Below are positions 1 to 64,000 of a DNA stretch of 64,000 bases, in pieces. A program made the position numbers and the translations under genes. Numbering within the stretch: position 1 is the first letter of the stretch; every line of letters starts with the position of its first letter. The notes under the pieces were generated by a model. It saw nothing but the letters and a program-made list of their open reading frames with translations, had not been told where the DNA came from and ran no database searches. Source of the stretch: Embleya scabrispora DSM 41855 (lineage in GTDB: Bacteria; Actinomycetota; Actinomycetes; Streptomycetales; Streptomycetaceae); assembly GCF_000372745.1 (NCBI RefSeq), contig NZ_KB889561.1:231288-295287 (forward strand), in the 5' to 3' direction.

Positions 1-3000
1 CCGGCGTCATCACCAGGATGCCCTTGGTGTGCATCAGCATCGTCGCCTCGGCGTTCCAATACGGCTGGGCGCCGACGGTGATCCCGGCGACCACGATGTT
101 GATCTCGCCGCCGGCCTGGGTGAACGTGACGATCCGCTTGAGCGCGGCCGCGACCCAGTCCATGTTCTCGGTACCCGAGGTCATCGAGACCCGCGCGCCC
201 GACGACAGCGCGAACCACTCCACCGGCACGCGCATCCGCTCGGCGAGGTCGAGCGCGGCGATCACCCGCGAGCACTCCGGCTCGGACAGCGCGCCGAGCG
301 ACTTCGTCGGGTCGCCGAGCAGCACGACCCTGACGACGCCCTGGGGGTGCAGCGCGGTCGGCGTGGTGACCACGCCCGCGACGATCGCCGCGGTGTTGTT
401 CCCGCGCGGCCGGTCGACCGGCGCCAGAACATGCTCTTCGTCGAGGTCGTACTCGACGAAGTCGCCCAGCAAGCGGATCAGTTCGTACGGGTACACGGTG
501 TTGCGGGCGGCGGCGCGGAGCACCTTGCGCCGGTAGTCGTCGACCGGCTCGACCGGCTCCGGCGAGCGCTCGCCGACGGTGAGTTCGGTGCCGCCGGAGG
601 CGTCGCAGGCGACCCGCACGGCGATCTTGCCCAGTTCACCACTGTGCCGGTCGCGCCGGCGGGCGATGAACACGATCTCCTCCAACCCGGCACCCTCGGT
701 CGTCGGCATCAAGCGCCCGACGACCGTCTCCAACTCGGCGCGGGTGATGTCGCTCGGCGGCCAGACGTAGATCACGATCCGATTGGTGTCCGCGTACTTC
801 CCGGTCGGCCGCCGGGATTGGGCGCGGCGGATCGAGTCGAGGCAGGCGGCGAAGACGTTCTCGGCCGTCGGCAGCGCGATGAGCCTGCCCTCCTGGTCGC
901 GCAACTCGGTGAGGTCACGGACCTGGGCGAAGGCCACGAGGCGGTCGTCCGACGGGTTTTCCCGCGCGACGCACCGGAAGAGGTAGACCTCCTCGTCCGA
1001 GGACGGCAGGCGGGTGAGGTCGAACTCGCTCAGCCGCTCCAACTGCATCCGCCGCGCGATGTACGGGTGCAGGCCGCGGATCAGCCGCTCCTCGACCATT
1101 CCGGTGCCGGTCGGGCGGAAGGTGAAGTGGTGGTGCATCACCGTGCCGCCGCAGCCCGCGACGGTGGCGGTGAGCCTGCGGACCCGGTTCGACAGGGGGT
1201 GTGCGTCGACGACTTCGTGCAGCGCGAGTGCCATCGCGTCGGTGTCCGCCGGCTGCTTCTCCCAGGCGAGATAGATGTCCGCCTCGACCGCGTCCTCGCC
1301 TCCCGCCAGTTCCGTGAGCCCGCGCAGCACGTTGCCCAGTTCGTCGAAGCGCACCGCCGAGGAGACCAGACGTGTACCCGCGCGCTCGGCCACCACGAAC
1401 GTGCAACCCGCGACCTCACTCGAACGCACGCCGGTAAGGCCCTTGTTGCCGTAGTACCGCCGGGTCAGCACCTCCAGCATGGTCGTGTTGTCCAGGTCGT
1501 CGCGGCCGAGCCGCCGGCCGAGGAGTCGCACCAGCGGTTCGGTGCTGCGCACCATGGCGGCGACCCGCTCGGCGCGGTCCGGCGTGTCCGGGTGCTCGTC
1601 GAGGTGACGCAGGTGCCTGCGGACCTCGGTGTAGACGCGAGCCCGGTTGCGCCGCAGCAGCGGCTGGGCCAACCAGGCGAAGATCAGGCCGCGCGCGAGG
1701 TCGGCGACCGAGGGGAAGCGGACCTGGGTCGCGGCCACCAGCCGCTCCAGGGCCAGACCGACCGGCTCGCGCAGGGTCGCGTCCGGTGGCGCCTCCCGCA
1801 GCCACGTTCGCAGCAACGTCGTGACGACGTTGGCGTCGACGGACGCGCGCTGCCGGCCGAGGAAGATCCTGAACACCGCGGCCTCGAGCCCGGCCGAGGG
1901 CTCCGACTCGGTGACGCCGTAGTGGGCGAGCGCCTTGGCGAGCTTGGCCCGAAATGCCTCCGGCAGCCCGGCCCGTTCGACGTCGAGGCTCTGCAGGTAG
2001 GTGTGGAAGTGTTCACGGGCGCTGTGCACGTGGCTGTCGACGTCGCCGAACTCGCCTGCCGGGCGGTTGCGGCTCAGCTCGGCGAGATCGGCGAACAAGT
2101 CGACGAGTTCGAGCTCCTCGGCCAGTGGTCGTTCCTGGCCCTCCTCGATGGCCGCCCGGCGCGCCGCGAGATAGTCGTCGAGCACCCGGCGTTCGTCGTG
2201 CGGATCGACGTCGTACCCCAGGAGCAGGCCGCGCAGGTCCTCCCGGCCGCGCGCGGCGCGCTCTCGCGTCGGGAGCGCCTCGGCGGCGGCCGGCAGGTCC
2301 GGCTCGACGGATGAGGTGTTCTCGGCTTCGGCGGCTTGGTCGTCGAGCGGTTCCAGGCGCAGCAGCGGTGCGCCGGTGTCCACCTGGCTGCCCACGGACA
2401 CGGCGCATTCCTTCAGCCGCGCCCGGAACGGCGCCCGCAGTACCGTCTCCATCTTCATGCTCTCCAGCACCAGCACCGGAGCGCCCGCCTCGACCTCGGC
2501 GCCCACCGCCAACGGCGTGGCGACGACCAGCGCGGGCGCGGGCGAGCGCACGACGCCGCCCTCGTCGCGGCCGACCCGGTGCGTCACGCCGTCGACCTCG
2601 ACCAGGTGGATCGGCCCGTGCGTGGCGGTGAGCAGGTGGTACGCGGTGCCGTTGACGACGATCTGCCCGGTGTGCCGGTCGAAACGGTCGAGTTCGACGT
2701 CGGCGGTGCGCACGACGTCACCCACCTGGATGCCGACGCGGAACCGATGCGCACCGACGCGCGCGACGCGTACCCGGTAGCCGATACCGCGCAGTTTCAG
2801 GTCCAGCGGACGGCCGCTCTCGTGTTGCACCTGCGGGCGCCCACCGAAGGCCGTGGACAACAGCCGCCGCCGCTCCCGGAGTTCCTCTTCCTCGTACGCC
2901 TCGATGGCGGCGGCCGCCAGCGCCACGCCGGAGTGCCGATGCGCAACGAGCCTGCCCTCGCCGCGGACGCGGTCGATCCAGCCGGTGTCCGCGCTCGCGT

Positions 3001-4315
3001 CGATCACCTCGGGCTGGTCGAGCAGATCGAGCACGAAGCTCTTGTTCGTCGCGCCGCCCTCGATGACGACCCTGGTCTGCGACATCGCCCGGCGCAGCCT
3101 GCCGAGGGCCTCGTCCCGGTCGTGGCCGTAGGCGATGATCTTGGCGATCATCGAGTCGAAGTCGGCCGGGATGGTGTCGCCTTCGCCGACTCCGGTGTCC
3201 ACCCGGATGCCCGGGCCCGTGGGCAGGTCGAGGCGCACGATGCGGCCCGGGGAGGGCGCGAAGTCGCGGTCGGGGTCCTCGGCGTTGAGCCGGGCCTCGA
3301 TGGCGTGCCCGCGCTCGACGGGCGGCTCGCCTTCGAGCCGGCCGCCCGACGCCACCCGCAGCTGCGCCTTGACCAGATCGAATCCGGTGGTGCACTCGGT
3401 GATGGGATGTTCGACCTGTAGGCGGGTGTTGACCTCGAGGAACGCGAACTGCCGGTCGCCGGGGTGGTAGAGGAACTCGACGGTCGCCGCGCCGCGGTAG
3501 CCCACGGCGATGGCCAGTCGTTCGGCCGACGCCTTGAGTTCGGCGGTTTGTTCGGGGTCGAGTACCGGCGACGCCGACTCCTCGATGATCTTCTGGTTGC
3601 GTCGCTGGATCGAGCAGTCGCGAACGCCCAGCCCCCACGCCGTGCCTTCGCCGTCGGCGATCACCTGTACCTCGACATGCCGGGCGCCGGTGACCAGGCG
3701 CTCCAGGAACACGACGCCGCTGCCGAACGCCCGCTCGGCCTCCAGGCTGGTGCGCTCGTAGGCGTCGCTCAGCTCGGCCTCGCTCGTGACCACGCGGATA
3801 CCGCGCCCGCCACCACCCGCGGTCGCCTTCAGCATCAGCGGATAGCCGATCTCGGCCGCCACCGCCAACGCCGCGGCCGGCGTCTCGACCGCGCCGCGGC
3901 TCCACGGCGCGACCGGCACACCGACCTCTTCGGCGATGAGCTTCGCCTGGATCTTGTCACCGAGGCGACGCATCGCCTGCGCGCTCGGCCCGACGAAGGT
4001 GACGCCGATGCGCTCGCACAGCTCCGCGAACGCCGGGTCCTCCGCGACGAAGCCCCAGCCGACCCAGGCGGCGTCCGCCCCGGTCGCCACCAACGCCCGC
4101 TCCAGGACGGCGTGGTCGAGGTAGGGACGAGCGGACGCGGGACCGAGATCGTAGGACAGGTCGGCCTCGCGCACGAATGTCGCCGCGTGGTCGACGTCGG
4201 TGTGCAGGGCCACCGTCTCGATCCGGGTCCCCGATTCCCCGGCCAGTTCCCGCACGGCGTGGATGAGCCGCATCGCGGCCTCACCACGGTTGACGATGGC
4301 GACACGACTGAACAC
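1..4315 (-). CDS. Fused acyl-CoA carboxylase (biotin carboxylase + BCCP + carboxyltransferase), 5' part only
   Basis: Predicted biotin-dependent carboxylation of acetyl-CoA or propionyl-CoA in the cytoplasm. All modules lie on one chain, as in eukaryotic ACC, instead of separate subunits. The start is GTG at 4315 with GAGGAG upstream. Residues 1 to about 450 form a biotin carboxylase with the ATP-grasp loop KATAGGGGRGIRV and the motif FLEVNTRLQVEHP. A biotinyl domain follows with ESMKMET, its target lysine at residue 621 (codon 2453-2455). A long ACC-central-like helical region comes next. The start of a carboxyltransferase domain (GVVTTPTALHPQGVVRVVLLGDP, then SSGARVSM) runs off the left edge; about 1,438 codons are visible. 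Multi-domain actinobacterial homologues of about 1,800 residues are known and are often annotated as fused acetyl/propionyl-CoA carboxylase. The specific acyl-CoA substrate is not determined by sequence. Confidence 0.9.
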   Translation of the reverse strand, partial: MFSRVAIVNRGEAAMRLIHAVRELAGESGTRIETVALHTDVDHAATFVREADLSYDLGPASARPYLDHAVLERALVATGADAAWVGWGFVAEDPAFAELCERIGVTFVGPSAQAMRRLGDKIQAKLIAEEVGVPVAPWSRGAVETPAAALAVAAEIGYPLMLKATAGGGGRGIRVVTSEAELSDAYERTSLEAERAFGSGVVFLERLVTGARHVEVQVIADGEGTAWGLGVRDCSIQRRNQKIIEESASPVLDPEQTAELKASAERLAIAVGYRGAATVEFLYHPGDRQFAFLEVNTRLQVEHPITECTTGFDLVKAQLRVASGGRLEGEPPVERGHAIEARLNAEDPDRDFAPSPGRIVRLDLPTGPGIRVDTGVGEGDTIPADFDSMIAKIIAYGHDRDEALGRLRRAMSQTRVVIEGGATNKSFVLDLLDQPEVIDASADTGWIDRVRGEGRLVAHRHSGVALAAAAIEAYEEEELRERRRLLSTAFGGRPQVQHESGRPLDLKLRGIGYRVRVARVGAHRFRVGIQVGDVVRTADVELDRFDRHTGQIVVNGTAYHLLTATHGPIHLVEVDGVTHRVGRDEGGVVRSPAPALVVATPLAVGAEVEAGAPVLVLESMKMETVLRAPFRARLKECAVSVGSQVDTGAPLLRLEPLDDQAAEAENTSSVEPDLPAAAEALPTRERAARGREDLRGLLLGYDVDPHDERRVLDDYLAARRAAIEEGQERPLAEELELVDLFADLAELSRNRPAGEFGDVDSHVHSAREHFHTYLQSLDVERAGLPEAFRAKLAKALAHYGVTESEPSAGLEAAVFRIFLGRQRASVDANVVTTLLRTWLREAPPDATLREPVGLALERLVAATQVRFPSVADLARGLIFAWLAQPLLRRNRARVYTEVRRHLRHLDEHPDTPDRAERVAAMVRSTEPLVRLLGRRLGRDDLDNTTMLEVLTRRYYGNKGLTGVRSSEVAGCTFVVAERAGTRLVSSAVRFDELGNVLRGLTELAGGEDAVEADIYLAWEKQPADTDAMALALHEVVDAHPLSNRVRRLTATVAGCGGTVMHHHFTFRPTGTGMVEERLIRGLHPYIARRMQLERLSEFDLTRLPSSDEEVYLFRCVARENPSDDRLVAFAQVRDLTELRDQEGRLIALPTAENVFAACLDSIRRAQSRRPTGKYADTNRIVIYVWPPSDITRAELETVVGRLMPTTEGAGLEEIVFIARRRDRHSGELGKIAVRVACDASGGTELTVGERSPEPVEPVDDYRRKVLRAAARNTVYPYELIRLLGDFVEYDLDEEHVLAPVDRPRGNNTAAIVAGVVTTPTALHPQGVVRVVLLGDPTKSLGALSEPECSRVIAALDLAERMRVPVEWFALSSGARVSMTSGTENMDWVAAALKRIVTFTQAGGEINIVVAGITVGAQPYWNAEATMLMHTKGILVMTP

Positions 4316-4701
4316 TCGACCGACACTCCTCTGAAGCAACGATGTGCGCGCGGCGGCACGGCGGTTCCGGTGACGACCTTCCGTCCCCCGGCCTCGGCCG
4401 TGTCGCAGACGGGGCAGGCTATCGGGAACAGACCGCATGAAACGACCACGAAACACCGCACACTTGCGTCCGGCCGGGGCGCATCGGTGGGAGTTGGGGC
4501 CCGAATGTCGGCGTCGGATCCCGATGATCGCCCGTTCGGCGGGCACCCGTTCGGCGCAGCGCCGCTTCCGGCCTGGGCCCGAACCCAACTGCGAACGATG
4601 GCACGTGCGTTGGGGTCGCGCCGGCCGTCGAGGACCCCACCGCCCGATGTCACGCACGGCAGGGTCGAGCGATGCGACGCGGGCGGGGCCGAGGACGCGC
4701 G
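4316..4701. other. Intergenic region upstream of the fused carboxylase
   Basis: About 386 bases between the carboxylase start and the stop of the SDR gene, both on the minus strand. It should hold the carboxylase promoter. I see no convincing gene, hairpin or palindrome in it; the open frames across it lack credible starts and codon use. Confidence 0.5.
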
Positions 4702-5577
4702 TCAGTGGGCCTGCCCGTCCCGGTGGGCTCCGACGGGCGGCACGTCGTTACCACCATCGCCTCGTCCCGATGCCACCGTGTCGGTATCGCGGTCGTGGGC
4801 CCCGACCGGGCCGGTGGTGAAGTCCTTGGCCAGGCCGGGCATCGTCAGGGACCGGTACGGGGCATGGCGCAGGAGACCTGCCAGCACCTTGTAGCGCATG
4901 CTCGGCACACACACGACCGGTGGACGGCGCCGATGGATGGCCCGCACCGCCTGTTTCGCGACGTAGGGCGATGCGAGCGTGAGCAACGGGGGCGGCGCGG
5001 TGACGCCCGCTCGCACGTGGAACTGCGACGCCATGTAGCCGAGCACGAGTGCGGTCAGCGCGACGGGCGAGGTGCGGACGCGCCGGGAGTAGGCGAACGA
5101 CTGGGTCATGGCCAACTCGTACGCCTTGGCCGCGCCGTACGCCGTGCCCTGCCAGGCGGGCCCGACGGCGGCCACCGAGGACACGGTCAGGATGCGCCCG
5201 ACGCCGCGCCGGAGCATTTCGGGCAGCGCGGCGTGGACGAGCCGGGAGGGGGCGACGACGTTGAGGGCGAGCATCCGCTGTTCGTCCGCCCAGGCCGTGC
5301 GGTCGAAGGACGCACCCAGGGCCGCGCCCGCGTTGTTGATCAGGATGTCGATGTCGCACGCCGCCGCGGCCACCTGTTCGAGGTCGGCCTCGACGGTCAG
5401 GTCGGCGGGCAACGCATGTGCCTTGATGCCGTGTTCGATCGTGAGGTCGGCCGCGAGTCGGTCGAGGGCTTCGGCGCCGCGGGCGACCAGGACCAGATCG
5501 TGGCCGCGTGCGGCGAGGGCGCGGGCCAGGTCGGCACCGAGACCACAACTGGCGCCGGTGACCAGGGCCGTGGACAT
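4702..5577 (-). CDS. Short-chain dehydrogenase/reductase (SDR)
   Basis: A 291-residue classical SDR, probably an NADP(H)-dependent oxidoreductase acting on a lipid, keto-acyl or xenobiotic carbonyl. The Rossmann motif TGASCGLG is at residues 7-14 and NNAG at 81-84. The catalytic serine is at about 134 (VSSVAAVG), and Tyr147 and Lys151 form YGAAK. The start is ATG at 5577 with GGAGG five bases upstream, which excludes the longer in-frame reading. It is divergent from the acyl carrier protein gene across a 618-base gap, so a role in fatty-acyl chemistry is possible but only inferred from position. The C-terminal tail (GAHDRDTDTV onward) is low complexity. The substrate is unknown. Confidence 0.85.
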   Translation of the reverse strand: MSTALVTGASCGLGADLARALAARGHDLVLVARGAEALDRLAADLTIEHGIKAHALPADLTVEADLEQVAAAACDIDILINNAGAALGASFDRTAWADEQRMLALNVVAPSRLVHAALPEMLRRGVGRILTVSSVAAVGPAWQGTAYGAAKAYELAMTQSFAYSRRVRTSPVALTALVLGYMASQFHVRAGVTAPPPLLTLASPYVAKQAVRAIHRRRPPVVCVPSMRYKVLAGLLRHAPYRSLTMPGLAKDFTTGPVGAHDRDTDTVASGRGDGGNDVPPVGAHRDGQAH

Positions 5578-6195
5578 TACTGCCTCCTTCTCGCAACGGG
5601 CGGACGGGAACCGCACACCAGCGACGACGGCTCGGACCGGCGAATCCGCGATGGAGGCCCGGATTTCGGTATCGGGACGCGAACGTCGAACCGGCGCGAG
5701 CACCGAGGGCGGCGCGAAATCGCGTCGTACGGCGACACCTCGCGAGGACGTGAGCGCCGACGTACGTACTGGGCAGGCCCGTGGTCGAGCCCGGCGGCCG
5801 GGACCGGATCCGGGTGTGCGTCCCATCCTTTGGGACGACGCCTCCCCGGACGGTTCGCCCGCTGTCCGCGGACGAATGATCGGCCGATCGGACTCCCGTA
5901 CGGGCTGGTTAACCGCACGAACCCCGGAAAGGTCACGCCAGGTCCGCCTTCGTACGTTCGAGTTGCGATGGTTGCGTACTTGCGGGTGAACATCCAGGCA
6001 TGCTCCCGGTGCCGTTCCCGGCCCATCACCCCAGGTCGTGGACTGGTTCGGGGGCGTGGGAGCGGCCGGGGGACGGTTTCGCGCCCGACCTCGCCACCGA
6101 TACACAGGGTGCTCGATCGCATACCCGATCGGGGTTGTTGCACGGCGACGCGCCGCCGGGTGTGCGCGTTCCGACCGAGCAGGAGGGCGTTCCCC
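5578..6195. other. Long divergent intergenic region between SDR and ACP genes
   Basis: 618 bases separating divergent genes, so it must carry both promoters. The reading frames crossing it are not gene-like. I find no strong palindrome or terminator. The only clear signal is AGGAGGG at 6181-6187, the ribosome binding site of the ACP gene. Confidence 0.5.
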
Positions 6196-6501
6196 GTGTA
6201 CGCGATGCTGTGTGAGTTGCTGGTCCAGGAGTTCGGCATCGACGCCACGGACATCGTTCCCGAAGCGACGTTCGAATCGCTGGAGTTGGACTCGCTGTCG
6301 ATGGCGGAACTGGCGGTCATCGTCGCGGACCGGACGGACAAGGACTTCAGCGGGCCGGCCAACCTGGACAAGGACACCACGTTGGCCGAGGCCGCTGTGG
6401 CGTTCGAGGCCGTTCCGATCGCCGAACCGTACGCCCGGACCACCCCCGCCCCCTCCGTCCCGACCTCCGCCCCGGTTCACGCCTTGTCCTCGGACGGCTG
6501 A
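6196..6501 (+). CDS. Acyl carrier protein (stand-alone, polyketide/fatty-acid type)
   Basis: A 101-residue acyl carrier protein that would hold acyl chains on a phosphopantetheine arm. The attachment site is Ser33 in LELDSLSMAELAV, the usual DSL motif preceded by a hydrophobic/acidic stretch. A four-helix ACP fold covers residues 1-78, then a Pro/Ala/Ser-rich tail. GTG at 6196 is chosen because AGGAGGG lies eight bases upstream; an in-frame ATG three codons later has worse spacing. The next reading frame, a ketosynthase relic, begins one base after the stop. ACP-ketosynthase adjacency is typical of type II polyketide or specialised fatty-acid clusters, so this ACP is probably the surviving part of such a set. 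Confidence 0.85.
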   Translation: MYAMLCELLVQEFGIDATDIVPEATFESLELDSLSMAELAVIVADRTDKDFSGPANLDKDTTLAEAAVAFEAVPIAEPYARTTPAPSVPTSAPVHALSSDG

Positions 6502-6502
6502 G

Positions 6503-7370
6503 ATGGCCTCCTCCGAGGTTGCGGTCACCGGTCCGGGCCTGGTCACCGCCGGCGGAATCGGGGTCGAAGCCACCTGGAGGACCTTGTACGCGGGCACTTC
6601 CACGGCTCGCCGCGACCCGGTGCCGGCCGGCCTGGCGGTGGGCATCTCCTGTGGACGGAGGCTATGACGAAGCCGGCCGCGGACCGTGTCACCTCCGGCT
6701 CCCCGCGACCGCTCTGCCCCGCTCGCTGCCGAACACCCCGCGCACCGAGCTCGCCCTGGATCCGGGTGCCCAGGGCGCCGACTTCGCCCCCACCGCCGGT
6801 TGCGCGTCCGGAGCGACCGCGTTGGGCGTCGCCCGCGACCTGGTCCGCGCGGGCACCCTGGACATCGTCTTCGCCGGCGGCGCGGACACGATGTGCAACC
6901 GGCTCACCGCGACTGATTCGTACCGGGCGAGGGCATCGGCATCCTGGTCCTGGAGCGGCTGGAGCACGCGCGCGCCCGCCGGGCCCGCGTGCGGGCCCTG
7001 GTGTCCGGCTACGGCTCCGCGAGCGACGCCTGCCATGTCACCGCGCCGCACCCCGACGGCCGCGGCTCCCGACTCGCCACCCCCGCTGCCCTGGCCGACG
7101 CCGGCCGGAGCCCGGGCGATGTCGATCACGTCAATACGCACGGCCCCGGCACAGCCCTCGACGACGCCGCCGAGGCCCGCTTCCTCGCGGCCACCTTCGA
7201 CCACTGCCCACCGATCACCGCCGCACCGACCCGAGTCGGATCCGGACGTGGTTGCCGAGGCCCCACGCCACCCCACCCGCCTGAACACCGCGATCTCCAC
7301 CTCGGTCGCGTTCGGCGGCCGAAACGCCGTCCTCGCCTTCCGCTCAGCAACCTTAGGAGCCCCTGTATGA
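6503..7370 (+). pseudogene. Degenerate beta-ketoacyl synthase (KAS/FabF-like) with deletions and frameshifts
   Basis: Pieces of one ketosynthase occur in order but in two alternating frames. The N-terminus (VAVTGPGLVTAGGIGVEATW) is at about 6515-6660. The active-site cysteine region (PTAGCASGATALG ... VFAGGADTM) is at about 6790-6895 in another frame. GEGIGILVLERLEHARAR to NTHGPGTALDD is at about 6928-7165 back in the first frame. The C-terminal AFGGRNAVLAF is at about 7305-7340 in the second frame again. The family is about 410 residues; only about 290 codons fit here, so roughly 90 residues before the cysteine and about 45 after GGADTM are missing. The second catalytic His, normally GGHN, is Arg. 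The stop overlaps the next start (ATGA at 7367), and the last codons contain a TTA. It is almost certainly non-functional unless the sequence has errors. Confidence 0.85.
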
Positions 7371-8803
7371 CTGTGACCCGAGTGGAATCGATGTCGGCGC
7401 GATGCGCCGTCCCGGCTCCCCGCCGGCCGCTGGAAGAGTTGGACTGGTGGCGCTCGTGCAGTGTCCGGGTCGCCGACCCGGCCCCGGAACTCTCCGGCGT
7501 GGTGCGGTCGTTCCTGGACGACCTGACGGCGGCGTTCGTGCGTGGCGGGCACCGGGTGGTCCGGCGGGGAGCGAACGAGACCAGGACCGACGTGGTCCTG
7601 GTGGGCGTGTCCGTGCCCGACGGTCCCGGCCCGCTGGCCGACCGCATCGTGGAGGAACGGACTCCGCTGATGCTCAGGCTCCGCAAGGAGCAGGGTCGGC
7701 AGGGCGTGGTCGGCCGACTGGTCGCCGTCGCGGAAGTGCCCGAGCGGATGAGCGAGATGTCGCACCCCGAGGTGGTGCGCGCCGCGCGGATCCTGATGGC
7801 CAGGGTGGGGGTCTTCACGGTCGTGTTCGTCACTCCCGGCGCGCTGCCCGGGGAGGTCGCCGAGGCGACGCTGTGCACGATGGAAGGCGGACACCCCACC
7901 GAGACCGTGAACGTCGCTCAGGGCATCTGCGATCGACTGGTCGCCGCGGCCTGCGCCCACGAAGTGGCCGGCCGTCACGACGTGGTGCCCGATGCCTTCA
8001 CCGCCGCCGAGTGGGCCGCCGCCCGCGTGCCGCGGAGCCTGGCGGCGGCCGGGACCCGGATGGGGGGCCTCGGGCTGTTGCCGGCCCCGCACGCGATGCG
8101 CGACTTCGTATCGCCTCGGCTGAGCCGCACCTACGCGATGTACCTCAACCTCCAGGGCTTCAGCGAGGGCATGCTCTTCGCCTTCGACCCCGATCTCGAC
8201 GCGCTCGTGGTCACCGCGTCCGGGCGCTGGGGTGTCGACAAGCGCGACCTCTCCGACAGTGACCTCGTGGCCGTCGACCATCGCCTGAACCGGGGCCGGT
8301 TGCGCGTCCTGGCCCCCGAGGGCATGCAACCCATGGCTCCGTCGGTGGAGGCGTGGGAGGTCTGCGCGCTCCTCGAGGCGGCGCCCACCGTACGGGTCAC
8401 CAGGAACGCGGCGGGGCATTGGGAGTGGGACCCGAACGGCACCCATGAGGTGCCGGCCATCCGGGCGGGCCTGCACGCGCACGTCGGTGTCTCGCACGCC
8501 GACTCGACCCTGATCGAGACCATCCCGCCGGACCGGGATCGTTATCCGTACGGTTTCGGCTGTGGCACGGATCTGATGATCGACGTCGCCAGTTCCACGC
8601 TGGCCGCCTCGCGCGCGCTGCACGACCCTGCGGACACCCGCCACTACGTGCGCTGGCCCATGCTCTACCACGGCGAGATGGCCCTGGAACTGTGGGGACC
8701 CGACCAGCCCGACGAGCCGCTGCGCGGTCTCCTGGACCTCTTCGACCCGCAGGTGCTGGGAGCCGTGCGCTTCCACCCGGACCACATCGACCAGCCCTGC
8801 TGA
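7367..8803 (+). CDS. Conserved-looking 478-residue protein of unknown function
   Basis: I do not recognise this protein. It begins with ATG at 7367, overlapping the stop of the ketosynthase relic in an ATGA arrangement, with AGGAG seven bases upstream, so it was probably the third gene of an ACP-ketosynthase operon. It has no signal peptide or membrane segment and looks cytoplasmic. Visible features are an alpha/beta N-terminal half with Val/Leu strands (TDVVLVGVSV, VFTVVFVTPGA) and a central segment MYLNLQGFSEGMLFAFD. The C-terminal half is rich in His and Trp (AAGHWEWDPNGTHEVPAI, HAHVGVSHADS, YVRWPMLYHGEMALELWG). The open frame is full length with normal actinobacterial codon use, so it may still be expressed although its neighbour is dead. 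An enzyme acting on an acyl intermediate is only a guess. Confidence 0.75.
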   Translation: MTVTRVESMSARCAVPAPRRPLEELDWWRSCSVRVADPAPELSGVVRSFLDDLTAAFVRGGHRVVRRGANETRTDVVLVGVSVPDGPGPLADRIVEERTPLMLRLRKEQGRQGVVGRLVAVAEVPERMSEMSHPEVVRAARILMARVGVFTVVFVTPGALPGEVAEATLCTMEGGHPTETVNVAQGICDRLVAAACAHEVAGRHDVVPDAFTAAEWAAARVPRSLAAAGTRMGGLGLLPAPHAMRDFVSPRLSRTYAMYLNLQGFSEGMLFAFDPDLDALVVTASGRWGVDKRDLSDSDLVAVDHRLNRGRLRVLAPEGMQPMAPSVEAWEVCALLEAAPTVRVTRNAAGHWEWDPNGTHEVPAIRAGLHAHVGVSHADSTLIETIPPDRDRYPYGFGCGTDLMIDVASSTLAASRALHDPADTRHYVRWPMLYHGEMALELWGPDQPDEPLRGLLDLFDPQVLGAVRFHPDHIDQPC

Positions 8804-8892
8804 GCACCGCGCCGCACCCGCTCTCGCGCCCGGGGTAGCCGCTCGGGTGTGGGGGGAACTTCTTCCGTCGTCCGTCGTGACGGGCGATACGT

Positions 8893-8921
8893 CGGCCCCG
8901 ACCATCCCGTGGTCGGGGCCG
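8893..8921 (+). terminator. Hairpin terminator after the 478-residue gene
   Basis: A perfect 12-base stem, CGGCCCCGACCA pairing with TGGTCGGGGCCG around a 5-base loop, about 90 bases after the stop at 8803. No U-tract follows, as is usual in these genomes. Confidence 0.65.
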
Positions 8922-9149
8922 AAGTCGTCGTGCCGAGGCGGGATGAACACGCGCCCGACCCGGGGGCGTTACGAAGGTGTCGATCCTTCTTCCGCTCGAA
9001 GTCCCGGAGTTCGCGGGGCCGGCGGTGGATCCGGTCGCTGGCATGCCGATGGCGCGGCGGCCCGCCCGGACGCCGTCCGTGGTCCTGCGGCGGATCGTTC
9101 GCGTGAGGGACGGCACCGATGGTGCCCGGGGGCGCGGGTATCCCCCTCA

Positions 9150-9182
9150 CTCCGGTGTCGTCGCGAGGCGGCGACACCGGAG
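9150..9182 (-). terminator. Hairpin terminator after the chaplin-like gene
   Basis: Arms CTCCGGTGTCG (9150-9160) and CGACACCGGAG (9172-9182) enclose an 11-base loop. The hairpin lies about 90 bases past the stop of the minus-strand chaplin-like gene. Confidence 0.55.
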
Positions 9183-9274
9183 CGGACGATCGCCGAATCC
9201 GCAGGGCGGGCACGGGATCCCGGGCTCGGACGCGGAGAGGGCGGCCGAACCGGTGACTCGAACGAAACGAGGTG

Positions 9275-9640
9275 TCAGACCCCTACACGCTCCAGGAGCG
9301 AGCGGTGGCCGTCGTCGTGCTGGTAGCCGCCGCCACCGTGCGGGTGATCCTGCCGGCGGTGGCCCTCGTGCTCGTAGTCCTCGTCACCGTAATCGTTGAT
9401 CTCGGCGATGACGCATTCGTTGCCGAACGCCGGGTTGAGCGCGGCGCCCGTATTGGCGGTGTCGCCGCATCCCATGGCGGGAGTGTGGAAGGGTGTCTGG
9501 CCGATGTTTCCGGAAAAGACACCCGAGGACTTCACCGCCGCAGCATCGGCATCGGCGCTCGCGCTCGCGGCGCCTGCGCCCGTCATCACGAGGGCGGCGG
9601 TGCCGACGGCCAGGACACTGACCTTTTTGAACGAGTTCAC
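9275..9640 (-). CDS. Chaplin-like secreted protein with a His/Asp-rich tail
   Basis: A 121-residue exported protein related to chaplins, the amyloid-forming surface proteins that coat aerial hyphae and spores. A signal peptide covers residues 1 to about 28 (NSFKKVSVLAVGTAALVMTGAGAASA). One chaplin domain follows (SSGVFSGNIGQTPFHTPA, then CGDTANTG, then LNPAFGNECV) with the two conserved cysteines and the hallmark LNPAFGN. Normal chaplins have Val/Ile-rich strands (for example QVPVHVPVNVCGN); here these are less hydrophobic. The chain then continues into an unusual charged tail, EINDYGDEDYEHEGHRR and HPHGGGGYQHDDGH, which is absent from standard short chaplins and could bind metal. The start is GTG at 9640, preceded by GGGAGA. 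There is no LPxTG sortase signal, so it would be a short, non-anchored type. Confidence 0.8.
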   Translation of the reverse strand: MNSFKKVSVLAVGTAALVMTGAGAASASADADAAAVKSSGVFSGNIGQTPFHTPAMGCGDTANTGAALNPAFGNECVIAEINDYGDEDYEHEGHRRQDHPHGGGGYQHDDGHRSLLERVGV

Positions 9641-9888
9641 GACAATCTCCCGTGTAGCGCAGCATCCGCGCCGCCCGATTGCGACGCGCACTCCTCTCAA
9701 CGAGGCCGGCCGGCTCCGGCAACCATCGCCGCACCGGTTCACCCGAATGGCCCACGCCCGATCGGGGCCTTGGGGCGTGTCTTCGATCCCCCGCCGGACA
9801 CCCGTCCACGCGAGGGCCCGATCGGACCGCGGCGGACGGCCGTGTTCGAAGCGCCGCCGGCCGTCGGCGACCGACCGGGCCGACATCC

Positions 9889-9912
9889 ACCGCCCCCGGC
9901 AGCGGGGGCGGT
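9889..9912 (-). terminator. Hairpin terminator after the small membrane protein gene
   Basis: A perfect 10-base stem, ACCGCCCCCG (9889-9898) and CGGGGGCGGT (9903-9912) with a GCAG loop, just past the stop at 9926 on the minus strand. Confidence 0.7.
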
Positions 9913-9925
9913 TCGGGTGGTGGTG

Positions 9926-10285
9926 TCACCGGGTCGGCAGGCGACGGCGCGCGCGGTGGATGGTGAAGACGAGGGCGGCGGATGCGGCGACGATCAGGGC
10001 GACGAACGCCGGGTGGATGTCCTTGGACAGGCTTTGCGCGCCGTCGGGCCGTACCAGCCACACGGTGAGTGGGATCGCGAAGGCCACTGCCACGAGGGCG
10101 GCCGTCAGGCGGACCGCCCGGTCGCGGACTCGGGTGAGCGCGCCGACCAGGGCGATGACGACGGGCACGCCCGCGAGCAGGGCGAATTGGGCGAGAACCA
10201 TGACGGGAACGGCCCACGCGCCGATGGTCACCGCCCGAGGCACGCGTCGGTCCGTGGCTGCGGGCGAGGTGGCTGCGACTGACAT
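9926..10285 (-). CDS. Small integral membrane protein, four predicted helices
   Basis: A 119-residue hydrophobic protein of unknown function. Predicted transmembrane segments are near residues 20-37 (VTIGAWAVPVMVLAQFAL), 39-52, 60-80 (LTAALVAVAFAIPLTVWLV) and 92-108 (FVALIVAASAALVFTI), with a basic C-terminus. The start is ATG at 10285 with GGAG upstream. It is transcribed divergently from a TetR gene, and a palindrome overlapping its candidate promoter suggests that TetR represses it. Small membrane proteins next to TetR regulators are common in streptomycetes and are often linked to stress or drug response, but nothing in this sequence fixes a role. Confidence 0.7.
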   Translation of the reverse strand: MSVAATSPAATDRRVPRAVTIGAWAVPVMVLAQFALLAGVPVVIALVGALTRVRDRAVRLTAALVAVAFAIPLTVWLVRPDGAQSLSKDIHPAFVALIVAASAALVFTIHRARRRLPTR

Positions 10286-10368
10286 GACGTTCTCCTTGTG
10301 CGGGCGTGGGGTCGGACGTGCGAAACCGAAGGCGACGCACCGCCGGGTGCCTGAATGGCCTTGCCGTT

Positions 10369-10385
10369 CGTTATAAGTTGTAACG
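10369..10385. promoter_or_regulatory. 17-bp palindrome, candidate TetR operator
   Basis: CGTTATAAGTTGTAACG is symmetric at seven of eight base pairs around a central G. It lies between the divergent membrane-protein and TetR genes and is strikingly AT-rich for this genome. It overlaps the candidate -10 of the leftward gene, the usual geometry for TetR repression. Confidence 0.6.
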
Positions 10386-10406
10386 CTCGTAAGTAGTCCT
10401 CGTCAA
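10377..10406 (-). promoter_or_regulatory. Candidate promoter of the membrane-protein gene
   Basis: On the minus strand, TTGACG (10406-10401) is separated by 18 bases from TACAAC (10382-10377). The -35 is good and the -10 is weak. The -10 sits inside the palindrome at 10369-10385. Confidence 0.4.
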
Positions 10407-10524
10407 ACACGTGCGTGATACCCTCTAACCAGACCTTGAGCATGTAGCCGCCAGGGTCCGGCAAGATCGGCAAGGTCCCGGCAGGTTCCATCGGGGTTCA
10501 TCGAGGTCCGGAAAGAGGCAGACC

Positions 10525-11199
10525 ATGGCGGAGACCGACACGGAGACCCCGCGTGAGCGCTACCGCACCCAGGTGCGCGCCGAGATCAAGGAGCACGCGC
10601 GGGAGCAGATCGCCACCGCCGGAGCCTCCGCACTCTCGCTCAACGCGATCGCGAAACGCATGGGCCTCAGCGGCCCCGCCCTCTACCGCTACTACGCCGG
10701 CCGCGACGACCTGATCACCGAACTCGTCGAGGACGCCTACCGCAGCCTCGCCGACACCCTCCACGCGGCCGCCGCATCCGGCCCCGACCCGAGGGCGCTC
10801 GCCCACGCCATGCGCGGCTGGGCCCTGGAGGACCCCCAGCGATACCTCCTCATCTACGGCACCCCGGTCCCCGGCTACCACGCCCCCGACCACGTCACCG
10901 TCATCGCGAACGAGCTCATGACGACCCTGCTCGACGCCTGCTCCGCGACACTCCCCGACGGCCCCGTGACCCCACTCGACACCCACCTCGCGAACCACCG
11001 CCACTGGGCCGCCGACCACCCCGCCTCACCCGCCGTCCTGCACCGGGCCCTGACCTTCTGGACCCGACTCCACGGCGTCCTGTCCCTCGAACTCGCCGGC
11101 CACTTCGCCGGCATGGGCTTCGACCCCGCCCTACTTTTCGCAGCCGAACTGGAAGACCTCCTCACCGACGGCGGCGATCCGCCCACCGACCACCGATAA
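10525..11199 (+). CDS. TetR/AcrR family regulator with WHG-type C-terminal domain
   Basis: A 224-residue DNA-binding repressor. The helix-turn-helix spans about residues 30-65 (AREQIATAGASALSLNAIAKRMGLSGPALYRYYAGRDDLITEL), with the usual GPALYRYYxxRDDL recognition-helix region. The C-terminal domain contains WALEDPQRYLLIYGTPVPGY and TFWTRLHGVLSLELAGHFAGMGFD, the W-x-x-x-HG pattern of the TetR WHG ligand-binding domain. The start is ATG at 10525 with AAAGAGG upstream. It is divergent from the small membrane protein, and the palindrome at 10369-10385 is the likely operator. The ligand is unknown. Confidence 0.9.
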   Translation: MAETDTETPRERYRTQVRAEIKEHAREQIATAGASALSLNAIAKRMGLSGPALYRYYAGRDDLITELVEDAYRSLADTLHAAAASGPDPRALAHAMRGWALEDPQRYLLIYGTPVPGYHAPDHVTVIANELMTTLLDACSATLPDGPVTPLDTHLANHRHWAADHPASPAVLHRALTFWTRLHGVLSLELAGHFAGMGFDPALLFAAELEDLLTDGGDPPTDHR

Positions 11200-11297
11200 C
11201 CACCGACGCGCCGCCGGCCGGCAGAGTGGCCATCACGGGTGAGGCCCTGTCGCGTTTGTTCAAGGCGGGGGTGGGGGGCCGTGCCTAGGGTCTGGGC

Positions 11298-11879
11298 ATG
11301 ACCGAAACGATCAGTGAGCTTCTGCGGCATGCCTCTCGCGCGGCCGTCGCGGTTGTCGGCGGCATCCGCGACGACGAGTTGCGCCTGCCGACGCCCTGCG
11401 ACGCCTACGAGGTGGGCGACCTGCTCAACCATCTCTTCCAGGTGGTCGTGAACTTCCAGGCTCTCGCCGCCAAGGAATCGGCGGACTTCTCCACGACCCC
11501 CGATCACCTGCACGGCGACTGGCGGGCGGGCTTCGAGGCCGAGACGGCGCGGCTCGTCGCGGCGTGGTCGATGCCGGGTGCCGACGAGGGGATCTCCGGC
11601 GGCATGGGCCTGCCCGCGGGCATCGTGGCGCGCATGGCCCTGCTCGACCTCACCGTCCACGCATGGGATCTCGCACGGGCCACCGGCCGGGACTACACGC
11701 CGCCCTCGCAGGTGATCCCCGCGTTGAACGAGCTCGTCGACACGATGGCCACGACCGCGCGCACGATGAACGTCTTCGCCGCCCCGGTCCCGACCCCCGA
11801 GGACGCCCCACCGTTCGAGGCCCTGCTTGCCCACACCGGCCGCGACCCGCGGTGGAACTCGGCGACCGCAACGCGTTGA
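11298..11879 (+). CDS. TIGR03086-family metal-binding protein (DinB/mycothiol-dependent maleylpyruvate isomerase-like fold)
   Basis: A 193-residue four-helix-bundle protein. Family members have a DinB-like fold with a metal-binding His triad and are related to mycothiol-dependent isomerases; most have no assigned substrate. Visible features are the N-terminal helix, the motif LPTPCDAYEVGDLLNHLFQ carrying one likely metal His, and LLDLTVHAWDLARATGR carrying another. A canonical -10 (TAGGGT, 11286-11291) lies only six bases before the ATG, so the mRNA is probably leaderless, common in actinobacteria. It lies between two TetR genes; a detoxification role is plausible but unproven. Confidence 0.8.
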   Translation: MTETISELLRHASRAAVAVVGGIRDDELRLPTPCDAYEVGDLLNHLFQVVVNFQALAAKESADFSTTPDHLHGDWRAGFEAETARLVAAWSMPGADEGISGGMGLPAGIVARMALLDLTVHAWDLARATGRDYTPPSQVIPALNELVDTMATTARTMNVFAAPVPTPEDAPPFEALLAHTGRDPRWNSATATR

Positions 11880-11955
11880 CCACGACCGGCCGCGCCTCCA
11901 CGCGCGGCCCGCCGACCCGGCCGCTGCGCCTTCGGGCGAGACGGGAGCGGCACGG

Positions 11956-11993
11956 CGAAGCGCCGGTTCGGGCCGGCCCGAACCGGCGCTTCG
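11956..11993. terminator. Perfect 38-bp palindrome, terminator after the TIGR03086 gene
   Basis: A 19-base arm starting CGAAGCGCCGGTTCGGGCC at 11956 is followed directly by its complement, ending at 11993. It forms a very stable hairpin between the TIGR03086 gene and the next TetR promoter. Confidence 0.75.
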
Positions 11994-12024
11994 TGCTCGA
12001 TCGATGCGTCCGATGAGGATGTCA

Positions 12025-12049
12025 TTTTGCCTAATCTGTTTAGGCAAAA
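12025..12049. promoter_or_regulatory. Inverted repeat, candidate autoregulatory TetR operator
   Basis: Perfect 10-base arms TTTTGCCTAA (12025-12034) and TTAGGCAAAA (12040-12049) flank TCTGT. It is AT-rich and lies 55 bases before the TetR start at 12104, overlapping a possible -35 (TTGCCT). It very probably binds the downstream TetR protein. Confidence 0.7.
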
Positions 12050-12103
12050 CACTAATTGACTGTGGCACACTGGGAGGTGAGTTCGGAAACCTGGAGGATG
12101 GGC

Positions 12104-12676
12104 ATGGCACGGGTGGGACTGACCACGGAGAACCTGGTCCGGGCGGGGGCGGAGCTGGCCGACGAGATCGGCTTCGAGCAGGCGACCCCCGCGGAACTCG
12201 CCCGGCGGTTCGGCGTCAAGACCGCGAGCCTCTACTCGCATGTCAGGAACGCCCACGACCTCAAGACGAGAATCGCCCTGCTCGCCTTGGCGGAGCTCGC
12301 CGACGCAGTCTCCGCCGCGGTCGCCGGCCGGGCCGGCAAGGATGCCCTGATCGCGTTCGCGAACGTCTACCGCGACTACGCCCTCGAACACCCGGGCCGC
12401 TTCGCCGCGGCCCGGTTCCGGCTCGACCCGGACACGGCGGCCGCCGGTGCCGGCGTCCGGCACGCCCGGATGATGCGGGCCATCCTGCGCGGATACGACC
12501 TGGCCGAACCACACCAGACGCACGCGGTACGGCTGCTGGGCAGCGTCTTCAGCGGCTACGTCGACCTGGAGAGCGCCGGCGGCTTCAGCCACAGCGCCCC
12601 CGACTCGCAGGAGAGCTGGACCAAGATCCTCGACGCGCTCGACGCCCTGCTGCGCACCTGGCCCACCGCGCCCTGA
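12104..12676 (+). CDS. TetR family regulator upstream of the GDSL esterase
   Basis: A 190-residue TetR-type repressor. The helix-turn-helix is at about residues 8-50 (LTTENLVRAGAELADEIGFEQATPAELARRFGVKTASLYSHVRNAHDLKTRIA). The C-terminal half is helical and ends in a probable ligand domain (HPGRFAAARFRLDPDTAAAGAG ... LLGSVFSGYVDLESAGGF). ATG at 12104 (MARVGLTT) fits GGAGG six bases upstream better than the ATG at 12098 or the longer frame. The perfect inverted repeat at 12025-12049 is the likely operator. The GDSL esterase starts 63 bases downstream on the same strand, so the two genes are probably one autoregulated unit. Confidence 0.9.
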   Translation: MARVGLTTENLVRAGAELADEIGFEQATPAELARRFGVKTASLYSHVRNAHDLKTRIALLALAELADAVSAAVAGRAGKDALIAFANVYRDYALEHPGRFAAARFRLDPDTAAAGAGVRHARMMRAILRGYDLAEPHQTHAVRLLGSVFSGYVDLESAGGFSHSAPDSQESWTKILDALDALLRTWPTAP

Positions 12677-12739
12677 CCGGCCCGGACCCGACCGGCCCTC
12701 CCTCACCGGCCTCCCCATCGACAAGACCGAGGCAATGCG

Positions 12740-13924
12740 ATGAACACCGAAAACGACCGGGTCACCACCCCCATCACCGCCGACCTCGTCCGCGGCGCCC
12801 TCGACCTGGAGCACACCGAACGCGGCGTCCTGCCCCACCGACTCCCCGCACGTGCCCGACGGCAGATCCCCGACGGGCAGCTCGCCATGGCGGAATCGCA
12901 ACCCTCCGGCGTGCGGCTGGCCCTGCGCACCCGGGCCACCGTCGTCGAACTGGACGTCGTCGCCACCAAACGGGTCTACGTCGGCGCGCCGCCACGCCCC
13001 GACGGGGTGTACGACCTCGTCGTCGACGGACGACTCGTGGACCGGGCCGGTGTGCCCGACGGCGACACGCTCACCATCGACATGGCCTCCGGAACCGCCC
13101 GGACCCACCCCGGTCCGGTACGGACCGTGCGGTTCGCCGGCCTGCCCGATGACGAGAAGGACGTCGAGATCTGGCTGCCGCACGACGAGACCACTTTGCT
13201 GGTCGCCCTGCGCACCGACGCGCCCGTGCACACACGACCGGCCGACGGCCGCAAGGTCTGGCTGCACCACGGCAGTTCGATCAGCCACGGCTCCAACGCC
13301 GCCACCCCGACCGGGACGTGGCCCGCCCTGGCCGCGGCTGCCGGCAACGTGGAGCTGATCAATCTGGGGTTCGGCGGCAGCGCCCTGCTCGACCCGTTCA
13401 CCGCCCGCGCGATGCGCGACACCCCCGCCGATCTGATCAGCCTCAAGATCGGCATCAACATCGTCAACACGGATCTGATGCGGCTGCGCGCGTTCGGCCC
13501 GGCCGTGCACGGCTTCCTCGACACCATCCGCGACGGACATCCCACCACGCCGCTGCTGGTCGTCTCGCCCATCCACTGCGCCATCCACGAACACACCCCG
13601 GGACCCTCCGCCTTCGACCTCGAAGCGATGAGCGAGGGGCGCCTGCGGTTCACCGCCACCGGCGACCCCGCGCAGGTCGCCGCCGGGAAGCTGACGCTCA
13701 CCGTGATCCGGGAGGTGTTGGCCGGCATCGTCCGGCATCGTGCCGCCACCGATCCGAACCTGCACCACCTCGACGGCCTCGACCTCTACGGCGAGGCGGA
13801 CCACGTGGAACTGCCGTTGCCCGACGAACTGCACCCGGACCCCGCCACCCACCGCCGCATCGGCGAACGTTTCGCCCGCCTGGTATTCGGCACCGACGGT
13901 CCGTTCCTCGGCACGACCGGCTGA
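12740..13924 (+). CDS. SGNH/GDSL-type esterase or lipase
   Basis: A 394-residue hydrolase. An N-terminal beta-rich accessory domain (residues 1 to about 170) precedes the SGNH domain. The SGNH blocks are block I HHGSSISHGSNA with the nucleophile serine, block II NLGFGGSALLD, block III KIGINIVN, and block V PDELHPDPATHRRIGERFA with the Asp-x-x-His pair. The two-domain layout matches GDSL esterases that act on acetylated or acylated sugars or small esters. No signal peptide is visible, so it is probably cytoplasmic. It follows a TetR gene by 63 bases and is probably controlled by it. The substrate is not known. Confidence 0.85.
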   Translation: MNTENDRVTTPITADLVRGALDLEHTERGVLPHRLPARARRQIPDGQLAMAESQPSGVRLALRTRATVVELDVVATKRVYVGAPPRPDGVYDLVVDGRLVDRAGVPDGDTLTIDMASGTARTHPGPVRTVRFAGLPDDEKDVEIWLPHDETTLLVALRTDAPVHTRPADGRKVWLHHGSSISHGSNAATPTGTWPALAAAAGNVELINLGFGGSALLDPFTARAMRDTPADLISLKIGINIVNTDLMRLRAFGPAVHGFLDTIRDGHPTTPLLVVSPIHCAIHEHTPGPSAFDLEAMSEGRLRFTATGDPAQVAAGKLTLTVIREVLAGIVRHRAATDPNLHHLDGLDLYGEADHVELPLPDELHPDPATHRRIGERFARLVFGTDGPFLGTTG

Positions 13925-13995
13925 CCCGGATCGCGGTCACGCGCCTGTCACCTCACCGGGACGCGGCCGGACCCCGTCGACGTCCGCCGCGCGGA

Positions 13996-14532
13996 TCAGC
14001 GCAGGAACAGTCGCAGCAGCGCCTCCCGCAGGTCGTCGCGGCGGCCGCCGACGAGTTCCTCCAGGGTGATGTCGAAGACCATCGCGACGAGCAGGTGCGC
14101 CATCGGTTCGGCGGGATCCCAGCCCAGGGCGACGAGTTCGGGCAATACGAGTGCTCTGGTACGGGCGTTGCGGGCCCGGGTCTCCTCGAAGAGGTCGGGG
14201 TCCGTACGGGCCTGGACCAGCAGCGCGCGGGTGCCGGTGGTCGCCAGGCCGGCGTCCAGGTAGCCGTGCACACCGGCGACCAGGCGCTCGCGGCCGGCCG
14301 CGAGGCCGTCCACATCGGCCAGGACACGTTCCTCCAGGCCGCCGTGGTACCGGCGGTGCAGCGCCACGAGGTAGCCGCGGCGGTCCTTGAAATGCTGGTA
14401 GAAGCTGCCCTTCGCCATGCCCGCCGCGTCCACCACGGCGTTCACCGACATCCTGGACAGCCCGCGCGCGTCGGCGACTTCGAGCCCCGCCCGCAGCAAC
14501 GCCTCGCGTCCCGGTCCCGCCGGCCGTGCCAC
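13996..14532 (-). CDS. TetR family regulator (divergent from secreted serine protease)
   Basis: A 178-residue TetR repressor starting with GTG at 14532 and AGGGG six bases before it. The helix-turn-helix is GLEVADARGLSRMSVNAVVDAAGMAKGSFYQHFKDRRGYLVALHRRYH, with the classic KGSFYQHFKDR recognition segment. The C-terminal domain (DAGLATTGTRALLVQARTDPDLFEETRARNARTRALVLPELVALG) resembles TetR proteins controlling small-molecule modification genes. A near-perfect palindrome at 14600-14619 lies in the divergent region and is the likely operator, possibly also affecting the protease gene. Confidence 0.9.
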   Translation of the reverse strand: MARPAGPGREALLRAGLEVADARGLSRMSVNAVVDAAGMAKGSFYQHFKDRRGYLVALHRRYHGGLEERVLADVDGLAAGRERLVAGVHGYLDAGLATTGTRALLVQARTDPDLFEETRARNARTRALVLPELVALGWDPAEPMAHLLVAMVFDITLEELVGGRRDDLREALLRLFLR

Positions 14533-14599
14533 CGATCACCCCTGTTCGACGGTCAAACCATCCGGTGGCCTTGACAGTTGCGCCCCGCGTGAACACCTT

Positions 14600-14619
14600 A
14601 TGACCGACCGGCCGGTCAT
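14600..14619. promoter_or_regulatory. 20-bp near-palindrome, candidate TetR operator
   Basis: ATGACCGACCGGCCGGTCAT pairs at nine of ten positions. TetR operators of the GACCGaCCGGtC type are common in actinobacteria. It lies 68 bases before the TetR start and about 110 before the protease start. Confidence 0.65.
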
Positions 14620-14727
14620 GAACAGAGTCGATCGCGACGTACGGCACGGCGTGATCTCGGCGAGGGCCCGGATGGGCCTACGCCTCCCGACGCGACAACG
14701 CTCGTACCGTTGCTCATTCGAGAGGAC

Positions 14728-15939
14728 ATGGACCACTTCATGCACATACGAAGCACGTTACGACGCAGGATCGCCACCGTGGTGGGGGTGTTCGGTCTCA
14801 CCGCGGCGGCGCTGACCGCGGCACCGGCGGCGCACGCCGACAACACGGCCCCGGTCGAACTCCCCCGGTTGGTCGCCGCCGACCCCGTCAACCACGCCGC
14901 GACGCTCCAGGCCGAGGTCGCCTTCTGGAACGTGGCGCGGATCGCCGAATACGGCCTCAACTCGGACGGCGCCGACGCGTTCCCGCCGCCGGGCGGCTGG
15001 GACGATCTGAGCAAGCCGTGGGCCGGCCAGGGCGCGATCTCGCGTACGGCCGGCAAGCTGCTGATGGTGTACCGCAATTCGTTCGACGGCACGCTCGTGC
15101 CCTCCTCGTGTTCGGCGAACGTCGTCACCAGCGCCAACCGGAGCACCATCGTCACCGCGGGCCACTGCCTCAAGGTGACCGCCAACATCCGCGGCGGACT
15201 CGGCGACGACGTCGTCACCAACGCGGTGTTCATCCCCGGCTTCAACGGCGCGAACGTGCCCCGCTTCACCGGTACCGACGACACCAACGCGCCCCTCCCC
15301 GGCACCGACATCGCGCCGTACGGGGTGTGGGGCGTCACCCGCGCCTGGATCACTCCCACGTGGGACGCGGACAGCACCTTCCGATCCGGCGGCGACGTCG
15401 CGATGGCGACCGTCGAACGCCCCGGCGACCCCACACCGATCCAGCAGCTCACCGGCGGCCAGAACATCGCCTTCGGCGTGGCCGCCAATCCGCTCTCGCT
15501 GCACCAGTTCGGCTACCCCACCGACAACACCCGCAACTGGTACTGGACGAAGAACAGCGACGGCACCACATCCGCCGACTTCGGCGTCGCCCCCTCACTG
15601 CGACGCGGTTTCGACGGCCGGAGCCTGATGTACGCGCGCGGCTCCACGATCGGCGACTCCTCCGTCAGCCTGGCGCACGACATGGCCTCGGCGATGTCGC
15701 CCGGCTCCAGTGGCGGTCCCTGGCTGATGAACTTCGATCCCGCCACCGGCACCGGCACCCAGATCGCGGTCACCTCCCGCTTCACCAACTCCACGGGCAC
15801 CTCGCCCTGGTGGGACGCGGTCTGGGCGATCGTCCACGGCAGCACCCCCAACTGGGCGTACGGCCCCTACCTGATGTCCAACGGCTTCGGGGAACTGACT
15901 CAGGCGATGTACAACGTCGTCCGCGACGCCACGACCTGA
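14728..15939 (+). CDS. Secreted chymotrypsin-fold serine protease, contains a TTA codon
   Basis: A 403-residue exported serine endopeptidase. A signal peptide covers residues 1 to about 38 (RRRIATVVGVFGLTAAALTAAPAAHA). The catalytic triad is visible as His146 (VTAGHC), Asp223 (GGDVAMA) and Ser328 (SPGSSGGPW), with the trypsin-like GxSGGP pattern. There is no recognisable C-terminal binding domain. The codon for Leu11 is TTA (14758-14760), inside the signal sequence, so translation should depend on the bldA tRNA and be tied to development. ATG at 14728 directly follows GAGAGGAC; ATG at 14740 is an alternative start. It is divergent from a TetR gene and followed by a strong terminator. The protein substrate is unknown. 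Confidence 0.85.
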   Translation: MDHFMHIRSTLRRRIATVVGVFGLTAAALTAAPAAHADNTAPVELPRLVAADPVNHAATLQAEVAFWNVARIAEYGLNSDGADAFPPPGGWDDLSKPWAGQGAISRTAGKLLMVYRNSFDGTLVPSSCSANVVTSANRSTIVTAGHCLKVTANIRGGLGDDVVTNAVFIPGFNGANVPRFTGTDDTNAPLPGTDIAPYGVWGVTRAWITPTWDADSTFRSGGDVAMATVERPGDPTPIQQLTGGQNIAFGVAANPLSLHQFGYPTDNTRNWYWTKNSDGTTSADFGVAPSLRRGFDGRSLMYARGSTIGDSSVSLAHDMASAMSPGSSGGPWLMNFDPATGTGTQIAVTSRFTNSTGTSPWWDAVWAIVHGSTPNWAYGPYLMSNGFGELTQAMYNVVRDATT

Positions 15940-16425
15940 CCACCCGTACCCGACCACCCACGTCGCAGCGGGTGCCCTGACCGAACAGCACACCCAAGGC
16001 GCCCCCGGCCGAGGCCGGGGGCGCTCCACTGCCTCACCCCTGCGCGATACGACCCGTCGATCGCAGGCGCCACGGCCGGCGTCCACGGCACCGTCGCCCG
16101 GGCCCGATGCCATTGCCGGGTAGCCGGCACCTGTTGCGAGGCGACGACGAAGGCGTCGAACTCGTCCTCTCGGTCCGGAGTCATCCGGTTCCGGCCCCCT
16201 CACGGTCGTTACGCATTCGGTCACCCCATGGACGGACCGGCACACCGCATATGTTGCGTGCCGGCGTGCCGAGCGGCCCCGCCGGCCGCCCGCCCGGTCG
16301 GCGCCCCGTCGCGTCGCGCCCCGCCGCGCCGGGGGCTTCGGTCGGTTGACGAGCCGTGAACGTGAGGGGCCGGATCCGGGCGGGTATCCGGGCGTCCTTG
16401 TGCCGGGACACCGGGATGTAGTGCG
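15940..16425. other. Intergenic region with a terminator and a possible sigma-factor remnant
   Basis: 486 bases between the protease and the amidase. It contains the terminator at 15999-16024. On the minus strand a frame begins at 16184 with good spacing from GAGGGGG; its first 18 residues (MTPDREDEFDAFVVASQQ) resemble the start of SigE-family sigma factors, but the similarity then stops. No other feature is seen. Confidence 0.4.
15999..16024 (+). terminator. Hairpin terminator after the serine protease
   Basis: GCGCCCCCGGCC and GGCCGGGGGCGC form a nearly loop-less 12-base stem about 60 bases after the protease stop. Confidence 0.75.
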
Positions 16426-18012
16426 ATGACCCGCATGACAAAGAAGAGCGTTGCCCTTCTGATCGCCACCCTGGTGGCCGGGTGCCTCGTGACGGGGTCG
16501 CCGGGTTCGGCGGCCGAGGCGGCCGCGGATTCGCCGGCCCGGTTGGGAGTCGATCTCGACACGGTGACCATCCCCGAGTTACAGGCGCGCATGGCACGCG
16601 GCTCGTTGACCTCGTCGGCGTTGACCGGCGCCTACCTGTGGCGCGTCAAGACCGTGGATCCCCGGATCAACTCGGTGTTGCGCACCGATCCCACGGCCCT
16701 GCGCCAGGCGGCCGCCAGCGATGCCAGGCATCGGCGCGGCGAGAGCCGTGGCCCGCTCGACGGAATCCCCGTTCTGCTCAAGGACAATGTGAACACTCGC
16801 GGCCTGCCGACGACGGCCGGATCGCTGGCGCTGGCCGGGAGTCCGCCGGACACCGACGCAGTCCTGGTGGCGCGGCTGCGGGACGCGGGGGCGGTGATCC
16901 TCGGCAAGACGAATCTCTCCGAATGGGCGAACTTCCGTGGCGCCAAGCCCACATCGGGATGGTCCGCGGTGGGCGGGCAGACCGGGAATCCGTACGTGCT
17001 GGACCGCAACCCCTGTGGTTCGTCGGCCGGTTCGGGCGCCGCGCTCGCCGCGTCGTTGTCACAGGTGGCGATCGGCACCGAGACCGACGGCTCCATCGTG
17101 TGCCCGGCCGGAGCGAACGGCGTGGTCGGCCACAAGCCCAGCCTGGGCCTGGTCAGTCAAGCAGGCGTGGTACCGATCTCCGCCGAGCAGGACACCGCCG
17201 GACCGATGGCGCGCAACGTGACCGATGCCGCGCTCACGCTCGCGGTCCTCAGCGGCGGCCGGCTTCCGCGCCTCGCCGACTCGTTCGACGTCGCCGGCGA
17301 GGCGACGCGTCCCGGCGGTCTGCGCGGCAAGCGCATCGGCCTGTGGCGGCTGCCCACGCTCGGGCCGGACGTGGACGCCCTGATGACGCGTGCGGCGGAC
17401 CGCCTGCGCACGGCGGGCGCCGAGGTCGTCGAGGTGAACCTCCCCTACCAGGAGCGGCTGGCCGAACTGGAGTTCCCGGCGCTGTTGAGCGAGTTCCATC
17501 GGGACATCGACGCCTACCTCGGCACCCGGCAGGGGCCGCGCGATCTTGCCGAACTGATCGAGTTCAACCGCAACCACCCGGCGGAGCAGACCTGCTTCGC
17601 CGGTCAGGAGTTGTTCGAGCAGGCTTTGACCGCGCCGCCGACGACCGACCCGCGATACCGGGCGGCGCGCGCCGAGTTGAAGGACCTGTCCCGGCGGTCG
17701 ATCGACGAGACCATGGCCGCGCATCGCCTGGACGCCATCGCCTCGCCGACGAACCCGCCCGCCTGGACGACCGATTGCGTGCGGGGAGACAACGACGTGA
17801 TCCCGTCCTCCACTCCCGCGGCCGTGGCCGGGTACCCGTCGTTGTCGGTACCCGCAGGCTTCGTGCGCGAGTTGCCCGTCGGCCTGCTGCTGATGGCCGG
17901 CGACCAGCGGGACACCGAACTGCTGTCGCTGGGGGCCGCGGTCGAGCGTCGGCTGGACGCCCGACAGGCGCCGCGCTACCTGCCGTCGGTGGGGTCCGCT
18001 ACCTCGGGGTGA
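16426..18012 (+). CDS. Exported amidase-signature-family hydrolase, probable lipoprotein, contains a TTA codon
   Basis: A 528-residue amidase that would cleave a C-N amide bond outside the cell membrane. The N-terminus is a signal sequence ending in the lipobox LVAGC with Cys20, so membrane anchoring by lipidation is likely. The amidase Ser-cisSer-Lys triad is visible as Lys119 (VLLKDN), about Ser200 (CGSSAGSGAALA) and Ser223 (TETDGSIVCPA). Length fits the family. Leu52 is encoded by TTA (16579-16581), suggesting bldA-dependent translation. No strong ribosome binding site precedes ATG 16426; ATG 16435 is possible. The gene stands alone between two terminators. The substrate may be a peptide or a small amide. 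Confidence 0.88.
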   Translation: MTRMTKKSVALLIATLVAGCLVTGSPGSAAEAAADSPARLGVDLDTVTIPELQARMARGSLTSSALTGAYLWRVKTVDPRINSVLRTDPTALRQAAASDARHRRGESRGPLDGIPVLLKDNVNTRGLPTTAGSLALAGSPPDTDAVLVARLRDAGAVILGKTNLSEWANFRGAKPTSGWSAVGGQTGNPYVLDRNPCGSSAGSGAALAASLSQVAIGTETDGSIVCPAGANGVVGHKPSLGLVSQAGVVPISAEQDTAGPMARNVTDAALTLAVLSGGRLPRLADSFDVAGEATRPGGLRGKRIGLWRLPTLGPDVDALMTRAADRLRTAGAEVVEVNLPYQERLAELEFPALLSEFHRDIDAYLGTRQGPRDLAELIEFNRNHPAEQTCFAGQELFEQALTAPPTTDPRYRAARAELKDLSRRSIDETMAAHRLDAIASPTNPPAWTTDCVRGDNDVIPSSTPAAVAGYPSLSVPAGFVRELPVGLLLMAGDQRDTELLSLGAAVERRLDARQAPRYLPSVGSATSG

Positions 18013-18021
18013 CCCCGGCCC

Positions 18022-18062
18022 GCTTCACGATCGCGAGGCAAGCCGGGGCGCGATCGTAAAGC
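18022..18062 (+). terminator. Hairpin terminator after the amidase
   Basis: Arms GCTTCACGATCGCG and CGCGATCGTAAAGC pair with one mismatch around a 13-base loop, starting 10 bases after the amidase stop. Confidence 0.65.
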
Positions 18063-18091
18063 GGGGCCGCTGCGCGCTCGACACCCATCGC

Positions 18092-18119
18092 TTGTCAATG
18101 TCAAGGATATCGATAGGGT
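18092..18119 (+). promoter_or_regulatory. Promoter of the MaoC-like gene
   Basis: TTGTCA (18092-18097), a 16-base spacer, and TAGGGT (18114-18119) match a housekeeping-type promoter. The palindrome TATCGATA overlaps the spacer and -10 and could be a regulator site. The start codon follows 41 bases later. Confidence 0.6.
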
Positions 18120-18160
18120 GTGCGACGGCAACCGGCGATCGTCTGGAAGGCGAGGCGGGC

Positions 18161-19249
18161 ATGACGACCGACACCGTGGAACTGGACAGGATGCTCCAGG
18201 AGTGCGTCGTAGAGGGCACCGCGTCGGTCGTGCGCGCCCGGCACGCGGTCAACGCGCCCATGCTCGACCTGTGGGCCGACGCCCTCGGCGACCCCAACCC
18301 CGTCTACCGCGACGCCGGCGCCGCCGCCGCAACCGGACGAGCCGGGATCATCGCGCCGCCGACCATGATCCAAGCCTGGACCATGCCCCGGCTGCCGGCG
18401 CTGGCCGCCACGCTGCCGCAGGTCCCCGGATACGCGCCCTACCTGGGCGGGGAAACGGCGAACGACGGGTCGCCGCCGCACGATCGGGCGAACGGAAAGG
18501 GCGCCGGCAACCCGGCGGCGGCCGTGCATCGCCTTCTCACCGCGCACGGGTACGCCGCCCGCGCGGCGACCAGGTGCCGGCAGGAGTACCACCGCGAGGC
18601 GGCCGTCGGGGACCACCTCACGTGCGAGAGCGTGATCACGACGGTGTCGGCGCGCAAGCGCACGGCGCTCGGCGCCGGATACTTCGTCACGACGCGCATG
18701 ACCTTCCGCGACCGGGACGAGGCCGATGTCGCGACGGTCGACTGGACCGTGCTGTGCTTCCGTACGCCGGAGAACCAACCCGCCGCCGCGCCGGCCACCC
18801 TCGCGGATCCCCCGCAGCCGACCCCCGCAAGCGGCCGGACCTGCCGCCCGCTGACGGCCGCCCCGCGAGTGGGCGACCGCACCCCCGTCACCACCATCCC
18901 GATCACCCCCACGTTCGTGATCGCGACCGCCTTCGCCACCCAGGACTTCTACGCCGCCCACCACGACGCCGACTGGACGCGCACCTCGCTTCGACGGCCC
19001 GGCATCTTCACCAACATCCTCGCCACCACCGGACTCGTCGGCGGCGTGGTCACCGACTGGGGCGGCCCGGCCAGCCGACTCCTGGAGGTCGACCTGCGCC
19101 TCCTCGCCCCCAACCACACGGGGGACACCCTCACCCTCGCCGGCGAGGTGACCGCCGCACACGACGACGAGGTGGCCCTCGACGTCACCGGAACGAACTC
19201 CCTCGGCCCCCACGTCCAGGCCACCGTCCGCGCCCACGTCCCGAGCTGA
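18161..19249 (+). CDS. Double hot-dog (FAS1-like/MaoC) dehydratase-type protein
   Basis: A 362-residue protein with two hot-dog modules. The N-terminal module begins with the FAS1-dehydratase-like pattern LDLWADALGDPNPVYRDAGAA and continues with GIIAPPTMIQAW and YHREAAVGDHLTCESVI. The C-terminal module has HHDADWTRTSLRRPGIFTNILATTGLVGGVVTDWGG, close to the catalytic His-x-Asp helix of MaoC hydratases, then RLLAPNHTGDTLTLAGEV. Such proteins hydrate enoyl-CoA or dehydrate 3-hydroxyacyl-CoA, for example in steroid or branched-acid degradation. ATG at 18161 was chosen over 18092 because the latter lies inside the promoter. No other beta-oxidation gene is adjacent, so the substrate remains open. 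Confidence 0.75.
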   Translation: MTTDTVELDRMLQECVVEGTASVVRARHAVNAPMLDLWADALGDPNPVYRDAGAAAATGRAGIIAPPTMIQAWTMPRLPALAATLPQVPGYAPYLGGETANDGSPPHDRANGKGAGNPAAAVHRLLTAHGYAARAATRCRQEYHREAAVGDHLTCESVITTVSARKRTALGAGYFVTTRMTFRDRDEADVATVDWTVLCFRTPENQPAAAPATLADPPQPTPASGRTCRPLTAAPRVGDRTPVTTIPITPTFVIATAFATQDFYAAHHDADWTRTSLRRPGIFTNILATTGLVGGVVTDWGGPASRLLEVDLRLLAPNHTGDTLTLAGEVTAAHDDEVALDVTGTNSLGPHVQATVRAHVPS

Positions 19250-19285
19250 CCCTCGCGTCGGATCGGCGTGCCCGGCGCGGCAGGG

Positions 19286-20653
<1,368 letters not shown>

Positions 20654-20701
20654 TCACAATTCCGGCTGTCCTGTTCGGCAAAACCGCACAACAATGGGAG
20701 C

Positions 20702-21610
20702 ATGATGAATCCCTGGCGGCTGCGGCTGCTGAGCCGGCTCGACACGCTGGGCACCATCCGAGCGGTCGCCCAGGCCACCAACCTGAGCCCCTCCAGCGTG
20801 TCCCAGCAGCTCGCCGTACTCGAGGCCGAGACACGCACCCGGCTCCTGGAACGAACCGGACGCCGGGTGCGCCTGACCTCGGCCGGGCTGATCCTGGCGC
20901 GGCGGGCGCGGGCGATCCTCGACCACATGGACGGCGTCGAGGAGGAACTGCGCGGGTTCGGCGAGGAACCCGCCGGACTGGTGCGGTTGGGGGCCTTCCA
21001 GAGCGCGATCCACAGCATGGCCGTGCCAGCGGTGACCCGTCTGGCGCGCGAACATCCGCAGCTTGACGTCGAGTTGCTGGAGCTGGAGCCGCACGAGAGC
21101 ATGCCCGCGCTGCGAGTCGGCGACGCGGACATCATCATCACGACCACGGACTTCGACGAACTGCCGTTGGGGCCCGACCTCGACCTCGTGCCGTTGACCA
21201 CGGACCCGATCGTGCTGGTGGTTCCGCCCGAGCACCCCGCGGCCGGACGCGGCGCCGTGGACCTGGCGGCCTGCGCCGACGAGTCGTGGGCGTTCGACGT
21301 GCCACAGTCGTACATGGCGAATCTCGCGCTACGGCTGTGCCGCCGGGCACGGTTCGAGCCGCGGGTGGTCTGCCGGTTCAGCAACTACATGATGACCCTG
21401 CAACACGTCGAGGCAGGACTGTCCATCGCACTGCTGCCCGGCCTGGCGGTCGACCACCGGTACCGGGTCGCCACCAGGGAACTCGCGACCCCCGTGACGC
21501 GCACGATCACGGCGGCGATCCGCCGCGGCCCACCACCTCGCGCCGCGGTGCGCGCCGTCCTGGACGCACTGCGCCACAATCCGGACCCGCCGCTGCCCGA
21601 GCGCGAGTGA
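20702..21610 (+). CDS. LysR family transcriptional regulator (DgdR-like position)
   Basis: A 302-residue LysR regulator. The winged helix-turn-helix is at residues 1-60 (WRLRLLSRLDTLGTIRAVAQATNLSPSSVSQQLAVLEAETRTRLLERTGRRVRLTSAG). The effector-binding domain is a periplasmic-binding-protein-like fold from about 90 to 290. Two adjacent ATG codons (20702, 20705) are possible starts; GGGAG is better spaced for the second. It is divergent from the DgdA-like gene, and in Burkholderia DgdR represses dgdA, so control of that neighbour is the natural inference. I could not identify a clear T-N11-A site. Confidence 0.9.
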   Translation: MMNPWRLRLLSRLDTLGTIRAVAQATNLSPSSVSQQLAVLEAETRTRLLERTGRRVRLTSAGLILARRARAILDHMDGVEEELRGFGEEPAGLVRLGAFQSAIHSMAVPAVTRLAREHPQLDVELLELEPHESMPALRVGDADIIITTTDFDELPLGPDLDLVPLTTDPIVLVVPPEHPAAGRGAVDLAACADESWAFDVPQSYMANLALRLCRRARFEPRVVCRFSNYMMTLQHVEAGLSIALLPGLAVDHRYRVATRELATPVTRTITAAIRRGPPPRAAVRAVLDALRHNPDPPLPERE

Positions 21611-21729
21611 GGCATCGAGCCGAACAGGGCGCACCGACGATCCCGCCCGTGGAGGCCGATGTCCGGGCGCGCACCCCGCTCGTCCTTCGCGGGCTCGGGC
21701 GGCCGGGCGCACCGGGTCGCACATCGGGC

Positions 21730-22212
21730 TCAGGTGCGACCCACGCGGTTTTGGGCCTGCTCCAGGGCCGGTGAGGCGGGCATCCAGTCTGCCCGCACCA
21801 CCGGGAAGCCCGCGGCCTCGTACGCCCGGCAGACCTGGACATCGTCGTCGACGACCATGGCAACGGTCCGCCCCCGCGCGAGCTTGCGCAGCAACTCGGG
21901 TTTGGCGACGCGGGCCGGACGACGGTCCCGGTCACGGCGCATCAGCAGGCGGCCGGGCGGCAGACCGTGCCGGTCCAGCCAGGCCAGGGTGTCGCGGCGG
22001 CAGCGCTCCGGGCGGCCGGTCACATACACCACCTCGTGTACCCCGACACTGGCCCGCGCGAGCGCGACGCCCTCCGCCAACGGCGCGTCCTGCGCCGCGG
22101 CCGCGAAGAACGCCTCCCAGTCATGTGGACGCGACTCGACGAAATGCAGCCGATGACGGGTGTCGGCCACCGTGCCGTCCAGGTCGAACACCGCCAACGA
22201 GCGGGACTTCAC
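21730..22212 (-). CDS. HAD-superfamily phosphatase, polynucleotide kinase 3'-phosphatase-like
   Basis: A 160-residue HAD phosphatase without a cap domain. HAD motif I is VFDLDGTVADT (nucleophile and acid-base Asp), motif II is VVYVTGRPE, a lysine lies in AKPELLRKLA, and motif IV is VAMVVDDDVQV. The compact layout, with ESRPHDWEAFF after motif I and LMRRDRDRRPA between motifs, resembles the phosphatase half of T4-type polynucleotide kinase and related acid phosphatases. GTG at 22212 fits GGAGGAG well; ATG at 22230 is the alternative. It is monocistronic, divergent from the STM401x-like unit. A nucleic-acid 3'-phosphate is a possible substrate, not shown. Confidence 0.75.
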   Translation of the reverse strand: MKSRSLAVFDLDGTVADTRHRLHFVESRPHDWEAFFAAAAQDAPLAEGVALARASVGVHEVVYVTGRPERCRRDTLAWLDRHGLPPGRLLMRRDRDRRPARVAKPELLRKLARGRTVAMVVDDDVQVCRAYEAAGFPVVRADWMPASPALEQAQNRVGRT

Positions 22213-22555
22213 AAACTCCTCCAGGACCATTCCGACTCGGCCGCGCAGTCTACGCCGAGGCCGCCCGACAACACCGCGGAGGTCGAACCGACGTACCCCC
22301 GGGAACCGCCCGGAATTCGGCGCCGTCCGGACACCCGCCGCGGCCATCGCCCCGCTCATCGCCGCTCCGGCCACACGGCGACCGGAGCGTGGTCGCCGAG
22401 CGGGTGCGCCCCTCCGGGAGGGGCGTCGGTGGGCTCTGGTAGTCAAGACCGGTACGCCCTCCGATCCGCACGCGCTCGACCCATCCGCGGCAACGCACCG
22501 TCAGCCGCATCGGCCGCGCCCGCGCACCCAGTGCCGCGAAGGAAACATCCTCACG
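22213..22555. other. Divergent intergenic region upstream of the STM401x-like operon
   Basis: 343 bases between the HAD phosphatase and the first gene of the operon. A hairpin (22407-22425) is the only structured element. No recognisable promoter or regulator site was found. Confidence 0.5.
22407..22425. repeat. Inverted repeat in the operon leader
   Basis: CGCCCCTCC and GGAGGGGCG flank a single G, 131 bases before the first start codon. It could be a terminator for upstream transcription or a leader structure. Confidence 0.35.
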
Positions 22556-22894
22556 ATGCGCATGCACGGTCACGCAACGCACTTCGGCGGCCTGCCCGTC
22601 GCCGAACCGAACCGGCTCCCGCAGGCCGCGGCCGGCCGGGCCGACACCGCACGCGGCGACCAGCCCCCGCACGCACTCCCTCGGGCGCGTGACGCCGCGT
22701 GGGCGTTGCGGGTGTTGTCCGGTGGATCGTTCACCCACCTCGCGCACCTCAATCTGCGCCACCACTACATCGGGCCGACCTGGCAACAGCGCCTGCGCGA
22801 CGAGCCGTCCGGCGTGCGTTCGGACCTCGACGACGAGGAGCCCGACGACTGCGGGGACGGCGAGATCCGGCGCTACGTCGAGGTGGCCGAGTAG
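22556..22894 (+). CDS. Miniature STM4015-like protein retaining only the two ends of the family
   Basis: A 112-residue protein aligned with both ends of the next gene. Residues 10-16 are FGGLPVA, exactly the same position as in the full-length protein, which supports ATG 22556 as the start. Residues from about 65 match the last repeat and tail: LNLRHHYIGPTWQQRLRD here against LTIRHHFLSDPVAERLRT in the full copy. Both end in RYVEVAE followed by the stop. The whole leucine-rich-repeat centre (about 240 residues) is absent. In the seven C-terminal codons four differ between copies, all synonymously, as do two in the FGGLPVA codons, so both motifs seem to be kept by selection. It could be an internally deleted relic or a small substrate for the radical SAM enzymes downstream. 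Confidence 0.6.
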   Translation: MRMHGHATHFGGLPVAEPNRLPQAAAGRADTARGDQPPHALPRARDAAWALRVLSGGSFTHLAHLNLRHHYIGPTWQQRLRDEPSGVRSDLDDEEPDDCGDGEIRRYVEVAE

Positions 22895-22991
22895 ACGTCA
22901 CGCCGAAGCAGCGCCGCCGACGCGCTCCCCATCGCCCGACCAGCCCGCGCCGCCCCGTTCCCGGCCCGACCCACGAAGGTGACCCACCGAC

Positions 22992-24044
22992 ATGTCCATC
23001 TACGACTACCTCGAAGACTTCGGCGGGTTGCCCGTCGCCGACCTGCGACCGCCGGACTCGGAGGAAGCCTCGGCCGTGCCCGGGAAACAACCCGAGCAAG
23101 CCCTCCGCGACGCCCCCACACCGCCGTACGGAATCGCTCCCGGCGAGCACCCCGCGGACGCCGTCGCGTGGCGGCTGCGCCACCGCCACTGGGCGGACGA
23201 CCCGGAAATCACCGATCTCTACGAATACTTCCTCGCCAACGTCGACACCACTCGGGTCACCGCCCTGATCGTCGGCGCCTGGACCATCGACATGTCCGAG
23301 GAAAATCCGCTGATCGAACGGCTGATCCGCGACGCGGGCCGCTTCCCGGCGCTGCGCCACCTCTTCCTCGGGGACGTGGTGCAGGAGGAATCGGAGGTCT
23401 CCTGGATCGGCGTCGGCCCGTGCACCGGAATCCTCGAAGCCTTCCCGTTCCTGGAAGAACTGGTGATCCGCGGTGGCGAGAACACCCTCGAGGACCCCAG
23501 CTTCGACGGCGCCCCCGCCCTGACCGCCGTGCGTCACGAGCACCTGCGCCGCCTCCGTTTCGAGAGCGGCGGCCTGTCGGCCCGGATCGTGCGCGCCGTC
23601 GGCACGAGCGACCTCCCGGCACTCGAAGAGCTCGAACTGTGGCTCGGCGTCTCGGACTACGGCGGCGATGCCGGCATCGACGACCTCGCCGACCTGCTGT
23701 CCGGCACCCGAGTGCCCCGGCTGCGCCACCTGGGCCTGATGAACAGCGAGATCCAGGACGAGATCGCCGCCGCGATCGCGAACGCCCCGGTCACGGCCCG
23801 ACTGGAATCCCTCGACCTGTCGATGGGAACCCTGGGCGACGAAGGCGCCGAGGCTCTCCTGCAGGGCCAACCCCTGGGTCGGCTCCGCAAGCTGACGATC
23901 CGCCACCACTTCCTGAGCGACCCCGTGGCCGAGCGCCTGCGCACGACACTGCGGGCGTCCGGCGTGGCGGTGGAGATCTCCCGCCCCGAACAGCTCCCGG
24001 ATTGGCGCGACGACGACGACCGATACGTAGAGGTCGCCGAATGA
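22992..24044 (+). CDS. STM4015-family leucine-rich-repeat protein
   Basis: A 350-residue protein of the STM4015 family, named after an uncharacterised Salmonella gene. After the N-terminal FGGLPVA segment it consists of irregular leucine-rich repeats (LRHLFLGDV, LEELVIRGG, LRRLRFESGG, LEELELWLGVS, LRHLGLMNSE, LESLDLSMGTLG, LRKLTIRHHF), then a charged tail ending in DDDDRYVEVAE. No signal peptide is present. Repeats of this kind make curved protein-binding surfaces. GAAGG lies about 15 bases before the start. The stop overlaps the start of the ATP-grasp gene (ATGA at 24041), so the two are translationally coupled. Its role in the system is unknown; scaffold and substrate are both possible. Confidence 0.85.
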   Translation: MSIYDYLEDFGGLPVADLRPPDSEEASAVPGKQPEQALRDAPTPPYGIAPGEHPADAVAWRLRHRHWADDPEITDLYEYFLANVDTTRVTALIVGAWTIDMSEENPLIERLIRDAGRFPALRHLFLGDVVQEESEVSWIGVGPCTGILEAFPFLEELVIRGGENTLEDPSFDGAPALTAVRHEHLRRLRFESGGLSARIVRAVGTSDLPALEELELWLGVSDYGGDAGIDDLADLLSGTRVPRLRHLGLMNSEIQDEIAAAIANAPVTARLESLDLSMGTLGDEGAEALLQGQPLGRLRKLTIRHHFLSDPVAERLRTTLRASGVAVEISRPEQLPDWRDDDDRYVEVAE

Positions 24045-25249
24045 GTCCGGGTCCATCCGGCACGGCTCTCGACCGGCACCGGAACAACCGTGCGCCTGCC
24101 CCCACCACGATCACCGTCGTCGCAAACCCCGGACACCGGCGCCTCGTGGGATTCGCGGCGGCGGCGCGGGCCGCCGGGTTGCCGGCCCCGAATGTCGTCC
24201 CCTGGCAGGACGTACTGCGCGGCACCCGGCTCGCCGTCGCCGCCGGACCGGTTCGGATCGACTCACCCGGCGAGGATCCCGCCGTGCACGCCCTGCTCGG
24301 CGGCCCCGCGGACCCGCACCGCGTGGAGGGCGGGGCGGTCCGCCACGCGGCTTTTCGTCGTGCGCTGGAGCGGGTGCGGTGCGCCGTAGCCTCGACTCCC
24401 GGCGCGTGGCTCGTCAACGATCCCGACGAGATCGCGGTCATGTTCGACAAGCCACGCGCGCACGAGCGGCTGCGCGACGCGGGTGTCCCCGTTCCGCCCG
24501 GGTTGGGCACCGACGGGCGCGGCGTCGCGGTGCGCTCGTACGCCGAACTGCGCGATGTGATGCGCGGCAGCCGCCACCCGCGCGTCTTCGTCAAGCCCGC
24601 CCACGGCTCGTCGGCCTCCGGAGTGTTGGCCCTGGAGACCTCGGGTGCGCGGGTGCAGGCCACCACGTCCGCCGAACTGGTCCGCACCGGGCCGGGCGTC
24701 ACACTGTTCAACTCGCTGCGGGTGCGCAGATATCGCACCGAGGCGGATGTCGCGGCCCTGGTCGACACGCTGTGCGCGGACGGCGTGCACGTCGAGACCT
24801 GGCTGCCCAAACTCACTCTGGACGGGCTCGCCGTCGACCTGCGCGTCCTGGTCGTCGCGGGCCGCGCCACTCACGTCGTCGCGCGCGGCAGCCGTTCCCC
24901 GATGACCAACCTTCACCTGGGCAACGCCCGCGTCGACGTCGACGTCGTGCGCCGCGCCGTGGGGTCCACAGGCTGGGACGAGGCCATGGCGACATGTGTT
25001 CGCGCGGCCGGATGTTTTCCCCGTACGCTGCACGTCGGCGTCGACCTGCTGTTCTCGGTCGACCGGCGCCGGCACGCGGTCGGCGAGGTCAACGCGTTCG
25101 GTGATCTGCTGCCGGGCGTGCTGCATCGGGGCCGGGACACGTGGGGGGAGCAGGTCCGGGCCCTGGTCGAGGGATGGCGCCCGCCCGGGACATCACGTCC
25201 GGCGGGACGGGAAGCACCAGACGAGGACCAACTGCCGTGTCCGACCTGA
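24041..25249 (+). CDS. STM4014-family protein with ATP-grasp-like fold
   Basis: A 402-residue protein. The N-terminal 100 residues form a small alpha/beta domain (TTITVVANPGHRRLVGFAAAARAAGLPAPNVVPW). From about residue 140 the sequence follows an ATP-grasp ligase: MFDKPRAHERLRDAGVPVPPGLG, then RVFVKPAHGSSASGV as the ATP-binding strand-loop. Further on come LAVDLRVLVVAGRATHVVARGS and the metal-binding end HVGVDLLFSVDRRRHAVGEVNAFGDLLPG. ATP-grasp enzymes join a carboxylate to an amine or thiol through an acyl phosphate. This fits a peptide- or protein-modifying pathway with two radical SAM enzymes. The start overlaps the preceding stop, and its own end overlaps the next gene by 13 bases. Confidence 0.85.
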   Translation: MSPGPSGTALDRHRNNRAPAPTTITVVANPGHRRLVGFAAAARAAGLPAPNVVPWQDVLRGTRLAVAAGPVRIDSPGEDPAVHALLGGPADPHRVEGGAVRHAAFRRALERVRCAVASTPGAWLVNDPDEIAVMFDKPRAHERLRDAGVPVPPGLGTDGRGVAVRSYAELRDVMRGSRHPRVFVKPAHGSSASGVLALETSGARVQATTSAELVRTGPGVTLFNSLRVRRYRTEADVAALVDTLCADGVHVETWLPKLTLDGLAVDLRVLVVAGRATHVVARGSRSPMTNLHLGNARVDVDVVRRAVGSTGWDEAMATCVRAAGCFPRTLHVGVDLLFSVDRRRHAVGEVNAFGDLLPGVLHRGRDTWGEQVRALVEGWRPPGTSRPAGREAPDEDQLPCPT

Positions 25250-26106
25250 CCACACCTGTTCCGGCGCACTCCCGGGACGACGGCCACGACCCCGACATGA
25301 ACGAGGTCGTCGGCCGCCACGACCTGCTCATGGTCACGCTCGACACGTTGCGGTACGACGTGGCCGCGGAACTCGCGGCTGCCGGTCGACTGCCCAATCT
25401 CGCACGCGTGTTGCCCAAAGGACGCTGGGAGGCCAGGCACACCCCGGGCAGCTTCACGTACGCCGCACACACCGCGTTCCTCGCCGGCTTCCTGCCCACC
25501 CCGCAGGCTCCCGGCCCGCATCCGCGTCTGTTCGCGGCGCGCTTCGGCGGCAGCGAGTCCACTGCGCCGCGCACGTGGGTGTTCGACGAACCCGACCTGC
25601 CTTCGGGGCTGGCGCGGGCGGGCTATCACACGGCCTGCATCGGCGGCGTGGGCTTCTTCAACAAGCAGGGCGCGCTGGGCTCGGTCCTGCCCGGGCTGTT
25701 CGCGGAGAGCCACTGGAGCCCCGAGTCGGGCGTCACCTCGCCCACGTCGTTCGAGACCCAGGTCGCGTGCGCGGAACGCGTCGTCGCCGCCGTGGACTTC
25801 GACCGGCGGCTCTTCCTGTTGGTCAACGTGGCGGCGCTGCACCAGCCGAACTGGTTCCACCTGCCCGGCGCGACGGCCGCCGAGGGCGATACGCGCGAGA
25901 CGCACGCGGCGGCGCTGGAGTACGTGGACCGGCATCTGGGCCGGCTCTTCCGGGCGATGAGCAGCCGTCGTCCGTGCTTCGTCGTCGTGACGTCCGACCA
26001 CGGCACGGCGTACGGGGAGGACGGCTACACGGGGCACCGCATCGGGCACGAGGTGGTGTGGAGCGTGCCGTACGCGCAGTTCACGCTGTACCCGGGCGAC
26101 TGGTGA
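25237..26106 (+). CDS. STM4013-family hydrolase (alkaline phosphatase/sulfatase superfamily)
   Basis: A 289-residue member of the alkaline phosphatase/sulfatase superfamily, which hydrolyses phosphate or sulfate esters using divalent metals. The first metal-binding Asp is in LLMVTLDTLRYDVA. The nucleophile region is HTPGSFTYAAHTAFLAG, with Ser/Thr rather than the Cys needed for formylglycine, so it is not a standard sulfatase. The second metal site is VVVTSDHGTAYGEDGYTGHRIGH. GTG at 25237 is chosen because GAGGA lies nine bases upstream; it overlaps the ATP-grasp gene by 13 bases. It has no signal peptide, so it would act in the cytoplasm with the other products of the operon. Confidence 0.82.
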   Translation: MSDLTTPVPAHSRDDGHDPDMNEVVGRHDLLMVTLDTLRYDVAAELAAAGRLPNLARVLPKGRWEARHTPGSFTYAAHTAFLAGFLPTPQAPGPHPRLFAARFGGSESTAPRTWVFDEPDLPSGLARAGYHTACIGGVGFFNKQGALGSVLPGLFAESHWSPESGVTSPTSFETQVACAERVVAAVDFDRRLFLLVNVAALHQPNWFHLPGATAAEGDTRETHAAALEYVDRHLGRLFRAMSSRRPCFVVVTSDHGTAYGEDGYTGHRIGHEVVWSVPYAQFTLYPGDW

Positions 26107-26268
26107 CGTCGCGGGCGGCGCGAACGGCGGCACACGAGGGCACCCGGCGCGGCGGCGCCGGTTCGCGACTCGGGGACCCGGTCGGCTGCCGTGTCGGCTC
26201 GCGCGCATAGGGTCGGGACATCGCGCGCCTTGCGCACCACCCGGTCACGTCGTCGGAGGTCATCGCCC

Positions 26269-27651
26269 ATGGGGTCGCCCGGCACCACCGATCCCGCGTC
26301 CCCGCCGTCGGCGGTGGCGGACCTGCTCGGGTCGCCGTACGCGGGATACGTCTACTCGTATCCGCACAAGACCGCGTACCGCCCGCTCGACCCGGAGCCC
26401 GCGCTGAGCCAGGTGTGGCGGGGCCGGGACCTGTCGGCGTTGTTTCTCTACCTGCACATACCGTTTTGTGAGATGCGCTGCGGCTTTTGCAACCTGTTCA
26501 CCCGCACGGGTGCGCCGCAGGAACTGGTCGGGCGCTACCTGGACGCGCTCGAACGTCAGGCGCGGGCCGTGCGCGAGGCGATACCCGACGCACGTTTCGC
26601 GATCGCGGCGGTGGGTGGCGGGACGCCCACCTACCTCGACGCACCCGAACTGGAGCGGCTGTTCGACATCGCCACGGAGGTGATGGGTGCGGACCTCGGC
26701 GCGATCGCGACGTCCGTCGAGACCTCCCCCGCGACGGCGACGCCCGAGCGCCTGAAGGTGTTGGCCGCGCGTGGGACGACCCGGGTCAGCATCGGCGTAC
26801 AGTCGTTCGACGACGCCGAGGCCCGCGCGGTGGGGCGCCCGCAGCGCCGCGCCGACGTGGAGGCCGCGCTCACGGCGATCCGGGACGCGGCGCTGCCGAT
26901 CCTCAACATCGACCTGATCTACGGCATCGACGGCCAGACCCGGGCCGATTGGCTGGCCTCCATCGACGCGGCGCTCGCGTGGGAGCCGGAGGAGTTGTAC
27001 CTCTACCCGTTGTACGTGCGTCCGCTCACCGGCCTCGGCCGGCGCGCCGTCACGCGGGCCGATTGGGACACCGACCGCCTCGCGCTCTACCGCGCGGGCC
27101 GCGACCGGCTGCGCGAAGCCGGCTACGAGCAGGTGTCGATGCGCATGTTCCGCCGGGCGGACGCGCCGACCTACGCCGGCGGCGCTGTAGGCGGGGAGAG
27201 CGGCTACCGCTGCCAGCGCGACGGCATGATCGGGCTCGGCTGCGGCGCCCGTTCGTACACCTCCGACCTGCACTACTCGTTCGAGTACGCGGTCGGGATC
27301 GGCGAGGTGCGGGCGATCATCGACGACTATGTGACGCTCGATCAGGAAGCCTTCACCCGCGCCCGCGTCGGCTATCGGCTCGATGCGGGCGAGCGACGCA
27401 GGCGGTACCTGCTCACCTCGCTGCTCCAGGCCGACGGCCTGGCCGCGGCCGACTACCGGGCGGCTTTCGGCACCGACGCCGCCGCCGACTTCGCCGCCGA
27501 ACTCGCGCGGCCGGCCCGGGCCGGCCTGTTGACCGTCTCCGAGACGGGTGTACGCCTGACCGAGGAGGGCCTGGCCTGGTCCGACGCGATCGGCCCGGCG
27601 TTGTTCTCGCCCGAGACCGCCGCCCTGATGCACGGATACCGCCCGCGGTGA
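26269..27651 (+). CDS. STM4012-family radical SAM protein (HemN/HemW-like)
   Basis: A 460-residue radical SAM enzyme. The [4Fe-4S] motif is HIPFCEMRCGFCNLF with Cys67, Cys71 and Cys74 (CxxxCxxC). AVGGGTPTYLD is the GGE-like SAM-binding strand, followed by VSIGVQSFDDAEARAVGR, typical of the coproporphyrinogen-oxidase-like HemN/HemW subgroup. After the core the chain continues to a C-terminal winged-helix-like segment (LLTSLLQADGLAAADYRAAFG). The start ATG 26269 has GGAGG nine bases upstream. A 162-base gap separates it from the hydrolase gene, so an internal promoter is possible. The stop overlaps the start of the next radical SAM gene (GTGA). Reaction and substrate are unknown. Confidence 0.88.
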   Translation: MGSPGTTDPASPPSAVADLLGSPYAGYVYSYPHKTAYRPLDPEPALSQVWRGRDLSALFLYLHIPFCEMRCGFCNLFTRTGAPQELVGRYLDALERQARAVREAIPDARFAIAAVGGGTPTYLDAPELERLFDIATEVMGADLGAIATSVETSPATATPERLKVLAARGTTRVSIGVQSFDDAEARAVGRPQRRADVEAALTAIRDAALPILNIDLIYGIDGQTRADWLASIDAALAWEPEELYLYPLYVRPLTGLGRRAVTRADWDTDRLALYRAGRDRLREAGYEQVSMRMFRRADAPTYAGGAVGGESGYRCQRDGMIGLGCGARSYTSDLHYSFEYAVGIGEVRAIIDDYVTLDQEAFTRARVGYRLDAGERRRRYLLTSLLQADGLAAADYRAAFGTDAAADFAAELARPARAGLLTVSETGVRLTEEGLAWSDAIGPALFSPETAALMHGYRPR

Positions 27652-28610
27652 CCCGACGTCTCGTCGGCACGGCGCTGCCCCTGGCCCAACCGCGCGCGTG
27701 CGCCGACCCGTTGACGATCCTGTACCGGGGTCCGCTCGCCTCGTGCGACTACGACTGCGGCTACTGTCCGTTCGCCAAGCGCCGCGATACGCCCGAGCAA
27801 CTGCGGGCCGACCGCGCGGCGTTGGCCCGCTTCGCGGATTGGGTGACGCACGCTCCGGACCGTGTGTCGCTCCTGTTCACCCCGTGGGGCGAGGGCCTCG
27901 TGCGCGGTTGGTACCGCCGTACGCTCGCCGAGTTGAGCCGGCTCCCGCACGTCGAGCGCGTGGCCATCCAGACCAACCTGAGCGCGCATCCCCGGTGGAC
28001 CGAGGCGGCGGATCGCACCCGCCTGGCGCTGTGGGCCACCTACCACCCCGACCAGGTCCCCTACGCGCGATTTCTGGACCGTTGCCGCGACCTGCACGCA
28101 CGCGGCGTACGCTTCAGCGTCGGTGTGGTCGGGCTGCCCGAACACCTCTTCGCCGCACGGCGTCTGCGGGCCGACCTCCCGGCCGACGTGTACCTGTGGA
28201 TCAACGCCGCCGAGGGTCACTCGTACACCGATGCGGCGGCCGCCGAATGGACCGCGCTGGACCCGCACTTCGGCTTCAGCCGGCATCCGCATCCGTCCCG
28301 TGGCGTACCGTGCCGCACGGGCGACACCGTGATCAGCGTCGACGGCGAGGGCACGGTACGCCGTTGCCATTTCGTGCCCGAGGTGCTGGGCAACCTCTAC
28401 GACGGCTCGTTCCGTGCCGCGCTCGCCCCGGCGCCGCCCTGCCCCGCACGGGCCTGCGACTGCCACATCGGCTACGTCCACCTGACGTCGCTACCCCTGT
28501 ACGACGTCTTCGCCGACGGCATCCTCGAACGCGTCCCGGCGCCACCGAAATCGGCACCACGCGCAACCGAAGGCGGCGCATCGGGCGCGGTCGACCGACT
28601 CGGTGATTGA
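27648..28610 (+). CDS. STM4011-family radical SAM protein
   Basis: A 320-residue radical SAM enzyme with the cluster motif SCDYDCGYCPF (Cys33, Cys37, Cys40). LLFTPWGEGLVRGWYRRTLAELSRL is the GGE-type segment. The C-terminal third has several cysteines (VPCRTGDT, VRRCHFVPE, PPCPARACDCHIGY) arranged like an auxiliary-cluster or SPASM-type extension, as seen in enzymes that modify peptides and proteins. GTG at 27648 overlaps the stop of the STM4012-like gene, so production of the two radical SAM enzymes is coupled. It is the last gene of the unit; the next gene is convergent 25 bases away. Confidence 0.87.
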   Translation: MTRRLVGTALPLAQPRACADPLTILYRGPLASCDYDCGYCPFAKRRDTPEQLRADRAALARFADWVTHAPDRVSLLFTPWGEGLVRGWYRRTLAELSRLPHVERVAIQTNLSAHPRWTEAADRTRLALWATYHPDQVPYARFLDRCRDLHARGVRFSVGVVGLPEHLFAARRLRADLPADVYLWINAAEGHSYTDAAAAEWTALDPHFGFSRHPHPSRGVPCRTGDTVISVDGEGTVRRCHFVPEVLGNLYDGSFRAALAPAPPCPARACDCHIGYVHLTSLPLYDVFADGILERVPAPPKSAPRATEGGASGAVDRLGD

Positions 28611-28635
28611 TCGGACCGTCCGCACGCGCGTGGCT

Positions 28636-29643
28636 TCAGTCGCGATAGGGAGCCAGTGCGTCCTGCGACTTGCGGAAGGCTTCGGCGAGGAAGCCACGGC
28701 TCGTGTGGTACCAGGGGTATTCGTAGACGCTGTTGTTGGCGGCCGCGAACTGAACCGCGAGATCGATCCATCGGTCCGACATCGCGAGGGAGAAGGTCAA
28801 GATGCTGAGGTCGTGCAGCCAGGTGGGATTGCGGCCGTCGCCGTCCTTGGGATACGTCGCGAGGGCAGCGTCGAGGTCGGCCTGACGCTCCGGGTGCGAC
28901 CAGAACTCGTCGATGTCGAAATCGGGGTCACGGTCGTCCTCGCGCAATTGGTACTCGACGTGCGCCTGCAACACCAGGAGTGCCAGCGGCGATCCGGCCG
29001 GCGCCTCGGCCGCGGCCTTGCGGGCGAACGCGTACATCTCCTCGTGCGAGCCGTACCACTTGGCGGCGAGGTACTGGAGGGCGCTGTTGTGACCGAACCG
29101 GCTGTGCGGGTCCCGGGCGAGCAGCTCGGACCAGCGGGCCTCGAACACCTCCCGCGGGGCCCCACGGCCGATGGTCACCCACAGCCGGGTGATCCACGGC
29201 GTCGGGTCCTGCGGGGCGGCCTCGCACGCGAGCAGGCAGGCGCGCTCCGCGTGTTCGAGGATTCGGGCGAACTCGGCGAACGCCTCGGAGCTGGTGTCGC
29301 GTGCCCACCCGCTGCCGCGCGCCTCCCAGGCCGCGTTCACCGCGACCTGCGCCTCGATCACGAGCCGGTCGGCCGAATCGGGCTGCGCGTGCTTCCAGGC
29401 CACGAACCACGCGGGATTCTTCAGGACGCTCTCGGCGAGGGTCTGCACGCAGAGGGAGCGTCGATCCCAGTTCGATGCGATCTGTTCGAGCAGCTGCGCC
29501 GCGGGCTCGAATCGCCCGGTCCGCACGACGAAGTCCCGGGCGGCGGCCACTTCGAGGTCCAGCATGGCGCAGTCCTCGACGAAGGCCGGGCCCGCGGGGG
29601 TCTCGTCGCGCCCCGACCGACGAAACCGCTTGAAGATCGACAT
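28636..29643 (-). CDS. Helical-repeat (TPR-like) protein of unknown function
   Basis: A 335-residue soluble protein made almost wholly of amphipathic helices (FVVRTGRFEPAAQLLEQIAS, EAFAEFARILEHAERACLLACEAAP, WITRLWVTIGRGAPREVFEARWSELLARDPHS, EEMYAFARKAAAEAP). The pattern is typical of tetratricopeptide-like solenoids, and conserved Trp-rich segments (NPAWFVAWKHAQ, SRFGHNSALQYLAAKWYG) suggest a defined family. I do not recognise a named one. The start ATG 29643 (MSIFKRFRRSGRDE) lacks a strong ribosome binding site. It converges with the STM4011-like gene and lies 20 bases after the frameshifted ORF on the same strand. Confidence 0.7.
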   Translation of the reverse strand: MSIFKRFRRSGRDETPAGPAFVEDCAMLDLEVAAARDFVVRTGRFEPAAQLLEQIASNWDRRSLCVQTLAESVLKNPAWFVAWKHAQPDSADRLVIEAQVAVNAAWEARGSGWARDTSSEAFAEFARILEHAERACLLACEAAPQDPTPWITRLWVTIGRGAPREVFEARWSELLARDPHSRFGHNSALQYLAAKWYGSHEEMYAFARKAAAEAPAGSPLALLVLQAHVEYQLREDDRDPDFDIDEFWSHPERQADLDAALATYPKDGDGRNPTWLHDLSILTFSLAMSDRWIDLAVQFAAANNSVYEYPWYHTSRGFLAEAFRKSQDALAPYRD

Positions 29644-29662
29644 GGAAGCGCAGCGTAGGGCA

Positions 29663-30164
29663 TCACCCGCACTCGAAGGTGCCCGCCCCCGTCGGAGAGG
29701 TTGGCGCCGGGCGGAACCGGCGCACCGGCTCGTCCGCCGGCAGTACGACGGTCGCCTCGTCGTCCGGTGCCCGGTGCGGTGCGGGCGGCGGCGACGGGAA
29801 GAAGCCGCCGGCCGGCCGGCGACGCGGCGACGGCGTCGCCACCCACTCGCGGAGCGAGCGCTCGTCGATGCCGGATCGGAAGAAGTCCATCGCCTGGGCC
29901 GGTGCGGGCGGCAGTTCGTCCGTCCCCCGACGGTCCGTCGATCGGATCGGCCGGTGCCCGGGCCGGGCCCGCCAGGGTCGGCAGTCCGCCGGTTTCCATC
30001 TCCTCGCCGAGTAGGGACTCGGGCGTGGGTTCCGTCAGGTATTCCGCGACCTCGAACGCGGCCCGGGTGAACTCGCCCGGCAGCCCCACGTTCACGCTCG
30101 TGGCGGGGGTCTCGTCCAGAGCGCTTTCGCCGACGTGGTAGTAACTCGACGGCCCGTACGACAT
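29663..30164 (-). pseudogene. Hypothetical protein interrupted by a +1 frameshift in a G run
   Basis: The first frame starts at ATG 30164 (MSYGPSSYYHVGESALDE) and reads well to about 29930 (PADPIDGPSGD). The continuation lies in the next frame (TDELPPAPAQAMDFFRSGIDERSLREWV) and ends TSPTGAGTFECG at 29663. Removing one G from the five-G run near 29930 would restore a single product of about 166 residues. The product is rich in Pro, Gly and acidic residues without a signal peptide or known domain. Either the gene is broken, slips on the G run, or the assembly carries an indel. It immediately precedes the helical-repeat gene on the same strand and may share its promoter. I do not recognise the family. 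Confidence 0.5.
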
Positions 30165-30312
30165 TTCGCCCGGATGTACCTCGACGACGGAGGCACTCCT
30201 TCACACCGCACGGCCACGGGTTTCTGACAACTCCCTGACATCTTCCGGGGATTGTGGGGTTCCGGCTGCTCGCCGGAACATCCCGCCTCTTCCCTCAAGG
30301 AGCGAGTCCCGT

Positions 30313-31200
30313 ATGGAGATACCCGGTCGGATTCGGCGCACGGTCGCGGTGGTCGGCCTGTGTGTGGCCCTGGTCGCCGTGCCCGCCGCGGCACAGGCCG
30401 AGCCCGCGGCGCCCAGGACGGCGCAGGTGCCCGTCGTCACCGCGGAGCAGGTCATGCCGCATCTGCGGGCCCTGCAGGAGATCGCGGACCGCAACGGAGG
30501 CAACCGCGCCCACGGCACCCAGGGTTTCCGGCAGTCGCTGACCTATGTGAAGCGGGTGCTGGACCGGGCCGGCTTCCGCACGAGCCTGCGGCCCTTCACC
30601 TACAACGGCGTGCTCGGGTACAACCTCATCGCGGACTGGCGGGGAGGCGACCCCGAGCATGTCGTGCTCGTCGGCGCCCACCTCGACAGCGTCGCGGCGG
30701 GGCCCGGCATGAACGACAACGGCTCCGGCGCGGCCGCCGTGCTCGCCTCCGCCGTCGCGATGTCGCGGGCCGGCGTCGTACCGAAGCGCCACATGCGATT
30801 CGCCTGGTGGGGTGCGGAGGAGCAGGGCCTGATCGGCTCCAAGGACTACGTGGCCGAACTGTCCGCCGCCGAGCGCGAGAAGATCGACGTCTACCTCAAC
30901 TTCGACATGACCGGCACCAAGGACGTGCGGCAGTGGTTCGTCGTCCACGACGAACCACGGGCCACGGACGCGTTCGAGGCGTACTTCGCGGCCAGGGGCC
31001 TGCCCACCTTCGACATCGGCATCGGCGGCTCGGACCACGTGTCCTTCGGCGCGGCCGGGATCCCGGTGTCCGGCTTCACCACCGGCCTCGACGACTGCTA
31101 CCACGACGCCTGCGACCGCGTCGACAACGTGGACCCCGGGACCGAGACCACCAGCGCCAACGCCGTCCTCGGCGTGACCTGGCAACTCGCCACCGGCTGA
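30313..31200 (+). CDS. Secreted M28 family zinc aminopeptidase (SGAP-like)
   Basis: A 295-residue exported metallopeptidase related to Streptomyces griseus aminopeptidase, which releases N-terminal hydrophobic residues. The signal peptide is at residues 1 to about 29 (ending PAAAQA). Zinc ligands of the M28 fold are visible: His123 (GAHLDSV), Asp135 (GPGMNDNGSG), the general base and bridging acid at Glu169/Glu170 (WWGAEEQGLIGS), Asp198 (LNFDM) and His264 (CYHDACD). AAGGAG precedes the ATG. A second secreted peptidase gene (M1) starts 46 bases after the stop, so the two probably form a peptide-scavenging operon. Confidence 0.92.
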   Translation: MEIPGRIRRTVAVVGLCVALVAVPAAAQAEPAAPRTAQVPVVTAEQVMPHLRALQEIADRNGGNRAHGTQGFRQSLTYVKRVLDRAGFRTSLRPFTYNGVLGYNLIADWRGGDPEHVVLVGAHLDSVAAGPGMNDNGSGAAAVLASAVAMSRAGVVPKRHMRFAWWGAEEQGLIGSKDYVAELSAAEREKIDVYLNFDMTGTKDVRQWFVVHDEPRATDAFEAYFAARGLPTFDIGIGGSDHVSFGAAGIPVSGFTTGLDDCYHDACDRVDNVDPGTETTSANAVLGVTWQLATG

Positions 31201-31246
31201 ACATCGACCACGGCCACCACCGCCATCACGGGCAGGAACAGGACAG

Positions 31247-32698
31247 ATGCGCAGCACAACGAGACGGCACCGCCATTTTGCACTGGTGGGCATCCTGGCA
31301 GGCAGCATGCTGCTGACCGCCGTGCCCTCCTCGGCCGCCGGCGCCGGTGCCGGCGGATCCGGCGTGGGAGATCCGTACTTCCCCGACGACGGGAACTCCG
31401 GCTACGACGTCGCCGACTACGACGTCCGCGTGGCCTACGACCCGGCTCGCCCGGACCACCTGACCGGCGACACCACGGTGACCGCCACGGCCACCGCCCG
31501 ACTCGACCGCTTCGACCTGGACCTGGAGGGCTTCGAGGTCGGCTCGGTCACCATCGACGGCACGCCCGCGAAGAGCTTCTCCCGCAGCGGCGCCCACGAG
31601 TTGGTCATCACCCCGGCCCGTCGCATCGCCAAGGGCGCGAGGTTCGCCGTCCGGGTCCGCTACTCCGGCAGACCCGTCGGCAAGAGCTGGCATCGGCTCG
31701 CCGACGGCGCGGCGAATGTGACCGGCGAGCCGCACTCCGCCACCGCGTGGTACCCGGCCAACGACCACCCGTCCGACAAGGCCACCTTCCGGCTCACCGC
31801 GACGGTCCCCGAAGCCTGGACCGTGGTCGGCAACGGCCGCCCCGGGCCCACCACTTCCTCCGCCAAGGGCTGGAAGACCCACCGCTGGTACGAGGACAGG
31901 CCGCTGGCCACCTACCTCAGCACCATCGCCATCGACAAGTTCACGGTGCGCACCTCGAAACTGGCCGACGGCACCCCGGTGATCAACGCCTACAGCCCCG
32001 GCATCCCGATCGACCCCGGCACGGAGGCGCTGCTGCCGGAGATCATCGACTTCCTGGCCGCCAAGTTCGGCCCGTACCCGTTCTCCTCGGCCGGCTTCAT
32101 CGCCGTCAACGGTGAACCCGGTGCGCCGGGCGGTCCCGGCGCGCTCGAGACGCAGAGTCGTCCGACCTACATCGGGCCGGTGTTCGACTCCTCGCTGGTG
32201 CACGAGTACACCCATCAGTGGTTCGGCAACAGCGTCTCGTTCACGGACTGGCGTGACGGTTGCCTCGCGGAGTGCGTCGCCCAGTACGCCGGCCAGCTGT
32301 GGGACGAGAAGGGCGGCGCCGACCTCGACACCGGCTTCTACCGCAGCATGATCGAGGAGAGCGGGCGCAACCCGGCATTCTGGAGCGTGCGGCTCTACGA
32401 CCCGGGCCCCGGCAAGGAGTTGGATCAGGCCCTGTACTTCAAGGGGTCGATGATGATGCACGCCCTGCGGCGGACCATCGGGGACGACGCCTTCTTCGGA
32501 ACGCTTCGGCAGTGGCAGCAGGAGCACCGCTACGGCAACGCCTCGTGGCCGCAGTTCGAAGAACTCACGAGGAAGGTCTCCGCCCGGCCGGACCTCACCG
32601 GGTTCTTCGACGCCTGGGTACGCGGCACCACCGTCCCGGAGGACAAGTACCTCTACCCCGGCAGCCTCGGCAGCATCGCCCCGACGAACCCCCGCTGA
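31247..32698 (+). CDS. Secreted M1 family metallopeptidase (aminopeptidase N-like)
   Basis: A 483-residue exported M1 peptidase. A signal peptide covers residues 1 to about 31. The N-terminal beta domain (about 50-240) leads to GALET (298-302), matching the GAMEN exopeptidase motif, then the zinc site HEYTHQW with His319, Glu320 and His323 and the distal Glu342 in GCLAECVAQY. The usual NEG is altered, with Cys flanking the glutamate. It is shorter than full aminopeptidase N because the C-terminal ARM-like domain is reduced, as in related secreted actinobacterial peptidases. It follows the M28 peptidase gene by 46 bases and is closed by a terminator at 32715-32740. Confidence 0.9.
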   Translation: MRSTTRRHRHFALVGILAGSMLLTAVPSSAAGAGAGGSGVGDPYFPDDGNSGYDVADYDVRVAYDPARPDHLTGDTTVTATATARLDRFDLDLEGFEVGSVTIDGTPAKSFSRSGAHELVITPARRIAKGARFAVRVRYSGRPVGKSWHRLADGAANVTGEPHSATAWYPANDHPSDKATFRLTATVPEAWTVVGNGRPGPTTSSAKGWKTHRWYEDRPLATYLSTIAIDKFTVRTSKLADGTPVINAYSPGIPIDPGTEALLPEIIDFLAAKFGPYPFSSAGFIAVNGEPGAPGGPGALETQSRPTYIGPVFDSSLVHEYTHQWFGNSVSFTDWRDGCLAECVAQYAGQLWDEKGGADLDTGFYRSMIEESGRNPAFWSVRLYDPGPGKELDQALYFKGSMMMHALRRTIGDDAFFGTLRQWQQEHRYGNASWPQFEELTRKVSARPDLTGFFDAWVRGTTVPEDKYLYPGSLGSIAPTNPR

Positions 32699-32714
32699 AC
32701 CAAGGCGTGTGCGC

Positions 32715-32740
32715 GGCCCGGCACCTTCGGGTACCGGGCC
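32715..32740 (+). terminator. Terminator with UUCG tetraloop after the M1 peptidase
   Basis: GGCCCGG (32715-32721) pairs with CCGGGCC (32734-32740), one C-A mismatch, then three more pairs closing a TTCG loop. Confidence 0.7.
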
Positions 32741-32847
32741 TCGCTCGCGCCCGGGACCTGCATCCGTTCGCCGACCGGCGCGGGAGGAGATCCGGCCCCG
32801 TGCGGGATCCGGCGCAGCGGGGGATCCGGCGTAGCGGGAGATATCGA

Positions 32848-32878
32848 TTGGCGCCCGGACCGGCCCGCGTCCTACCAT
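32848..32878 (+). promoter_or_regulatory. Promoter of proS, probably leaderless
   Basis: TTGGCG (32848-32853), a 19-base spacer, and TACCAT (32873-32878) end seven bases before the ATG at 32886. No ribosome binding site precedes the ATG, which agrees with a leaderless transcript. Confidence 0.5.
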
Positions 32879-32885
32879 CCGCACC

Positions 32886-34298
32886 ATGCCCAAGGCTCCT
32901 GTTCTCACCCCCCGTGCGGACGACTTTCCCCGCTGGTACCAAGACCTGATCGGCAAGGCCGAGTTGGCCGACAACGGTCCGGTGCGCGGCACCATGGTCA
33001 TCCGACCGTACGGGTACAGCCTGTGGGAGCGCATGCAGCAGGAGATGGACGCCCGGATCAAGCAGGCCGGCGCGTCGAACGCGTACTTTCCGCTCCTGAT
33101 CCCGCAGTCGTACCTGACGAAGGAGGCCGAGCACGTCGAGGGTTTCGCCCCCGAGCTCGCCGTCGTCACGCACGGCGGCGGCAAGGAGCTGGACGAGCCG
33201 GTCGTCATCCGCCCCACCTCCGAGACGATCGTCAACGAGTACTTCGCCAAATGGGTGCAGAGTTATCGCGATCTGCCCCTGCTCATCAACCAGTGGGCCA
33301 ACGTGGTGCGTTGGGAGCTGCGCCCGCGCGTGTTCCTGCGGACGACGGAATTCCTGTGGCAGGAGGGCCACACCGCGCACGCCACGTACGAGGACGCCCG
33401 GGACTATGCCGCGCGCATCCACCGGGACGTATACGCCGAGTTCATGGAGAACGTCCTCGCCATGGACGTCGTGCCGGGGCGCAAGACGGCCCGGGAGCGC
33501 TTCGCCGGCGCGATCAACACGCTCACCCTCGAAGGCATGATGGGCGACGGCAAGGCCCTGCAATTGGGCACCAGTCACGAGCTCGGCCAGAACTTCGCCA
33601 AAGCCTTCGACACGCGCTACCTGTCGAAGGACGGTCGCCAGGAGTACGTCTGGCAGACGTCGTGGGGCTCCACCACACGCATGATCGGCGCGCTGGTGAT
33701 GATGCACGGCGACGACGACGGTCTGCGCGTCCCGCCGCGTCTGGCGCCGATTCAGGTGGTGGTCGTCGCCGTGAAGAGCGACGACGCGGTTCTGGCCGAG
33801 GTCCGCGCGATCGGTGATCGGCTGAAGGCGACCGGCATCCGCGTCCACGTCGACGACCGCACGGACACGCCGTTCGGCCGCCGTGCGATCGACTGGGAGC
33901 TCAAGGGAGTGCCGGTACGGATCGAGGTCGGACCCCGGGACCTGGCGAACGGTACCGCCGTGCTGGTGCGCCGCGTCGCGGGAAGCAAGGACCCGGTGAC
34001 GATCGCCGGACTGGCCGAACTCGTGCCCGCCGTGCTGGCGGACGACCAGGCACTGCTGCTGACCCAGGCCCGTGAGCGCCGCACGGGCCGCGAGGTCGAG
34101 GTGACCACGATCGAGGAGGCCGCCGAGGCCGCGAGCACCGGCTGGGCCCGCATCCCGTGGGCCACGCTCGGCCCGGAGGGTGAGGCAAGGCTCGCCGAGC
34201 AGGGCGTGTCCGTCCGCTGCCTGATCGCCGCGGACGGCTCGGTGCCCGAAACCGACGACCAACCGGGCAACATCGCCGTGGTCGCCCGCGCCTACTGA
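32886..34298 (+). CDS. proS: Prolyl-tRNA synthetase, archaeal/eukaryal (ProS type 3) form
   Basis: A 470-residue class II aminoacyl-tRNA synthetase that charges tRNA-Pro. Class II motif 2 is RPRVFLRTTEFLWQEGHTAH, motif 1 lies around MVIRPYGYSLWERMQQEMD, and motif 3 near SWGSTTRMIGALVMMHGDDDGLRVPP. The anticodon-binding domain follows (VVVVAVKSDDAVLAEVRAIGDRL onward) with the C-terminal extension typical of type 3. The bacterial editing insertion is absent. Streptomycetes usually also carry a longer bacterial-type enzyme elsewhere, so this copy may be an extra one, possibly giving resistance to a proline-analogue or ProRS inhibitor. The gene has its own leaderless promoter and stands alone. 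Confidence 0.93.
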   Translation: MPKAPVLTPRADDFPRWYQDLIGKAELADNGPVRGTMVIRPYGYSLWERMQQEMDARIKQAGASNAYFPLLIPQSYLTKEAEHVEGFAPELAVVTHGGGKELDEPVVIRPTSETIVNEYFAKWVQSYRDLPLLINQWANVVRWELRPRVFLRTTEFLWQEGHTAHATYEDARDYAARIHRDVYAEFMENVLAMDVVPGRKTARERFAGAINTLTLEGMMGDGKALQLGTSHELGQNFAKAFDTRYLSKDGRQEYVWQTSWGSTTRMIGALVMMHGDDDGLRVPPRLAPIQVVVVAVKSDDAVLAEVRAIGDRLKATGIRVHVDDRTDTPFGRRAIDWELKGVPVRIEVGPRDLANGTAVLVRRVAGSKDPVTIAGLAELVPAVLADDQALLLTQARERRTGREVEVTTIEEAAEAASTGWARIPWATLGPEGEARLAEQGVSVRCLIAADGSVPETDDQPGNIAVVARAY

Positions 34299-34301
34299 CC
34301 T

Positions 34302-34442
34302 CCCGGGGTCGATCCCGCAGCCCACTTCGGCCGGGTCCGCGCGGCCGAGGCCGAGCTCCGGGCCGCCGAACAGCGCCGGCGCGCCGCGACCGACCGGCTC
34401 TGCGTCTCGATTCCGATGATCCTGGCCGCCGCGACGGCCTGA
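34302..34442 (+). pseudogene. C-terminal coding relic in frame after proS
   Basis: Directly after the proS stop the same frame stays open for about 47 codons and reads as a helical protein end (VDPAAHFGRVRAAEAELRAA, then EQRRRAATDRLCVSIPMIL) before a TGA at 34440-34442. It has no start codon. The composition is like the N-terminal helices of small actinobacterial helix-turn-helix proteins. I interpret it as a fragment of a deleted gene rather than a readthrough extension, because synthetases of this type end where proS stops. Confidence 0.35.
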
Positions 34443-34557
34443 GACCGCGATCGCCGAGCGTGGCATCGTCGCCTCGAAAACGAGTCGCAGTGGGCAGCGG
34501 GCAGTGAGCGGCGAGCGGCGGACGGTGAGCGACCCACCCGCCACGCCGCTGCTCCGG

Positions 34558-36243
34558 CTATCCCTCGGGCCGGGTGGTGGCCGATACCGCGTCGCCGAGG
34601 TCGCGGGTGGGCTCGCTCGGGCGCGGGCTCATCAGGCGCAGTTGCAGTTGGACCGCGAAGCGCGCCGCCGGGTCCTGTAGGTCGATCCGGCCGACCTCGG
34701 TCATTCGACGCATCCGGTACCGGAAGGTGTTGGGGTGTACGAACATGCTCGCCGAGGCCGTGGTCACGTCGCCGAAGGCGTCCAGCCACGCCCGCAACGT
34801 CTCGACCAGGCTCGTGTTGTGCTTGGCGTCGTAGGCGACGAGTCGGGCGAGCGGGCCGGCGAGTTCGTCACCGTTGGCCACGGCGAGGTCGCGTACCTCC
34901 AGGAGCAGGGCGTCGATGTAGACGTCGGAGATCGAGGCGACCCGCCGGTTCACGTGTCCCCCGGCGAGCACACGCAGCGCGCGGTCCGCGTTGGTACGCG
35001 AGCGGCGCAGCGCGGCGGGTTCCTTCGCCACCGATCCGATACCGATCAGCGCCTTGACCCGGTCGCCGGTGCGCTCCAGGAAGTTCGTGGCGATCTGTAC
35101 GGTGCGCTCGCGTCCGTCGGCCGGATCGCCCGGTGCCGGCAGGACCGCGTAGGCGACGTCGCCCAGGAGGGCGACGGCCGAACGCGGTTGCACGGCGTTG
35201 AGGTGGATCGCCAGGGCCCCGGCCAGCCGTTGCCGTTCGGCCGTCAGTTGGGCGTGGTCCTCGCCCGTGCCGGGGGCCAGGCCCAGAGCCAGTACGACTG
35301 TGGGTTCGTGCACCAGGCCCAGGCGGTCGAGGGCGTCGACGGCGCCGGGCCCACCCCCCAACACCGTGGTGACCAGGTCCGCGCGCAGCCGGTGCTCGAA
35401 GTCGGCGCCGGCCCGGTGGCGCAGCAGGTGCAGAGCCGCGAGTTCGGCGGCTTCACGAAAGGCCGCGGCGCGTTCGGGGCTGAGCGGCTCGTGCACGGCG
35501 GCCCATATCGAACCGAGGATCTCGTCGCCCGCCCGGATGACGATCGCCACCCGGAAGAGGCCGAGCTCGCCCTCGTCGAGGGTGGCCGGGGCGAAGAACA
35601 CCGGTTCCCGGCTGCGGTACAGCTCCTTGAAGACGCCGCGGGCGGCCATGATGCGCAGGTATTCCTCGGGCACGCGGCGGTTGAGGATGGTGGCCACGCG
35701 TGAGGGGTCGGCCTCGTCCTGACGACCGGAGAAGGCGAGGACGTGGGAGCGGCGGTCCTCGATGGTGACCGGTGCGTCCAAGAGGGTGGCCACCGCGTTG
35801 GCGAGCGCGAACAGGTCCCCCGAGGGGATGCCGCCCAGGGTCTGCGCACCGGCCTCGCCGATGTCGCCTTCGGTGAGCAACGTGCGCAACAGCGCGGCGA
35901 GTTGGGCCCAGGACGCGCCCCGGGTCAGCGCCAACAACGCCACCCCCGCCTGCCCGGCGGCGGTGGCGACCGCGGGGTCGGGTTCGAGGGGTCCGCGGAC
36001 GATCAGCGCGGCGACGTCGTGGGCGCCGAGCGTGCGCAGCAGGCGGATGATCTCGGCGGGGCCGTGCACGGCTGGGCCCAGCACCACGGCGTGCGGCGGG
36101 TACTGCGGTTCGTCGTGCGGATCGTGGATGACCACCCCGCCGATCTCCTCCACGATGTCCGGGTCGCCGTGGATCAGGTCGAGGAGGGTGGGGCCGAAGT
36201 CCTCGAGTACGCGGCCCAGGCTCCTGCGGGAGTGCGTCGTCAC
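34558..36243 (-). CDS. PucR family transcriptional regulator (CdaR/GGDEF-like, HTH_30)
   Basis: A 561-residue regulator. The N-terminal part (about 1-150) is a PucR-type sensor domain, the middle contains a GAF/GGDEF-like region (HRLRADLVTTVLGGGPGAVDALDRLGLVHEPTVVLALGL ... VKALIGIGSVAKEPAALRRSRTNADRALRVL). The C-terminus is the PucR helix-turn-helix (SMFVHPNTFRYRMRRMTEVGRIDLQDPAARFAVQLQLRL). GTG at 36243 has GAGGTGA nine bases before it and removes 25 poor N-terminal residues of the longer frame. It is not adjacent to an obvious target operon; it converges with proS and is divergent from a lipoprotein gene. Proteins of this family sense purine derivatives, amino acids or other nitrogen sources. 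Confidence 0.88.
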   Translation of the reverse strand: MTTHSRRSLGRVLEDFGPTLLDLIHGDPDIVEEIGGVVIHDPHDEPQYPPHAVVLGPAVHGPAEIIRLLRTLGAHDVAALIVRGPLEPDPAVATAAGQAGVALLALTRGASWAQLAALLRTLLTEGDIGEAGAQTLGGIPSGDLFALANAVATLLDAPVTIEDRRSHVLAFSGRQDEADPSRVATILNRRVPEEYLRIMAARGVFKELYRSREPVFFAPATLDEGELGLFRVAIVIRAGDEILGSIWAAVHEPLSPERAAAFREAAELAALHLLRHRAGADFEHRLRADLVTTVLGGGPGAVDALDRLGLVHEPTVVLALGLAPGTGEDHAQLTAERQRLAGALAIHLNAVQPRSAVALLGDVAYAVLPAPGDPADGRERTVQIATNFLERTGDRVKALIGIGSVAKEPAALRRSRTNADRALRVLAGGHVNRRVASISDVYIDALLLEVRDLAVANGDELAGPLARLVAYDAKHNTSLVETLRAWLDAFGDVTTASASMFVHPNTFRYRMRRMTEVGRIDLQDPAARFAVQLQLRLMSPRPSEPTRDLGDAVSATTRPEG

Positions 36244-36527
36244 GTGTGGGTCACCTCTGTGGGGCGGAACCGATGCGGTCCTCCGAGATCGTACGCGGGA
36301 CAACAATAGGCACTGCAAAGATGGCCGCTCGGGGCGTCGACGATGACCGCGTCCGCTTCACCGGATTCTCGACCGGGGTACGCGGTGCACGGTTTCCGGC
36401 CCGCGCGAAGACCCGGTAGCGCCCGTCGACAACCGCCGAACGCCCGGCCGTGGGCACGGAACCGGCCGGGCGGGTGGTGCGTCACACCGGCGCCGCGCAC
36501 GGAGCGCGGCGTCCTGGAGGTGGACCC

Positions 36528-37478
36528 GTGTCCGTTCCCGCACCACGACTGATCCTCACCCTCGCGGTCGCCCTGTTCGCCACCACCCTGACCGCGTGCG
36601 GTGCGGAGCAGGACGGCGCCGACGCGCGCGCACCCGTGGCAACCGGGAGCCCGTCCGCCGAAACCATCGCTCAGGCACGACGGGACGCCGAGCAGGCGGC
36701 CGATCGCTGGGAGGCGGATTACGCGGCGGACAAACCGCGCTCCCTCGTCATCCGCGGCGGCATGCCCATCCAGGTCGGCAATTGGGAGTCGGGCAACCAC
36801 GCCTTCAAGGTCGCGCTCGGCGACGGCTGCTTTGCCCCTCCCGCACCCGGGGTGCTCCCGCGGACGCCGGTGGACGGCGAGGTGCGCTGGGCGGACGGAG
36901 TCGTCCAGCGCCGCCCGGCCACGGCACCGCTCCAGGGCTACGGCACGTCCGTGCCACCCGAGCTGAAGTCCCGCTGCGGAACGACGCAGTCCCCCCGGCT
37001 GACCGTCACGTCCGTGTCCGCGGCGACTCGAACCGTGCAGACCACCGAGGGCGAGGCGACCGTCCCGGCGTGGGAGATCGCGTTCGCGGACACCTCCGTA
37101 CGGGTGATCGGCCTCGCGGTCACCGACGACCCGTGGCCGGACCCCGGGCGCCCGATGCAAAGCGTGGACACCGCGATCGTGGCCGGGGACGGCCGTACCC
37201 TCACCGTCGGGTTCAACGGCTCACCGGACGGGCCCGGTCCGTGCGGGAGCGACTACCTACCGGTGGCCGTACAGCGCGACAAGGTCGTCGCCGTCGCGGT
37301 GGTCGGCATCTCGAAACCCGGGCCGACGGTCGCCGAGGACGGCGTGCGGATCGCCTGCTCCACAATCCTGGCCTCGCGCACCGTGACGATCACCCTCGAC
37401 GCACCGTTGGGAAACCGCGCCCTGATCGGCACCGCCGGCCTGCCGCTCCGACCGCCGCCGACGCGGCCTACGGGCTGA
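36528..37478 (+). CDS. Secreted lipoprotein of unknown function
   Basis: A 316-residue lipoprotein. GTG at 36528 has CTGGAGG seven bases upstream. The signal peptide SVPAPRLILTLAVALFATTLTACG ends in a lipobox with the Cys to be lipidated at about residue 24. The mature part has a disordered Ala-rich linker, then a beta-rich domain with four spaced cysteines (GDGCFAPP, KSRCGTTQ, GPCGSDYLP, IACSTILASR) likely to form two disulfides. No catalytic motif is visible. It is divergent from the PucR gene and convergent with a methyltransferase gene. I do not recognise the family. Confidence 0.75.
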   Translation: MSVPAPRLILTLAVALFATTLTACGAEQDGADARAPVATGSPSAETIAQARRDAEQAADRWEADYAADKPRSLVIRGGMPIQVGNWESGNHAFKVALGDGCFAPPAPGVLPRTPVDGEVRWADGVVQRRPATAPLQGYGTSVPPELKSRCGTTQSPRLTVTSVSAATRTVQTTEGEATVPAWEIAFADTSVRVIGLAVTDDPWPDPGRPMQSVDTAIVAGDGRTLTVGFNGSPDGPGPCGSDYLPVAVQRDKVVAVAVVGISKPGPTVAEDGVRIACSTILASRTVTITLDAPLGNRALIGTAGLPLRPPPTRPTG

Positions 37479-37548
37479 CCGGTCCGGGCCATCCGCCCGC
37501 CCGCACCGACTCGACGCCCGCGCGCCGTACGCGGGGTTGTCGGGCGGG

Positions 37549-38397
37549 TCAGGCGCGTTTGACCGCCACTCCGCCGTACATCGCGATGTCCTGGTCGCGG
37601 ATGGGTGGGGCGTCGTGGTCGGGGCGCCAGTGGTGGACCAGGGTCACCCCGGGATCGACCAGGTCGTAGCCGTCGAAGAAGGTCAGCGCCTGGGCCCGGT
37701 TCCGGATCTGCAGCGGCATGCCGCGGGCGTTGTATTCGCGGCCCACGCCGCCGACCCCCACCGGGTCGGTGTCGCCGGTGAACACGGTCAGCACCAGGAA
37801 GCTGCCCGGCGCCAATGCGTCCATGAGCCGGCGTACGAGTCCCCGCGGGTCGTCCCGGTCCAGGACGAAGTGCACGATCGCGACCAGTGACAGGGCCACC
37901 GGCTTGCCCAGGTCCAGCACGTCGCGCAGTTGTGGAGCGCCGATGATCGAGTCGACGTCACGCAGGTCGGCATCGACGTAGCAGGTCCGGCCCTGTGCGG
38001 TGCTCGACATCAGGGCCCGCGCGTGGGTCAGCACGATCGGGTCGTTGTCGACGTAGGCGACCCGCGTCTCGGGGGCGATGGCCTGCGCGATCTCGTGCAC
38101 GTTCGGCGAGGTGGGGATGCCGGTGCCGATGTCCAGGAATTGGCGAATGCCGTACTGCTCGGTGAGGTGGCGCACGGCGCGGTTCATGAACGTGCGGGTG
38201 GTGCGCATCGAGATCGGCAGGGCCGGCCACGCCTCCACCGACGCCTTGGCGGCGATCCGGTCCGGCTCGAAATTGGTCTTGCCACCGATGAGATAGTCGT
38301 AGACCCGGGCCGAATGCGGGACGTCCAGGCGTAAGTCCACCACCGGCTGGTGCTCGTCCTGCGGTTCCCGTCCGATCATCCACTGCTCGTCCGACAT
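37549..38397 (-). CDS. SAM-dependent methyltransferase of the DUF574 type
   Basis: A 282-residue methyltransferase of the actinobacterial DUF574/Methyltransf_19 group, abundant in streptomycetes and still without assigned substrates. The typical opening is PHSARVYDYLIGGKTNFEPDR, and RTFMNRAVRHLTEQYGIRQFLDIGTGIPTSPNVHEIAQ carries the SAM-binding glycine loop. Then come VAYVDNDPIVLTHARAL and the C-terminal FFDGYDLVDPGVTLVHHWRPD. The start ATG 38397 has GAGGTGAAGG immediately upstream. A long-range inverted repeat (38443-38487) lies in its promoter region. Members often sit next to XRE/DUF397 regulators; here none is adjacent. Confidence 0.9.
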   Translation of the reverse strand: MSDEQWMIGREPQDEHQPVVDLRLDVPHSARVYDYLIGGKTNFEPDRIAAKASVEAWPALPISMRTTRTFMNRAVRHLTEQYGIRQFLDIGTGIPTSPNVHEIAQAIAPETRVAYVDNDPIVLTHARALMSSTAQGRTCYVDADLRDVDSIIGAPQLRDVLDLGKPVALSLVAIVHFVLDRDDPRGLVRRLMDALAPGSFLVLTVFTGDTDPVGVGGVGREYNARGMPLQIRNRAQALTFFDGYDLVDPGVTLVHHWRPDHDAPPIRDQDIAMYGGVAVKRA

Positions 38398-38442
38398 CCT
38401 TCACCTCTTCCGTCCACCTGGAACATCGACACCAACTGCCAT

Positions 38443-38487
38443 TGTGGCAAGCCGTGTTGTCTATGTCGGCTGTGCCTTTGCCACAAC
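38443..38487. repeat. Spaced inverted repeat upstream of the DUF574 methyltransferase
   Basis: Perfect 9-base arms TTGTGGCAA (38443-38451) and TTGCCACAA (38479-38487) are separated by 27 bases. On the minus strand TTGTGG in the upstream arm is 17 bases from TAGACA, so one arm may be the -35 of the gene at 38397. It may be an operator pair. Confidence 0.4.
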
Positions 38488-38513
38488 GTACTCTCCGAGC
38501 GCACGCGCGTTGC

Positions 38514-39176
38514 TCACAGGCGGCAGCTGATCTCCATGCCGTCCTCCACCGGGAAGGTCACGTTGTGATAGCCGTTCTCCGGGTCGCGGACGTAGTCGAG
38601 GTAGGGCTGCAGATTGCTCAGCTCGACGTCGTCGGCCACGACGAGTGTGCCGGGCCGTAGTTGCGGTTCGAGCAGTCGCAGTACGGGCAGGCACAGGTCC
38701 TTCCAGCCGTCCAGCAGCACGAGGTCCGCAGGGCCGTCCAGCTCGCGCAGGGTCTCGCGGGCATCTCCCTCCAGCACGGTGATCACGTCGTCCAGGCCGG
38801 TCTCGGCGAAGGTGCGGCGCGCCGCGGCGATCTTGTCCTTGCTGAGTTCGGTGGTGACGACGCGTCCGGCGCCGTTGTCGCGCACGGCTGCGGCCAGGTA
38901 CAGCGTGGAGATGCCGAAGGACATGCCGAACTCGACGACCGTGGCCGGGCGTACGGCTCGGACCAGGTTGTACAGCAGTGCCCCGCCCCCGGCGGAGATG
39001 GGCATGTAGATCTCCGCCGCGGCCTCGGCCTGTTCCCGGGGCGACAACGGCTCGAACCCGCCCGGCAGTTCCGCGTCCATGCGCGCGGCGACGTCGTCGT
39101 CCTGTTCGGCCTGCTCGAACATGCGATCCAGAGCCGTTCGGACGCGAGGGTCGGCAAGCGTGTTGGTGTATGTCAT
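38514..39176 (-). CDS. Class I SAM-dependent O-methyltransferase
   Basis: A 220-residue methyltransferase. The SAM-binding motif I is ATVVEFGMSFGISTLYLAAAV, motif II VVTTELSKDKIAAARRTFAETGL, and the acidic metal/substrate region PADLVLLDGWKDLCLPVLRLLEPQLRPGTLVVADDVELSNLQPYL. This layout is that of cation-dependent, caffeoyl-CoA-type O-methyltransferases. The start ATG is at 39176 (MTYTNTLADPRV). It is divergent from a TetR gene with a palindrome between them, so it is probably TetR-controlled and might act on a small phenolic or toxic molecule. Confidence 0.88.
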   Translation of the reverse strand: MTYTNTLADPRVRTALDRMFEQAEQDDDVAARMDAELPGGFEPLSPREQAEAAAEIYMPISAGGGALLYNLVRAVRPATVVEFGMSFGISTLYLAAAVRDNGAGRVVTTELSKDKIAAARRTFAETGLDDVITVLEGDARETLRELDGPADLVLLDGWKDLCLPVLRLLEPQLRPGTLVVADDVELSNLQPYLDYVRDPENGYHNVTFPVEDGMEISCRL

Positions 39177-39193
39177 GCGACCTAGAGTAGACG

Positions 39194-39206
39194 CAACGTC
39201 TCGTTG
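39194..39206. promoter_or_regulatory. Short palindrome between the O-methyltransferase and TetR genes
   Basis: CAACG-TCT-CGTTG lies 18 bases before the methyltransferase start and 53 before the TetR start. It is a plausible core of the TetR operator repressing both genes. Confidence 0.5.
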
Positions 39207-39258
39207 TTTCCAGATGCAATAACCTCGACGCGGAAGGCGGGACGACAGGGGAGGCGAG

Positions 39259-39909
39259 ATGACATCCGGGACACAGGGCACCCGGGCGGACGGCACCGAC
39301 GGATCCGCGCGGCAGCACCACGGCAACCGGCACGGCCGCAGCGAACGGGCCCGACTGGCGGTGCTGGAGGCGGCCGACGACCTGCTCGCCGAAAAGGGAT
39401 TCACCGGCGTCACGATGGAGGGCATCGCCGCCAGGGCGGGCGTGGCCAAGCAGACCATCTACCGGTGGTGGAGCACCAAGACCGACGTGCTGATGGACGC
39501 CTTCCTCCAGGACGCCGTCGAGGACCTGACACCGCTCGACTCCGGCGACCTCGCCCTCGATCTACGGGACTACCTGCGGCGACTGGCCCACTTCCTCGAC
39601 AGGTCCGACTCCGGAGCCGTCTTCCGCGCGCTGATCGGCCAGGCTCAGCACGATGCGGTGTTCGCCCGGGACTTCCGATCCCGCTGGCTCGACGCACAGC
39701 GTGGACGCGACCGCCTGCCGCTCGAACGCGCCATCCACAGCGGCCGGTTGCCCGCCGACCTCGACATCGCGACCGAGACGGACCAACTCCTGGGCCCGCT
39801 CTACTACCGCGTCCTGGTGACCGCCGAACCCGTCGACGAAGCCTTCACCGACAGCCTCGTCGAAGCCTTCCTGCGCCGCCACGGGCCGACCCCACCGGCT
39901 ACCTCCTGA
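39259..39909 (+). CDS. TetR family regulator (divergent from O-methyltransferase)
   Basis: A 216-residue TetR repressor. After a disordered charged N-terminus, the helix-turn-helix is at about 30-75 (RLAVLEAADDLLAEKGFTGVTMEGIAARAGVAKQTIYRWWSTKTDVLMDAFLQ), with the common KQTIYRWWxxK recognition segment. The C-terminal domain (FRALIGQAQHDAVFARDFRSRWLDAQRGRDRLPLERAIHSGRLPADLDIATETDQLLGPLYYRVLV) matches the TetR_C group frequent in actinobacteria. The start ATG has GGGGAGG upstream. The probable operator is the palindrome at 39194-39206, and the probable target is the divergent methyltransferase. Confidence 0.92.
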   Translation: MTSGTQGTRADGTDGSARQHHGNRHGRSERARLAVLEAADDLLAEKGFTGVTMEGIAARAGVAKQTIYRWWSTKTDVLMDAFLQDAVEDLTPLDSGDLALDLRDYLRRLAHFLDRSDSGAVFRALIGQAQHDAVFARDFRSRWLDAQRGRDRLPLERAIHSGRLPADLDIATETDQLLGPLYYRVLVTAEPVDEAFTDSLVEAFLRRHGPTPPATS

Positions 39910-39958
39910 ACAACCCTGCTTTCCCGCCGGTCGGGCTCCGGCGCCGGCCGCGGACGTG

Positions 39959-39999
39959 CGTCGGCCCCCACGACCACAATTCGGTCGTGGAGGCCGACG
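39959..39999. terminator. Bidirectional hairpin terminator between TetR and the M6 protease
   Basis: 17-base arms (39959-39975 and 39983-39999) pair with one mismatch around a 7-base loop. It lies between two converging genes, about 50 bases from one stop and 31 from the other. Confidence 0.75.
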
Positions 40000-40029
40000 T
40001 CGCACCCATCCGCTCTTTGTTGCGCCTGC

Positions 40030-42798
40030 CTACTTACGCGCGGGCACGATCCACACGACGGCGCCCTTGTCACCCGAGAGCGGGTGGACCGGGAACGCGA
40101 TCGCGCCGTACGCCTTGTCCCATCCGGGGTTTCCGGAACCGAGCACCGAGGAGAAGAACGGCTTGCCGTAGTTCGCGTAGTCCGGCGAACCGTCCGTCTT
40201 GGTCACCCGGGTCGAGTACGGAGCCCGCGCCGGGACCACGGTCGAGCCGGTGACGTCCTTGGCGGCGAAGCCGGTCGCGTTGGCCTCCGCACCCGGTGCG
40301 TAGCCGAACGAGTCGGAGAAGAACCGCACCGGCTCCTGCTTGGCGAAGGTCGCACAGTGGTCGCCCGCCCTGCGGCAGGCCCGGAACCCGGCCGTGTCCT
40401 TGAAGCTGAACGCCGCGTTCGCCGACTGCACTCGGGGTTCGAGGTTGGCCGCCGAGTTCGACGGCGCGTCCGGGAACCGGTAGGGGTCCGGGTTCGCGTC
40501 GACGAGGAGCAACTCACCCTTGGCACCCCACGACGGGGACGTTTCCAGGTTGTCGAGTACGCCGTTGTTCGGATACGAACTGTCCCGCAGCCACACGAGC
40601 AGGCCCGGCGCGTTGTAGGCGAGCTTCTCGCGCTTGCCGTCCTCGCCGAACGTGTAGGTGTACTTCAGGCCCTGGTCGAAGCCGGACATGTTGCGCCACT
40701 CGAGCAGGTAGTACTGCTCGCGGCTGAACGTGCCGTCGGTCCGGATCCAGCCGGCGCCCTTGGTGCCCGCGCCGACCGAACCCCCTTGCGGGGTCCAGCC
40801 GTTGTCGCCCTGCTCGACATCGTCCGACCACACCGTGGTGGAGCCGTTGGTGAGCGAGAAGTCGTCCGCGACCCAGCCCTTCCACTGCGTCGCCGCGTCC
40901 GTGTCCACGCCGAGGCGCAGCTTGACGTTCTGCCCGGCGTACGGCGTCAGGTCCACGTGATCGTGACGCCAGCCGTTGCTCTCGCCGGTCAACCCGGTGC
41001 TCTTGTGGAACGCCCGGAGGTTCCCGTTCGGGTCCGGGTAGTCCGGAGGAGTCGATACGAGCTTGCCGGCCTCGTCCCGGACCTGGAGCTGGGTCCACGT
41101 GGTGCCACCGTCGGTGGACACCTCGACGAAGCCGAAGTCCCAATCCTCCTCCAGGGCGTAGTCGCTCCACCACTGGAACTTCACGTCCGAGCCGGTCGGA
41201 ACCGCGATGTCACGGACGATCTTCACGTCCGCCCAGTCCTGGTCGTTGCTCGAATACCACGCCTTCGTGCCGCTGTGTGGCGTGCTGAACCTGATCACCT
41301 TGTCCGGGAGGTTCACCCGGACGGCCTGCTTGGTGCCCTTGGGCGTCTTGGCCGCCTGGCCGAGCGTGACCAGTGCGGGCCGGTCGCCCACCTTCAGGAC
41401 CTCCGGTGTCAGCCAGCCCAGCGTGTACTTGGACCACGCGCTCATGTGCGCGGGCATCGACTGGAACAGCGGACCCGAGTGGGACCCGTTCGCCATCAGA
41501 TCCCAGAAGTTGACGTCCGACGAACCACCGCTGAAGTTGTCGTACAGGTCCGGCAGCCCGAGGTCGTGGCCGTACTCGTGGGCGAACACGCCCACCCCGG
41601 AGTCCTCCGGCTGCACGATGTAGTTCGAGATCTTCTTCTGGGTCCCGGGGACCGTGTACCCGCCCGCCACGGCGCTGGAGTGCGCCCAGATGGCATAGGT
41701 GCCCTCGGCGCCGCCGCCGGTGGACTTGTCCTTGCCCGAGTGCACGAGAACCAGGTGGTCCACCACGCCGTCCGGCTCCAGCGTATTGCCGTCGCCGTCC
41801 GCGTCGCCGGTGTCCTCCTTGTCGTAGTCGGCCCACGGGAAGTTCGGTTGGCTGCGCGCGAGTTCGTTCACCGCGTCGATGGCCAACGTGGCGGCTCCGC
41901 CCGGGTTGTTCGGGTGTCCGCCCATGTCCTGCTCGCGCTTGCCGCAGCGGCCGGCGCCGTACCACGCCTCGGAGTGCGGCACCTTGATCCACGGAGTGGC
42001 GGTGCCGGACACGGTGTACTTGCCGCCCGACATCTCCTCGTACATGTTCTTCATCGTGTAGCCGGAGACGTCGATGCCCGGCTTGCCGTCGGGACCGGTC
42101 AGGTCCGGCCGCATGCGTTCGGTGATGCCCTGCTTGGTGTAGAGCATCTTGTTGAAGTGTTCCGAGCTGAAGTCCTTGACCCACGGCGTGTTGTTGTCCC
42201 GCCCGGTCAGCGCCGGGTCCGGAATGGCGTTGTGCAGTGGGCCGTTCTTGATCGTGCCCGGCGGTTCCAGTACACAGGATGCGTCGGTGACGCTCGCCCG
42301 ACGGTTGAATCCGGAGAAGTCGTCGTTGGCGTTCTCGTTGAACTCGACGAGAACCGTCAAGAGCTTGGCGTCCTGCTTGGAACCCGCCGCCAAGCCGGTT
42401 TTCTCGGCCTTGAGTTGCTCCGGGCTCTTGCCCGTGCGCTGGGCTTCGGCCTCGAGAAGGCGCAGTTGCGATGCCGCGCGAGGATTGCCCTCGCGTTCCT
42501 TGCTGCCGCCTCCGGTTTTGGCCTTGCGGGCCTTGTCGGCGGTGGTCTGCTCGGCATCGATGCCGCCGTCGGGACCGGCCTCGGCCTCGACGGGATTGAA
42601 GTATTGATCGTTGGGGCCGGGATTCCAGACGGCCCTGGTGGTGTCCACACGCGCGGCTGCTGCGGACGAGGTGACGCCGGGTGCCGCGGTCAGTCCCGTG
42701 ACCGCGAGGAGCGAGACGGACAGTAGCGTCACCGGGCCACGCAATCGCCGGATGGCTCGCGGCGGAGTTCCGCCGCGTCCGGGTATCGCTCGACTCAA
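40030..42798 (-). CDS. Secreted immune-inhibitor-A-type M6 metalloprotease
   Basis: A 922-residue exported zinc endopeptidase of family M6. Translation starts at TTG 42798, with GGGAG six to seven bases upstream and no better ATG. The signal peptide runs to about residue 48 (ending in SSAAAA). A pro-region with Lys/Glu-rich helices follows to about 160. The zinc motif HEYGHDLGLPD has ligands His407 and His411, with Asp417 or a nearby residue as third ligand and Glu408 catalytic. Downstream are beta-sandwich domains (about 560-720) of MAM or immunoglobulin-like type, as in InhA, and GDADGDGN resembles a calcium-binding loop. Homologues degrade host antimicrobial peptides or extracellular proteins. 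Confidence 0.92.
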   Translation of the reverse strand: MSRAIPGRGGTPPRAIRRLRGPVTLLSVSLLAVTGLTAAPGVTSSAAAARVDTTRAVWNPGPNDQYFNPVEAEAGPDGGIDAEQTTADKARKAKTGGGSKEREGNPRAASQLRLLEAEAQRTGKSPEQLKAEKTGLAAGSKQDAKLLTVLVEFNENANDDFSGFNRRASVTDASCVLEPPGTIKNGPLHNAIPDPALTGRDNNTPWVKDFSSEHFNKMLYTKQGITERMRPDLTGPDGKPGIDVSGYTMKNMYEEMSGGKYTVSGTATPWIKVPHSEAWYGAGRCGKREQDMGGHPNNPGGAATLAIDAVNELARSQPNFPWADYDKEDTGDADGDGNTLEPDGVVDHLVLVHSGKDKSTGGGAEGTYAIWAHSSAVAGGYTVPGTQKKISNYIVQPEDSGVGVFAHEYGHDLGLPDLYDNFSGGSSDVNFWDLMANGSHSGPLFQSMPAHMSAWSKYTLGWLTPEVLKVGDRPALVTLGQAAKTPKGTKQAVRVNLPDKVIRFSTPHSGTKAWYSSNDQDWADVKIVRDIAVPTGSDVKFQWWSDYALEEDWDFGFVEVSTDGGTTWTQLQVRDEAGKLVSTPPDYPDPNGNLRAFHKSTGLTGESNGWRHDHVDLTPYAGQNVKLRLGVDTDAATQWKGWVADDFSLTNGSTTVWSDDVEQGDNGWTPQGGSVGAGTKGAGWIRTDGTFSREQYYLLEWRNMSGFDQGLKYTYTFGEDGKREKLAYNAPGLLVWLRDSSYPNNGVLDNLETSPSWGAKGELLLVDANPDPYRFPDAPSNSAANLEPRVQSANAAFSFKDTAGFRACRRAGDHCATFAKQEPVRFFSDSFGYAPGAEANATGFAAKDVTGSTVVPARAPYSTRVTKTDGSPDYANYGKPFFSSVLGSGNPGWDKAYGAIAFPVHPLSGDKGAVVWIVPARK

Positions 42799-43335
42799 GA
42801 TGGTCTCCCTTCCGCCCGGAAGATGGTTCCGGACGCGAAGCGACGCCGATCAGGGTGCTGTGGTGCCGTTATGCGCCCACGACGTCGAGCTGTTTCGGCA
42901 GAAACCCGACGCCTGTTCCCACCAACCGTCGGGTCACGGCGACCGGTGGGAAATGGGCCGGGTGACCGGACACTAGAGGCGCGAGTGACGACAGAGGCAG
43001 GGGAAGTCCGAGGTTCTTTGCGAATTCTTTACTCAACTATCAACGGGGCGTGCCCGACTGGGTGATCGCGCCCGTCTTGATCGGCTAAGGTCCGCCGGAC
43101 CGAAATCGGCCCACGCCTTACCGTCTCCGCAAGTTCCTTACGAATTACCGGACTTCGGCCTCGGGTGGAGATCCGCGGCATCAACTTTCGTATCCCGTCC
43201 AACCATCCTTCGAGACGTCACACCCATCTTTCGTAGGTTCCGTGCGCGTCGGGCAGCCGTCATCCTGGACGGAACCCGGAGCGGTGTACGCGAGTTCGGC
43301 GCGCCGTTCCCGGTCCCGCTGCCCACACTCGATCC
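42799..43335. other. Long intergenic region upstream of the M6 protease
   Basis: 537 bases between divergent genes. The stretch 43010-43045 is AT-rich and probably holds the protease promoter, giving a leader of about 200 bases. No gene or clear regulator site is visible. Confidence 0.45.
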
Positions 43336-43599
43336 ATGGACATCCTCGAAACACACGGCGCGATCTCGGTTCCGGGACGGGGCGAGGCAGAGGTCACACT
43401 CGACCTGTACGACCCGCCCCGCACCGACGACGTACTCCCCCGCGGATGGACCGCGATCATCACGTCCGGCCCCGATCTCACCGTCGGCGAGCGGGGCCTG
43501 CTCTTCCTCGACGCCCAGGACCGCCTGACGGCCAATGCCTTCGTCGTCGTCGCGAGCGGCGACCGCGTCACCCGGATCGGCGCCCACGAACCACCGTGA
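43336..43599 (+). CDS. Small hypothetical protein (87 residues)
   Basis: A short, soluble, beta-rich protein (MDILETHGAISVPGRGEAEV at the N-terminus; GLLFLDAQDRLTANAFVVVASGDRVTRIG near the end). It has no signal peptide, membrane segment or recognised motif. There is no ribosome binding site before ATG 43336. Codon use is normal for the genome and a perfect terminator follows the stop by about 20 bases, which together argue that it is a real gene. Function unknown. Confidence 0.55.
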   Translation: MDILETHGAISVPGRGEAEVTLDLYDPPRTDDVLPRGWTAIITSGPDLTVGERGLLFLDAQDRLTANAFVVVASGDRVTRIGAHEPP

Positions 43600-43620
43600 A
43601 CGCGAACCCCCCCACACGCC

Positions 43621-43657
43621 TCGAACCCGCCGGGATGTAACGCCCCGGCGGGTTCGA
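43621..43657 (+). terminator. Hairpin terminator after the 87-residue gene
   Basis: Perfect 14-base arms TCGAACCCGCCGGG (43621-43634) and CCCGGCGGGTTCGA (43644-43657) around a 9-base loop. Confidence 0.75.
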
Positions 43658-43879
43658 CGCGTTCCTAGGGCAAGGCCGCGTCGCGAAGGCATCGCGCTCT
43701 CCCGGGACGCCCGGTCGCATCCACAAATACGCACCCGCCGCCGAGCCAGGGGCTCTGCCGGCATGCCGTCACACCCTTCGAAGTACCCGACGTCGGCGGA
43801 CGAACCGCCATTTCGCCGTGCCCGGAAACGCGGGGTCGCCCTTCCCGTGTCGCCGGCCCGAGATCCATAGGTGATCTTG

Positions 43880-45724
43880 ATGAGCCCAGACCCCGCCGCC
43901 ACGCCAACGTCCGAGCGAACGTCCGCGTCCGCCGCGAGACCCGAGCGGGACCACACACGCACGGCGGAAGCGGAGGCCGACGCGTCCGCCTCGCCGGCAG
44001 GCGGCCCGCGCGCTCGATGGAACCGCTCGCTCGCCCCGGCGGCTGCCGTGCTGATCGGCGTCCTCGGATATCACGCGCGGTGGATATGCGACGACGCGTT
44101 GATCTTCACGCGCGCGGTGCGCGAGATCCTGGCCGGCAACGGGCCCGTCTCCAGCCCCGGCGAGCGCGCCGAGGCCTCCACGAGCACGCTGTGGCAGTGG
44201 TCGCTCGCACTGTTCGGGTTCGTCCTGCGTCGCAGCGACACCACGACCATCTCCTGGATGCTCGGCCTGTCCCTGACCTGCGCGGCCGTCGTGTTCGCGG
44301 TCGACGGCGCACGGCGGCTGCACACCGCGGCCGGCCGAGCCGAGAGCCTGTTGATCCCGTTCGGCATCCTGCTTCCGCTCGCCCTGCGGCCGATGTGGGA
44401 GTACGCGACATCCGGCCTGGAGACCGGCCTCAACATGTGCTGGACGGCCGGCTCGTGGTGGTTGCTGGTCCGGCTGCGCAGGGCCCGGTCGCGCCGCGCC
44501 GTGCTCGCCGCGGCGGCCATCGTGGGGCTCGGCCCGCTGGTACGTCCCGAGGCGGCGGCTGTCAGCGCGGTGTTCCTGGTCGCCCTGTGGCTCGTGGTGC
44601 GTCCCACGGTGCGCGGGACGCTCGTGGTCGCGGGCGTCGCGGCGGCTGTGCCGGTGGCGTATCAGATCTTCCGGATGGGCTACTACGGCATCGTGTTTCC
44701 GATGCCGGCGCTCACCAAGGGCGCCGACGGGTCGCTGTGGGACCGGGGTTGGGCGTACGTCACCGACTTCGCCGAACCGTACCGGCTGTGGTGGCCGCTG
44801 ATCGTGCTCGTGCTCGGCGCCGGATACGCGCTGCGCGGGCGGCGCGGGCGGCGCGAGGACACGGTGCTCGTACTGGCTCCCGTACTCGCCGCCACGATCC
44901 TGTTCGGCTATGTGGTCAAGGTCGGCGGCGACTACATGCATGCGCGCATGCTCGTGCCGATCCTGTTCCTGTTCCTTGTGCCGGTCGCGGTGGTGCCGCT
45001 GACCCGGGCCTTGGTGCTACCGGCCGTGGCGCTGGTCGTGTGGTCGGTGGTGTGCGGGATCTTCCTGCGCTACAGCCCCGTCACCGGTTCGACGGTCGGC
45101 GACGAACGCGCCTACTACGTGCGCTTCACCGGCTCGTCGCATCCCACCTCGGCCCGCGACTTCCTGCGCACGCATCCGCTGACCAGGGCCGCCGTGGAGG
45201 CCGAAGTCGCCTCCGGTCGACGGTCGTTGATCTACTACGGCCCGCGTCTGGAGGGTGACATCATCACGGTGCCGCTGCGCAAGGACATCCCGGCGCGAGT
45301 CGCGGTGATCGGCGTCTACCTGGGCACTGCGGGAGCGCTGTCGCCCGCGGACGTGCGGCTGGTGGACTACTGGGGGCTGGTCGATCCGATCGGGGCGCGG
45401 TTCGAGCTTCCGGTGACCAAGCCGGGGCATTCGAAACCGCTGAGCAACGCGTGGCTCCTGGCCGCCTACGCGGATCCGGCCGCGCCGGTGAATGCGTCCG
45501 GCAACTTCGCCCGGCCGGAGCCGGTCACCCCCGAACAGGTCACGGCCGCCCGACACGCGCTGGGGTGCGGTGATCTCGTCGAACTGGGCGCGTCCACCCG
45601 GGCGCCCATGTCGGTGGGCCGCTTCCTGGACAACATGAAGGGTTCCTGGCGCCGCACCCACATCACCATTCCGGCCGATCCCTTCGAGGCCGAGCGCAAG
45701 TTCTGCGGACGCAACACCCCCTGA
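43880..45724 (+). CDS. GT-C fold membrane glycosyltransferase (AftB/ZomB-like)
   Basis: A 614-residue polytopic membrane protein. After a disordered N-terminus (to about 45) there are around ten predicted membrane helices (LAPAAAVLIGVLGYHARWI, TISWMLGLSLTCAAVVFAVDG, LLIPFGILLPLALRP and others). The first extracytoplasmic loop carries the acidic pair in WICDDALIFTRAVREILAGNGPV, the signature of GT-C enzymes using polyprenyl-phosphate sugars. The C-terminal third is a soluble domain (about 400-614). Overall it resembles mycobacterial AftB-type arabinofuranosyltransferases and ZomB-type proteins. Streptomycetes lack mycolyl-arabinogalactan, so it more likely decorates a teichoic-type or other surface glycan. 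ATG 43880 follows AGGTGA. It ends at a shared terminator with katG. Confidence 0.7.
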   Translation: MSPDPAATPTSERTSASAARPERDHTRTAEAEADASASPAGGPRARWNRSLAPAAAVLIGVLGYHARWICDDALIFTRAVREILAGNGPVSSPGERAEASTSTLWQWSLALFGFVLRRSDTTTISWMLGLSLTCAAVVFAVDGARRLHTAAGRAESLLIPFGILLPLALRPMWEYATSGLETGLNMCWTAGSWWLLVRLRRARSRRAVLAAAAIVGLGPLVRPEAAAVSAVFLVALWLVVRPTVRGTLVVAGVAAAVPVAYQIFRMGYYGIVFPMPALTKGADGSLWDRGWAYVTDFAEPYRLWWPLIVLVLGAGYALRGRRGRREDTVLVLAPVLAATILFGYVVKVGGDYMHARMLVPILFLFLVPVAVVPLTRALVLPAVALVVWSVVCGIFLRYSPVTGSTVGDERAYYVRFTGSSHPTSARDFLRTHPLTRAAVEAEVASGRRSLIYYGPRLEGDIITVPLRKDIPARVAVIGVYLGTAGALSPADVRLVDYWGLVDPIGARFELPVTKPGHSKPLSNAWLLAAYADPAAPVNASGNFARPEPVTPEQVTAARHALGCGDLVELGASTRAPMSVGRFLDNMKGSWRRTHITIPADPFEAERKFCGRNTP

Positions 45725-45770
45725 CCCGAACCGGACCCAGGACGCCTGCCGAACCGGGTGGGGCCGGCGG

Positions 45771-45804
45771 CGTCCGGGTCGGCCCGTGCGGGCCGACCCG
45801 GACG
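45771..45804. terminator. Bidirectional hairpin terminator between the GT-C and katG genes
   Basis: Perfect 15-base stem CGTCCGGGTCGGCCC / GGGCCGACCCGGACG with a GTGC loop, 46 bases after one stop and six bases from the other. Confidence 0.85.
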
Positions 45805-45810
45805 TCGGAC

Positions 45811-48113
<2,303 letters not shown>

Positions 48114-48474
48114 CGGTGCAGCGGTGGGGCGCCGACCCCGGTCGGCGGCGACACGGCGTCCCCGGTCGAACCGGGCCGGGGCGCCGGCCGGTTCGAGACG
48201 GTGTGCGGGTCGCGCCGTCGGGAGCGGGTGGAGGGTCTCGCGTGCGGCTCGTCCAGGGGAAACGTGATCATGTTCGTCCCATACCCATAGCACGCCGGGG
48301 AGGCGATCGCCTCGACACCGAGGTGGTCACCGTCCGGAACGCTCCGGAACAGCGCGACGCGGGTGGCCGTCATCCGCAGGCCGGTACCGCGCGGCTTCTC
48401 GACGGTGGTGCCGTCACGTCTGCGTCTCCTGCCGTAGTGGAGTCTTCGCTGCCCCTTGGCTGCCGCCGGAACCG

Positions 48475-48502
48475 ATCCTACGATGGACAGAGTCCAAGTC
48501 AA
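48475..48502 (-). promoter_or_regulatory. Candidate katG promoter
   Basis: On the minus strand TTGACT (48502-48497), a 16-base spacer, and TAGGAT (48480-48475). Both elements are close to consensus. It would give katG a leader of about 425 bases. Confidence 0.55.
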
Positions 48503-48589
48503 GATGCTCGCCAATCCCGTACCCAACCGGAACCCGAACGTCCACCGGTAAACTTCGGCGCCCCACCGAGCCTGAATAGGTGAACCGAC

Positions 48590-49000
48590 ATGAGCGACCT
48601 GTTGGAGCGGCTGCGAGAACGCGGTTGGCGGATGACCTCCCAGCGGCGTGTCGTTGCGGAGGTCCTCGACGGCGACCACGTACATCTGACGGCCGACGAG
48701 GTACACGCCCGCGCGGCGCAGCGGCTGCCCGAGATCTCCCGGGCGACCGTCTACAACGCCCTGGGCGAGTTGGTCTCGCTCGGCGAGGTCAAGGAGGTCT
48801 CCACCGACGGCCGCGCCAAGCGCTACGACCCCAACGCCCACCGGCCGCATCAGCACCTGGTGTGTTCCGCCTGCGGAACCGTGCGCGACGTGCACCCGAC
48901 CGGCAACCCGCTGGCCGACCTCCCGCCGGACCAGCGCTTCGGCTTCACCATCTCCGAGGCCGAGGTCACCTACCGCGGCCTGTGCCCGTCCTGCGTGTAG
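48590..49000 (+). CDS. Fur-family regulator, PerR/CatR-like
   Basis: A 136-residue Fur-superfamily repressor. The winged helix-turn-helix is at residues 1-80 (LLERLRERGWRMTSQRRVVAEVLDGDHVHLTADEVHARAAQRLPEISRATVYNALGELVSLG). The dimerisation domain has the metal-binding HRPHQHLVCSACGTVRDV, and a second CxxC lies in YRGLCPSC at the C-terminus, forming the structural zinc site. Its divergent position to katG, as with actinobacterial CatR and FurA regulators of catalase genes, points to peroxide sensing by metal-catalysed oxidation. AGGTGA precedes the ATG. An iron- or zinc-sensing Fur/Zur role is less likely in this context. Confidence 0.88.
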   Translation: MSDLLERLRERGWRMTSQRRVVAEVLDGDHVHLTADEVHARAAQRLPEISRATVYNALGELVSLGEVKEVSTDGRAKRYDPNAHRPHQHLVCSACGTVRDVHPTGNPLADLPPDQRFGFTISEAEVTYRGLCPSCV

Positions 49001-49344
49001 CCACCCCGGGACGACAGGGCCGGCCCGTGCCATGCCCGTCCCCGGCGCGCGCGGGACGGCGATCGACCCGGCTGTGACCGGCGCACTTTTCCGGACGAGG
49101 ATGGTGCCTCAAAACGTCGGTGCCACGAAGTCCTCGATCGTGAGCCGGTGTGGGAAGGTGTCGAGCGGCTCCGGCGACTGGTCGAAGGTGACGCGGTCGA
49201 AGTTGTGGAAGCCGGCGAGCGCGGCACGATCACCGTGGGCGAGTGGACGGCGATTCGGCCGCGGGTGTCGAGAACGTGGCGGCGTCTCCGTCCCGGGGAC
49301 ACAGCGGCCACGAGCGGCCGCGCGACAGTGGAGGACGACGAGTC
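49001..49344. other. Intergenic region with a gene-end relic
   Basis: 344 bases between the Fur-family gene and the PNPOx-fold gene. The minus strand carries the coding-like fragment at 49109-49262. The promoter of the downstream gene must lie here; no other element is recognised. Confidence 0.45.
49109..49262 (-). pseudogene. C-terminal gene relic on the minus strand
   Basis: Reading leftward, a frame without a start gives AHGDRAALAGFHNFDRVTFD, continues QSPEPLDTFPHRLTIEDFVAPTF and ends at a TGA (49111-49109). Composition and codon third positions look like a genuine protein end. Upstream the frame decays into Arg/Pro-rich sequence. I cannot assign the family. I interpret it as what is left of a deleted gene. 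Confidence 0.35.
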
Positions 49345-49830
49345 ATGGACCCCGAGCAGATCGCACAGGAGCTGGCCGACGCCCACGAGCTGTTGAGCCA
49401 GGCGTCAATGGCGCGGCTGGCATACAACGGACCCGACGGGCGGCCACGCGTCATCCCGATCGGGATCTTCTGGACCGGCGACGAGATCGTCATGTCCACC
49501 GCGGCCACGGCGCCCAAGGTAAGGGCGCTGTCCGCCCGCCCCGAGGTCGCCCTGACCATCGACGCCGGCGACAGCCCCGGCTCGGCCAAGACACTGTCGG
49601 TGCGCGGCGTCGTGCACCTCACCATCGTCGACGGGGTGGTTCCGGAGTACCTCGCGGCCGCGCGGAAGAACTTCGACGCCGAGTACGCGGCCGAGTTCGA
49701 GCGGAACTGCCGGGCCATGTACGACCGGATGGCGCGTATCGCGGTCGAGCCGCAGTGGGCGCGGTTCTACGACTTCGGTGCCGGCCGAGTGCCGCGGTTC
49801 CTCGCCGAACTCGCCAAGAAGTCGAGCTGA
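49345..49830 (+). CDS. Pyridoxamine 5'-phosphate oxidase-fold protein (flavin or F420 binding)
   Basis: A 161-residue split-beta-barrel protein. Characteristic segments are the N-terminal helix IAQELADAHELLSQASMARLAYNGPDGRPRVIPIGIFWTGDEIVMSTAATAPKVRALSARPEVALTIDAG and the strand SAKTLSVRGVVHLTIVDG. Family members bind FMN or F420 and include small oxidoreductases and many proteins without assigned substrate; the strict PNPOx substrate residues are not evident. ATG 49345 has GGAGG ten bases upstream and fits the family start better than the longer frame. It stands alone before the UvrA-like gene. Confidence 0.82.
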   Translation: MDPEQIAQELADAHELLSQASMARLAYNGPDGRPRVIPIGIFWTGDEIVMSTAATAPKVRALSARPEVALTIDAGDSPGSAKTLSVRGVVHLTIVDGVVPEYLAAARKNFDAEYAAEFERNCRAMYDRMARIAVEPQWARFYDFGAGRVPRFLAELAKKSS

Positions 49831-50140
49831 CCGCGTCGCCACGCAGACTTCGAGCGCGTGAACCCCCGGTGCGGCTCGCTCGCCGGGCGGCATCGTGCTC
49901 ACGGGACACCGATCAGGAATCGAGAAGCGTGGCCGTCGGGTCGCGGCCGGCGCGGCGGTCGTGAACGGCGCCGCCGGTGACCACTGCCTCGACGGACGGC
50001 CCGCCCACCCCGGACCGCCTCCTCCGGCGTAGGCGCGTGAGGGCATCGGATGTAGCGTTCGAAGCCGATCGGATCGAGCCGGGCGACATCGGCGAAGGCC
50101 GCGAAGGCGGCCTCGCCCGAGGGACGGAGACACGACAGGC
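49831..50140. other. Intergenic region upstream of the UvrA-like gene
   Basis: 310 bases. A minus-strand stretch around 50020-50110 reads as SGEAAFAAFADVARLDPIGF with strong GC third-position bias but lacks a credible start or stop context, so it may be another small gene relic. The UvrA-like promoter should lie here; I could not define it. Confidence 0.35.
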
Positions 50141-52540
<2,400 letters not shown>

Positions 52541-52555
52541 CGGTCGGCGTCGGTC

Positions 52556-52593
52556 GGGTCCGGCCCCGAGACGATCGTCTCGGGGCCGGACCC
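52556..52593. terminator. Perfect 38-bp palindromic terminator after the UvrA-like gene
   Basis: A 19-base arm starting GGGTCCGGCCCCGAGACGA is followed directly by its exact complement, starting 16 bases after the stop. Confidence 0.8.
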
Positions 52594-52686
52594 GGCGGTC
52601 GGCGCCCGGCCGTGGAGTGGAGTCGAGCACCGGACCGGTCGGCAGGACCGCGGAGAGGTACCCGCGCGGCAGGGGATCATGGGCGC

Positions 52687-53130
52687 ATGCGTTCCGTTTC
52701 CGTTCCCGACACCGCCGCCTACCTCGCCGGGCAGTGGTCCGTCGACCGCGCCGTGGTCGACGAGCGCTCCAGCGCGCGGGGAACCTTCATCGGTACCGCG
52801 GTCTTCCGGCGAATCGGCGACGAGCTGCTCGAAGTGGAGTCCGGCGAGTTCGTCTGGGCCGGCATCGCCAACCGGGCGAGCCGCACCCACCGGCTGGTTC
52901 CGCGAGGCGACGGCACTGCCGACGTGCTCTTCGCCGACGGCAGGCCCTTCCACCATCTCGACCTGCGCACCGGCCACTGGAGCACCACGCACCCCTGCGC
53001 CGCCGACCGCTACGACGGGGAGTTCACCGTCGTGTCGCCCGACGAGTGGCATCTGCGGTGGTGGGTGGAAGGGCCGGCGAAGACTCAGCTGCTGACGTCC
53101 GTCTACCGACGCATCCACGCCACGCCCTGA
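52687..53130 (+). CDS. DUF6314 family protein
   Basis: A 147-residue protein of unknown function. It is beta-rich and matches the DUF6314 pattern: LAGQWSVDRAVVDERSSARGTFIGTAVFRRIGDELLEVESGEFVW, then RTHRLVPRGDGTADVLFADGRPFHHLDLRTG and the C-terminal WHLRWWVEGPAKTQLLTSVYRR. The fold is probably a lipocalin-like barrel binding a small ligand. ATG 52687 is the only sensible start. It follows the UvrA-like terminator, so it has its own promoter, and converges with the lasso cluster scar. Confidence 0.75.
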   Translation: MRSVSVPDTAAYLAGQWSVDRAVVDERSSARGTFIGTAVFRRIGDELLEVESGEFVWAGIANRASRTHRLVPRGDGTADVLFADGRPFHHLDLRTGHWSTTHPCAADRYDGEFTVVSPDEWHLRWWVEGPAKTQLLTSVYRRIHATP

Positions 53131-53192
53131 GCGACCCCCGCCCGGCACGGCCGGCCCTCGTGCCCGTCCGCCGTCGACGACGGACCGTGTGG

Positions 53193-53365
53193 CTACTCGG
53201 TACGCGAGAACCGACGCGTGGCCACCGCCAACGCCACCAGCGCCGCCGCCGCGAGGAAGGCCACCTCCAGCAGGACTGCCGGTACCGGCCCCTTCGTTGG
53301 TCGAGCAGCACGAGCCCGTCCGGTACCTCCGTGGCGGTGACGTCGGGGGCCGGGGTGATGGGCAT
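53193..53365 (-). pseudogene. Deletion scar joining a lasso RRE (B1) gene start to an ABC-2 permease end
   Basis: ATG 53365 lies 11 bases after the cyclase stop with AGGAGG before it. The first 30 codons read MPITPAPDVTATEV, then PDGLVLLDQRRGRYRQ, the opening of a PqqD-like RRE (lasso B1) protein. Around 53276 the similarity stops. One frame over, the remaining DNA reads VLLEVAFLAAAALVALAVAT then RRFSRTE and a TAG ending at 53193: a membrane helix with a basic tail as at the end of ABC-2 type permeases. The normal order A-C-B1-B2-D would place the B2 peptidase and ABC exporter exactly in the missing interval. A single deletion of several kilobases explains all of this; the permease assignment is inference. 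Confidence 0.7.
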
Positions 53366-53376
53366 CGGAAATCCTC

Positions 53377-55242
53377 CTATCGACGGGCGAGTTGCGACTC
53401 GGACGCTTCGACGGAACGCAGCCATCCCTCGCAGGCCAGGGTGTTCTCGAACGGAGCCGGTGGCGCGGTGTCCGGACTCGGTCCCAGCAGCGCGGCGCGC
53501 AGTGCGTCCGCGTCGACCAGTCCGAGTCGGGCCAGCCGCAGGTCGTCGCACAGTTCCGCGAGTCGGTGCCGGTTGTGTTCCACGCCCGCGTGGAACTCGG
53601 CGCTGAAGTCGCCCTTGCTGCGCCGCGCCAGGAGTTCGTCGGGTACCAGTCCGCGCAGGGCGGTGGTGAGGACCGGTTTGAAGCCGCCGCGCACCATGCG
53701 GTCCTCCAGTCGAACCGACAGGGCGGCCTCGACGACCCGATCGTCCAGGTAGGGCGCGGCCAGATCGATGCCGTACCGGGACAGGTTCCATCCCATCTCG
53801 CGGATCGCGGCCCCGCCGTGGAGGACACCCTCCAGGATCCGGTGGCCGGCCCGATCGGGGTGCAGCGGCCGCGGGTCGTGCGCCGCCGCGTCGAACAGCA
53901 GGCGGCGCACGGATGCGACGGCGCTCGGGGACACCCAGGCGGGCAGCCGCGGATCGGGCGCCCAGCCCATGAAGACCTGCGAGGGTGGCGGCGCGGCTGC
54001 GGTGATCCGCCGTGCGCCGGCGCGCAGGGCGTCGGCGAAGGAGGCGTTGTCGGTCAGGCCGCCGAGGGTGGGGAGCAGGTCCCAGCGGTTGAGCGCGCGG
54101 CAGCGGAGCAGCACCGGCAGACCCGTCAGGGGGCGCCTACGCGCAAGCGTGCGGAGGTGGGTGGGGGTGACGGAGAACAGTTCGTCGCCGCCGACGCCCA
54201 TCAGGTGCACCGTGGCACCGCGGGCTGCGGAGTCCCGTGCGACGTACTCCATCCGGGCCAGGTTCCGGCTCCACGGAAGCGGACCCTGCGAGCCACGCGG
54301 ATCGTCCGGGCGCCCGGCGCCGGCGCAGGCGCCGATGTGCTCGTTGTCGCCGTCGTACGTGCCGGCGTCCAGCCGGCCGGGGCCGTCGGCCGGCCCGCTG
54401 GAGCAGTGCAGTGCGGTGGGCAATAAGGCAGCCGCGCGTTCGGCCCACAGCGTGTCGTCGTTGGCGGGATCGAGGGGCTTCCAGTGGTGGGTGAGCAGTC
54501 TGCCCTCCTCGGCCGCGGCGACGAAGCACAGGCCGGTGGAGTCCAGTCCGCCGGACAGGTCGGCGCTGACCGTACGACCGCCCGCGGTCCGCACGGCGAC
54601 GGCGTCGCGGATCGCGGCGCGTACGGAGTCGGCCGCCTGCGGCAACGGGACTTCGGCCGCCGGCGCCTGCCACCAGGGCACGGTGCGAGGCGCGCCTTCG
54701 GTGTCGATTTCCAACCAGCAACCCGCGTCGAGTTGATCGACGCCGGTCCACACCGAGCGGGTACACAGGGGCCAGGGCGCCCCGGGGGCCAACAGGCGTA
54801 GTGCCAGGGCCTCTTCGTCCAGGTGCGCCCCGACGAGATCGGCCAGCCGACGCGGCCGGTCCGCCGCCACGGTGACTCCCGCGACCCGGGCGTGGAAGAT
54901 CTGTCGGGTGCCGGCCAGGGCGCCCTGTGCGCGGACGCGGCCGTCGATCGAGGCGAGCAGGTGGACGCTGCCCGGGAGGGTGCGGGCCAGTTCGTCCAGG
55001 TCGTGCAGGGACCGGGCGTGGGCCAGGATGCGGGTCGCGGCGGCGACGTCGAGCCGGGTGTGCCCGAACAGCACGAGGCGTCGGGTGCCGGCGACAACCG
55101 TGGTGACGTCCTCGTCCGACCAGTGCCCCACGAGCCACGGTCGGCCCGAGGCGTGCGCGACGCACCGCCACGGTGGTGGTCCGGCGTTCGGGACGGCGAT
55201 CGGGGCCGACACCGAGGCGTCCGGAAGGATCAGAAAATCCAT
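53377..55242 (-). CDS. Lasso peptide macrolactam-forming cyclase (asparagine-synthetase-like)
   Basis: A 621-residue ATP-dependent enzyme that would adenylate the side chain of core Asp9 and close the ring onto Gly1. The N-terminal glutaminase-like domain lacks the nucleophile Cys at position 2, as in other lasso cyclases. The synthetase domain has the PP-loop SGGLDS (230-235), GVGGDELF, and the C-terminal GGFKPVLTTALRGLVPDELLARRSKGDFSAEFHAG. GGGAGAAGG precedes ATG 55242. Leu273 is encoded by TTA (minus-strand codon at 54426-54424), suggesting bldA control. It lies 216 bases after the precursor gene and just before the truncated RRE gene. Because leader recognition (B1) and cleavage (B2) are missing here, the cyclase can only act if those functions come from elsewhere. 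Confidence 0.9.
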   Translation of the reverse strand: MDFLILPDASVSAPIAVPNAGPPPWRCVAHASGRPWLVGHWSDEDVTTVVAGTRRLVLFGHTRLDVAAATRILAHARSLHDLDELARTLPGSVHLLASIDGRVRAQGALAGTRQIFHARVAGVTVAADRPRRLADLVGAHLDEEALALRLLAPGAPWPLCTRSVWTGVDQLDAGCWLEIDTEGAPRTVPWWQAPAAEVPLPQAADSVRAAIRDAVAVRTAGGRTVSADLSGGLDSTGLCFVAAAEEGRLLTHHWKPLDPANDDTLWAERAAALLPTALHCSSGPADGPGRLDAGTYDGDNEHIGACAGAGRPDDPRGSQGPLPWSRNLARMEYVARDSAARGATVHLMGVGGDELFSVTPTHLRTLARRRPLTGLPVLLRCRALNRWDLLPTLGGLTDNASFADALRAGARRITAAAPPPSQVFMGWAPDPRLPAWVSPSAVASVRRLLFDAAAHDPRPLHPDRAGHRILEGVLHGGAAIREMGWNLSRYGIDLAAPYLDDRVVEAALSVRLEDRMVRGGFKPVLTTALRGLVPDELLARRSKGDFSAEFHAGVEHNRHRLAELCDDLRLARLGLVDADALRAALLGPSPDTAPPAPFENTLACEGWLRSVEASESQLARR

Positions 55243-55279
55243 GGCCTTCTCCCAGGCGTGGTGATCCGGGCGGGCCGGC

Positions 55280-55352
55280 CCGGGTGCGGGGTCCGGGTGC
55301 CGGGTCCGGGTGCGGGGTCCGGGTGCGGGGTCCGGGTGCGGGGTCCGGGTGC
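55280..55352. repeat. 13-bp tandem repeat between lasso precursor and cyclase
   Basis: CCGGGTGC recurs at 55280, 55293, 55306, 55319, 55332 and 55345, exactly 13 bases apart, with unit CCGGGTGCGGGGT. Six copies lie in the 216-base gap between precursor and cyclase, where a precursor-stabilising attenuating stem is often found. It may be a slippage-prone spacer. Confidence 0.85.
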
Positions 55353-55458
55353 GGTGGTCCCGGCGCGCTGTCCGCAGGGCGTACGGCGCCGGCTGGTGCG
55401 GAGGCGCACACGCAGCGCCTCCGCACCCGTTCCCCCGGCGACTTGCCGACAGCGAGGG

Positions 55459-55587
55459 TCAGCAGGCGAGCGGCGTCAGGCCGCCGAAGACGTCCTGCGG
55501 GCACCCCCACCAGAGGCCGAGGGTCAGTTCGGTGAAGTCGCCGACCTCGACCAGCGTCGGAGGCCCGTAGCTGTCGTCGTACGTCAT
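55459..55587 (-). CDS. Class III lasso peptide precursor (BI-32169-like core)
   Basis: A 42-residue precursor starting at ATG 55587 with GGAG six bases upstream. The leader (residues 1-23) carries the actinobacterial RRE recognition pattern Tyr7, Pro10, Leu12, Gly16, Phe18 and Thr22 (the penultimate-Thr rule). The predicted core, residues 24-42, is GLWWGCPQDVFGGLTPLAC. Gly1 and Asp9 would form a nine-membered-spacing macrolactam ring; Cys6 in the ring and Cys19 at the C-terminus would form the single disulfide of class III lasso peptides. BI-32169, the class prototype and a glucagon receptor antagonist, is GLPWGCPSDIPGWNTPWAC, identical at 11 of 19 positions including all these residues. It is too short for usual ORF calling. 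The cyclase is downstream. Confidence 0.93.
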   Translation of the reverse strand: MTYDDSYGPPTLVEVGDFTELTLGLWWGCPQDVFGGLTPLAC

Positions 55588-55936
55588 GATATTCTCCATC
55601 CCTTGCTGATCGCGGATGTCGCAAAAGGGAAGATGTCGACCGAATCGACATCCCTCCTGGTCCGGACCCCCGTCACGCTAGGCCGCCCCCGGTCCCGGGC
55701 ACCTGGGCTCCCGGTCCCGGTCGGGTCCCGCCCCGACCCGGGACACCCGACCACGGTGAGGGCCGGCGGATCGGAACCCGAACAGGCGTGCGGTCACGTC
55801 CTTTTGCGACCCGACGCACGCCGGCGGGGTTTGTCGGCCACAGGCGCCGTGCGGGCGCGGTGCTCTGCGCGGACGCGGCGCCATGGGCCGGACGCGGCGC
55901 CATGCCCGGAGCGCGGAGCCATGCGCGGGCGCGGCG
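55588..55936. other. Upstream region of the lasso cluster
   Basis: 349 bases between the lasso precursor and the SDR-like gene. It should hold the lasso promoter. The right part is made of 18-19-base imperfect repeats. No gene is seen. Confidence 0.5.
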
Positions 55937-55944
55937 CTACGCGC
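55871..55944. repeat. Imperfect 18-19-bp repeats at the end of the catabolic operon
   Basis: Four degenerate copies of a unit like GGACGCGGCGCCATGSSC start at 55871, 55890, 55908 and 55927. The last overlaps the stop of the SDR-like gene. Unknown role; local slippage is the simplest explanation. Confidence 0.45.
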
Positions 55945-56527
55945 GAGTGCGGATCGTGCCGCCCGTGCAGGGCAGGGTCTGGCCGGTCAGGGACGGAAGG
56001 CGAGGGTCGGCGAGGAAGGCGATCGTTTCGGCGATCTCGTGCGGTGTGGGTTCGGCGAAGCCCGCCTCGGGCGGGCCCGAGACCGCCGCCGCGTTGACCG
56101 CGACGTGTGCCGGGCCCAGTTCCCGGGCCAGCGACTTGGTGAGCGCGATCGCCGCCGCACCGACCGTCGCGTCGGCGGTGGCGCCCGCCGCCCCGGCCAG
56201 ACCACGCGCGTCGAGCACGAGCACGATCCGTCCGCCGCCCCCGGCGACCAGGTCTCGTCCCGCCGCACGGACTCGGGCGAACAGCGCGGACAGCCGTCCT
56301 TCGACATCGGCCCACCAGGTCTGTGGATCGGTGTCCAGGAACGCGGCGGCCGGGCGGGCCTCGGTCGAGCCGATCACGAAGAGATCGGGCGCCGGCCGCA
56401 GCGGGGCGTCGGCGTGCGACCGCGACGAGGTCACCCGTGTGCCGTGTGCGCGCAACACCTGTGCGGTGGCCCGGTCGACGTCGGTCGGCAGGCCCACGAG
56501 CACGGCGTGGTTGGCGGAAAGCTTCAT
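55937..56527 (-). CDS. SDR-fold protein lacking the catalytic Tyr/Lys
   Basis: A 196-residue Rossmann-fold protein, the last gene of the operon. It aligns with SDR enzymes from the central strand onward (GGRIVLVLDARGLAG, then AAIALTKSLARELGPAHVAVNAAAVSGPPEAGFAEP, then EIAETIAFLADPRLPSLTGQTLPCTGGT). The catalytic YxxxK positions are replaced by Asp and Gly (ATADATVGAAA), the serine position by Asp/Ala, and the N-terminal glycine-rich motif is weak (LVGLPTDVDRATAQVL). It is probably a non-catalytic partner of the SDR encoded just upstream, with which it overlaps by one base (TGATG at 56527). Paired SDR/SDR-like subunits occur in some dehydrogenase complexes; the role here is inferred. Confidence 0.75.
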   Translation of the reverse strand: MKLSANHAVLVGLPTDVDRATAQVLRAHGTRVTSSRSHADAPLRPAPDLFVIGSTEARPAAAFLDTDPQTWWADVEGRLSALFARVRAAGRDLVAGGGGRIVLVLDARGLAGAAGATADATVGAAAIALTKSLARELGPAHVAVNAAAVSGPPEAGFAEPTPHEIAETIAFLADPRLPSLTGQTLPCTGGTIRTRA

Positions 56528-57249
56528 CAGATCACCGTTCCCGCGTTGGGTGAGACGACCTGGCCGGTGAGCGCACCGCGGCCGGACAGCAGGAAAGCCG
56601 CGGTGAGCGCGATCTCCTCCGGACGCACCAGTGCGCCGGTGGGCAGCGTGGCCAGGTAGGCCGGGTCGCGCCAGACGGTGCCGGCGGCCAGCATCGCGGT
56701 GTCGGTGGGGCCGGGGGCCACCACGTTCACCAGCACACCGGCGGATGCCGATTCGGCCGCCAGCGACCGGGTCAGGCCGAGCAGGGCGCCTTTGGCGGTC
56801 ACGTAGTGGGCGGCGTCCTCGCCGCCGGCGATGGCCAGTTCGGAGGCCACCGCGACGATCGCGCCGCCACCGCGCGCCACCATGGCCGGCAGCGTGGCGC
56901 GGGTCAGGTGGTGCAGGCCGCCCAGGTGCACGCCCAGCATCCGCCGAAAGGCCGCGGGCGAGATCGCGTCGAGCGGGATCTCCTCGACATACCCGGCCGC
57001 GCTCACCACGCCGGTGGGCGGCCCCAGTTCACGGGTGACCCGGTCGACGAACCGGGCCACGGCGACCGGGTCGGCGACGTCGACCACCGCATCGAGATCC
57101 GCCGCGTCGCCGACCCGAAGGTCGCATCCGGCCACCAGCCAGCCCTGGCTGCGTAGTTCGCGGACGCAGGCCAGCCCGATCCCGGCCGCCGCGCCGCTGA
57201 CCACGGCCACCGGCGCCGACCCGTCGTGGTCCCTGCCCGGCGTGCTCAT
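56527..57249 (-). CDS. Short-chain dehydrogenase/reductase
   Basis: A 240-residue classical SDR with an intact active site. The nucleotide-binding loop is VVSGAAAGIGLACV, followed by VSAAGYV in place of NNAG. The catalytic Ser is in AIVAVASELAIAGG and Tyr/Lys in AHYVTAKGALLGLTRSLAAE; NVVAPGPTDTAML is the usual PG loop. Asp in VAGCDLRVGDAADLDAVVDV suggests NAD(H) preference. ATG 57249 overlaps the stop of the creatininase gene (ATGA), and its own stop overlaps the next start. It would oxidise or reduce a hydroxy/keto intermediate of the pathway. Confidence 0.88.
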   Translation of the reverse strand: MSTPGRDHDGSAPVAVVSGAAAGIGLACVRELRSQGWLVAGCDLRVGDAADLDAVVDVADPVAVARFVDRVTRELGPPTGVVSAAGYVEEIPLDAISPAAFRRMLGVHLGGLHHLTRATLPAMVARGGGAIVAVASELAIAGGEDAAHYVTAKGALLGLTRSLAAESASAGVLVNVVAPGPTDTAMLAAGTVWRDPAYLATLPTGALVRPEEIALTAAFLLSGRGALTGQVVSPNAGTVI

Positions 57250-58022
57250 CGCCCCTGCCCGGCACGCGGTCCGAACTCGGCCCGCACCACCGCGGCGAGC
57301 GCGTCCGTGGTGCTCGCGAACAGCGCCTCGCCCAGCGCCGCCGAGCTGCCGTGTGCGGTGCGCAGTACGCCGGAGGGATCGACCAGGCCCGGCCGTTCCG
57401 GCAACACCGTGTACGGGGGCGGGGTGATCTCCACGGTCAGCGGGCTGATCGCGTCCACGCGCACCCGAGCCGGGTCCAGGTGCATCATCAGCGACGTCTC
57501 TACGATGCCCGCGTGCTCGGCCTCCCAACCGGGGAAGTCGCCCGCGAAGATGCGATCCAGTGCGTCCGCGCCGATCACCTCCCACCAGTTCACCACCAAC
57601 ACCGTGGCCGCGGCGCCGCGTTCGAGTGCCAGGTCGACGCCTTCGACGGCCGGCGCGGTGTTCTCGAAGTGGCCGTTGACCAGCACGATCCGCCGGTGTC
57701 CGTGCCGGGCGTAGTTGACCAGCAGGTCGGCGAGGAGCGCGCTGTGCGTGGCGGCGGTGAGCGAGACAGTGCCGGGGAAACGTTCACCACCGCCGCTGAT
57801 CGGCCGAGATCGTGACCCGTAGGTGAATCCGGGCGCGAGCAGGCCGCCGGTGCGGGCGCACGTGGCGGCGGCGAAACGCTCGGCGATGTGCGTGTCGGTG
57901 TCCACCGGCAGATGCGGTCCGTGTTGTTCAATCGAGCCGAGCGGCAGGAACAGCACCTCGTGCGCCGCCCGCTCGGCGATCTCGGGTCCGGTCAGGTCGC
58001 GCAGCCGAGTCCGGTCGGTCAT
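57246..58022 (-). CDS. Creatininase-family amidohydrolase
   Basis: A 258-residue metal-dependent hydrolase of the creatininase fold, whose members open cyclic or linear amides (creatinine, formamidopyrimidines) or trim peptides (MftE). The family metal site is visible in LPLGSIEQHGPHLPVDTDTHIAE, then LVNGHFENT and AEHAGIVETSLMMHLDP. No other mycofactocin genes are present, so MftE is unlikely. The start (58022) and stop both overlap neighbouring genes by four bases, so translation is coupled through the operon. The pathway probably includes an amide or N-heterocycle hydrolysis step. Confidence 0.88.
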   Translation of the reverse strand: MTDRTRLRDLTGPEIAERAAHEVLFLPLGSIEQHGPHLPVDTDTHIAERFAAATCARTGGLLAPGFTYGSRSRPISGGGERFPGTVSLTAATHSALLADLLVNYARHGHRRIVLVNGHFENTAPAVEGVDLALERGAAATVLVVNWWEVIGADALDRIFAGDFPGWEAEHAGIVETSLMMHLDPARVRVDAISPLTVEITPPPYTVLPERPGLVDPSGVLRTAHGSSAALGEALFASTTDALAAVVRAEFGPRAGQGR

Positions 58023-58921
58023 GATTTCCTCCGTTGGTCGAGGGTGACGGTGTAGTCGTGCCGGGCGATCAGGTCGGCGAAGCGCCCTCGCGGTTCCCAG
58101 CCCAGTGCCTCACGGGCGGCGTCGGCGCGGACCGCGCCGGCGTGCGGGTCGCGGGCGAAGCGGTCCAGGTCGGTGTCGGCGGGCAACTCGCCCACGTCGC
58201 GGGCGTACCAGTCGAGGGTGGGTTCGGGGTGCGCGGAGTCGGCGGCGGCGAGCAGATACGGCCCGAAGGTGGGCGTGGGGGTCTCGACGGCGGCCCGGAA
58301 GGCCCGCGCGACGTCCTCGGCGGTGACGTAGTCGTACAGGGTGCGCGGGCCGCCCGCCGCCGGGTGCAGGAAGGTGTGCAGGTTCTCCGGGAAGACCACC
58401 GCGCACGGACGCAGGCACACCACGTCCGGCCCGCTCGCGTCGGCGAAGCCGCGCGCGATCACCTCGACCAGGGCCTTGCTGATGCCGTACGGGTCCACCG
58501 GCCGACTCGGGTGGGTGTCGTCGATCGGCAGACGGATCGGCGTCCATCCGGCACGCAGTTCGTGCAGCCCGGTGGCGGCGACGCTGGAGCACACCACCAC
58601 GCGGGCGACGCCCTGTTCGCGGGCGACCTGTAGTACGTTCCAGCAGCCCATGGTGTTCACCCGCACGCACGTGGTCGCGTCGTCCGCCCAGTCGTAGTCG
58701 ATCCCGGCGAGGTGGACCACCGCGTCCGCGCCCTCGAACGCCGCGGCGAGGGCGTCCGGTTCGAGGATGTCCGTGCGGCGATACGCGACATCGGGACCGC
58801 CCGCACGCGGGCCGAGGTCGGCATTGAGCACGTCGTGTGCGCCGGCGAATTCGGCCAGTACGTACCGACCGAGGCGGCCGGAGCCGCCGGTGACCACGAC
58901 CCGCTTGCGCCGGGCGCTCAT
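58019..58921 (-). CDS. NAD-dependent epimerase/dehydratase family protein
   Basis: A 300-residue extended SDR. GxxGxxG is VVVTGGSGRLGRYVLAEF, DxxD-like RRTDILEPDAL, VVHLAGIDYDWADDATTCVRVNTMGCWNVLQVA, the catalytic Ser region VVCSSVAATG and YxxxK in VDPYGISKALVE. The C-terminus (GPYLLAAADSAHPEPTLDWYARDVGELP) is shared with uronate-dehydrogenase-like and other sugar-acid oxidoreductases of this superfamily. Overlaps of four bases with both neighbours indicate operon coupling. It might oxidise a sugar-like or hydroxylated intermediate. Confidence 0.85.
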   Translation of the reverse strand: MSARRKRVVVTGGSGRLGRYVLAEFAGAHDVLNADLGPRAGGPDVAYRRTDILEPDALAAAFEGADAVVHLAGIDYDWADDATTCVRVNTMGCWNVLQVAREQGVARVVVCSSVAATGLHELRAGWTPIRLPIDDTHPSRPVDPYGISKALVEVIARGFADASGPDVVCLRPCAVVFPENLHTFLHPAAGGPRTLYDYVTAEDVARAFRAAVETPTPTFGPYLLAAADSAHPEPTLDWYARDVGELPADTDLDRFARDPHAGAVRADAAREALGWEPRGRFADLIARHDYTVTLDQRRKS

Positions 58922-60345
58922 TCGGACACCTCCGAGGTCGTGCTCGCGAGCGACTCGTCGTCGAGTCCGCGCCGGCGCACGAGCAGCAGGATCAGGCCGC
59001 CGACCATCCACACGAGCACCACCGGCAGTGCCCACACGAACGGGCTCTCCGGCAGCGGGTCCAGCGACTCGTACGCCACCAGAATCAGCGCGGCGCTGCC
59101 CAGGAACGGCACGACGGCGTGCTTGAGCACGTTGAACTCGTGCCGGGCCATGGTCCGGTACATCCGCCACACCGCGACGCTGCCCATCACGTACACCACG
59201 GCGAGGGCGAAGGTGAACATCAGCCCGGTGAACGCGTAGACGTTGTACAGGCCGACCGTTGCGATCATCGCCAGTCCGACCACGACGTTGATCACCGTCT
59301 GCGCGCCGATCGCCGCGGCCGGCGTCTGATGCCGGCTCAGCCTGGCGAGCGGCCCGGGCAGCGCGCCCGATCGGGCCATTCCGTACATGAATCGGGCCGA
59401 GGCGTTCATGCACGCGATGGCCCCGCCGATGATCGAGTTGAGCAGGGCCAGCAGGGCCAGGAACCACAGCGCGCCCCAGTACTTGTGGGCGAGCACGAAC
59501 ATCGGGATCTGCTCGGAGTCCACCAGGCCCTGGATGTCGCGAGTTCCCCAGCCGGCCAGTTGACCCCATGTGGTCAGCACGACGAACACGCCCAGGATGA
59601 CGATCGAACCGAGCACCGCCCGCGGGATGTTCCGGCGCGGGTCCGCGGTCTCCTCGCCGAGCGAGGCGGCCGCGTCCCAGCCGGTGTAGGTGTAGATGCT
59701 GAACACGAAGCCGAGGAAGAAGCCGTTGCCGGTGGGGGCGCCGCTCCCGGTGAGCCAGGACAGGCTGGTGCCGCCGTCGCCGGGTTGCAGCAGGCCCCAG
59801 ACGGAGAGCACGACCATCACCACGATCTCGAACACGCCCAGCGCCACGGTCACGCCCACGGCCAGTTCGACGCCCTTGTAGGCCAGCGCCGCGATGGCCA
59901 CCAGGAGCAGCATCATCGGCGCCCACCACGGCACGTCCCAGCCGTATTCGCTCAGCAGCACCCGGTGCAGTGTGGAGCCGAACAGGCCGCACAACATCGC
60001 GGTGGCGACCGGATAGAACAACAGGTACGCCCACGCGGCGAGGAAGCCCCAGCGGGGGCCGAGCAGTCGGCTGACGAAGCTGTGGTAGGTCCCCGCGGAG
60101 GTTATGTGCCGGGCCAGTTGGGCCAGCGAGTAGCCGAGCAGGTAGGACACCACCGCGGCGAGCAGCACCACGAGCGGGCTCGCCGTGCCGGCGGTGCCGG
60201 CCAGGAACGGCACGGTGAAGGCGACCGTGATGGCCGGGGACATCGTGGTCACCGATTGCATGACGGCGCCGGGAAGGCCGATGGCGTTCGCCTTCAGACC
60301 GGACGTGGCCGGCTGCCCCGCCGGGAGTCGTTCGTCGGTTCTCAT
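58918..60345 (-). CDS. APC family amino acid/polyamine-type permease
   Basis: A 475-residue transporter with about 12-13 predicted helices, for example AITVAFTVPFLAGTAGTASPLVVLLAAVVSYLLG and GFLAAWAYLLFYPVATAMLCGLFG. The APC consensus helix-1 region is NAIGLPGAVMQSVTTMSPA, and the conserved loop FVFSIYTYTGWDAAASLGEETADPRRNIPRAVLGS is typical of the amino acid-polyamine-organocation superfamily. ATG 60345 is preceded by GAGGAG; a 25-residue longer form from ATG 60420 would overlap the TPP-enzyme stop (TGATG) and is also possible. It probably imports the substrate of this operon, likely an amine, amino acid or related nitrogen compound. Confidence 0.9.
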   Translation of the reverse strand: MRTDERLPAGQPATSGLKANAIGLPGAVMQSVTTMSPAITVAFTVPFLAGTAGTASPLVVLLAAVVSYLLGYSLAQLARHITSAGTYHSFVSRLLGPRWGFLAAWAYLLFYPVATAMLCGLFGSTLHRVLLSEYGWDVPWWAPMMLLLVAIAALAYKGVELAVGVTVALGVFEIVVMVVLSVWGLLQPGDGGTSLSWLTGSGAPTGNGFFLGFVFSIYTYTGWDAAASLGEETADPRRNIPRAVLGSIVILGVFVVLTTWGQLAGWGTRDIQGLVDSEQIPMFVLAHKYWGALWFLALLALLNSIIGGAIACMNASARFMYGMARSGALPGPLARLSRHQTPAAAIGAQTVINVVVGLAMIATVGLYNVYAFTGLMFTFALAVVYVMGSVAVWRMYRTMARHEFNVLKHAVVPFLGSAALILVAYESLDPLPESPFVWALPVVLVWMVGGLILLLVRRRGLDDESLASTTSEVSE

Positions 60346-60419
60346 GGTGGTGCTCCTCGCGTGGTCGGGGCCTGGCCCGGGGTACGTGGGGTCGGTGCCG
60401 GTGCCGGGGTGCGTGCTCA

Positions 60420-62162
60420 TCAGCCGTTCGTCCGCAGGGCGTGGGTGGGGGCGAACATCCGCAGCAGGGCCGGGAGTACGACCACCCGGGGGCCGGGGGC
60501 GGCCAGCGCCGCGGCCACGTCGCGCTCCAGGCGGTCGGGGCTGCTGAGGGTGGCCGGGACGCCGAAGGCTTCGGCGAGCCGGACGAAGTCGGGGCGGGCC
60601 AGTTCGGTCCCGGTCGCCGCGCCGAAGGTGTCCGTCATGTACTCGCGCAGGATTCCGTAGCCGCCGTCGTCGACGATCAGCCACGTCACGTCCAGGTTTT
60701 CCTGGCGGGCGGTGGCCAGTTCCGCGATCGAGTACATCGCGCCGCCGTCACCGGAGACCGCGAGCACCGGACGCGTCGGATCGGCGGCGGCGGCACCGAG
60801 TGCCGCGGGGTAGGCGTAGCCGAGGCCGCCCGCGCCCTGGGCGGAGTGCATCGCGCCGGGGCGCCGGGCGTCCCAGGCCGACCATGCCCAGTAGCCCAGT
60901 ATGGTCATGTCGAAGAACGCCGGAGCCTCGTCGGGCAGCGCGGCTCGCAGCGCGGCCAGTACCCGCTGTTCCAGGCCCAGGCCCTGCTCCGCGATCCGCG
61001 CGCCGACCCGCTCGCGCAGGGTGCGGGCGACCTCCGCGCCTCGGCCGGGCGATCGAGGCGAGACCGAGTCGCCGAGCACCGCCAGTGCGCCCCGGGCGTC
61101 GGCATGGATGCCGAAGGCGGGATGGCCGGCCTCCAACTTGCCCGCGTCCGCCTCGATCTGGATGATCCGTCCGCGCGGGGCGAGCGTGTGGTAGTTGCTG
61201 GACAGTTCGCCCAGTCCGGAGCCGACCACGAGCAACACGTCGGCGTCGTCCAGGAGTTCGGTGGTGTGCCGATCCTCCAACCAGGACTGGAGGGAAAGCG
61301 GGTGATCCCACGGAAAGGCACCCTTGGCACCGAACGTGCAGGCCACCGGCGCGTCCAGGAGTTCGGCCAGGCGCAGCAGTTCCGCACTCGCGCCGGCCCG
61401 GATCACACCGCCGCCGGCCAGGATCACCGGTCGCTCGGCGGCGACCAGCAGTGCCGCCGCCTCGGCGAGCAGTTCGGGTCGGGCCGAGGGCACCCGCGGG
61501 CGCACCCGCAACCCGGTCACCCGGGGCACTTCGGTCGCGGCGAGCAGCACGTCCTGCGGGATCTCCACCCACACCGGGCCGTACGGCGGGGTCAGCGCCG
61601 ACTCCCAGGCCGCGGCCAGTGCCGAGGGGATCTGTGAGGCCGCGCCCACCAGATGCACGGACTTGACCACGTCGCGGAAACTCGCCTGCTGATCGACGAG
61701 TTCGTGCAGGTAGCCGCGGCGCCTTCGGCCCAGGCCGGCCGAGGGGATCTGGCTGGAGACGGCCAGCACCGGTACCGATGCGGCGGCCGATTCCTGGAGG
61801 GCGGGCAGTGCGGTCAGCGCGCCGGGGCCGGTGGACAGCAGCAGCGGGGCCACCGTGCCGGCGGCGCGTGCGTATCCGTCCGCGGCGAAGCCCGCGTTGT
61901 TCTCCACGCGTAGTCCGACATAGGCCAGTGCCGAGCGGCGCAGCGCGTCGAACAGGCCGAGCGCGTGCTGGCCGGGCACTCCGAAGACGCGGTCGGCGCC
62001 CAGGTTGACCAACGATTCGACGACCAGGTCGCCGCCGTTGCGCGGCGCGGCCGGCGTGAGGTCGCGGTCGGCGGCGGGCGTGGGGTCGCGGCGGGTGGTC
62101 GGGCCCGCGTGGCGCGGGATGCGGGAGGGGTCGACGGGGCCGCGGGCGGCGGTGGAACTCAT
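60420..62162 (-). CDS. Thiamine-pyrophosphate-dependent enzyme, acetolactate-synthase-like
   Basis: A 580-residue TPP enzyme of the acetolactate synthase/decarboxylase group and first gene of the operon. The N-terminal PYR domain has the cofactor-activating Glu in GLRVENNAGFAADGYARAAG. The middle FAD/DHS-type domain follows, and the PP domain has AVSGDGGAMYSIAELATARQENLDVTWLIVDDGGYG. The usual Asn of GDG-N is replaced by Asp (VDDGGYG), still compatible with magnesium binding. A 45-residue disordered N-terminus is unusual. Candidate reactions are decarboxylation of a 2-keto acid (as in 5-guanidino-2-oxopentanoate decarboxylase) or carboligation (as in glyoxylate carboligase). True anabolic acetolactate synthase is unlikely in this context. 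Confidence 0.85.
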   Translation of the reverse strand: MSSTAARGPVDPSRIPRHAGPTTRRDPTPAADRDLTPAAPRNGGDLVVESLVNLGADRVFGVPGQHALGLFDALRRSALAYVGLRVENNAGFAADGYARAAGTVAPLLLSTGPGALTALPALQESAAASVPVLAVSSQIPSAGLGRRRRGYLHELVDQQASFRDVVKSVHLVGAASQIPSALAAAWESALTPPYGPVWVEIPQDVLLAATEVPRVTGLRVRPRVPSARPELLAEAAALLVAAERPVILAGGGVIRAGASAELLRLAELLDAPVACTFGAKGAFPWDHPLSLQSWLEDRHTTELLDDADVLLVVGSGLGELSSNYHTLAPRGRIIQIEADAGKLEAGHPAFGIHADARGALAVLGDSVSPRSPGRGAEVARTLRERVGARIAEQGLGLEQRVLAALRAALPDEAPAFFDMTILGYWAWSAWDARRPGAMHSAQGAGGLGYAYPAALGAAAADPTRPVLAVSGDGGAMYSIAELATARQENLDVTWLIVDDGGYGILREYMTDTFGAATGTELARPDFVRLAEAFGVPATLSSPDRLERDVAAALAAPGPRVVVLPALLRMFAPTHALRTNG

Positions 62163-62374
62163 GGCGGAGGACCTCGCGAGGACGGCAGGAATCGCCTGCG
62201 GGACGGGAAGGGGCGAAGGGTGGGGGCAGTGTGGGTACTGCCCGGGGCCGGCCGAAGCGGCGGGGCGGGCGATGGTCGTCGGGCCGGGGTCGGCGCGGGG
62301 ACCGTTCGCCGTGTGGGTATGAACCTACGTCCGGGACAGGACACCGGTGAAGTGGTTCTTTTGTCCATTATCAT

Positions 62375-62393
62375 GATTCAAAATAGATGAATC
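62375..62393. promoter_or_regulatory. AT-rich inverted repeat, candidate PucR operator
   Basis: GATTCA (62375-62380) and TGAATC (62388-62393) flank AAATAGA. It lies in the divergent region between the catabolic operon and the PucR gene, 23 bases before that start codon, inside the only AT-rich patch (62360-62393). Confidence 0.5.
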
Positions 62394-62415
62394 GTCCCGA
62401 CCAGGAGGTGTTGCC

Positions 62416-64000
62416 ATGCCGTCGGTCGGCTCCTCCTCCGCCCGTCCGGCCGATCGTGCCCAGGACGGGCCCGGGCTCGACGCCCCCGACGTCCCCGACC
62501 CGGCAACCGGTCCCGACGTGGCAACCGGTCCCGACGTGCCGAGCGTCCCGCTGAGCGTGCTGCTCGCCGATCCGGCGCTGGGACTGCGCCAGATCGCCGG
62601 CCCGCGCGAGGACCGACCCGTCTCCACGACCGGCGTGACCGAGTTGGAGGATCCGACTCCGTATCTGATCGGCGGCGAACTCCTGCTCACCGCCGGGGTG
62701 CCGCTGCCCAAGACCGCCGAGGGCATCGACGCGTACGCGGGACGGATCGCCCGCGCGGGGGCCAGCGCGCTGGGCTTCGGTCTGGTGCCGGTGTACGACG
62801 AGGTGCCCGCCGCGCTGGTCGAGGCGTGCGACCGGCACGGGCTGCCGCTGCTGCGGGTGCCCGACGGGACGCCGTTCGTGGCGGTCAGTCGGGCGGCGCA
62901 CTCCGCGATGACCGAGTCGCGGTATCGGGATTTGCGGCGAATCAGCCGGGCCCAGGGCGCACTGGTCACCGCGGCGGTGCGCACCGACGCGCTGCGGTCG
63001 GTGCTCAATCGGCTCGCGGTGCAGTTGGACGCGTGGACCGTGCTGCTGGATCCGGCCGGCAACGAACTGGTGGCCGCTGGGGCGCGCCCGGATCCGGCGG
63101 CCCCGGAGCGGTTGCGCGCGCTGATGGTGCGGACGATCGCGCAGTCGCGCGCCGCCGGGTCCGGTCGGGGGCGGGTCGCGCCCACCACGGCCGCCGACCA
63201 CCACGAGGGGCTGCATCTGACGGTGCACGCGCTGCCCGGTGGCGAGGGCGGCGCGACACCGCCGGCGGCGATCGGGGTCGTGGCGACCGGCGCGCCGACC
63301 GCGGTCCAACACTCGGTGACCGCGGTGGCGGCGGTGTTGTTGTCGCTGTTGACCAGTCCGCGGCACGCGCTCGGCGGCGACAGCGACAGTTCGGCCGCAC
63401 TGGTGCGGTTGATGCTCGGCGGGTCGCCGCAGGAGGTGGCGACGCTGCTGCTGCCGGCCGCGCCGGGCGCGTGCTGGGTGGTGGTGCGCGGCCGGCTGGG
63501 CCGGCAGCGGTCGGGCCGGGCGGCGGGATGGGGATCGGGCTCCGGCGAGGATCCGGTGCAACTGGCCGCGTTGGGCACCGCGTTGGCCACGCCGTATCTG
63601 GATCTGCGCGGGCGCGATGTGTACGCGCTGGTGCCCACGACGCCCGGTGCGCCGACGCCGGATCCCGCGGCGGCGCACCGGCTCGGTTGGACGCTCGGCT
63701 TCAGTGCCCCGTCCGCGACGGCGGACCTCGCGGTGGCCGCCAATCAGGCCGAGCGGGCGTTGCGGCACGCGCTCGCGGCGGGCGTGCCCACCGGGCGGCA
63801 CCGCGAGCAGGACCTGAGCGTGCACTCGCTGGTGCCCGCGGCGGACGCCGCCGCGCTGGCCCGTGCCCGGTTCGCGGCACTGGTGGACGCGCCCTCGCCC
63901 GGATACCACGTGCTGCTGGAGACCCTGCGTTCCTGGCTCGCCCACCACGGCAGTTGGGATCGCACCGCGGCCGCACTCGACCTGCACCGCAACACCGTCC
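62416..64000 (+). CDS. PucR family transcriptional regulator, truncated by the window edge
   Basis: At least 528 residues of a PucR-type regulator; the stop lies beyond 64000. ATG 62416 has AGGAGGTG upstream. The PucR N-terminal ligand-sensing domain begins around residue 45 (VPSVPLSVLLADPALGLRQIAGP) and continues with GVTELEDPTPYLIGGELLLTAGVPLPK and ALGFGLVPVYDEVPAALVEACDRHGLPLLRVP. The final visible residues begin the PucR helix-turn-helix (HGSWDRTAAALDLHRNTV). It is divergent from the six-gene operon and very likely controls it, sensing its nitrogenous substrate or a product. Confidence 0.92.
   Translation, partial: MPSVGSSSARPADRAQDGPGLDAPDVPDPATGPDVATGPDVPSVPLSVLLADPALGLRQIAGPREDRPVSTTGVTELEDPTPYLIGGELLLTAGVPLPKTAEGIDAYAGRIARAGASALGFGLVPVYDEVPAALVEACDRHGLPLLRVPDGTPFVAVSRAAHSAMTESRYRDLRRISRAQGALVTAAVRTDALRSVLNRLAVQLDAWTVLLDPAGNELVAAGARPDPAAPERLRALMVRTIAQSRAAGSGRGRVAPTTAADHHEGLHLTVHALPGGEGGATPPAAIGVVATGAPTAVQHSVTAVAAVLLSLLTSPRHALGGDSDSSAALVRLMLGGSPQEVATLLLPAAPGACWVVVRGRLGRQRSGRAAGWGSGSGEDPVQLAALGTALATPYLDLRGRDVYALVPTTPGAPTPDPAAAHRLGWTLGFSAPSATADLAVAANQAERALRHALAAGVPTGRHREQDLSVHSLVPAADAAALARARFAALVDAPSPGYHVLLETLRSWLAHHGSWDRTAAALDLHRNTV

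Follow-up and report, generated by a model that had tools for sequence, protein, structure and literature searches.

What do the five genes named STM4015, STM4014, STM4013, STM4012 and STM4011 do together? These are NCBIfam annotation names without an assigned function, and a set of all five lies on the + strand at 22992-28610 of the 64,000-nucleotide stretch of Embleya scabrispora DSM 41855 DNA that we analysed (the window). The original prediction saw in this set a post-translational modification or small-molecule pathway, leaving both options open without a mechanism, and held that it had never been described. In the literature that we searched, which covered earlier ATP-grasp neighbourhood surveys in part, we found no account of an STM4011-STM4015 system and no separate known functions for the genes, which are named there only singly, in genome-wide tables. 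In this study, we found that STM4015 proteins end exactly in glutamate (114/119 ORFs), and we propose a mechanism in which a ligation takes place on this C-terminal Glu. With a near-invariant terminal Glu beside a predicted RimK/LysX-type ligase, "function unknown" becomes one directly testable reaction.

Gene content, layout and distribution

All five window genes exceed the curated family cut-offs of NCBIfam, so that the predicted presence of five adjacent STM4011-STM4015-type genes was borne out. STM4015 (22992-24044), a leucine-rich-repeat (LRR) protein of 350 aa, scores 342 bits against a cut-off of 275 (NF038076); STM4014 (24041-25249), a predicted ATP-grasp ligase of 402 aa, 420 against 175 (NF038074); STM4013 (25237-26106), an alkaline-phosphatase/sulfatase-superfamily hydrolase of 289 aa, 417 against 250 (NF038075); STM4012 (26269-27651), a HemN-like radical SAM enzyme of 460 aa, 623 against 380 (NF006067); and STM4011 (27648-28610), a radical SAM enzyme of 320 aa, 394 against 200 (NF038073), with the stop codon counted in for each gene. 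The genes had also been called coupled, which holds for the 15/14, 14/13 and 12/11 junctions, where they overlap by 4, 13 and 4 nt, respectively. Since STM4013 and STM4012 are separated by 162 nt (84 nt if an alternative GTG start at 26191 is used), not every junction is strictly coupled.

The cassette spans roughly a dozen phyla of bacteria, including Actinomycetota, Bacteroidota, Chloroflexota, Deinococcota, Planctomycetota, Myxococcota, Pseudomonadota, Bacillota and Cyanobacteriota, and it is carried by plasmids of Salmonella, by Bacteroides, Deinococcus and Methylobacterium, and by about half of the sampled Streptomycetaceae genomes. STM4011 is present in 57 of the 121 Streptomycetaceae genomes, and all 57 also have STM4013, STM4014 and STM4015, the four genes that this count took in; among the 64 genomes without STM4011, cassette-type STM4013 occurs in 0, STM4014 in 1 and STM4015 in 4. 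A survey of the genome neighbourhoods of the homologues showed all five genes complete at 76/89 loci, and contig ends cut most of the rest. Thus, the expected co-occurrence and the conservation across distant bacteria were both confirmed, and the all-or-none pattern in Streptomycetaceae supports the view of the genes as one system. Two blocks, STM4015 with STM4014 and STM4013 with STM4012 and STM4011, are each kept together across three arrangements. At two loci (L104 and L108), the radical SAM genes are present and STM4015-STM4014 are absent within 20 kb. The Salmonella cassette had no megablast match in 5,426 complete E. coli genomes. A role as an anti-phage defence system was rejected, as the PADLOC models gave only a weak match to STM4012 (PDC-M51A, E 3e-5, 20.9 bits).

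The STM4015 terminus and the four predicted enzymes

The window STM4015 ends in the tail DRYVEVAE (24018-24041, + strand), whose final Glu codon at 24039-24041 is the proposed attachment site, and 2ra8, a Bacteroides fragilis homologue of solved structure (E 9e-30), ends in YPMITE. Glu is last in 113/114 aligned rows, and the ORFs that do not end in Glu are mostly frame-broken or truncated, with one tandem copy reading AVSE-YLQD. The penultimate residue is S/G/A/T in 113/119 ORFs, and the tail consensus is [RY][YF][VIT]A[VI][SGAT]E, with no invariant Ser, Thr, Lys or Cys and a single near-invariant acidic residue. Residues -2 to -8 differ among phyla and the terminal Glu alone persists, conserved like the structural residues of the LRR, and the acidic linker that precedes the tail is variable and gapped. 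Planctomycete WGR-LRR versions beside a divergent STM4014 end in GDWE, GDIE or GDYE, and orphan STM4015 copies at other genomic sites retain the terminal Glu with one exception. None of the other four cassette proteins has a fixed last residue. A conserved terminus alone is no proof of attachment, because two associated proteins that were detected with targeted profiles also have fixed C-termini, a DUF6745 protein ending in [EQ]T and a ~100-aa protein ending in D. Tandem STM4015 copies number 1-6 per locus and are diverged (45-73% identical), and the polar residues D128, E132, E135, S137, W138, H305 and H306 are about 87-97% conserved in all copies.

The AlphaFold2 model of STM4014 (pLDDT 92) is predicted to have the fold of ligases that act on protein C-termini. 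RimK, ArgX and LysX structures, some of them bound to LysW or RpsF, take the first nine places in the structural comparison (Z 21.9-23.8); 3vpb, 3vpd and 5k2m match with Z 23.8, 23.4 and 23.4 over 263-271 residues (rmsd 2.8), and glutathione synthetase and DcsG come next with Z 21.5. Foldseek ranks the PsnB-precursor and ArgX:LysW complexes at the top, and a second aligner placed only ATP-grasp families near the top, where the absence of others is not evidence. In a profile-profile comparison with E. coli RimK (hhalign, 96% probability, E 3.6e-9), TNLHLGN of STM4014 aligns with SNLHRGG of RimK, and the two share the DxR and [ST]NLHxG motifs together with matching ATP-grasp residues. D335, N351, G354 and D355 are invariant, and E349 is invariant in 43 rows and conserved at ≥90% in 50. 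STM4014 scores only 18.4 bits on the RimK family model TIGR00768 (cut-off 143.4), so it is related to RimK by profile comparison and fold and is not a family member.

There are precedents for such a reaction. LysX couples an amine to the Glu that ends LysW, a ~54-aa protein with zinc-binding cysteines and a terminal EDWGE that is recognised by the GSWGR motif of LysX/ArgX, and the E54A change in ArgW, a LysW homologue, causes auxotrophy (PMC10433800). RimK adds Glu at the C-terminus of RpsF (PMC10092738). As in LysW/LysX and ArgW/ArgX, the proposed carrier of the cassette ends in Glu past an acidic stretch and is encoded next to an ATP-grasp ligase of the same fold, and further enzymes would process the attached substrate. 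In contrast to LysW, STM4015 is a ~350-aa LRR protein without zinc-binding cysteines or EDWGE, GSWGR is absent from both the sequence and the consensus of STM4014, and two radical SAM enzymes and a phosphatase-superfamily hydrolase take the place of LysZ/Y/J/K. Judged by motif, STM4015 is not a LysW and STM4014 is not a LysX. STM4014 also differs from RimK in its partner (STM4015 instead of RpsF), its length (402 aa versus 300 aa), its linked radical SAM genes and the lack of RimA/RimB genes.

STM4013 has Pfam matches to Sulfatase (39.9 bits, cut-off 25, 4e-10) and Phosphodiest (30.4 bits, cut-off 23, 4e-7), and the solved sequences closest to it are nucleotide pyrophosphatase/phosphodiesterases. 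Its predicted nucleophile is the Thr of GSFTYAAH (codon 25456-25458), and Thr, Asp and His at this site are conserved in 81-83/84 rows; the Pfam matches, together with the conserved nucleophile and metal ligands, place it in the alkaline-phosphatase superfamily (NPP/sulfatase type). Neighbours at loci of STM4013 paralogues suggest a different radical-SAM-linked pathway and give no hint of its substrate. STM4012 has the domains Radical_SAM (5e-20) and HemN_C (4e-9) and an intact Cx3Cx2C motif, CEMRCGFC (26467-26490), and falls below the equivalog cut-offs of both HemN (137.6 against 324.95 bits) and HemW (126.9 against 205.4).

The SPASM/twitch pattern consists of a Cx3Cx2C core and a CX9-15GX4C auxiliary motif. 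STM4011, which matched no other NCBIfam family, has the core motif CDYDCGYC (27744-27767; C33/C37/C40 invariant) and five auxiliary-cluster cysteines, C222, C240, C265, C270 and C272 (28311-28463), that are invariant in alignments of 42 and 49 rows and present in 87-88/88 rows of a larger one. The invariant C222-X12-G235-X4-C240 fits the auxiliary motif, so the claim of SPASM-like C-terminal cysteines stands for this half; the second half, CX2CX5CX3C-gap-C, which would make two auxiliary clusters, is missing, and only CX4CXC is conserved. The nearest fold to the STM4011 model is BlsE (Z 16.8), with the RiPP maturases SkfB and SuiB also near. With BlsE, SkfB, SuiB, EpeE and BtrN, STM4011 thus shares the radical SAM core, C-X12-G-X4-C and further invariant cysteines, and it differs from these twitch/SPASM enzymes in having CX4CXC for the second half. 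In some lineages, a HAD phosphatase accompanies the cassette.

A proposed pathway and its alternatives

The cassette probably builds something on the STM4015 tail, because the near-invariant terminal Glu adjoins the ligase-shaped STM4014. We propose a single pathway for the five genes, divided into two functional blocks. In the first, STM4014 would activate the terminal Glu of STM4015 at the expense of ATP and attach a molecule with an amine group, probably an amino acid; the short tail beyond the flexible acidic linker would be the reaction site, and the LRR body, whose polar surface is conserved, would serve as a docking and recognition domain. In the second, STM4011 (twitch/SPASM-like) and STM4012 (HemN-like) would alter the tail or the group bound to it, and STM4013, in some lineages together with the HAD phosphatase, would strip a phosphate- or sulfate-type group. 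Terminus conservation, fold matches, the LysX and RimK precedents, block integrity, co-occurrence and intact catalytic motifs argue well for an action of STM4014 on the STM4015 Glu; the chemistry of the second block is proposed far more tentatively. We judge the whole scheme, ligation followed by modification of the adduct, slightly better than an even bet. Against the ligation count the missing LysW and LysX motifs, the two loci with radical SAM genes and no nearby STM4015-STM4014, the presence in the superfamily of enzymes that use free small molecules, whose Z falls short by only about 2, and up to six diverged tandem STM4015 copies per locus, more than a simple carrier would need. Glu is also kept in three genomes that have STM4015 and no cassette, where relaxation was a possible expectation; the penultimate residues there are E, T and D, unusual in two, a sample (n=3) that is not informative.

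STM4015 could be a LysW-like carrier from which the product is released or itself the finished modified protein. The latter, in which the other four enzymes permanently convert the tail to a prosthetic group or tag and the LRR body steers, would fit the 1-6 diverged copies per locus, the unlinked copies in the same genome with the tail shared by all but one, and the recurrent neighbours, among which no peptidase family was recognised. Such an end product is rather unlikely, as the LRR surface is not diversified; its conserved polar residues suggest docking to common enzymes instead, and the phosphatase-type hydrolase(s) would be harder to account for.

A non-covalent scaffold, with STM4015 gathering the four enzymes around a substrate that is a soluble small molecule and its C-terminus acting as a docking peptide, would be in keeping with the protein binding that is common for LRR proteins, with docking motifs that can be conserved terminal peptides and with the free metabolites that many ATP-grasp relatives use. 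We consider it unlikely: variation by phylum at residues -2 to -8, with only the Glu persisting, would be odd for docking, and the closest folds to STM4014 act on protein C-termini. More doubtful still is that STM4014 is a RimK-like polyglutamylase placing a regulatory Glu tag on the tail, with the radical SAM enzymes in a separate small-molecule step. RimK ties with ArgX as the best structural match (Z 23.8) and acts on a C-terminal Glu, but the annotated neighbours include no recognised RimB-type protease as a partner, and the perfect co-occurrence of STM4014 with the hydrolase and both radical SAM enzymes suggests further chemistry. A graspetide- or sactipeptide-like RiPP, with STM4015 as a precursor whose giant LRR leader presents a tail core for cross-linking by STM4014 and the radical SAM enzymes, is improbable: PsnB with its precursor comes first in Foldseek, STM4011 resembles SkfB and SuiB, and the ligases PsnB and MdnB/MdnC share with STM4014 the ATP-grasp fold and an adjacent ribosomally made substrate (proposed for STM4014), but graspetides need pairs of an acid and a hydroxyl or amine in the core peptide, the STM4015 tail offers no such partner to its terminal Glu, and neither a leader-binding (RRE) domain nor a peptidase was recognised.

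Returning to the ligation scheme, a broader and more tentative reading, to which we give somewhat less than even weight, is of a widespread, horizontally moving pathway in which the LRR protein is a covalent carrier or a permanently tagged protein and the adduct is rebuilt by the radical SAM enzymes and the hydrolase. LysW carriers and aminoacyl-tRNA-dependent scaffold peptides are known types of biosynthesis on a protein C-terminus. If true, an LRR-protein-scaffolded route would join these few systems as a third kind, and its radical SAM chemistry could yield a new cofactor, metabolite or protein modification.

A short STM4015 paralogue upstream

The original prediction began the set at 22556, where a separate ORF of 112 aa (22556-22894, + strand) has its ATG; the five-gene set itself starts at 22992. 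The ORF matches NF038076 positions 226-290 (E 8e-9), is coding-like (GC3 0.89) and is an internally deleted STM4015 paralogue, with the N-terminal HFGGLPV, the last repeat LNLRHHYIG and the tail RRYVEVAE present and the middle repeats absent. Partial STM4015 copies also occur in two other genomes (G165 and G173). A conserved minimal carrier is not the favoured reading, and decay by deletion appears at least as likely, because two sister genomes of Embleya (G152 and G167) carry STM4015 at full length in the same place and the other partial copies are not orthologue-like.

Gene content, conservation and order of the cassette

Five adjacent genes in the order STM4015-4014-4013-4012-4011 lie on the + strand of the window (22992-28610), and each scored above its curated NCBIfam cut-off, as the original prediction had assigned them. 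Pfam concurs: LRR_6 for STM4015, a weak ATP-grasp match for STM4014, Sulfatase/Phosphodiest for STM4013, Radical_SAM and HemN_C for STM4012, and a weak Radical_SAM match for STM4011. The genes had also been called coupled, which holds for the overlapping 15/14, 14/13 and 12/11 junctions but not for STM4013 and STM4012, which are 162 nt apart in the sequence. The set had been drawn from 22556, which is instead the start of a separate sixth ORF (22556-22894, + strand) encoding a shortened STM4015 paralogue of 112 aa, in which the N-terminal motif, the last repeat(s) and the Glu tail are kept and the middle repeats are missing. Full-length STM4015 occupies its place in two sister genomes (G152, G167); a copy shortened in the same way occurs in genome G165 (locus L178, ORF at 385), and a C-terminal fragment in G173 (L179, ORF at 664). 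The shortened copies may be tandem duplicates in decay, or else minimal proteins that bear the tail. On the - strand, a gene at 19286-20614, whose product resembles by eye a class III aminotransferase or an enzyme of the dialkylglycine-decarboxylase type, adjoins a LysR-type regulator and is unrelated to the cassette.

Among 121 Streptomycetaceae genomes, STM4011 exceeded its cut-off in 57, and the same 57 all carry cassette-type STM4013, STM4014 and STM4015; this count covers these four families, and STM4012 was adjacent in nearly all loci read. Outside the 57, G159 holds a degenerate cassette and three genomes have STM4015 as an orphan. A failure of the homologues to co-occur, which had been named as the case against a system, did not arise, and the STM4011-4015 set is a real system. 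Searching GTDB genomes with the STM4011 profile yielded 80 named loci, which with eight annotated plasmid loci and the window make 89; the full five-gene set was found in 76 of them, most others being interrupted by contig ends. By record names, the loci come from Actinomycetota, Pseudomonadota (alpha, beta and gamma), Deinococcota, Chloroflexota, Planctomycetota, Acidobacteriota, Bacteroidota, Cyanobacteriota, Myxococcota, Armatimonadota (a fragment) and Bacillota, which bears out the expected conservation across distant bacteria. The cassette was absent from complete E. coli genomes.

The order 15-14-13-12-11, with one to six copies of STM4015, was seen in 72 loci, while Bacteroidota and Planctomycetota loci have 13-12-11-15-14 or similar, and in two other loci the 14/15 pair is inverted. 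Each group is kept together in all three arrangements, so the cassette behaves as two blocks, 15-14 and 13-12-11. The radical SAM genes of Myxococcus dinghuensis (L104) and Streptacidiphilus anmyonensis (L108) have no STM4015 or STM4014 within the fetched ~20 kb. On a Bacteroides finegoldii plasmid (L043, 8572-8950), STM4013 and STM4012 are only fragments, and STM4015, STM4014 and an STM4011-HAD fusion are open. Four Streptomycetaceae cassettes (L133 in G159, L132 in G249, L134 in G163, L135 in G186) are frame-broken or remnant, reflecting recurrent loss or sequencing errors.

The NCBIfam names show that the families had already been noticed. In keeping with the view that the system had never been described, our literature search found these genes named in two papers only, each time in genome-wide tables, with no mechanism, and found no paper that treats radical SAM, ATP-grasp and leucine-rich repeat together.

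The STM4015 terminus and its putative ligase

Glutamate is the final residue before the stop in 114 of 119 STM4015 ORFs, with S, G, A or T preceding it in 113 and V, I or L before that in most. STM4014, STM4013, STM4012 and STM4011 showed no such preference for their last residue. In the alignment, the terminal Glu (113/114) matches the structural Leu, Gly and Pro of the repeats in conservation, and the acidic linker ahead of it varies in length and sequence. Orphan STM4015 copies in Embleya and other genera retain the Glu tail, with the exception of one weak copy; a full-length orphan in the same genome as the window, far from the cassette (L005, C58:173431-174339), ends in an intact GRYIEVSE. 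In planctomycetes the only leucine-rich-repeat proteins of the locus are distant WGR-LRR ones beside a divergent STM4014 (L048, 9392-12069; L061, 10791-12302, the latter with a confirmed WGR domain), and they end in GD[WIY]E (GDWE, GDIE, GDYE). In 2ra8, a B. fragilis homologue of known structure, the end YPMITE is followed by extra residues, taken for a purification tag. The conservation of a lone residue across phyla, at the extreme tip of a flexible tail, suggests that it acts chemically.

For the AlphaFold2 model of STM4014 (pLDDT 92), the top Foldseek matches were PsnB bound to its precursor peptide, the ArgX-LysW complex, and LysX. A DALI-like aligner ranked RimK and ArgX (23.8 each), then LysX and LysX/ArgX (23.4 each), with glutathione synthetase and DcsG next (21.5). 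Profile comparison with E. coli RimK gave 96% probability (E 3.6e-9) and aligned DLR...TNLHLGN with DIR...SNLHRGG, and the predicted Mg-binding residues D335, E349 and N351 are conserved. LysX and ArgX couple an amine to the Glu at the C-terminus of LysW, and the ArgW E54A mutation causes arginine auxotrophy (PMC10433800); RimK extends the RpsF C-terminus with Glu (PMC10092738). The end of the substrate and the fold of the enzyme are two independent lines and thus indicate the same reaction, so that STM4014 rather probably ligates something to the terminal Glu of STM4015. The pair would work like LysX/LysW and RimK but belong to neither family, since STM4015 lacks the EDWGE motif and zinc cysteines of LysW, STM4014 lacks the GSWGR motif of LysX/ArgX, and STM4014 scores far under the RimK family cut-off.

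This ligation is common to two readings. STM4015 may be a carrier on whose tail a group is built and then released, as with LysW; polar residues of its repeat body (D128, E132, E135, S137, W138, H305, H306) are conserved in all copies, and the cassette includes a hydrolase block. Alternatively, the modified STM4015 may itself be the product, in line with the one to six copies, diverged from one another, that a locus holds and with the unlinked copies that bear the same tail.

The remaining enzymes and accessory genes

STM4012 is HemN-like and scores under both the HemN and HemW cut-offs; HemN has the motif CxxxCxxCxC, in place of which STM4012 has CEMRCGFCNLF. STM4011 has Cx3Cx2C and five more invariant cysteines. 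The SPASM-like C-terminal cysteines predicted for it were found in part: C222-X12-G235-X4-C240 agrees with the SPASM/twitch pattern in its first half, but C265-X4-C270-X-C272 departs from it in the second. Closest to the STM4011 model (pLDDT 86) are the radical SAM decarboxylase BlsE (PMC3715490) and the RiPP maturases SkfB and SuiB. STM4013 resembles nucleotide pyrophosphatase/phosphodiesterases (NPP) and sulfatases; its metal-site residues are conserved, and the Thr in FTYxxH would be the nucleophile, as in NPP enzymes. In Bacteroides, STM4011 carries a fused HAD phosphatase domain, and a HAD gene follows STM4011 in Salmonella and belongs to the locus in Chitinophaga, Saprospiraceae and Myxococcus, which makes a phosphorylated intermediate plausible.

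A strong association with the cassette was seen for DUF6745, on which the literature search found no paper, and for a ~100-aa protein rich in His (MYRQGDV...REYxPG). They occur near it in 42 and about 44 fetched loci, respectively (beside it in L039, L040, L045-L047, L051, L053, L054, L078 and others), and DUF6745 is present in 49 of 57 Streptomycetaceae genomes with the cassette versus 6 of 64 without. In the genome of the window, both lie on another contig, C101 (L147/L148). DUF6745 ends in [EQ]T in 40 of 42 cases, with a penultimate E/Q in all 42, and the ~100-aa protein ends in D in 43 of 43. These fixed ends weaken the conserved-terminus argument for STM4015 taken alone, although, unlike in STM4015, no variable linker precedes them. 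STM4013 also has a second subfamily, scoring about 320-360 bits, that is unlinked to the cassette in the window's genome (C101:138343, L147) and in L149-L154. Its neighbours in several Streptomyces are genes for a Nudix protein, a kinase-like protein and a MoaA-like radical SAM enzyme of another kind (CNxACWFCHNEG); this neighbourhood hints at a further radical SAM pathway that has yet to be described.
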